From: a virus
Virus record (IMG/VR): IMGVR_UViG_3300024255_000108
Coordinates: 1 to 29,539 of that record
DNA: 29,539 nt
Direction: 5' to 3' (one strand)
This document shows positions 1-29,539 of this stretch, one piece after another. Under the pieces are notes generated by a model. That model ran no database searches and was not told the origin of the DNA. It saw nothing but the letters and a program-made list of their open reading frames with translations. Both the position numbers and the translations under genes were made by a program. Numbering within the stretch: position 1 is the stretch's first letter; each line of letters starts with the position of its first letter.

Positions 1-2
1 GT

Positions 3-1109
3 GCATATCTAGCACCTGATGATGAAGGAGATCAAAAAGCATTTGGATACTTACCTTACAAGTATTGTGCTTCTGAGGAGAAGGAAGCTATGTTTAGAGT
101 ATCTTTGGAGGTTGAAGGTAGAGTCACTGGATCTATGGGTTCTGACTTTATGAATTACTTCTCATCTTTCCAAAAACCTAAACTCACTATGAGTAGAAAA
201 CCTGAAGGTGGTTATAGGACTTGGAGTTGTAGACGTGGTGCAATTAATGGTAGATGTTATAGGGATCCATCAGATGAAAATGATATTGTATTTGTGCCTG
301 TAGGATTGGATGAGAATACATTCGATTACAATAGAAGTGGATTCTCCGAATACCAACAGTTTAAATTGTGGTTAGGAAATAATTTGACAGGTGGTGGTTT
401 AACATCAAATAATCCAGTATCGTGGCAATGGGGTGAAAGTACGACTACGACTACATCCACTACAGATCCCGAGACTGGAGAGACTACATCCTCCTCATCA
501 ACTTCTACTACAAATTTTAATGATGGCAATCAATATACTGCATTCACTTTTGATTGTAGTCCTGATCCAGGTAGCACTAACGCACCCAACCAGGACTGCT
601 GGGATAAGTATGTAAGGGGCACAGGATCGCCCTCAGACGCTCCTTTAGACGTTTACTGTGGATATGATACTAATGGAAACGGGATGCCTGGAGAGCGATT
701 CTGGGAGATTACAGGACCTGCCTTTGGAGATGCTGAAGGAGGACACACAACACCTTCAGGACCAGTTAATCCATTCTGTTCCTTATGTAATTCATTTGCT
801 GGTGGTTACCTTGGATTCCCATTCGTATTCCTTCTTGGTGGCACTGGAGGACCTCCTGCATGTGGATTGGAGCAAGTTAATGATGCTTCTATTGCCGTTG
901 ATCCACAACGCACATATGACTATGGGGATGGTAATGGCAAGGTTATGCACTTGGGATCTTATGATGGCACAATGATGGTTAGAAATTGGTTGACTGGAGG
1001 TGTCATTGCATTAGCAAGGACAATTCGGAATATGGGCAACCCATACTTTGATGAGTGCTCTGGTGCCACTTTTTGGGATGATGGAAACGAACTTAACGAC
1101 GATATTTAA
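3..1109 (+). CDS. Virion structural protein, 5' end cut off by the window
   Basis: This reading frame is open from base 3 with no stop, so the first internal ATG at 90 is probably not the true start and the gene begins left of the window. The visible part is about 368 residues. It is acidic and Gly/Cys-rich, with a Thr/Ser-rich linker at about 438-520 that separates an N-terminal part from a Cys-containing C-terminal part. A short Asp-Thr-Asn-Gly-Asn-Gly stretch near 664-681 looks like a calcium-binding loop. I do not recognise the family. It lies two bases before the PAAR-like gene and upstream of gp25 and gp6. In T4-like phages that neighbourhood holds tail-hub, needle or wedge proteins, so a baseplate or tail-tip role is inferred from position only. 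The gene is certain; the function is not. Confidence 0.75.
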   Translation, partial: AYLAPDDEGDQKAFGYLPYKYCASEEKEAMFRVSLEVEGRVTGSMGSDFMNYFSSFQKPKLTMSRKPEGGYRTWSCRRGAINGRCYRDPSDENDIVFVPVGLDENTFDYNRSGFSEYQQFKLWLGNNLTGGGLTSNNPVSWQWGESTTTTTSTTDPETGETTSSSSTSTTNFNDGNQYTAFTFDCSPDPGSTNAPNQDCWDKYVRGTGSPSDAPLDVYCGYDTNGNGMPGERFWEITGPAFGDAEGGHTTPSGPVNPFCSLCNSFAGGYLGFPFVFLLGGTGGPPACGLEQVNDASIAVDPQRTYDYGDGNGKVMHLGSYDGTMMVRNWLTGGVIALARTIRNMGNPYFDECSGATFWDDGNELNDDI

Positions 1110-1111
1110 TT

Positions 1112-1645
1112 ATGGCATACGGATTTTTAAAACCTGTTGCATCTCTCAATGGACTGCCATGCTCTGGGCATGGATTATGCATACCTTCAACTATTCACTC
1201 AGTCCAATCGTGTGGTAGTCCCCCAATTCCATATAGTATTATCATTAAGAATTTTACTTGCTGGTGGCCACCATATCCTTTAGTCCCACTCACTGCAGTT
1301 AATCCTTTCAGAGCGACTGTATTGGTGAATAGTGTTCCCATTATGTTGATGGGTGACACATTTAGTCTTCATTTTTCAACTTGCACAAATATTATCATCT
1401 ATCTTTGCCCATGTGGCAATGCGATCTGTGCTATTCCAACACCAATTCTATGCAGTCCACTAACTATTGAGGACAATGGTGGTGTTGGACATGTAAGAAC
1501 TGTTGTTTCAACTACTCTAACCGTGTTTGCATTGAAATTGCCAGTGGCAAGGATACTGGATCCACTTGGTGTTGGATTTCCTGGATGGTCATATCCCTGC
1601 TCTTCTGTTGTTGCATGGGGACATCCAACAGTATTGTCATCATAA
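1112..1645 (+). CDS. PAAR-like tail-tip protein, 177 aa
   Basis: The protein is rich in Cys, Pro, Gly and hydrophobic beta segments. Its N-terminal half has a Gly-His-Gly turn followed by closely spaced Cys residues. A segment around residues 68-86 reads like the PAAR core, with a hydrophobic strand, Val-Asn, Val-Pro-Ile and Met-Gly-Asp. A second Cys/His-containing segment of similar character fills the C-terminal third. In contractile systems PAAR proteins cap the central spike (gp5.4 in T4) and bind a metal through Cys and His. At 177 residues this is about twice the T4 protein, which would fit a duplicated or extended PAAR fold. It starts two bases after the preceding gene with no clear ribosome binding site, so translational coupling is likely. 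Alternative: an unrelated Cys-rich structural protein. Confidence 0.6.
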   Translation: MAYGFLKPVASLNGLPCSGHGLCIPSTIHSVQSCGSPPIPYSIIIKNFTCWWPPYPLVPLTAVNPFRATVLVNSVPIMLMGDTFSLHFSTCTNIIIYLCPCGNAICAIPTPILCSPLTIEDNGGVGHVRTVVSTTLTVFALKLPVARILDPLGVGFPGWSYPCSSVVAWGHPTVLSS

Positions 1646-1651
1646 TAAATA
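1644..1651 (+). promoter_or_regulatory. Candidate T4-type late promoter box
   Basis: AATAAATA overlaps the stop codon of the PAAR-like gene and lies 34 bases before the ATG at 1686. It matches the T4 late box TATAAATA at seven of eight positions. Related phages use a similar -10-like box read with the phage late sigma factor. A start site a few bases downstream would leave a short leader that includes the GGAG at 1677-1680. The motif is short and the sequence AT-rich, so it could be chance. Confidence 0.4.
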
Positions 1652-1685
1652 TCTGCTATGATTGGTAAGTCTAAACGGAGCACTA

Positions 1686-1835
1686 ATGGCAACACGAGCA
1701 AAAACTGGACTGGTGAAGGATACTTGGGTACCTGGAAATCCCAAAATGACTCGTCAGGGCAACTCTAAAAACACTAAACTCAGCGCAACTTCTCGAAATG
1801 ACAAGAAAAAAAAGTATCGTGGTCAAGGACGCTAA
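1686..1835 (+). CDS. Small basic protein, 49 aa
   Basis: A 49-codon frame starts at ATG 1686, five bases after a GGAG ribosome binding site (1677-1680), and ends with TAA at 1833-1835. The product is strongly basic: about 14 Lys/Arg against two Asp. Lys and Arg cluster in the last dozen residues, which end KKKKYRGQGR. There is no membrane segment or signal peptide. It looks like one of the short conserved basic proteins found among marine T4-like phage structural genes, but I cannot assign a function; nucleic acid binding or virion packing is only a guess from charge. Its 3' end overlaps the next gene by 38 bases in another frame. The good ribosome binding site and non-random composition support it as real. 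Confidence 0.65.
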   Translation: MATRAKTGLVKDTWVPGNPKMTRQGNSKNTKLSATSRNDKKKKYRGQGR

Positions 1836-1995
1836 GGTAATTACCACTCCAGAGTTGGTTAAAGAAGCAAATGTAGGACTTTACCACGCCAAAATAAATT
1901 TACCCAATGCTGCAAAACTTTGTGGTATGACTGAAAGGGAAATGAAAATGACTTTTAGAGAATTTCTAAAGTATCAACCAACAAATTGGGAATAA
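1798..1995 (+). CDS. Small helical protein, 65 aa, HTH-like
   Basis: The product has a Lys-rich start, then two or three predicted helices. The stretch from about residue 30 to 60 contains Asn-Ala-Ala-Lys-Leu-Cys-Gly-Met-Thr-Glu followed by an amphipathic helix, a pattern like the turn and second helix of a helix-turn-helix. The frame overlaps the 3' end of the 49-aa gene by 38 bases. The ATG at 1798 has no strong ribosome binding site; a GTG at 1819 in the same frame is a possible alternative start. Similar short proteins occur among marine T4-like phage genes, but I know no role. Its place between structural genes argues against assuming a regulator; the fold suggestion is inference. Confidence 0.6.
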   Translation: MTRKKSIVVKDAKVITTPELVKEANVGLYHAKINLPNAAKLCGMTEREMKMTFREFLKYQPTNWE

Positions 1996-1997
1996 TT

Positions 1998-2510
1998 ATG
2001 AAGGATCTCTTGTTTATTAGTCAAGATCAAGAAATGGCTCTTATCCAAGAGGTCATTTATAAGATCAAAATGTCAGATTTTGACATACATCCACAAAAAA
2101 CTTGCTTCTTATGTGTCTCTCCCGACTATTCTAGTATTGTAACTCAACATTTGAGTCATGGTCTAACTGTTGATAGAGAAATTTATCACATTGAAGCAGT
2201 AAATGTGCCCTTTCCAGACGAAAATTCAAAGAAATATGAATTGGACTTCAGTCTTAACTTTGCAGAATGGGTTTTGGACTGGGAAAACTTTGTCCTTATT
2301 GAGGCAGGAGTGATTCGTGGAGGTACTTATACCTGGATTTCCAGGATAATGAATACTTTCATGCATGAAAACTACTATACAGTAGCACTTTGTGAAAATA
2401 TTCACAGTAAATTTCAATCTGATATCGTAGGTAAGTACTACGATGACAAGAAAGAAGATCTACATTACTGGTGGGAGCAACCAAACAACCATTGGGAATG
2501 GAATAAATAA
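1998..2510 (+). CDS. Conserved phage protein of unknown function, 170 aa
   Basis: I place the start at ATG 1998, two bases after the previous stop, rather than at the upstream in-frame TTG at 1986 that overlaps that stop. The product is a compact soluble alpha/beta protein with a hydrophobic strand near the N-terminus (DLLFIS). A central stretch reads Asn-Phe-Val-Leu-Ile-Glu-Ala-Gly-Val-Ile-Arg-Gly-Gly-Thr, and the C-terminus is Trp-rich and acidic. The central strand and Gly-Gly-Thr loop loosely recall the signature of type I phosphoribosyltransferases, but the usual acidic pair is replaced by Glu-Ala, so I do not claim the activity. It has no signal peptide or membrane segment. Position suggests a virion or assembly protein. 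Confidence 0.75.
   Translation: MKDLLFISQDQEMALIQEVIYKIKMSDFDIHPQKTCFLCVSPDYSSIVTQHLSHGLTVDREIYHIEAVNVPFPDENSKKYELDFSLNFAEWVLDWENFVLIEAGVIRGGTYTWISRIMNTFMHENYYTVALCENIHSKFQSDIVGKYYDDKKEDLHYWWEQPNNHWEWNK
2502..2509 (+). promoter_or_regulatory. Candidate T4-type late promoter box before the gp25 cluster
   Basis: AATAAATA overlaps the end of the 170-aa gene, 20 bases before the ATG at 2530. As at 1644, it differs from the T4 late box at one position. It would place a transcript start shortly before the 43-aa gene and so feed gp25, gp6 and the giant gene. No sigma70-type -35 element is evident. The evidence is the motif and its position only. Confidence 0.4.
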
Positions 2511-2529
2511 AATGTAACGAGTAAAGAAC

Positions 2530-2661
2530 ATGGGAAAATCTACAGTAGATCAATCTTCCGAATTTCAAGACTCGGGAATGACGCTCATAACTGATGTTAA
2601 GAGTGATAAATATCTCAAACAAGCTAAACCGCTTGCAAAGAAAACAACTAAAAAGTCTTAA
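2530..2661 (+). CDS. Very small protein, 43 aa
   Basis: A 43-codon frame runs from ATG 2530 to TAA 2659-2661, and the gp25 ATG follows with no gap. The N-terminal half is polar and Ser/Asp-rich. The C-terminal 16 residues are Lys-rich and end KKTTKKS. No domain is recognised. Support: it fills the only gap between neighbouring genes, its stop abuts the next start (typical of coupled translation), and a purine-rich GAGTAAAGA stretch lies just upstream. Alternatively it is a non-coding leader of gp25, which has no other clear ribosome binding site. Confidence 0.5.
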   Translation: MGKSTVDQSSEFQDSGMTLITDVKSDKYLKQAKPLAKKTTKKS

Positions 2662-3081
2662 ATGGCATCTTACAGATTTAGATCTGAAAAATACGTCAGT
2701 AGAGGGTTTAAAGATTTAGCAGTATCATTTATTGCTAATCCCTCTACTGGCGATTTTGGTGTCGTAAAAAATGAAAACGCCATAAAACAGTCTGTTAGAA
2801 ATTTACTTCTAACAATCACTGGGGAAAGATTCTTTCAACCCACTATTGGGTCTCAAGTGAAAGGACTTTTATTTGAAAATTGGGATGTATTCAGTGCAGA
2901 TGCAATTAAAAATGAAATTACGAATTGTTTGTCGCGATTAGAGCCACGAATTGTAGTTTCAAAAGTGGATGTGCGCGATGATGCTGATGGAGATTTAAAT
3001 TCATTGGCAGTTTCTATTGATTATACGATTATAGGCGAGCAAATTACCCAAACTATCGATTTTCTCTTAGAGAAGGCATAA
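2662..3081 (+). CDS. gp25: Baseplate wedge protein, gp25-like
   Basis: At 139 residues this is close to T4 gp25 (132). Features of the gp25 / T6SS TssE (lysozyme-like) family are visible: an N-terminal strand segment, a long helix around residues 40-55 (Ala-Ile-Lys-Gln-Ser-Val-Arg-Asn-Leu-Leu), a Gly-Glu-Arg-Phe-Phe-Gln-Pro turn followed by Gly-Ser, and the conserved Glu-Pro-Arg at about residues 93-95. In T4, gp25 sits in the inner wedge ring with gp6 and gp53 and its Glu-Pro-Arg region contacts the sheath-initiating ring. The gp6 gene follows after one base, the usual order. The start is fixed by the preceding stop, which ends at 2661. Confidence 0.93.
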   Translation: MASYRFRSEKYVSRGFKDLAVSFIANPSTGDFGVVKNENAIKQSVRNLLLTITGERFFQPTIGSQVKGLLFENWDVFSADAIKNEITNCLSRLEPRIVVSKVDVRDDADGDLNSLAVSIDYTIIGEQITQTIDFLLEKA

Positions 3082-3082
3082 A

Positions 3083-5257
3083 ATGTCAGCAATTCCCTCC
3101 CAACTTACGTCTCTGGACTTCTTTGAGATTAAAGAATCCATCAAATCTTATCTTAGAACTCGCTCTGAGTTTACCGATTACGATTTTGAGGGAAGTAGCG
3201 CATCATATTTGATCGATGTCCTTGCATATAACACATATTATACAGCATTTAACGCAAATATGGCTCTCAATGAGTCATTTTTAGAAACTGCAACTGTCCG
3301 AGACAATATTGTCCGCATTGCAAAGCAATTAAATTACACTCCTAGGTCGATTAAAGCACCTAAAGCGTGTTTATTGCTGATGGTGCAGACTTCTTTAGGT
3401 TTGAATGGCATTACATATCCAGAATTTGCGACTTTATCCAAAGGAGATGTATTTGTCGCAGAGAATGCGCTAGATTCATATACATTTACACTCACTTCAG
3501 ACATTACAGTGCCTGTAGATAAATCTAGCGGGATGGCAATGTTTGATAATGTGCAAGTATATCAAGGAAACCTACTAACATTTAATTACACTGTTGACAA
3601 CACCAAAAAATCAGATTATGTTATTCCTGCAGAAAACGTAGATACTGATCTTCTTACGGTTGATATCTCACCAAATGCACAATCCTCCGAAACTGATACT
3701 TATAATTTAGTAAAAAATGTTACTGTCATAACATCAACTTCCCGTATTTACTATTTGGAAGAAACTGATGATCTCAGATACCGTATTATCTTTGGTGATG
3801 GTGTATTGGGGCGTAAATTAATTAATGGAGAGTACATCAAACTGTCATATGTCCAAACTGATGGTGAGGATGCCAACGGAGCTAAGGAATTTTCATTCAT
3901 TGGTAACATTGTTGACAGTGATGGGCGCAGTGTTGCAAGTAATAGTATTGCATTGACAGTTAAAGAATCTGCACAGCAAGGTGAAAATCGGGAAAGTGGT
4001 CTTTCTGTTAAGTTTAGAGCCCCAAGAGCATATGCTACACAGAATCGTGCAGTAACTGTTAATGATTATGAGAATATTGTCTCAGAAATCTATCCACAAG
4101 CAGCATCTGTGACTGCATATGGTGGAGAAAGTCTTTCCCCACCAGTTTACGGAAAAGTCTATATTGCAATTCGACCCAAAACGGGAAATAAACTAAATGC
4201 AAGCACAAAAGCTCGTATTAAAAATAATTTAAAGCGATATTCTGTAGCATCTATTGATCCAATCATTGTTGATCCAACTTCCTTCTACATTATTCCAAAA
4301 TCATATGTTTACTATGATGGAAATTCTACAAATAAAACTGGATCGGCTCTAGCCACGACAGTTTTGCAATCTATGGACCAATACAACAAGTCTGGTCAAA
4401 CAAATAGATTCAATAATCGTATTGATGGATCTAAATTTGGATCTATGATTGATAATAGTGATAGATCTATCTCTGGTAGTGTTACTCAACTTACTTTAGG
4501 TCAAAATTTAGATCAATTTACATTTGGCGGTGTATTTACTCAATGTCTTGATTTTGGTAACCCAATTTACGATCCAAACGACTTTGCAGGGACAGCACCT
4601 GACGGTGCTGGTGGCGGTAGCGGCGGCGATGGAAATGGTGGCGATGGAAATGGTGGCGATGGAAATGGTAGTGGTGGAAACGGTGGTGGTGGCGGTGGAG
4701 ACGGCAAATGCTCTCCATCATTCTCAGTAGTAAAATCAGGTACTTTCTATGCAACTGGATACTCTGAAGATCTAGTAAATCTTGCATTAGATGAGTCTAC
4801 AGGGGCACAAATTATTACTCCAGCCCTTAATTCAAATGTATCCACTGAAGTCTTAGTTCCTGTGAATATTAGAGATGATGGAAAAGGCAACCTTATGTTG
4901 ATTACTAAGAGAGATGAAACTGAACTTATATTGAATCCTACTGTGGGTACTGTAGATTATGGCACAGGTAAGGTTTGTGTTGGACCTTTATCAATTTCGG
5001 ATACTCCAGATAATAGCACAAGACTGCCTATTCAAGTTGTGCCATTTGGTGGATCTGTTGTAATTCCACCTGGAGTCGATCCCGCAATTTTCAATCCCAC
5101 AGTCAATCCAATCGATTTTACAACACAAAGTATTCCCATTCCAAACTTCGATCCTAATAACTTTAGTGGTTATAATTTCGGTGCTGTGGGAGGTATAAAT
5201 ATCATTGATTACCCAGTGGATTCGTTCACGTATCCAGTGCCAGACGGTTGTTTTTAG
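3083..5257 (+). CDS. gp6: Baseplate wedge protein, gp6-like, with Gly-rich insert
   Basis: The product has 724 residues (T4 gp6 has 660). The N-terminus matches the gp6 / phage-baseplate J family: an opening helix, Tyr-Asp-Phe-Glu-Gly-Ser, then Leu-Ile-Asp-Val-Leu-Ala-Tyr-Asn-Thr-Tyr-Tyr, and Asn-Glu-Ser-Phe-Leu. These form the helical core that dimerises into the inner baseplate ring. A typical middle beta region and C-terminal part (Val-Gly-Thr-Val-Asp-Tyr, Lys-Val-Cys-Val-Gly) follow. Between residues about 505 and 545 lies a Gly/Asp/Asn-rich flexible insert encoded by tandem repeats and flanked by Cys on both sides. AGAAGG (3071-3076) six bases before the ATG is a good ribosome binding site. 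The gp25-gp6 order supports the assignment. Confidence 0.92.
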   Translation: MSAIPSQLTSLDFFEIKESIKSYLRTRSEFTDYDFEGSSASYLIDVLAYNTYYTAFNANMALNESFLETATVRDNIVRIAKQLNYTPRSIKAPKACLLLMVQTSLGLNGITYPEFATLSKGDVFVAENALDSYTFTLTSDITVPVDKSSGMAMFDNVQVYQGNLLTFNYTVDNTKKSDYVIPAENVDTDLLTVDISPNAQSSETDTYNLVKNVTVITSTSRIYYLEETDDLRYRIIFGDGVLGRKLINGEYIKLSYVQTDGEDANGAKEFSFIGNIVDSDGRSVASNSIALTVKESAQQGENRESGLSVKFRAPRAYATQNRAVTVNDYENIVSEIYPQAASVTAYGGESLSPPVYGKVYIAIRPKTGNKLNASTKARIKNNLKRYSVASIDPIIVDPTSFYIIPKSYVYYDGNSTNKTGSALATTVLQSMDQYNKSGQTNRFNNRIDGSKFGSMIDNSDRSISGSVTQLTLGQNLDQFTFGGVFTQCLDFGNPIYDPNDFAGTAPDGAGGGSGGDGNGGDGNGGDGNGSGGNGGGGGGDGKCSPSFSVVKSGTFYATGYSEDLVNLALDESTGAQIITPALNSNVSTEVLVPVNIRDDGKGNLMLITKRDETELILNPTVGTVDYGTGKVCVGPLSISDTPDNSTRLPIQVVPFGGSVVIPPGVDPAIFNPTVNPIDFTTQSIPIPNFDPNNFSGYNFGAVGGINIIDYPVDSFTYPVPDGCF
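4606..4707 (+). repeat. Gly-rich low-complexity tract with 15-bp tandem repeat in gp6
   Basis: Three perfect head-to-tail copies of GGCGATGGAAATGGT lie at 4625-4639, 4640-4654 and 4655-4669, encoding Gly-Asp-Gly-Asn-Gly three times (residues 515-529). Imperfect GGT/GGC runs surround them from about 4606 to 4707. The repeat unit is a multiple of three, so changes in copy number keep the frame. It probably acts as a flexible linker in gp6. Confidence 0.9.
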
Positions 5258-5261
5258 ATAG

Positions 5262-8200
5262 ATGCTAAACAAAAATATCAACGTATCTGATCGCGTCGAA
5301 GGTCAACTCCCAGAATTTATTAGGGAGGAAGATAAGCAGTTTGTAAATTTCTTATTTGAGTATTACAAATCTCAAGAGAAAAGTGGAAGACCTTACGATA
5401 TTTTAAATAATCTTCTCACTTATTTTGATCTAGACTCTTACGACACGAATATGTTGTCGAGTCAGACAAATTTGTTGCAAGATGTTGGCTTAGACGATAA
5501 TAAACTAGAAGTAGAATCTATTGATGGATTCTTAGATAAAAATGGATCAGTCCTGATCAATAGTGAAGTCATGTACTATGAGTCTACGACTCGTGGACCT
5601 GATGCCATTTTAACGCCAGGGGTATCTCTCGATCAGTTTGATAAGAAAAAGCAACAACTTGAAAATCCATTTCTACTGTTTGATGGTGTGCAAACGGTCT
5701 TCCCGTTAAAATTTCTGGGGAATCCTGTAGCACCAACTAGTGCAGATCATCTTATTGTAATTACTTACAATTATTTTAACCGTCCTGGTATTGATTATGT
5801 TATTGAAGGCAATACCATTCGATTTACTTCTCCACCTAGAGCAAGATTGGGTGTCGATAACTCCGAATTTACTCAACTCGTATATCTGGTTGGATATGCA
5901 AACCAAACTATTGAGAGTCTAGATGCCATTCCTTTCATCGAATGGCAGAATACCTATAAGTATCCATTAAGACTCAATACAGCGCCATATATCCCCACCT
6001 CAGACATCGGTTTAATCATTAATCGTAATGGGACTAGACTTACCCCATATGAAGATTATTCTGTATTTGAAGATAGTGTCATCTTTAATACTTTAATTGG
6101 TGCTGCTGATACTATTGAAATTCGCTCTGTAGAATATATTGCCCCTGCTTATGGATCGGGTGCTACTACAGTCTGTCAAGTTAGATCCGATGGAAGCATT
6201 AATCGGATTATCTCCAAAAGTGGTGGCAGTGGTTATCGTCTAAATTTCAATCCAAGAGTCACCATCAATGCAAGTAATGGTCAAGAAGCCACAGCAAGGT
6301 CTCTAATTGGTGGTATTAAGGATATTCGTCTTATTGACGGCGGTCAAGGATATTCTTCATATAATCCACCAATCCCCGTTATCGCTCCCCCTACAAATAC
6401 TGGTGGCACTCAAGCAAAATTGTCACTTACAGTTGATGATACTACAGGTCAAGTATCTTCTATCATTATTGAAAATTCTGGTAGTGGTTATGATTTTATT
6501 CCTGCAATCACTTTTAACAACCCAACAGGTGCTACGATTGGGAGTCCAACTATTGACTCTGAGGGTAGATTAAATCTCAGTAGCATTCCCGTCACAAATA
6601 TGGGATCTGGATATTCAAATCCACCCATAGTCTATATTGACAATGCACCAGATGGTGGAATTAACGCTGCAGCAACTGCAAGAATTAACCAAGATGGTCA
6701 GGTATATGAGATCCTGATCACTAATAGGGGTAGAGGGTATACTACACCCCCAAGAGTGCGTATCATTCAACCTGTGGGCGCACAGGTGCTTGACGTGACC
6801 GTTGCATCGGGATCTGTCACTAACATTGAAATGTTAATAGGTGGCAATGGTTATACAGATGCACCTTCGGTTTATATTGTCGATAATCGTAAAGATGCTT
6901 ATGGTGAACCAATTGGTGGCACTGGTGCTGAAGCAGTTGCTACTATCTTCAATGGGAGAATTACAGACATCAATGTTGTAAACTTTGGATCTGGTTATTC
7001 TGCGGAGTTTCCACCTAAGGTTTATATTGCAGAACCTCGTGCTGCCAGATCTTCTGTAGATGTTGGTTTCGATGAAGTAACAGGTTTTGATATTATCGAA
7101 TCTGGACAAGATTATTCCCCTTCAGCATTATTGGGAGTTTCCCGAGGTGTATCGGGTCCAGTTGGATATGATCAACTGCATAATGAAATTTTTGCTAAAG
7201 AATCACAACTGAGATTGTCTTCTCACCCCAGTAATTCTTTAGTTGTTAATCTAGACTCACTTTTCCTGAGGGAAGTGTTTGATAAGTTTAGACGCCAATA
7301 CTTACCTACTATTGATATTGATTTTGCAAAGATCAATCCAGTACAAGTAATTAAATCAATTAGAGATTTTTATGTTTCTAAGGGCACCAAATTTGCAACT
7401 CAATATCTGTTTAAGATCTTGTTTGGTGAGGAAATTGATATTTTCTATCCGAAAGATGAGATTATCAGTCCTTCTGCTGCAACTTGGACTGTTGATACAA
7501 TTCTACGTGCCAAATTAATCGAAGGAGATCCCAAAAATCTAATTGATTCGGAATTGAATCAATATGCTGATGAGGTTGACCAAAATATTAAAGGAGCTTC
7601 GGCTCTAATTGAAAATGTTATTACTATTATTGAAGGTACTGATACTATCTACGAATTGGCAATCTCCGAAGAGACTCTACTGGGAGATTTCAAGATTCCA
7701 TACAAGACTACTCTAGTTGAGCCTTTGAGCACTACAGGGCAAATTATTACTGTTGACTCTACGATTGGATGGCCATCCAGAAATGGCACAATTCGTATTA
7801 ATGATACAGAGCAAGTTCAGTACAAAGAAAAATCACTTAATCAATTTATTGAATGCACAAGAAGTCAAAATGGCATTGTAGAAGATTGGGATCCTGGCAC
7901 TATAGTCCAATCTGACATTTTTGTGTATGTTAATAGAAATACTAGCACTGAGTGTAAACTAAGAATCTTGGGTATTGCTGAAGCTGGCACTACAGTTTTA
8001 GATAATACAGGATCTTACTATATTGCAGGAGATAAATTAAAAGTTGCCAACCTTGGATCTACTGATGATGATAAAAAATTAGATTCTTGGTTATATAATG
8101 TCAAAAAACTTATTCAAGTTACAAGAATTGAAAGTGGTGGTGTTAATAACCAAACCGCAACTGTTTATTGTGAAAATCCCCATGGTCTGCTAGTTGGAGA

Positions 8201-11200
8201 CACTGTAACCATCTATGGTGCAAACCCTGTCGTTTATAACGGATCATTTATTGTAACTTCACGTATTGATACGTTAGTATTCTCATATCAATTAGTAACA
8301 CCTACGGAGATTATTCCACAAGGTAATATTCTACTATCAGTGGATCTTAACCGTGGTAAGTCTAATCAAAATTCAATTAATAGTGTAATTGACCAGTTTA
8401 CAACAAATATTCAAAACTCATTCTTCAATGATGAGTATGTCTATATTGCAACATCTGGTCTGCCTAATTATAAGATTGGTCCTTTTAGTGGATCGGCACT
8501 TATTCCTGGAAACCAGCGTAAATTGCTGAGATTCCCTAGAAGTGTGCAAACAATATCTGAGCGTAAAGATACCCCCAATAATAGTCCTATTGGTGCTTGG
8601 ATTAACGGTGTGTCTATTTGGTCATACAAGTCAAGCGAGTCTGTTACTTTTGGACCATTAACATCTATTAGTGTTACCAATGTAGGTGTCAATTATGATG
8701 CTGGCACTAAACCCAACCTTGAAATCACTGGTGGTGGTGGATCGGGTGCAACAGGTGAAGTTGTTGTTAACGGTAGTCTGACATCATTTACAGTAACAAA
8801 TCAAGGTAGTGGATATGAAGAATCACCTCTAGTTTCAATCGTTGGTGGTAATGGATCTGGTGCAACGGCACAAGCAGTTATTACGGGCGGTAGAGTTACT
8901 AGAATTCTGGTTGATCAACCTGGATCTGGATATTCCGCCCAACCGTCAGTTTCGATTACTGGTGGTGGTGGTTTAGGTGCAGAAGCAACTGCAAACGTCC
9001 GTGGACCAATTTCATCCGTATCGGTTACTAATTTCGGTAGTGGATATACTTCATTACCTAAGGTCAGAGTTAACTCTGGCGAAGGTGCATTGGCACAACC
9101 AATTGTGCTGAATGGTCGTATTGTTTCTATTGCTATTATTAATTCAGGTAGTGGATATACAACTGCGCCTGAGGTAATCATCAATGGAGATGGTTTTGGT
9201 GCCCTTGCACAGGCAACAATCGGCACTACAGGAGAAGATAGGGGTAGAGTATTAAGTATCACTATTACCAACAGAGGTATTGGATATACTCAAGGTAATA
9301 CTACAGTTAGACTGAGATCTATTGGTGAGTTGGCAACCTTCAGTCCTGAGGTTTTCCAATGGAATAGAAATCTTCAGTATGATTTGGAAGATAACTTTGA
9401 TTTTGCTAGAGGTTATGTCTTTACTGGATATAACAACCAATTTGGTGGTGAATATGCTCACCTTAGCGATCCTAAGGAGTTGAGATATGTTGTTGGTGAT
9501 AATGTTTTCTTAGATCCTGTCACAACACAGTTTAGAGAATTAGAATCAAACTTCTTACACTCTCCCATTATTGGATGGGCATTTGACGGTAACCCAATTT
9601 ATGGTCCTTATGCATATTCAGATCCTACAGATCAGAATAGTGGCATTAGAAGGTTACGTACATCTTATGGTTTAAAAACTAATGTTGTTTATGATCTTGA
9701 TACCAATCCAAATCCTAGTCGTGTAGATGGTCCTGCAATTGCAACATATCCTGCAGGCATCTTTGTTGAAGATTACACATATGTATTCCAACAGGGTGAT
9801 CTAGACACATATAATGGTCGTTTCTGTAAGACACCAGAATATCCAGATGGCACCTATGCATACTTTATTACAATTGATGCATCAGATGCTGGTATTGCAG
9901 AATTCCCATATATCATTGGTCCCCAGTTTAACTCTTCACCAGATGCTTGGAATTCTAGTCAGCAAGCAACTCAAGAAAATATTCCTACTGGTGTTGTAAG
10001 ATATAGAGACCCATATGTAAATGTTGATATTGATATTGATCGTCAACCAAACCAGGAAGCAGATACATTAACTACTGAAATTGAAGGATATCCAATTATC
10101 TTTGAAATTCAAGATAGTAACAATGATGGTCTAATTGATGCCACAGAGCAAACTGAAATCTTAGAAATGTCGGAAGAGGCAACTCTTCAGATCTATGATT
10201 ACTTCCCTCAAGTATCGGCAGAGTCTAGAGTTGATATTGAAGTTGAGACAACCACTCAATTTGAGAATGCTCAGATTGATGGATTTGTTATTGAGAATCC
10301 TGGTGTTTCTTATCAGGTCAATGATACTGTCTTCTTTGATAATACTGATACTGGTGGATTTGGTGCATCTGCAATTATTGAATCGGTCAAGGGTCAGACT
10401 ATCCTTGGATATTCCAAAGAGATGATTGGTGATAGACCATATGGTGTTATCACTACTAGTGTTGAGCATGAGCTTCGTCAGCAAGATCAGCTGATCGTCA
10501 ATTCACGTCCAATCATCGACAATACTAATAAACTATTCAAAGTTAAGGTTGTTGCTGGCATTGAGCGTATTGCGGTGCAGCAAGAGGGTGTTGGATATAA
10601 TGTAGATATTCCACCTACCTTTGAATTGATCACTGCCGATGGACAAGATGCATCTCTGAGATTAAATCTCCTGAATACAGGACAAATTCTATCTGCAGAT
10701 ATCATTAACTCTGGTAATGGATATGATCCTGAAAATCCCCCTCAGATTAGAGTTTCTCATCCACAGCAATACAAAAAGACTAGATATTGGATTGCCGATT
10801 ATCTAGAAGCAACTAGTCAGTTAACTGTCAATGACATTGTGCAGACTAATGATCGCTATACTTATATCTGCGGTAAGATTATTGAATCCGATGCAGACGA
10901 GGCAGCATTCCTTGCTAAGTTTGATGATCTTGGTGCATTGATTTGGGATCGTACTTTGATTCCATTAAATGCAAATCAGAAGAGATCCGAATTCATCAAA
11001 ATGCACGTTGATGAGTCCGAAGAAAACGACCTCATATATGTAACAGGCCAAACAAAAAACCCTGACAATGATAGTTATAACCCAGACATCTGGATTGGAC
11101 TGTATAAGTCTGGATTTAACAATGCAAATGAGCCTGATGGCATTCTCCAATGGCAGCAATCGATTGCTGGCATCTCAGGATCAACTAGACGCGACTATGT

Positions 11201-14200
11201 TAATAGTATTGCTCTAGACCAAGAAAAGAGAATTTACTTGGCAGGATATACTGATAGTAACTCTCCAGATCCATTTGATATGTGGATTGTGCAACTTAAT
11301 GCAGAGGGTGACCTATCAGAGAAAAGAAAAATTGCGTCTTTGGATGGATCCGAGAAACTTACTCAGATTAAGTGGATCTCAGACGATCGTTTTCTGTTTA
11401 TTGGTGAAAATGAAGAAAATAATGACTGCATTTTCGGCGTATTCTTCTTTGATGGTGCAAATATTGAAATAGACTATATTCGTCAAATTCCTGTTATTGG
11501 TGGGTATGCTAGAGATCCACAAATGGCATTTGATGAGTATGGTGATGCTGTTATCGTCTGGAATGTCTTTAATAATGCTGCATCTAAGTTTGATAGGATT
11601 CAAGTCAGTAAATTCCCATATGCAACTGCAAACACTGGTTGGGAATGGACTAAGACTCTAAGTGTAAGTGGAGATTTCCAATCGATTAAGCATGCTGGCA
11701 TTACAGTAGATATCTTTGGAAACTATACAGTTGTATGTGATGTTGTTGAAGCACAAGACTCAAGATATGCTCTTATTGAGTATCTGAAGTATGATGGCAC
11801 TCGTATTACAGAAACTAAGGTTTCGGATTCTGGCAATATTGGTTTCCATGCTAAATCTCATGTCGTTGACAACTCTGGAGATTGTATCATTGCTGCTGAT
11901 CGTATGCAGTCGGATCAGATTGCTTCATTCCGATTTAATACTACCAATTTAAGTGAAGACTTCAGTAAGCAAGATCTTGGTACAATTGTATACGGTAATA
12001 TCGCCCAAACTTTACATGATACTGCCATTTACAAGTTTGGCAGTGGATCTTTAAGATTGGATGCTGCTGCTCCTATTGCATATACAAATTATGCTAAGTC
12101 TACAACAGAATGGAGTGTAAGAGCATGGTTTGCCATGAATACTACATCACACTCTGCTAATGCACATGAGCCCGTATTCTTTGATGTAAATCCACTATCA
12201 GGTGGAGTCCCTGTCAGATTTACAGTTGATGGTGATAGTACTTCTGGTAATTATGAAAGAGTTGTCTTATATGTCAATGGTGTTGAAGCGGCAATTTCAA
12301 CTACAACCACTAACTGGACTACATTTGCAGCTGCAGCATGGATTCATGTAACCTTCCAAAAACGTCAAGAGTCTTTAGGACTTTATCGATATGAGGTATA
12401 CATTAATGGTGTGCAGCAAATTTCATATCAGTCTACAGATGATATTACTTTGGATGATGTCGTTGTAGCAGGTCCTCAGTCCAGTCCTACAACTGCCAAT
12501 TGCTTCCTTGGTCATATTGACGATTTTGTAATTGATGATATTGCCCCACACACTGGAGTATCATATACAGTCCCAACTGAAGAAATTGCTGTCACATCAG
12601 ATACTTCAGATATTGTGCTGATCAAATTTGATAGATTGCAAACAAATAAAGGTAATAACTATGCCTTGACTAATGTTAGAAATCATAGTCAATTTGAATT
12701 TGCAGATGCTGCGACTTCTACAGTATGGACTAATTTAAATATGCCTGCTTTGTCTGAGTGGGTTGTTGGTCCTGGTGGTTTGCAGATTCTGGATATGTCC
12801 CAGACAGCAGCAACGTTGAATCCTGGCACTTACACATTCACTTCAGAAAAAGATCAATTTGCATCTAAAACTTCAACAGTTCCTTCACCCTTAGGTAAAA
12901 AACTCACAATCACAGCAGAGGCAATTAAAAAATTCTACTTCCGTGATGCTCTGTATCAAAAGGTTGATAATGTCAAGACATTTACTTTCAATCAAAAAGT
13001 AGTCCTCACTAAAGGATCTATTCTCCAACAATTTAATAGCTCTGGTATTACTACAGCATATGGCACTATTGTCAGTGTCCCTGAAGGCACTCTGACCCAA
13101 CCTGGTCTTGGCACTACTTATTCTGTTGGTAAGATTTTCGGTACATTTAATGATACTGATAGATTCCGCACAACAGCAAATGATGTTAATGAGATCGCAG
13201 GTGAATATTTTGATACTCAAGAAGAAGAGTCTCCTTGGGAAGCTAATGCTGCATATGTATCAGGTGATCGAGTTTACTATGCAAAACGAATTTACGAAGC
13301 ACAAGGTGCTGGCACTTCAGGTACAATCCCACCAACACACAATAATGGTGTTGTAAGTGATGGTGTAATTAACTGGTCGTTCCTTGACGACGCAGGTAAG
13401 TTTACTGTTGACCTCACTCAACATCCTTTCCCCAGACCTCAATATCTAAATTTGGATATGCCAGAGTGGTTGTCTCATCGCCTCTATGCAGTTGGACAAC
13501 GTGTTTGGTATAGATTGAATGTATATGAAGTTACCGTTGCTGGTGTTACTACAGGAAATCCACCTACACATACTACAGGTGCAGTTTCCGATGGCACCGT
13601 TACTTGGACATTTGTAGAGACTAAAGAAGCAATTGGTAACTATTCTCGTTTGTTACCATACGATCAAGGTGATCATTATCGAGTAAGAATTGAGGAGATC
13701 CATCCTGGATCTAGTTTCATTCCTGGAGACGTTGTTTCTCTCAACACTAATAATATCACTTTAGCATCAGATGAAAAGAGTGTTGAAATTAGTGGTTTTG
13801 CTTCTGTTAAGAAAATCCGAGTTACAGCACAACTTGAGATGGATATCATCCGTACGGGTGGTGAGGCACGGACTGAGTTTGTATATTGCACATCAAATTC
13901 ACCACACTTCTTTAAAGAATCTGAGATCATCTATACAGAAGGATTCCAAGGCGATCAATTCAATGGATCTTTCTTCATTGATCAAGTTTTAGGCACTAGA
14001 GAATTTACTTTTGCAATCAGATCCAATGCAGTCTCTGATCCTACATTTGTATCAAATTCAATTGCAAATGTCAACATTTATGCAAAACATCCAACTCTAA
14101 TCTTCACTAGAGACCACAAGTATCTGTTTGATATGTCGGACGTTAGTAACTTTGGTTACTACCTATCATTCTCCCAAGACAACCAATATAAATTGGAATA

Positions 14201-17200
14201 TTCTTTCAATAATATTGTTAGAGAAGGAACTCCAGGTATTCAGTCGGCTGGATCCAGCGCACCCTATGTGCAATTCTCAGTCATTGGCGATGTTACTAAT
14301 ATCTCCTATTACTTTGATCCATCGAGGATAGGTGCAGATTCTCCTGTTGGAGAAACATCTTTTGTTGACATTATAACAACACCATATCAAGGCACATTTA
14401 CTATTAATGAAATTGTCGATGATTATAACTTCAAATTCCCACTTCTAAGGGAGCCTGATAATACCAGTGCTGAAGTTATTACTGATGAATTTGATAATCC
14501 ATATTCTTTCTATTCAACAACTTCCACCAGAGCAATTGGTTCTATTAATACAATCAAATTGGTATCTCCAGGTGGATTCTATCAGAAACTACCTGTCATT
14601 TCTGATATTGCTTCTTTCCGACAAATTGAAAAAATTATTATCAATGATGGTGGCACAGAATATGCAACTGGTGTATATTATGATGTTGAGATTGATGGTA
14701 ATGGTGAAGGTGCTAAATGTATAGTTACCGTTGAATTAGATGATGAAGTTGGATCGGGCACAATTACAAATATTACAGTAACTGATCCTGGTAAGGGATA
14801 TACTGAAGCAACTCTCGATATTGATGCAATTCCAGGGATCCTAGGATCTACACTTGCTGGATCTGGTGCATCTGCATCTGTTATTATTCCATCTGAAGGA
14901 AGTGGAGCGTCTGTCTTCTTAACAGGTAAAAATATTGGTAAGATTAAGAGACTAAAAAATAACGAATTTGGTTTCGGGTATTCTCATGATTATACATTGA
15001 GACCTGAGATTACATTCCCTGTAAATCTTCAACTCTTCAATACTTCGATCTTGTCTGAGATCCAAATTACAAACCCAGGTAGTGGATATACTTCAACTCC
15101 TGCTGTTGTAATTGAAGGTGGTGGTGGATCTGGTGCAGAAGCAACAGCAATTGTCAAAAATAATCGCCTATCCGAAATTATCATTAAGAGTCCTGGTGCT
15201 GGATACTCTTCAGAACCTGAAGTGCAATTGAAGTCTGAATTTAACTATGTTGTTAACCTTGACCTCAACTATCTTCAGTTTAACTTCCCACATGGTATTA
15301 CAACTGGGGCAGCAATTCAATTCCGTGCAGAAGATGTCGGATCTTCAGTAGGAGAATTGCCAAAACCAAGTAGTGCAGGTTTGACCACGCTTGTTGCTGG
15401 TCAGACTTACTATGCAATTGCAGGTAATGCAAATTCTCTTGAATCTGATCAGATTCGTTTTGGATTAACACTACAGTCAGCTCAATCTGGTGACTACATT
15501 ACATTCTTGACTCAAGGTAGTGGTCGTCAAGTATTGTTGACTGAAATCTTTGGTGGTGCTGCCACTGCAATCGTAGAAACTTCTAGATTCTTAGAAGGTG
15601 AGACAGTATATCAAGGAATCAACTTTGAGCAGTCTAGTGCAACTGGTGTAGTCTCTACGAATACAGGTTGGCAGATCGGTCCTAAGATTCTTAAGATTGT
15701 TGATTATACTGGAGATTGGGTTGAAGGTGAAACTGTAACAGGTACCATCTCCAAAGCATCTGGTGTAATTGATAACCTCAGTATTGCTCGTGGTGTCCTT
15801 AATATTGGATCCTTAACTAGGACTCCTGGTAGGTTTATTGATGATGTGGGCAAACCTTCAGAAATTGTCCAAAAAATTCAAGATTCTTTCTTCTATCAGA
15901 ATTTCTCATATGTTATTAAATCTGAGATTCCAATCTCAGATTGGAAAACTCAGGTATTGGAAAATAACCATGCTGCAGGTTTTGCACTATTTGGTCAGTT
16001 GCAAATAACTGGCGGTAAGGATGTTTCTGGTCGTAAGATTGGCACTGAGTTTACCAAGCAGGTAAACATCAACAACTATAGTAATGTAAATCAGATTACA
16101 TCTTTTGGTGCAGCACAACCAATTTACACAGAATATAACAATACTGAAGTGCTCTTCCGTAAGAGACGTTTGACTTCTTCTGAGGAAATCCTTACTTCTA
16201 TTGTCAAGAAACTTGATACTATTTCACCACAATTCAATGGTATTGATAAGTCATTCCCAATCACAGTTGAAGGTGAGCAAGTAATCGTTAACCAAAATCA
16301 GTTGATGATTACACTGAATGGAGTTATTCAAGCACCTGGAGACTCATATCAAGTTGTTGGTGGCAATTTAGTATTCTCAGAAGCGCCTAGACCAGCATCT
16401 AAAGTAAACTATAGGATCCTTGAGGTAACTCCTACCCAAATCTATAGAATTAATTTGTATTCTGGTCAAGCAGGTATTGCAAACTATGGTATCTTCCCAA
16501 CGTTGGGACAGCAAATCCAAGGCGTAAATTCCGATGCCATTGCTACTGTCATTGATTCTGGCACTAATCATCTTGATGTCATCAATATTGTAGGTGGTCC
16601 TTTCAATATTAATGAAGAAATTCAACGCACCACATTATTCTCAGCACTGGTGCAGTCTGTAACTGCACTTAATACTAATACTATCTTTGAGTTTGGTGAA
16701 GCAATCACTAACCTTGAAGGAGACACTGCAATTATTGAAGAAACTAATATCGATGATGAGGGGGTAATTAGTGATCGCTTGGTTATTAGTAAGACTTCAG
16801 GTACTGCTGAGTATGAAACTGGCATCCTCAATCTAAGATTGAATGAGTTTATTTACTCTGCATCTTCTGGAATTGCTGGTCAAATTACATTCATTGGTCC
16901 ATATCGCGATCCTGTAACAGATGATGTTGTCACTGAGTTGGAAATCAACCCTGGATCCACTTTCTATGGATTGCTGTTTGAGCGTTTGGTCAGTATTACT
17001 AATCCAAATGTTATTCTTGATAATATTTCACAATCTTCAATTACACCGACTGAGTTGTATGATGACTCTAAGCGTATTAATGACGACTTCCTTGATTTTG
17101 AAGAAGTAAGAACTACAGAAGTTGTCTATACTCAATTGAGTAATGGCACTCTTGCTCAGGGAGATAGCATTCAAAACAGAAGAATATATTATGGAAATCC

Positions 17201-20200
17201 AGTATCTGCATATCATGGGACAGCAGGTAGTAGATTCTATGATGCCTCTAATAGAATCAAAGATAATAAGCAAGAATTGATTGATTTTGCTGAAGCAGAA
17301 ATTGCTGTTGATCATCCAGACTTCTACTTCCCTGGTGATGCAATCACCAATTCTTGGAGTAGATTTGCAGATGGACATCGTTTCATTCAAAAGAATAAGG
17401 AGTATATCGCTGCTAAAACATACGATGATATGATTGCACAGTATCCTTCTTTGGTGGTGCCCGATGCTGCTAAGTGTAAGCGTGATCTGAAGAAGTTTAT
17501 TGATGCGATTTCGGTTGATACTTTCCGTGGTGGTAATGTATACTCTCGCAAATTTATCCAACAATACTTCGATAGTACTGGTGCTCTAGTTTATGTTGAT
17601 ACTGAATCAGTAGAAACTAAGTGGGCATATGAGAAAGCAAAAGATTATATGCTGTTGTCTATCACAAACAACCTTTCTGGAAGTTATTCTCAAGTCAATG
17701 GTCCTGATGCTGGCACTTCATATGACGCATATCAAGATCTAACAATAACTGCTGACCCATCACCTAATGATCCATATGGCACTGCAGGTAGTAATGTAGA
17801 TAATACAGACACCGAAAACTGTGAAGATGTCCAAGCTGCAATTGTCACCCTTTGGGAAATTGTAGATGATGCAATGACCAGCGGCACTCTTTCTGAGTTG
17901 CCAGATGAATCATTAGGTACCTATACACCCAATGAAATCAAGTGTCGTCGTGATATTGGTCTATTCATTGATGCAATATCAAATGATGTTTCTACTGGTG
18001 GCAATTTCAATACAGTTACATTCACTAGGTCATATTTTGACACAGCGGGTGCTCCTATTGCTAACGGTTTAGTTGGAGAGACTGCAGAGTCTATCACTGC
18101 ATTTGAAAAAGTTAGAGATCTTGCATATCTAGCAATTAATAACTTACTTTATGGTAAAGATCTAGAAATCCTCAACGATCCTGCTTCTTATGGTGGCACC
18201 GCTCCTGGATTTACCTATGATGCTAACTATGCAAATGGTAGTAACCAGTTAGCAACAAACTGTGCTGATGTCCAGTCTTATATTTCAACTTTGACTGATA
18301 TTGCAACAGTTTCAATTAATGCTGGCAATCTCACTAATGTAAATGCCTTAGCATCTATAACTGATGGCACTTTCCAGTCTGGAGAAACAATCCGCACCAT
18401 TAAATTGGGATATAAGGATAAGTCTTCAGGTCTATTCACAATCAATGATCAAATCCGTGGAGTTACATCGGGTGTTACTTTCCAAGCAATTGGATCTAAT
18501 TCTGGTCTGAAAGTACTCTTTGCTGATGAGTTATCAGGGACTATGGTTGATGGTGAGTATCTTACAAACTCAACTCTTGCCAATCAAAATAATTGCACCT
18601 TAAGTGTTGTCAAGAAGAGTCCTAGATTGAGTGGCACTAAATGTATTGTGATTCCTGCTGCTGGATATTTGACAGCAACTGACTCCTTTGAATATGCATT
18701 CGGAGCAACTGATGATTTTACAATCGAAGGTTGGTGGAGAGCAAATGGAGTAACAGGCACTCAGACACTGATCGACATGCGTCGTTTGTCTGCCACCTTT
18801 GGACTGCGAATGGTCATAGATGGTAGTACTCTGAGAGTTTATAATGGCACCACTCAGTTAATTTCTGGTGGCACTATTATTGTCGATGGGTGGTATCACA
18901 TTGCATTGGTTAGGACTTCCAATACCTTACAACTCTATGTTGATGGAGCACAGGTAGGAAGCAACTACACCGATACAAATGATTATATCTATACCAAAGT
19001 AACTATTGGTGCCGACTTCAACGCTGCTAATGGATTTGATGGGTATCTGGATAATTTCTACATTGATAACAAAGTAGCAAAATATTCTGCACCATTTGTT
19101 GCTCCAACTCAAGTCGATTACAATAATCTCAATATTGTATTAGGACTGGATGGCGAAGATCCATTTATTCTGTCTACAACTGAAACTTATGCAACATTTA
19201 CTGGAATTCTTACATCCAGTGCTACTGCCAAGGAAATTAATTATGTAGACAAGACTATTGTCATTAAAGATGTTGACCTCGGAAGGAAAGATCAAAGGGA
19301 TGCTGCAAGAATCATTGAATTGAATGATGCTTGGATTGCCGATGAAGCCGTCGGAAGAATGAAGGCACAATTCCCAGATTTCATTATGCCAGGTGATGAT
19401 CCTGCAAATAATTCTTATGGAGGTACTACATATTGCCTTCGCGATACGAAGGACTATATTATTGGTGCGATTGTTAAAGACTTGAAAGAAGGTGGCACAT
19501 ACCACACCTTATATACTGCTCGCACATACCTAACAAAGGGTGGTGAGTTAAATTATATTGGTAAGGAAGTCCTACAAACACTATTCACTTGGGACTCTGT
19601 TGGAGATATCATTAATGATGTTATCACAACAACTAGCACAGATCTTTCAGGTGTTTATAGTCAAAGATTGAGAATTCCTAATAATTTCTCTTCTCCTGCA
19701 TCTAATGCAATTCAAACTGAAATTCGCGTATTGATTGATAATCTTTTACAGGTTATCGCACCTACAGATCAGGGATTCAAGGATTCTGGTGTAATGATTT
19801 GGAAAAATCGTAACTACATTGCAGAAGAAACTGCAGGATATATTAATGCAAAGTATACCAGGACCCTTGATGGAAATCCACAGCAATTCTTAGTCTATCC
19901 TGGCGGTGGTCAAAGTGCATGTGAAGATGATATTAAAACCCATATCCTTCCTGGAGTTATTGCTGACCTCGTAACAGGTGGCACGTACAATATTAAGAAT
20001 GTGATTGATAACTACCTTGATTCTCAAGATAATATTCTCCATGTTGAGCATGAGCTCAATCCCATGTTGGATGCGTTTGAGTATGCCAAGTATTTGTGTA
20101 TTAAAGCACTGAATAATCTTCTAATTTCTCCTGGCACTGCAGTTGCAGAATTGGGTGTCCCTGCTTGGGCACAAGATGATTATTATGCACCTCTCTACAC

Positions 20201-23200
20201 CGCTAGAGCAGCATATCGTGATAATACAATCACTATTGATCCGCAAGCATGGCCTCAAGCAACTAGAAATTCTAATGATCGCTTTATAGATGCTGTCAAT
20301 AGAATTAAGGAAAATCAAAATGTAATTGCAATGGAAGCAGTTGCAATTATGAATGATTTGTCTAAGTATGGGACTATGCAAGTCCCTGGTGGGCATGTAA
20401 ATTGCGAAGATGATGTCAAAGATACAATTAATGCTGTCATCCATGACCTCCTCCACGATTGTAATGAAAAAACTTATGATGCAGCAGCACTTTATATTGA
20501 GACCGAAAACAATTCACTAAAGCATATTGAAAAAGAGTGGGAAGCATCTGTTACCGTTTATAAAATTGTAAGAGATCTCTGCTTATCTACAATGCGTAAT
20601 GCATTTGGTAGAGATTACATTGAAGGAAATACTCCAGAGTCCACTCCTGTCCAGTCATATGAGCAGAATCCCTTTACCACAGATTATAGAGACACTGCAG
20701 AATCCATTGATGGTAATATTCGATATATTGCCGAGCAAGCAGTTGCTTTGGGTGAAGCACAGTATCCTTCATTGTCAATCAATGGTGGAATTCGTGGTGG
20801 AGATATATTTGATGTAACTGCTGCAACTCACGATCCTGCTACTGGAGTATCAGTATTAACAATTGGCACTCACACCTTGGTTGCTGGAAATAGAGTTACG
20901 ATTCAACCCGAATCTATTGGATTCTCCTGCACACAAGATCAGAATGCAACTACCAAATATTATCCTCGTCCTGGTGATGATAACTACAATAAGTCAATTG
21001 CAATTACATCAGTAACTGCAGATACAATTACCGTGTCTGTTGCTGCATCTCCTGCATGGGCACAAGGTTATGTGCATACGTTTGTAGATGCTAAGAAAGG
21101 TGCAGTTGTATCCAATGGTGTTATTGATTGTGTCCATGATGTTACTGACATCTTGAGATCTCTAGTATTCAACCTCAAATATGGTGGTGAAAACTGGATG
21201 CAATATGCTACAGAATTCTATGTGAATAGTGCAGGCACACTTGATCATATTACTGCACAAGCAACTGAGTCTATATGGATTTTGGAAAAGGCAAGAGATC
21301 TTGTCAAACGTGCAATGAAGGATCAACTGATTGCGAATACTGCTGCATATGGAGTTGGTCAGCGTTTCTTCGATGCTACAGCAAAACCATCCAATCAACT
21401 TCGCCCTCACGATATTACTGATGGACTTGACAACTCAGTCTTTAATAATGTTTTAACCAGATCGTTTGCATCAGGCACAGTTAATATCAATAACTCTGCA
21501 AATTCTGCAACTGGAATGACCAGTAATAATGATTTTGTTTGCGAATGCACCACGGTGCTTCCATCGAATCCAGTTGATAGTGTCCTCTTTGAAGGTGGTG
21601 GATCTACAATAGGAACTTTCCTTGGATTTAGAGATAGTGGCGCATACTTAAGACTACGTGCTGGTGCAGGAGGAAATGCCTACGCTGGTGGTGCTTCATA
21701 CACCAGTGATACTGGATTGGCAATGTTGGATATTCCAGTTGCAGATCTGGTAACTGCAGGTGTTATGGATGGCAATGCACATACTATCACTTGGGAAGTC
21801 CGTATTGGTGGCAATCAGGCAACTGGTGCTGGTAGAGTGAGACTATGGATTGACAATGAAATTCAGGGGACTGCATATACCCCTGGTGGTGGTGATGGCG
21901 GTGGAGTTGGTAGTGTTATTGGTCTTGGCAGTGGCGGTGGTATTTGGTCAGATGGTAATGATGGCGGTTTTGGTGCCACAGCAGGTAATGTGCCATCGGG
22001 AGAACCCACAGCTTCTTGGCAATATGCTATTACAGGCAACTTGAAATACTATAGAGGTCGTGTAGTTGATCCAGATTATACTGGCACTGAGACTTCTGAG
22101 ATTGAAGCAAGAATTGATACTTTGATGACAGTTGTCACTGGAGGCATCACTAATCCTAGCGGAGTTGCAACAAATTCTTATTCTCTGCCATATATCTGGC
22201 CCGTTAAGTATAGTCCTGAAAATGTCATTAGAGATCTGACAATTACTTACGATACTTCCAATGGTGGATCTGAAGCCGACAGCACTTGGAATCAAGTATG
22301 TCCCCAAGTGGCATCTTCGATTGATACCTTGTTTGGAATGGTTATAAGCACAATTACAGAAGCTGCAGTTAATAATGTAAACTACCTAACAGGTAGTGTT
22401 ACTAAGACCACAGCATCTACTGGTAATACCAATTACCAGGCAGGCACATGTCACAATGAAGTATCTGCTGTAGATACGTTGTTTGATATTATGTCAAATA
22501 CACTTGGTGCTGGTGCAAATACTGATAAGGGTATTGCAGATATACTTCTCTTCAACCATGCTGCAATCGTGGCAAGGGTTGTAGATGATGTTACTGCAAC
22601 ATACGCAACAACTAACCTCACGAGCGATTTCCCAGATGCCGTGCTTAAGGCATTGCGATATGACATGATTACAGGTGGTAATGCAGGAGCATTCCGTCTT
22701 GCCCAGACTTGGTTTGATGGTGAAGGAAACTTCATTGCATTTACAGATGTCATTAGATCACATCTCATTTATGCATTAACAAGAGTTAGAGAATTTTCCA
22801 AGAGTGCTCTTTATCAACTTGGGACTGATCCTGGTTGGGATTCATATATCACATATAGTCCCGAGGAAAGAATAGATTACTTCCAAGAAGCAACTGAATT
22901 TATTATGGATTCTTCAATGAATCCTCTAGAATTTGCATTGGAAAGATCTGCATTCCCAACAGAAGCAAGTGTAACATTTGTAGCATCTACTGATGCTCAG
23001 AATCTGAGCACAACATATGAGATGGGTGAAGACTATAATACCGATCCCTCTCTGGTTTCTTTGACTCCTTTGGTGGATGTTGGATTTGATCGTGCTGAAT
23101 ATAGAATTAGAATTAACCGTGGAAATTACTTCCGTCGTGGTGATGTCCTCTCATATATCCCTGCATCTGAAAATTCATTAACAGGTTTGTCAGGACAATC

Positions 23201-25808
23201 ATATTTCTATGTCTTGTCTGCAACAGGCACTTGGTTTGAGATTGGTGCTCATTACATCCACGATGGACGTTTCAGATTATTGGAAGTAGACACTACCAAT
23301 GTAGGATCACAACTCTTCTCAGTTGTGAGACGTAGTGGAATCACTCGTGATGTAACTGCTTATCCTTCAGATCCCTCAGATACTCCTATCCAAGGTGGGT
23401 TTAATCCTGCAGATGTGCTTTATGGATCTACATCTGAAGCATCTAGCGAAGTTTCTAGAATTCAACTGAATTCTGCAAATATCTTCAAGATCTACAAGAA
23501 CTTCCCAGTGACAAACGTATCTCAGACATTAGGCACTTATGATAGATTTACTAATGGAGAGCAAGTTGTTGTCCAAGGTGCGACTGCTAATAACGGATAC
23601 GTACTACAAACAGTAGATCCTGACGATGATGGCAATTCATTTGTAAAACTTATGACAGTTGCTGGCACTATTAATAATGGTGATATAATTGAAGGTGTTG
23701 ATAGTGGCACAACTGCTACTGCAGGCACATCGGATGATAGATTCTTGATGGATCTGGAGATTGGAGATTTTGCCGCAGGAGATTGGTTGTTTGCTTCCGA
23801 ATCTTCTGCAGAAGCATATGCCGAAAGTTATGTAAATAAATCTGGTGCTCTTATTAGTAACCAGGGTGGTCGCATATCGATGGACGTTGAGACTATCCAA
23901 AATTCTTGGAATCCTGGTGATATTGTTTATGGTAGCGTTACCGATTACATCTTAGATGTTAAGGGTATCTCTGGCACTGCGATCCAATTGAATCAGTACC
24001 TACATGGCACTAACGTCTATGAATTGAATCTTGGTATTGCAATCATCGACACGGGTGTAAGTGATACATTCCGTGTTGGAGATGAAGTTTCCCTGCTTCA
24101 AGGCACTACAGAAAAAAATCCAGGTTTCCGTGCAACTGTTACTCAGTATATTAATGGCACTAATCTAGATCCTTCTGATCCAAATTATGGAATCCACAAA
24201 CTATGGATTGCTAATCCTGTAGATGTAGGTACTGGTGCTCCAGTATCCGAATTGACAAATTCTTCCAATAACATCGGTAAGATTGATATTGGATCTAACT
24301 TCCCAACAATCTACGCAAATGTAACATCAGTTGTGGATACTGGATACACATCTTACGGGCGTGTGGTTTATATTGATCAACAGGGCATTACTGCAAGAAT
24401 TCATATTGAAAATGCAGTGGGTCTATTTGTCGATAATATGACTATTAAATCTGATTATGGTTGGGGTGGAGCAGTTTCTTCTGCCAGGGTCCTTGAAGGT
24501 CGCGTTGAGCGTTACTTCCGTGGATTTGATGGAGTCCAAACGAACTTCGATATTACAATTGCAAATGGTGAGCAATACTTCCCAGATCCTGCAGGACATC
24601 TACTCATATGGGTGAATGGAGTCCTGCAACCACCTGGTGCAACTAACTCTTATGTTGCATTCTCAGACAAAGTTGCATTCTCCGAAGCACCTGATATTGG
24701 GTCTGAGTTTATCGGATATTATGTTGGTAAACTACGTCAATTGGACGATATTAGTTTCGAGTTTGATTCGTTGAGATCTTCTTTCAACCTCAAGCGTGAT
24801 GGACTTTTCTATTCATTGACATTGACTGAAGGTGTTTCTTCTAACGTGATCCGCCCAGAAAACAACATTATTGTCTCACTCAACGGTATCATTCAAGAAC
24901 CTGGAGTTGCATACGAGATTGTTGGATCCAGAATCATCTTTTCTGAAGTGCCTCGTGCAGGATCTACATACGTTGGATTCTCATATATTGGTAGTGACGC
25001 TGACGTGGTTGCAGCAACTGTTGTGCCACCAATTGAAACTGGCGATAAACTGGTCATTGAGGGTGAGGAGTTTCAGAGAGAAGTTGCTCTTATTGAGTCT
25101 TCCAACTCATTGATCACATTTGAATATACAGGATCTGTTAAGGGTCGTAATGCTGCCGCATTGGCTAATGTGACATCGGGAGAAGTTACAACTGCTGGTC
25201 TGACTGCTCCTGGTGATGGATATACATCAATACCAAACGTTGACGTTATTTCATCTACAGGATTTGACGCACGTATTGTTGCACAACTTGGAATTGCCAA
25301 CATGGTAGTTAAGACTCCAGGTGTTGGTTATTCGCAAGCGAGTATTGCAATTGATAATGAAGTCCCCGATGATTTTGTAAATCCCGAAGGCACTCCTGTC
25401 AATGGTGGTTTTGATATCCTCGCAGGCGAAGGTAGTGAGTATACTGGAGGATCGACGATTACTCCTGGTGCGATTGCTATCACTCAAGATCCTGTCAACG
25501 TGACAGTGAATCAAAATACAACTGCTTCATTCACTGTGGTTGCTACGGTTAGCAATAGCGAAACCTTGAATTATCAGTGGCAGAAGAAAGATTATGGCAT
25601 ACAAACTTGGAGTAACATCATTGGTGCTAACCAAGCAGTATACGATACTGGAAACACAGTACAATCTGATGATGGTGATGAATATCGCGTTGCAATTACT
25701 GCAGCGGGTGCAACACCAGTCTATTCGCTATCTGCTATCCTAAGTGTCCAGACTGGAGCTACTGTAATTAGTAACTTCAATCCAGCGACCATCTTCGATG
25801 ACAACTAA
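5262..25808 (+). CDS. Giant multidomain baseplate/fibre structural protein, 6848 aa
   Basis: One frame without a stop runs for 20.5 kb (estimated mass 730-750 kDa), starting four bases after the gp6 stop. Order of parts by residue: an N-terminal segment (1-130, with a Gln-Leu-Pro-Glu-Phe motif seen in marine T4-like structural proteins); Asn-Gly-Val-x-Gln-x-Pro-Gly type beta modules (about 134-290); GSGY repeats (295-630); a conserved wedge-like core (647-900); more GSGY repeats (1127-1353); a YHYH-like domain (1357-1557); an EF-hand loop (1618-1629); a propeller-like region (1837-2227); laminin-G-like domain 1 (2253-2434); two carbohydrate-binding-like repeats (2657-2788); a cupredoxin-like remnant (2941-3027); GSGY repeats (3094-3327); the helical repeat array (3987-5858) with two further lectin-like domains; and C-terminal beta modules with an Ig-like domain (6737-6842). 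Position after gp6 parallels T4 gene 7, the wedge initiator, but length and adhesion modules go far beyond it. A wedge-attached receptor-binding or peripheral role is inferred. Confidence 0.92.
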   Translation: MLNKNINVSDRVEGQLPEFIREEDKQFVNFLFEYYKSQEKSGRPYDILNNLLTYFDLDSYDTNMLSSQTNLLQDVGLDDNKLEVESIDGFLDKNGSVLINSEVMYYESTTRGPDAILTPGVSLDQFDKKKQQLENPFLLFDGVQTVFPLKFLGNPVAPTSADHLIVITYNYFNRPGIDYVIEGNTIRFTSPPRARLGVDNSEFTQLVYLVGYANQTIESLDAIPFIEWQNTYKYPLRLNTAPYIPTSDIGLIINRNGTRLTPYEDYSVFEDSVIFNTLIGAADTIEIRSVEYIAPAYGSGATTVCQVRSDGSINRIISKSGGSGYRLNFNPRVTINASNGQEATARSLIGGIKDIRLIDGGQGYSSYNPPIPVIAPPTNTGGTQAKLSLTVDDTTGQVSSIIIENSGSGYDFIPAITFNNPTGATIGSPTIDSEGRLNLSSIPVTNMGSGYSNPPIVYIDNAPDGGINAAATARINQDGQVYEILITNRGRGYTTPPRVRIIQPVGAQVLDVTVASGSVTNIEMLIGGNGYTDAPSVYIVDNRKDAYGEPIGGTGAEAVATIFNGRITDINVVNFGSGYSAEFPPKVYIAEPRAARSSVDVGFDEVTGFDIIESGQDYSPSALLGVSRGVSGPVGYDQLHNEIFAKESQLRLSSHPSNSLVVNLDSLFLREVFDKFRRQYLPTIDIDFAKINPVQVIKSIRDFYVSKGTKFATQYLFKILFGEEIDIFYPKDEIISPSAATWTVDTILRAKLIEGDPKNLIDSELNQYADEVDQNIKGASALIENVITIIEGTDTIYELAISEETLLGDFKIPYKTTLVEPLSTTGQIITVDSTIGWPSRNGTIRINDTEQVQYKEKSLNQFIECTRSQNGIVEDWDPGTIVQSDIFVYVNRNTSTECKLRILGIAEAGTTVLDNTGSYYIAGDKLKVANLGSTDDDKKLDSWLYNVKKLIQVTRIESGGVNNQTATVYCENPHGLLVGDTVTIYGANPVVYNGSFIVTSRIDTLVFSYQLVTPTEIIPQGNILLSVDLNRGKSNQNSINSVIDQFTTNIQNSFFNDEYVYIATSGLPNYKIGPFSGSALIPGNQRKLLRFPRSVQTISERKDTPNNSPIGAWINGVSIWSYKSSESVTFGPLTSISVTNVGVNYDAGTKPNLEITGGGGSGATGEVVVNGSLTSFTVTNQGSGYEESPLVSIVGGNGSGATAQAVITGGRVTRILVDQPGSGYSAQPSVSITGGGGLGAEATANVRGPISSVSVTNFGSGYTSLPKVRVNSGEGALAQPIVLNGRIVSIAIINSGSGYTTAPEVIINGDGFGALAQATIGTTGEDRGRVLSITITNRGIGYTQGNTTVRLRSIGELATFSPEVFQWNRNLQYDLEDNFDFARGYVFTGYNNQFGGEYAHLSDPKELRYVVGDNVFLDPVTTQFRELESNFLHSPIIGWAFDGNPIYGPYAYSDPTDQNSGIRRLRTSYGLKTNVVYDLDTNPNPSRVDGPAIATYPAGIFVEDYTYVFQQGDLDTYNGRFCKTPEYPDGTYAYFITIDASDAGIAEFPYIIGPQFNSSPDAWNSSQQATQENIPTGVVRYRDPYVNVDIDIDRQPNQEADTLTTEIEGYPIIFEIQDSNNDGLIDATEQTEILEMSEEATLQIYDYFPQVSAESRVDIEVETTTQFENAQIDGFVIENPGVSYQVNDTVFFDNTDTGGFGASAIIESVKGQTILGYSKEMIGDRPYGVITTSVEHELRQQDQLIVNSRPIIDNTNKLFKVKVVAGIERIAVQQEGVGYNVDIPPTFELITADGQDASLRLNLLNTGQILSADIINSGNGYDPENPPQIRVSHPQQYKKTRYWIADYLEATSQLTVNDIVQTNDRYTYICGKIIESDADEAAFLAKFDDLGALIWDRTLIPLNANQKRSEFIKMHVDESEENDLIYVTGQTKNPDNDSYNPDIWIGLYKSGFNNANEPDGILQWQQSIAGISGSTRRDYVNSIALDQEKRIYLAGYTDSNSPDPFDMWIVQLNAEGDLSEKRKIASLDGSEKLTQIKWISDDRFLFIGENEENNDCIFGVFFFDGANIEIDYIRQIPVIGGYARDPQMAFDEYGDAVIVWNVFNNAASKFDRIQVSKFPYATANTGWEWTKTLSVSGDFQSIKHAGITVDIFGNYTVVCDVVEAQDSRYALIEYLKYDGTRITETKVSDSGNIGFHAKSHVVDNSGDCIIAADRMQSDQIASFRFNTTNLSEDFSKQDLGTIVYGNIAQTLHDTAIYKFGSGSLRLDAAAPIAYTNYAKSTTEWSVRAWFAMNTTSHSANAHEPVFFDVNPLSGGVPVRFTVDGDSTSGNYERVVLYVNGVEAAISTTTTNWTTFAAAAWIHVTFQKRQESLGLYRYEVYINGVQQISYQSTDDITLDDVVVAGPQSSPTTANCFLGHIDDFVIDDIAPHTGVSYTVPTEEIAVTSDTSDIVLIKFDRLQTNKGNNYALTNVRNHSQFEFADAATSTVWTNLNMPALSEWVVGPGGLQILDMSQTAATLNPGTYTFTSEKDQFASKTSTVPSPLGKKLTITAEAIKKFYFRDALYQKVDNVKTFTFNQKVVLTKGSILQQFNSSGITTAYGTIVSVPEGTLTQPGLGTTYSVGKIFGTFNDTDRFRTTANDVNEIAGEYFDTQEEESPWEANAAYVSGDRVYYAKRIYEAQGAGTSGTIPPTHNNGVVSDGVINWSFLDDAGKFTVDLTQHPFPRPQYLNLDMPEWLSHRLYAVGQRVWYRLNVYEVTVAGVTTGNPPTHTTGAVSDGTVTWTFVETKEAIGNYSRLLPYDQGDHYRVRIEEIHPGSSFIPGDVVSLNTNNITLASDEKSVEISGFASVKKIRVTAQLEMDIIRTGGEARTEFVYCTSNSPHFFKESEIIYTEGFQGDQFNGSFFIDQVLGTREFTFAIRSNAVSDPTFVSNSIANVNIYAKHPTLIFTRDHKYLFDMSDVSNFGYYLSFSQDNQYKLEYSFNNIVREGTPGIQSAGSSAPYVQFSVIGDVTNISYYFDPSRIGADSPVGETSFVDIITTPYQGTFTINEIVDDYNFKFPLLREPDNTSAEVITDEFDNPYSFYSTTSTRAIGSINTIKLVSPGGFYQKLPVISDIASFRQIEKIIINDGGTEYATGVYYDVEIDGNGEGAKCIVTVELDDEVGSGTITNITVTDPGKGYTEATLDIDAIPGILGSTLAGSGASASVIIPSEGSGASVFLTGKNIGKIKRLKNNEFGFGYSHDYTLRPEITFPVNLQLFNTSILSEIQITNPGSGYTSTPAVVIEGGGGSGAEATAIVKNNRLSEIIIKSPGAGYSSEPEVQLKSEFNYVVNLDLNYLQFNFPHGITTGAAIQFRAEDVGSSVGELPKPSSAGLTTLVAGQTYYAIAGNANSLESDQIRFGLTLQSAQSGDYITFLTQGSGRQVLLTEIFGGAATAIVETSRFLEGETVYQGINFEQSSATGVVSTNTGWQIGPKILKIVDYTGDWVEGETVTGTISKASGVIDNLSIARGVLNIGSLTRTPGRFIDDVGKPSEIVQKIQDSFFYQNFSYVIKSEIPISDWKTQVLENNHAAGFALFGQLQITGGKDVSGRKIGTEFTKQVNINNYSNVNQITSFGAAQPIYTEYNNTEVLFRKRRLTSSEEILTSIVKKLDTISPQFNGIDKSFPITVEGEQVIVNQNQLMITLNGVIQAPGDSYQVVGGNLVFSEAPRPASKVNYRILEVTPTQIYRINLYSGQAGIANYGIFPTLGQQIQGVNSDAIATVIDSGTNHLDVINIVGGPFNINEEIQRTTLFSALVQSVTALNTNTIFEFGEAITNLEGDTAIIEETNIDDEGVISDRLVISKTSGTAEYETGILNLRLNEFIYSASSGIAGQITFIGPYRDPVTDDVVTELEINPGSTFYGLLFERLVSITNPNVILDNISQSSITPTELYDDSKRINDDFLDFEEVRTTEVVYTQLSNGTLAQGDSIQNRRIYYGNPVSAYHGTAGSRFYDASNRIKDNKQELIDFAEAEIAVDHPDFYFPGDAITNSWSRFADGHRFIQKNKEYIAAKTYDDMIAQYPSLVVPDAAKCKRDLKKFIDAISVDTFRGGNVYSRKFIQQYFDSTGALVYVDTESVETKWAYEKAKDYMLLSITNNLSGSYSQVNGPDAGTSYDAYQDLTITADPSPNDPYGTAGSNVDNTDTENCEDVQAAIVTLWEIVDDAMTSGTLSELPDESLGTYTPNEIKCRRDIGLFIDAISNDVSTGGNFNTVTFTRSYFDTAGAPIANGLVGETAESITAFEKVRDLAYLAINNLLYGKDLEILNDPASYGGTAPGFTYDANYANGSNQLATNCADVQSYISTLTDIATVSINAGNLTNVNALASITDGTFQSGETIRTIKLGYKDKSSGLFTINDQIRGVTSGVTFQAIGSNSGLKVLFADELSGTMVDGEYLTNSTLANQNNCTLSVVKKSPRLSGTKCIVIPAAGYLTATDSFEYAFGATDDFTIEGWWRANGVTGTQTLIDMRRLSATFGLRMVIDGSTLRVYNGTTQLISGGTIIVDGWYHIALVRTSNTLQLYVDGAQVGSNYTDTNDYIYTKVTIGADFNAANGFDGYLDNFYIDNKVAKYSAPFVAPTQVDYNNLNIVLGLDGEDPFILSTTETYATFTGILTSSATAKEINYVDKTIVIKDVDLGRKDQRDAARIIELNDAWIADEAVGRMKAQFPDFIMPGDDPANNSYGGTTYCLRDTKDYIIGAIVKDLKEGGTYHTLYTARTYLTKGGELNYIGKEVLQTLFTWDSVGDIINDVITTTSTDLSGVYSQRLRIPNNFSSPASNAIQTEIRVLIDNLLQVIAPTDQGFKDSGVMIWKNRNYIAEETAGYINAKYTRTLDGNPQQFLVYPGGGQSACEDDIKTHILPGVIADLVTGGTYNIKNVIDNYLDSQDNILHVEHELNPMLDAFEYAKYLCIKALNNLLISPGTAVAELGVPAWAQDDYYAPLYTARAAYRDNTITIDPQAWPQATRNSNDRFIDAVNRIKENQNVIAMEAVAIMNDLSKYGTMQVPGGHVNCEDDVKDTINAVIHDLLHDCNEKTYDAAALYIETENNSLKHIEKEWEASVTVYKIVRDLCLSTMRNAFGRDYIEGNTPESTPVQSYEQNPFTTDYRDTAESIDGNIRYIAEQAVALGEAQYPSLSINGGIRGGDIFDVTAATHDPATGVSVLTIGTHTLVAGNRVTIQPESIGFSCTQDQNATTKYYPRPGDDNYNKSIAITSVTADTITVSVAASPAWAQGYVHTFVDAKKGAVVSNGVIDCVHDVTDILRSLVFNLKYGGENWMQYATEFYVNSAGTLDHITAQATESIWILEKARDLVKRAMKDQLIANTAAYGVGQRFFDATAKPSNQLRPHDITDGLDNSVFNNVLTRSFASGTVNINNSANSATGMTSNNDFVCECTTVLPSNPVDSVLFEGGGSTIGTFLGFRDSGAYLRLRAGAGGNAYAGGASYTSDTGLAMLDIPVADLVTAGVMDGNAHTITWEVRIGGNQATGAGRVRLWIDNEIQGTAYTPGGGDGGGVGSVIGLGSGGGIWSDGNDGGFGATAGNVPSGEPTASWQYAITGNLKYYRGRVVDPDYTGTETSEIEARIDTLMTVVTGGITNPSGVATNSYSLPYIWPVKYSPENVIRDLTITYDTSNGGSEADSTWNQVCPQVASSIDTLFGMVISTITEAAVNNVNYLTGSVTKTTASTGNTNYQAGTCHNEVSAVDTLFDIMSNTLGAGANTDKGIADILLFNHAAIVARVVDDVTATYATTNLTSDFPDAVLKALRYDMITGGNAGAFRLAQTWFDGEGNFIAFTDVIRSHLIYALTRVREFSKSALYQLGTDPGWDSYITYSPEERIDYFQEATEFIMDSSMNPLEFALERSAFPTEASVTFVASTDAQNLSTTYEMGEDYNTDPSLVSLTPLVDVGFDRAEYRIRINRGNYFRRGDVLSYIPASENSLTGLSGQSYFYVLSATGTWFEIGAHYIHDGRFRLLEVDTTNVGSQLFSVVRRSGITRDVTAYPSDPSDTPIQGGFNPADVLYGSTSEASSEVSRIQLNSANIFKIYKNFPVTNVSQTLGTYDRFTNGEQVVVQGATANNGYVLQTVDPDDDGNSFVKLMTVAGTINNGDIIEGVDSGTTATAGTSDDRFLMDLEIGDFAAGDWLFASESSAEAYAESYVNKSGALISNQGGRISMDVETIQNSWNPGDIVYGSVTDYILDVKGISGTAIQLNQYLHGTNVYELNLGIAIIDTGVSDTFRVGDEVSLLQGTTEKNPGFRATVTQYINGTNLDPSDPNYGIHKLWIANPVDVGTGAPVSELTNSSNNIGKIDIGSNFPTIYANVTSVVDTGYTSYGRVVYIDQQGITARIHIENAVGLFVDNMTIKSDYGWGGAVSSARVLEGRVERYFRGFDGVQTNFDITIANGEQYFPDPAGHLLIWVNGVLQPPGATNSYVAFSDKVAFSEAPDIGSEFIGYYVGKLRQLDDISFEFDSLRSSFNLKRDGLFYSLTLTEGVSSNVIRPENNIIVSLNGIIQEPGVAYEIVGSRIIFSEVPRAGSTYVGFSYIGSDADVVAATVVPPIETGDKLVIEGEEFQREVALIESSNSLITFEYTGSVKGRNAAALANVTSGEVTTAGLTAPGDGYTSIPNVDVISSTGFDARIVAQLGIANMVVKTPGVGYSQASIAIDNEVPDDFVNPEGTPVNGGFDILAGEGSEYTGGSTITPGAIAITQDPVNVTVNQNTTASFTVVATVSNSETLNYQWQKKDYGIQTWSNIIGANQAVYDTGNTVQSDDGDEYRVAITAAGATPVYSLSAILSVQTGATVISNFNPATIFDDN
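5661..6140 (+). repeat. Two N-terminal beta modules of the Asn-Gly-x-x-x-x-Pro-Gly type
   Basis: Residues about 134-213 contain Phe-Asp-Gly-Val-Gln-Thr-Val-Phe-Pro-Leu, then Pro-Gly-Ile-Asp-Tyr-Val-Ile and a Phe-Thr-Ser-Pro-Pro turn. Residues about 242-292 repeat the pattern more loosely (Asn-Arg-Asn-Gly, Glu-Asp-Tyr-Ser-Val-Phe). Clearer copies of the module recur far downstream at 16225-16440 and 24510-24990. Confidence 0.6.
6145..7150 (+). repeat. GSGY beta-repeat block 1, about eight copies
   Basis: Each unit carries Gly-(Ser/Gln/Arg/Asn)-Gly-Tyr, then a Pro-rich turn, a strand, a Gly/Ala-rich turn and a hydrophobic strand leading into the next unit, roughly 35-50 residues in all. Tyr-containing cores fall near 6220, 6340, 6480, 6603, 6729, 6843, 6987 and 7102. 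The last copy is degenerate (Gly-Gln-Asp-Tyr). The pattern suggests a stacked beta solenoid or beta-sandwich string used as a fibre stalk; that structure is inferred. Confidence 0.8.
7200..7960 (+). other. Conserved wedge-like core segment of the giant protein
   Basis: Residues about 647-900 hold a helical stretch with Val-Ile-Lys-Ser-Ile-Arg-Asp-Phe-Tyr, then Lys-Gly-Thr-Lys-Phe-Ala-Thr-Gln-Tyr-Leu-Phe and Leu-Phe-Gly-Glu-Glu, ending in Tyr-Pro-Lys-Asp-Glu. This arrangement recurs in large structural proteins of marine T4-like phages, so it is probably the part that joins the protein to the baseplate. The surrounding repeats look like added modules. The family assignment is from memory of the motif pattern. 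Confidence 0.6.
8640..9320 (+). repeat. GSGY beta-repeat block 2, six copies
   Basis: Cores lie near 8689, 8812, 8926, 9037, 9151 and 9274, about 38 residues apart and more regular than block 1. Between cores, Gly-Gly-Gly-Gly-Ser-Gly-Ala-type turns recur (for example near 8730 and 8960). DNA similarity between units is visible, e.g. GGTAGTGGATATAC at two sites. The block sits directly before the YHYH-like domain. Confidence 0.85.
9330..9930 (+). other. YHYH-like domain inside the giant protein
   Basis: Residues 1438-1452 read Gly-Trp-Ala-Phe-Asp-Gly-Asn-Pro-Ile-Tyr-Gly-Pro-Tyr-Ala-Tyr. Further on come an Asp-Tyr-Thr-Tyr segment, Asn-Gly-Arg-Phe-Cys and Gly-Thr-Tyr-Ala-Tyr-Phe. The same ordered motifs occur in the separate YHYH protein at 25823-27415. 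The Tyr-His-Tyr-His tetrapeptide itself is absent here. YHYH (Pfam PF14240) has no established function that I know of. Confidence 0.75.
10113..10148 (+). other. EF-hand-type calcium-binding loop
   Basis: Residues 1618-1629 are DSNNDGLIDATE. They fit the 12-residue EF-hand loop: Asp at position 1, Asn at 3, Asp at 5, Gly at 6, Ile at 8 and Glu at 12. It is a single loop without an obvious paired hand, as in dockerin-like or other extracellular calcium sites. Calcium binding is inferred. Confidence 0.6.
10770..11940 (+). other. Beta-propeller-like region
   Basis: Residues about 1837-2227 contain four to six recurring units built of a Tyr/Ile-rich strand, a Gly turn (Ile-Cys-Gly-Lys, Val-Thr-Gly-Gln, Leu-Ala-Gly-Tyr), an Asp-rich loop and a strand such as Ala-Phe-Leu-Ala-Lys-Phe-Asp or Trp-Ile-Val-Gln-Leu-Asn. 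This resembles the blade pattern of SBBP-type and quinoprotein-like beta-propellers. The number of blades cannot be fixed by eye. Confidence 0.5.
12020..12560 (+). other. Laminin-G/concanavalin-like domain 1
   Basis: Residues about 2253-2434 begin with Phe-Gly-Ser-Gly-Ser-Leu-Arg-Leu and run through a Trp-Ser-Val-Arg-Ala-Trp-Phe strand, a Trp-Ile-His-Val-Thr-Phe strand, a Tyr-Ile-Asn-Gly-Val segment and a closing Gly-His-Ile-Asp-Asp-Phe-Val strand. This is the strand order of LamG / concanavalin A-like lectin domains found in many phage adhesins. Confidence 0.75.
13230..13623 (+). repeat. Tandem carbohydrate-binding-like modules
   Basis: Two units of about 55 residues (2657-2711 and 2733-2788) share a Trp near the start, Tyr/Val-Gly-Asp/Gln-Arg-Val-Trp/Tyr-Tyr, an Ile/Val-Tyr-Glu strand, Pro-Pro-Thr-His, Gly-x-Val-Ser-Asp-Gly and a final Trp-(Ser/Thr)-Phe. 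This resembles the small aromatic-rich chitinase-type carbohydrate-binding fold common in phage tail proteins. Sugar binding is inferred. Confidence 0.65.
14082..14340 (+). other. Cupredoxin-like beta domain without copper ligands
   Basis: Residues about 2941-3027 start with His-Pro-Thr-Leu-Ile-Phe-Thr-Arg and Tyr-Leu-Phe-Asp. They parallel the Asn-Pro-Thr-Ile-Tyr-Val-Tyr-Arg-Gly and Tyr-Lys-Phe of the cupredoxin-like domain at the end of the fibre gene (27450-28934). The ligand positions are lost: Tyr-Tyr replaces Gly-His-Pro, and no Cys-x-x-His-x-x-Met follows. It is probably a structural copy of the same fold. Confidence 0.4.
14540..15240 (+). repeat. GSGY beta-repeat block 3, degenerate then regular copies
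   Basis: Six units are recognisable. The first ones are altered (Gly-Gly-Phe-Tyr, Gly-Gly-Thr-Glu-Tyr, Gly-Lys-Gly-Tyr, Gly-Phe-Gly-Tyr). The last two are classical (Gly-Ser-Gly-Tyr near 15080 and Gly-Ala-Gly-Tyr near 15196) with a Gly-Gly-Gly-Gly-Ser-Gly-Ala turn between them. Confidence 0.7.
15882..16440 (+). other. Conserved Tyr/Trp segment and third NGVxQxPG module
   Basis: Residues 3541-3584 carry Asp-Ser-Phe-Phe-Tyr-Gln-Asn-Phe-Ser-Tyr-Val-Ile-Lys-Ser, a Trp, then His-Ala-Ala-Gly-Phe and Phe-Gly. This pattern recurs in large structural proteins of marine T4-like phages. Just downstream (16225-16440) is a clear beta module with Leu-Asn-Gly-Val-Ile-Gln-Ala-Pro-Gly and Phe-Ser-Glu-Ala-Pro-Arg. 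Together they mark a second conserved core, before the helical repeats. Confidence 0.55.
18690..19130 (+). other. Laminin-G-like domain 2, between helical repeats
   Basis: Residues about 4477-4623 read as a LamG_3-type domain. They contain Phe-Thr-Ile-Glu-Gly-Trp-Trp-Arg, Gly-Trp-Tyr-His-Ile-Ala-Leu-Val-Arg, Leu-Gln-Leu-Tyr-Val-Asp-Gly, Val-Thr-Ile-Gly-Ala and a closing Gly-Tyr-Leu-Asp-Asn-Phe-Tyr-Ile. The family signature is stronger than in domain 1. It separates the second and third full helical repeats. Confidence 0.85.
20812..21110 (+). other. Beta domain inserted within a helical repeat
   Basis: This segment splits the helical unit that begins at 20692: its Tyr-Pro-Ser-Leu part lies before the insert and its Asp-Cys-Val-His-Asp part after it. 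It contains Val-Leu-Thr-Ile-Gly-Thr-His, Phe-Ser-Cys, Tyr-Pro-Arg-Pro-Gly-Asp and Asp-Thr-Ile-Thr-Val-Ser-Val, a pattern I recognise from repeated domains in marine T4-like phage structural proteins. Confidence 0.65.
21445..22065 (+). other. Third lectin-like, Gly-rich beta domain
   Basis: Residues about 5395-5602 carry Asp-Phe-Val-Cys-Glu-Cys, Ala-Tyr-Leu-Arg-Leu-Arg, His-Thr-Ile-Thr-Trp-Glu-Val-Arg and Val-Arg-Leu-Trp-Ile-Asp-Asn-Glu, then a Gly-rich loop and a closing Tyr-Tyr-Arg-Gly-Arg-Val strand. Strand order is concanavalin-like, but the similarity to the other two domains is weak. It lies between the seventh and eighth helical repeats. Confidence 0.5.
24510..24990 (+). repeat. Two tandem NGVxQxPG beta modules near the C-terminus
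   Basis: The first contains Phe-Asp-Gly-Val-Gln-Thr-Asn-Phe, Val-Asn-Gly-Val-Leu-Gln-Pro-Pro-Gly and Phe-Ser-Glu-Ala-Pro. The second contains Leu-Asn-Gly-Ile-Ile-Gln-Glu-Pro-Gly and Phe-Ser-Glu-Val-Pro-Arg-Ala-Gly. They are clear relatives of the module at 16225-16440 and of the N-terminal copy at 5661. Two GSGY-like units follow at 25200-25370. Confidence 0.75.
25470..25785 (+). other. C-terminal Ig-like domain of the giant protein
   Basis: Residues about 6737-6842 show Ile-Thr-Gln-Asp-Pro-Val-Asn-Val, Ala-Ser-Phe-Thr-Val, Tyr-Gln-Trp-Gln-Lys and Asp-Gly-Asp-Glu-Tyr-Arg-Val. This is the strand B, C (Trp) and F pattern of bacterial and phage Ig-like domains. Ig-like domains on phage virions commonly give weak binding to cell-surface sugars. 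A similar domain ends the neighbouring YHYH protein. Confidence 0.8.
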
Positions 25809-25822
25809 ATAAAAGTAAAAAG

Positions 25823-27415
25823 ATGACTGCAACCGCCAGTTATAATAATGCCACCAAAGTACTTACAGTTGCTGCAGATGGACTGCCAGCACCTGTAAGT
25901 TATGGCACATTTCCAAATTCAAATAACCCAAATACGGTTACTGAGCAAGATTTTGATCATAATTTTGAATATCGTGGTGGGACATTTGGAATTAGTCGTA
26001 CATTTGACAGTAACCAATGGTCACAAACAGGATTTATTAGATCCATTATTATAAGTCCGAATGATAATTCATTGTTTGGTGCAACCAATCAAATTCGTGA
26101 AGGTGATCATCTATTATTTGTTTTTGATGATGGGATTAAAAGGAAGTTTCTTTATAAAGGGACAACTTTTACTTCAGTTGCAGATGAATGCTGGTTAGCA
26201 GCAGACGATCGTATCGATTTAATCATGTCAGATCAAGAATCAGGTTCTGGCACATACGAATACTACGATCAAAGAAATGGCAGGACATCTACCCCCTTAG
26301 GCACTATTGGAATTAGTGCAAATGGTGTAGTAATTTTCAATCCCAGTGCAGGGAATGGAGGATCTCCACCTGTTGGATATAGTTGGAATGCTGCTGGACA
26401 TACGCCTTTCAATAATTTTGGTGAAGATGAATGCGGTGGACATCCAGAGCAAACAGGACAATATCATTACCATGATAGTCATTTCTTGGATTGTTGGAAA
26501 GATAATTCCGTAATGGCATCATACAATGATTATTATGGATCAACTCAATTTAATGGTAATAATATTCGCCACCCAGATGGACATTCAAAAATAGTTGGAT
26601 ATGCATTTGATGGATTTCCAATTTATGGTCCATATGGATATACTTCATCATGGGACAATTTGAGTGGAGTATCAATCCAGAGTAGCTCGTATTCCGTTAG
26701 AGATATTGAAGTATCAGGTAGACCTGATTATGGGACTACTAGTGATAATCCCCCAGCGGGATCTCTTGTTCAGGACTATGAATATATTGAAGGGACAGGA
26801 ACTTTAGATATCCATAATGGTAAATTTTGTATAACTCCAGAGTTTCAAAATGGCACATATGCGTATTTCATATCGGTTGATCCTACAGATATTGATCATC
26901 CTGAGTTTCCATACATTATAGGTATTACTTCTCGTGAAGTTATAGATACACCATTAAATAACGGAGCAAATCCAGTTGCTCCTCCTGTGGATCCAGGTGA
27001 TGGTGGTCCTGCACCAGTAGCACCTACTCTACAGTTTACATTGCAACCAGCAAATGCTACCGCTAATGCAAATGAGAGTGCTACGTTTACGGTAAATGCA
27101 CAGATCCTTCCTGAAAATGGATCCATTGGGTATCAATGGTATAGATCTACTGATGGTGGATTCGCTTTCGCTGCAGTGACAGGTGCAACTTCAGCATCAT
27201 ACTCAGTCACTGCTTTGTCATACATGACTGGATACAAGTATCGTTGTCGTATTAGAGGACCACTTCCTCAAGATAATGCATCAAATACTCCTTTAGATTC
27301 AAATTCTGCTACGTTAACAGTAACTGGATCTGGTGGAGGAGGAGATGTTGCAAATCGTTTCGATAGCACATCATCTACATTTGATTCTACGAGTCAAACT
27401 TTTGATGGCACCTAA
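25823..27415 (+). CDS. YHYH domain protein with C-terminal Ig-like domain, 530 aa
   Basis: Residues about 30-370 form a YHYH domain. The naming motif Tyr-His-Tyr-His is at 214-217, preceded by Gly-His-Pro-Glu-Gln, and Gly-Tyr-Ala-Phe-Asp-Gly-Phe-Pro-Ile-Tyr-Gly-Pro-Tyr-Gly is at 259-272. Asp-Tyr-Glu-Tyr, Asn-Gly-Lys-Phe-Cys and Gly-Thr-Tyr-Ala-Tyr-Phe follow. After a Pro/Gly-rich linker (about 385-405) comes an Ig-like domain (about 407-508) with Tyr-Gln-Trp-Tyr-Arg and Gly-Tyr-Lys-Tyr-Arg-Cys. The C-terminus is a repeated Phe-Asp-Ser-Thr-Ser motif. No signal peptide or membrane segment is seen. The gene begins 14 bases after the giant gene, with only a purine-rich AAAAAG before its ATG. The clustered His and acidic residues suggest a metal or ligand pocket, which is speculative. 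A virion adhesin or fibre part is inferred from context. Confidence 0.88.
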   Translation: MTATASYNNATKVLTVAADGLPAPVSYGTFPNSNNPNTVTEQDFDHNFEYRGGTFGISRTFDSNQWSQTGFIRSIIISPNDNSLFGATNQIREGDHLLFVFDDGIKRKFLYKGTTFTSVADECWLAADDRIDLIMSDQESGSGTYEYYDQRNGRTSTPLGTIGISANGVVIFNPSAGNGGSPPVGYSWNAAGHTPFNNFGEDECGGHPEQTGQYHYHDSHFLDCWKDNSVMASYNDYYGSTQFNGNNIRHPDGHSKIVGYAFDGFPIYGPYGYTSSWDNLSGVSIQSSSYSVRDIEVSGRPDYGTTSDNPPAGSLVQDYEYIEGTGTLDIHNGKFCITPEFQNGTYAYFISVDPTDIDHPEFPYIIGITSREVIDTPLNNGANPVAPPVDPGDGGPAPVAPTLQFTLQPANATANANESATFTVNAQILPENGSIGYQWYRSTDGGFAFAAVTGATSASYSVTALSYMTGYKYRCRIRGPLPQDNASNTPLDSNSATLTVTGSGGGGDVANRFDSTSSTFDSTSQTFDGT

Positions 27416-27419
27416 GCAC

Positions 27420-27426
27420 CTAAATA
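27420..27426 (+). promoter_or_regulatory. Weak candidate late promoter box before the fibre gene
   Basis: CTAAATA lies in the 34-base gap before the fibre-like gene, 23 bases ahead of its ATG. It is a partial match to the T4 late box TATAAATA. Spacing to a leader with AGAAG (27434-27438) is plausible. The AT-rich setting makes a chance match quite possible. Confidence 0.25.
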
Positions 27427-27449
27427 ACACTGTAGAAGAATAGCAATCC

Positions 27450-28934
27450 ATGGCCAAGCAAAACCTCAGTATTGGTAGTTCAGCTAACGACGGGTTGGGT
27501 GATAGTCTCCGCGATGGCGCTATCAAACTCAATAATGTCATTGATGAAATTTACAATAATCTTGGTAATGAAACAAACCTACAACTTAGTATAGGTAGTC
27601 CTCTCGATGGGCAAGTATTGAAATGGAATGGCACTCAGTTTACTGAGTCTCATTTTGATGCACTTAGTGTAGATCTAAACGTCAAGACGTTTAAGATTGT
27701 TTCCGAAAACAACGGAGATGTTAATATCATGCCCGATGGCACGGGTGATATTAAATTTTGGAAAGGTGGAGCAGGCAGTGCCTTAGCATATGTTGATGGT
27801 GCAGATGGATACTTTAAGTGGTCTGCTCCATATACTGCTTTATCTGACCTCCCCGATGTAGCAACACATCATGGTATGTTTGCACATGTGCATGATGAAA
27901 GTCATGGTTACTTTGCTCATGGTAGTTGGATTCAACTGATAGATGTTGGATCATCTATTGGTGAGTTGGCAGACGTTGATCTGACTGTTGGCGGCGGTCC
28001 ATCTGAAGGTCAAGTGCTCAAGTGGAATTCTACAAATAGTGCATTTGAGCCAGCAAATGATCTCAACGAAGGTTCAGGTGGTGGTGGCACTACACAAAAC
28101 CTATTTGAAAGTTTCAATGCAGATAGTGGATCTACAACTGCAAGTGCTGCAACAGATACCTTAACTATTGCAGGTGGCACTAATATTACAACATCAATTA
28201 CTGGTGATGTTGTAACAATCAATATGAGTGGATCTTTAGGAGATCCTGATCAGAATATTTTTGCTACCATTGGGTCTGATAGTGGAAGCAGATCTGCTAG
28301 CACCACATCAACTACAGTTAACATTGTTGGTGGTACTGGAATCAGTACTGCTATTAATGGAGAAAATCTTACAGTAACTAATGACTCACCCAATGTGGTG
28401 CAAGAGGTTTATAGGACAATTAATGGAGATACTGGCACTACAACAGCGGCATTATCAACTTCAACTTTAGCAATAAATGGTGGGACAGGAATCAGCACAG
28501 CAGCAACTTCAAATACACTTACAATTACCAATAATGGCATTGTAATTGCAAACCCTGCAGATAATGACACTGTAGTTTTTAACGGTCAAAGTGAAGCTTG
28601 GGAAGCAAGTGCATCTGCATCGATTGGAATTACAGTAAGCTCATTCGGATCTTCAGCATATACTTTTGAAGGTGGTGGTCTTAATGATGCAGGAAATAAT
28701 CCCACAATCTATGTTTATAGGGGATTCACTTATAAATTCAATAACACAACTGGATCTGGTCACCCATTTGCTCTGAGACAAACTAATGGTGGAGCTTCTG
28801 TAACTGCTGGAGTTAGTGGATCTATAACTGGAGTCCAATATTGGACAGTGCCCCAAACTCTCACTGCTGGCACAACATATGTTTATCAATGCACAATCCA
28901 TGCCAGCATGGTTGGTAACTTAGTGGTGGTTTGA
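27450..28934 (+). CDS. Tail-fibre-like protein with C-terminal cupredoxin-like domain, 494 aa
   Basis: The N-terminus (Ser-Ile-Gly-Ser-Ser-Ala-Asn-Asp-Gly-Leu-Gly-Asp-Ser-Leu-Arg) matches the attachment segment of many marine T4-like tail-fibre and structural proteins. A His-rich stretch follows at residues 140-157 (six His). Three repeats of about 48 residues (roughly 214-365) share Asp-Ser/Thr-Gly-Ser-x-x-Ala-Ser, Gly-Gly-Thr-x-Ile and Leu-Thr-Ile-Thr-Asn, typical of fibre shafts. The last 100 residues read as a cupredoxin-like fold, with putative type 1 copper ligands His438, Cys481, His484 and Met487 in Gly-His-Pro-Phe and Cys-Thr-Ile-His-Ala-Ser-Met. Copper binding is inferred from these residues; the domain may serve only as a stable tip. 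The gene lies 34 bases after the YHYH gene. Confidence 0.88.
   Translation: MAKQNLSIGSSANDGLGDSLRDGAIKLNNVIDEIYNNLGNETNLQLSIGSPLDGQVLKWNGTQFTESHFDALSVDLNVKTFKIVSENNGDVNIMPDGTGDIKFWKGGAGSALAYVDGADGYFKWSAPYTALSDLPDVATHHGMFAHVHDESHGYFAHGSWIQLIDVGSSIGELADVDLTVGGGPSEGQVLKWNSTNSAFEPANDLNEGSGGGGTTQNLFESFNADSGSTTASAATDTLTIAGGTNITTSITGDVVTINMSGSLGDPDQNIFATIGSDSGSRSASTTSTTVNIVGGTGISTAINGENLTVTNDSPNVVQEVYRTINGDTGTTTAALSTSTLAINGGTGISTAATSNTLTITNNGIVIANPADNDTVVFNGQSEAWEASASASIGITVSSFGSSAYTFEGGGLNDAGNNPTIYVYRGFTYKFNNTTGSGHPFALRQTNGGASVTAGVSGSITGVQYWTVPQTLTAGTTYVYQCTIHASMVGNLVVV
28091..28550 (+). repeat. Three fibre-shaft repeats
   Basis: Units start near 28091, 28246 and 28396. Each has an aromatic-x-x-(Ile/Phe)-(Asn/Gly)-(Ala/Ser/Gly)-Asp start, a Ser/Thr/Ala-rich middle and Gly-Gly-Thr-(Asn/Gly)-Ile-(Ser/Thr)-Thr, and ends in alternating Thr and hydrophobic residues. 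They probably trimerise into a beta-structured shaft; that is inferred from fibre families. Confidence 0.75.
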
Positions 28935-28937
28935 TAG

Positions 28938-29539
28938 ATGACACGTACAGTTCCTGGTAGTGGTGCAGTAATTTCTCCTGTCTTCAATAGTGTTTTTGGA
29001 GTCAGAGATGTTTTTGTGGTGGAGAGTGGGTCTGGATATGATCCAAATGACCCACCAAGACTTCGTGTTTTAAATAGCGGCACACCTATTCGCGAAGCAG
29101 TATTGCGACCAATTATTCAAGGTAGTCTTGGAGAAATTACTGCTGTAGAAATTTTAGATCCTGGTGAAGGATATGATCCTCTACGTTTAGATATTGTAGA
29201 TGAAAATTCAAATGGTAGTGCTAAAGGAAACGTTTTCCTAAAAGATGATGGTGGTGTTGATTACATCCAAGTCACTGTCCCTGGTAATGGATACTTTAAT
29301 ACTACAGTTGAAGTTAAAGGTGGTGGTGGATCTGGATCTGAAATAGTACCCGTTACTGGATCTGTTACTGGACTATCAATTGAGCAGCAAGGACAAAATT
29401 ATACTGAAGACGATATTAACCTCATCATTTCTGGCGGTGGTGGAGATGGTGCTAGGGGAGTTGCTGCAGTTAATCGATTAGGTAGAGTCACTTCTATCAA
29501 TCTTACCAATACAGGTGAATTCTTTGAGACTCCACCCCT
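28938..29539 (+). CDS. GSGY-repeat structural protein, 3' end outside the window
   Basis: The frame starts at ATG 28938, three bases after the fibre-gene stop, and stays open to the right edge (200 codons visible). A GGTGGT stretch upstream could serve as a weak ribosome binding site. After a short N-terminal part (Pro-Gly-Ser-Gly-Ala-Val-Ile-Ser-Pro), at least five beta units follow, with cores Gly-Ser-Gly-Tyr-Asp, Gly-Glu-Gly-Tyr-Asp, Gly-Asn-Gly-Tyr-Phe, Gly-Gln-Asn-Tyr-Thr and a diverged Gly-Glu-Phe-Phe. Gly-Gly-Gly-Gly-Ser-Gly turns lie between them. This is the module found in three main blocks of the giant protein, so the two proteins share building blocks. A virion structural role is likely; no catalytic residues are seen. 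Confidence 0.85.
   Translation, partial: MTRTVPGSGAVISPVFNSVFGVRDVFVVESGSGYDPNDPPRLRVLNSGTPIREAVLRPIIQGSLGEITAVEILDPGEGYDPLRLDIVDENSNGSAKGNVFLKDDGGVDYIQVTVPGNGYFNTTVEVKGGGGSGSEIVPVTGSVTGLSIEQQGQNYTEDDINLIISGGGGDGARGVAAVNRLGRVTSINLTNTGEFFETPP

Follow-up and report, generated by a model that had tools for sequence, protein, structure and literature searches.

The 29.5-kb virus record IMGVR_UViG_3300024255_000108, analysed here over its full length of 29,539 nucleotides (the window), encodes a 494-residue protein which ends in a cupredoxin domain with a complete set of type-1 copper ligands. The protein is, by sequence, a Kyanoviridae gp9/gp10-like baseplate protein, and a baseplate fibre protein with this domain is present in most of the marine T4-like cyanophages sequenced. 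The comparison suggests that these phages, which are very common in the ocean, carry copper in their particles. The reading favoured here, with a probability of roughly 55%, is that the cupredoxin domain closes a gp9/gp10-like fibre and that its mononuclear type-1-like site, most likely a copper site, folds and rigidifies a conserved contact domain and does not act as an electron carrier. The coordinates of the features are collected in Table 1.

Table 1. Features of the baseplate fibre gene, in window coordinates.
Feature	Position (nt)	Strand	Basis
gp9/gp10-like baseplate fibre ('baseplate wedge tail fiber connector'), 494 aa	27450..28934	+	PF07880, phrog_677, PDB T4 gp10/gp9 N-termini
N-terminal T4 gp9/10 domain, residues 3-59; predicted baseplate anchor, helix 19-38	27456..27626	+	PF07880; secondary structure of the model
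Middle domain, residues ~60-210; part common to other cyanophage tail fibres	27627..28079	+	phrog_9729 tail fiber protein, residues 119-213
Shaft, three related repeats GDTGTTTA..TLTI.GGTGISTA..NTLTI within residues ~211-385	28080..28604	+	translation; paired strands, low model confidence
C-terminal cupredoxin domain, residues ~390-494	28617..28931	+	profile searches, AF2, structure comparison
His438 (CAC), putative Cu ligand, followed by invariant Pro439	28761-28763	+	229/230 distinct domains
Cys481 (TGC), putative Cu thiolate ligand	28890-28892	+	229/230 distinct domains
His484 (CAT), putative Cu ligand	28899-28901	+	229/230 distinct domains
Met487 (ATG), putative axial Cu ligand	28908-28910	+	228/230 distinct domains

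The open reading frame begins with ATG and ends with TGA, and its whole product belongs to PHROG 677 ('baseplate wedge tail fiber protein connector', phrog_677; E 3.8e-141). The N-terminus scores above the cut-off for the T4 gp9/10-like family PF07880 (E 1.6e-7; 32 bits against 25), and a PDB search matched T4 gp10 and gp9 at their N-termini. What is shared with the two T4 proteins is confined to the N-terminal ~60 residues, and for the cupredoxin domain no match to either was obtained. PHROG 677, which comprises the Kyanoviridae gp9 proteins, is annotated by its T4 gp9-like N-terminus alone, and the cupredoxin C-terminus is unnamed in the records examined. The T4-like baseplate genes of the window are arranged in the order gp25, gp6, a reading frame of 6848 residues, a YHYH protein, the gene under study and the beginning of a baseplate-like gene. 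Kyanoviridae, P-TIM40 and S-WAM1 among them, are the isolates closest to the window, and P-TIM40 shares this local gene order. For the 6848-residue frame, a single one at 5262-25808, P-TIM40, Syn9 and others encode counterparts with a structural-protein annotation, and a PAAR-like protein close to gp25 (1112-1645; phrog_281, E 2e-20) is the probable tail-spike tip. The gene immediately upstream (25823-27415) contains a YHYH domain (PF14240, E 1.1e-35) together with weak Ig-like matches. As YHYH has been predicted to be a Zn-dependent tail hydrolase (PMC7824862), two neighbouring genes of the baseplate region may encode metalloproteins. A His-rich stretch in the middle domain of the fibre protein (THHGMFAHVHDESHGYFAHGSW, 27864-27929), with similar stretches in other cyanophage fibres, is a possible further metal site.

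Recognition of the cupredoxin domain required profile and fold evidence, since the window copy lies below the Pfam threshold: scanned alone as a single sequence, it reached 17.8 bits for PF00127 against a cut-off of 21.2, and phmmer of the single sequence against the PDB returned weak matches only. A profile of 29 relatives retrieved amicyanin from the PDB (E 4e-5), and one of 46 relatives did so at E 5.6e-7, followed by plastocyanin, nitrite reductase (CuNIR) and rusticyanin. In the profile alignment to amicyanin the Cys, His and Met are in register without gaps and the first His falls off register, beside a gap, while a weak alignment to nitrite reductase places this His in register. The structure prediction proposed as a check by the initial annotation returned a cupredoxin fold of high confidence for the domain alone (AlphaFold2 mean pLDDT 95.3, pTM 0.87); in the full-length model (pTM 0.34) the domain core retains a pLDDT of 90-94, most of the remainder being weaker. 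The best structural match by VIA is the N-terminal cupredoxin domain of the Hyphomicrobium (H. denitrificans) nitrite reductase 2dv6 (Z 10.1, 2.4 A, 92 residues, 27% identity), which belongs to a respiratory enzyme and not to a virion protein, with rusticyanin at Z 8.5-9.4. Rusticyanin, amicyanin, plastocyanin and nitrite reductase are likewise the PDB matches of Foldseek at E <0.001, and the predicted fold is the Greek-key beta sandwich of the superfamily. On the family profile and the confident predicted structure, residues ~390-494 are thus a cupredoxin domain. The positions of the putative ligands in the domain model (offset 387) fit cupredoxin topology: a strand begins two residues after His438, Cys481 is the final residue of the penultimate strand, and the last strand follows just after Met487. 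The first strand starts at residue ~391, that is at nucleotide 28620, so the span of 28620-28934 first given for the domain is correct to within a few residues; the four residue numbers first given are also correct. The window contains no other copy of the domain. The BFVD matches of the fold include cyanophage fibre, baseplate and S8-peptidase proteins; some 'beta-sandwich proteins' of giant viruses (pithovirus/marseillevirus; A0A481Z6J5, A0A481YWX9 and others) also resemble it.

The ligand set, which had been described as complete, was followed through 230 distinct domains encoded on viral and genome contigs, and all four residues occur together in 228 of them. The relatives were gathered by short search peptides, of which those from single proteins never span the first His. 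Search bias is ruled out as the cause of the conservation, as every domain holding a search peptide outside the Cys-His-Met loop has all four residues (137/137), and so do all 81 distinct proteins obtained by a search with the N-terminal 200 residues. This latter search found the domain on 101 of 104 complete frames, the other three being fibre proteins that share the middle domain only. Among 200,000 shuffles of the 104-residue segment the pattern H-x35-60-C-x2-H-x2-M arose once. An alignment of 46 sequences, 33-74% identical to the window copy, contains eight invariant columns (G, H, P, G, Y, C, H and M), and the four putative ligands are all among these (p about 1.5e-5 for eight columns placed at random among 104). 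In sequence the residues follow the type-1 order of His, Cys, His and axial Met, the last three within one C-terminal loop. Cys481 is the sole cysteine of the window protein, and exactly one is found in 114 of 121 distinct gp9-type relatives, which makes an intrachain disulphide an unlikely role for it; another reading would have Cys481 form an interchain disulphide. In the RN05-S copy, located in a tail fibre repeat protein (L358:985-3297), the His, Cys and His are replaced by Phe, Ala and Val and the domain is retained, and the second domain of locus L298 is devoid of all four residues. The joint loss in RN05-S is expected if the residues serve one site, and the persistence of domains without ligands renders the retention of the site elsewhere informative. 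As far as sequences can tell, the ligand set is real and under selection.

Compared with known cupredoxins, the phage domain is most reminiscent of amicyanin (TIGR02657; Paracoccus, PDB 1aac family) in the spacing C-x2-H-x2-M, in the Y-x-C and M-x-G context and in fold. However, amicyanin is a free, exported electron carrier, whereas the phage domain ends a virion protein without an export signal, and the first His is part of an HN motif in amicyanin and of HPF in the phage domain. With 17.2 bits against a TIGR02657 cut-off of 110.2, the domain falls outside the amicyanin family. Asn or Ser usually follows the first His in cupredoxins, where the phage domain has Pro, and His-Pro-Phe resembles the first type-1 ligand of multicopper oxidases. 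Plastocyanin and phage PetE (PF00127) share fold and ligand order with the domain. The initial annotation had called the ligands plastocyanin-like in order and context; the order stands, but the context does not, as phage PetE has HN and C-x2-H-x4-M where the fibre domain has HPF and C-x2-H-x2-M. Phage PetE is also a separate gene elsewhere in the genome with a signal-peptide-like N-terminus, and in the same genomes it reaches 67-73 bits for PF00127, compared to 13-20 bits for the structural-protein domains. With a score below the PF00127 cut-off, an amicyanin-type loop and no export signal, the window domain is not assigned to the plastocyanins. Capture of a host plastocyanin is ruled out by the separate PetE gene, its different loop and its signal peptide. 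The gene annotated as PetE in S-SCSM2R (170926-171432; L082:3788-4294) carries the tail-type domain beside tail-type genes and matches PHROG 677, while the true PetE of this phage is found at 79-321, elsewhere in the genome. Viral nirK was also considered as a source of confusion; the nirK paper concerns a real nirK AMG and is unrelated.

In the favoured reading each chain would hold one metal ion, most likely copper, by means of His438, Cys481, His484 and Met487. The main task of the metal would be to fold and rigidify the C-terminal domain. Through this domain the phage would make a conserved contact at adsorption or assembly, either to the host envelope or to a neighbouring baseplate protein. 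We infer that the metal is copper rather than another, that virions have the site occupied and that the domain has a contact role; by analogy with T4, the domain would be positioned at the distal tip of the fibre and the protein would be an oligomer. The N-terminus (MAKQNLSIG) is that of the gp9/10 domain and, unlike that of phage PetE, shows no signal peptide, so the metal would enter in the cytoplasm or after lysis. Free copper is scarce in the cytoplasm, where the protein is presumably made, and metal loading constitutes the main physical puzzle. It is possible, though rather unlikely, that Zn or a thiophilic ion occupies the site in place of copper or that its filling is opportunistic, the conserved residues being a structural metal site for which copper is not physiological. 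Such an occupant would agree with cytoplasmic synthesis without a signal peptide, in contrast to PetE, and with the Pro next to the first His, a feature that sets the domain apart from small cupredoxins; in vitro, Zn or Hg can also occupy cupredoxin sites. Nevertheless, Met, Cys, His and His in cupredoxin topology are the classic copper set, and a Met as invariant as the other ligands would be unusual in a Zn site.

The distribution of selection along the protein bears on what the domain does. Conservation is 0.80 in the domain core, 0.79 in the anchor and 0.64 in the shaft (0.82, 0.825 and 0.74, respectively, in the set found by the N-terminus), and dN/dS is 0.14 in the domain versus 0.23 in the shaft, indicating purifying selection on the domain. 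A core as conserved as the anchor and a dN/dS lower than that of the shaft speak for a contact domain stabilised by copper rather than for a redox carrier. The conserved tip is unlike typical variable receptor-binding tips and looks like a conserved contact module with a metal-dependent fold. An evolution study of S-TIM4 reported mutations in baseplate and tail-fibre genes, gp9 not being named as such in its main text (PMC6224464). At E 0.01 the domain was found in 326 phage records (252 Synechococcus, 50 'Cyanophage', 21 Prochlorococcus and three marine single-cell viruses), at least 320 of which are cyanophage records, and raising E to 10 added two further organisms only, with one weak match each. 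Among phage records with a known host, none from other hosts clearly carries the domain. The N-terminal part of the protein also matches phages of Enterobacter, Acinetobacter, Pelagibacter and Microcystis, none of which is among the records with the domain. The tie to plastocyanin-using hosts drawn by the initial annotation is a correlation only: in known-host records the domain is confined to phages of picocyanobacteria, but nothing connects it to photosynthetic electron transfer. In most cases (201 frames) the domain forms the C-terminus of a gp9-type protein, as had been proposed for this baseplate fibre-like protein; other carriers are subtilase-like proteins (S-CAM4), the P-SSM2 spike (twice) and the fibre of the podovirus P-GSP1.

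The restriction to Synechococcus and Prochlorococcus phages among those of known host, and the grafting of the domain onto other fibre proteins including the P-GSP1 tail fibre, would also suit a receptor-binding tip in which the cupredoxin fold is an adhesin for the picocyanobacterial surface and the metal is incidental. This we regard as distinctly unlikely, as the domain core, far from hypervariable, ranks with the best conserved regions of the protein, the domain is common to phages of different Synechococcus and Prochlorococcus strains, and in some relatives it is internal (P-SSM2) or near the N-terminus (P-GSP1). More speculative still, and improbable, is the idea that the virions are copper proteins with several type-1 sites per baseplate, which take up seawater or host copper after lysis and make the tip competent for binding, the copper state switching adsorption or baseplate triggering; if true, infectivity would be tied to ocean copper chemistry. 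Electron transfer by the domain is unlikely, and a redox role, in which the copper site exchanges electrons with the host or the environment, for instance as a trigger of the baseplate change or in disturbing the host envelope, has very little to recommend it. The type-1 ligand set of an electron-transfer fold is complete, but scans of the protein and of neighbouring genes showed no partner and no redox enzyme domain, there is no export signal, and PetE is retained as a separate gene in several of these phages. A metal-free relic, that is a cupredoxin-derived sandwich kept for structure only with the residues conserved for packing, would account for the ligand-less domains of RN05-S and L298 but is hardly credible given the near-perfect co-conservation of four residues down to ~30% identity and the joint disappearance of three of the four from a single lineage, both unexpected for packing residues.

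Little is understood about the host-facing baseplate parts of Kyanoviridae, which are among the most abundant phages of the ocean. A conserved, near-universal baseplate domain with a full type-1 ligand set offers a concrete and testable handle on these. It would also provide a named domain for hundreds of proteins so far called just 'connector' or 'hypothetical', and correct at least one gene called PetE, that of S-SCSM2R, which is not the plastocyanin of that phage. A search of open-access papers gave nothing pertinent on phage tails with a cupredoxin or copper domain.

In several cyanophages the next gene encodes a further, more distant cupredoxin-like domain (H..S ... C-x2-H-x2-M), with Gln for Met in one group (downstream gene in loci L348, L349, L085, L351 and L359; also L124-L126, L128, L135 and L159), so that two different copper-type sites may be present on some cyanophage baseplates. 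A motif search of the downstream gene in the nearest relatives found no such domain. A gp9 close to that of P-TIM40 is also present in an assembly of the Flavobacteriia isolate Nonlabens xiamenensis (NZ_RMVE01000006.1, 188235 bp); as 188 kb fits a whole cyanophage genome, this contig may be contamination, and the other matches in metagenome-assembled genomes (L089-L094) may be misbinned phage contigs.
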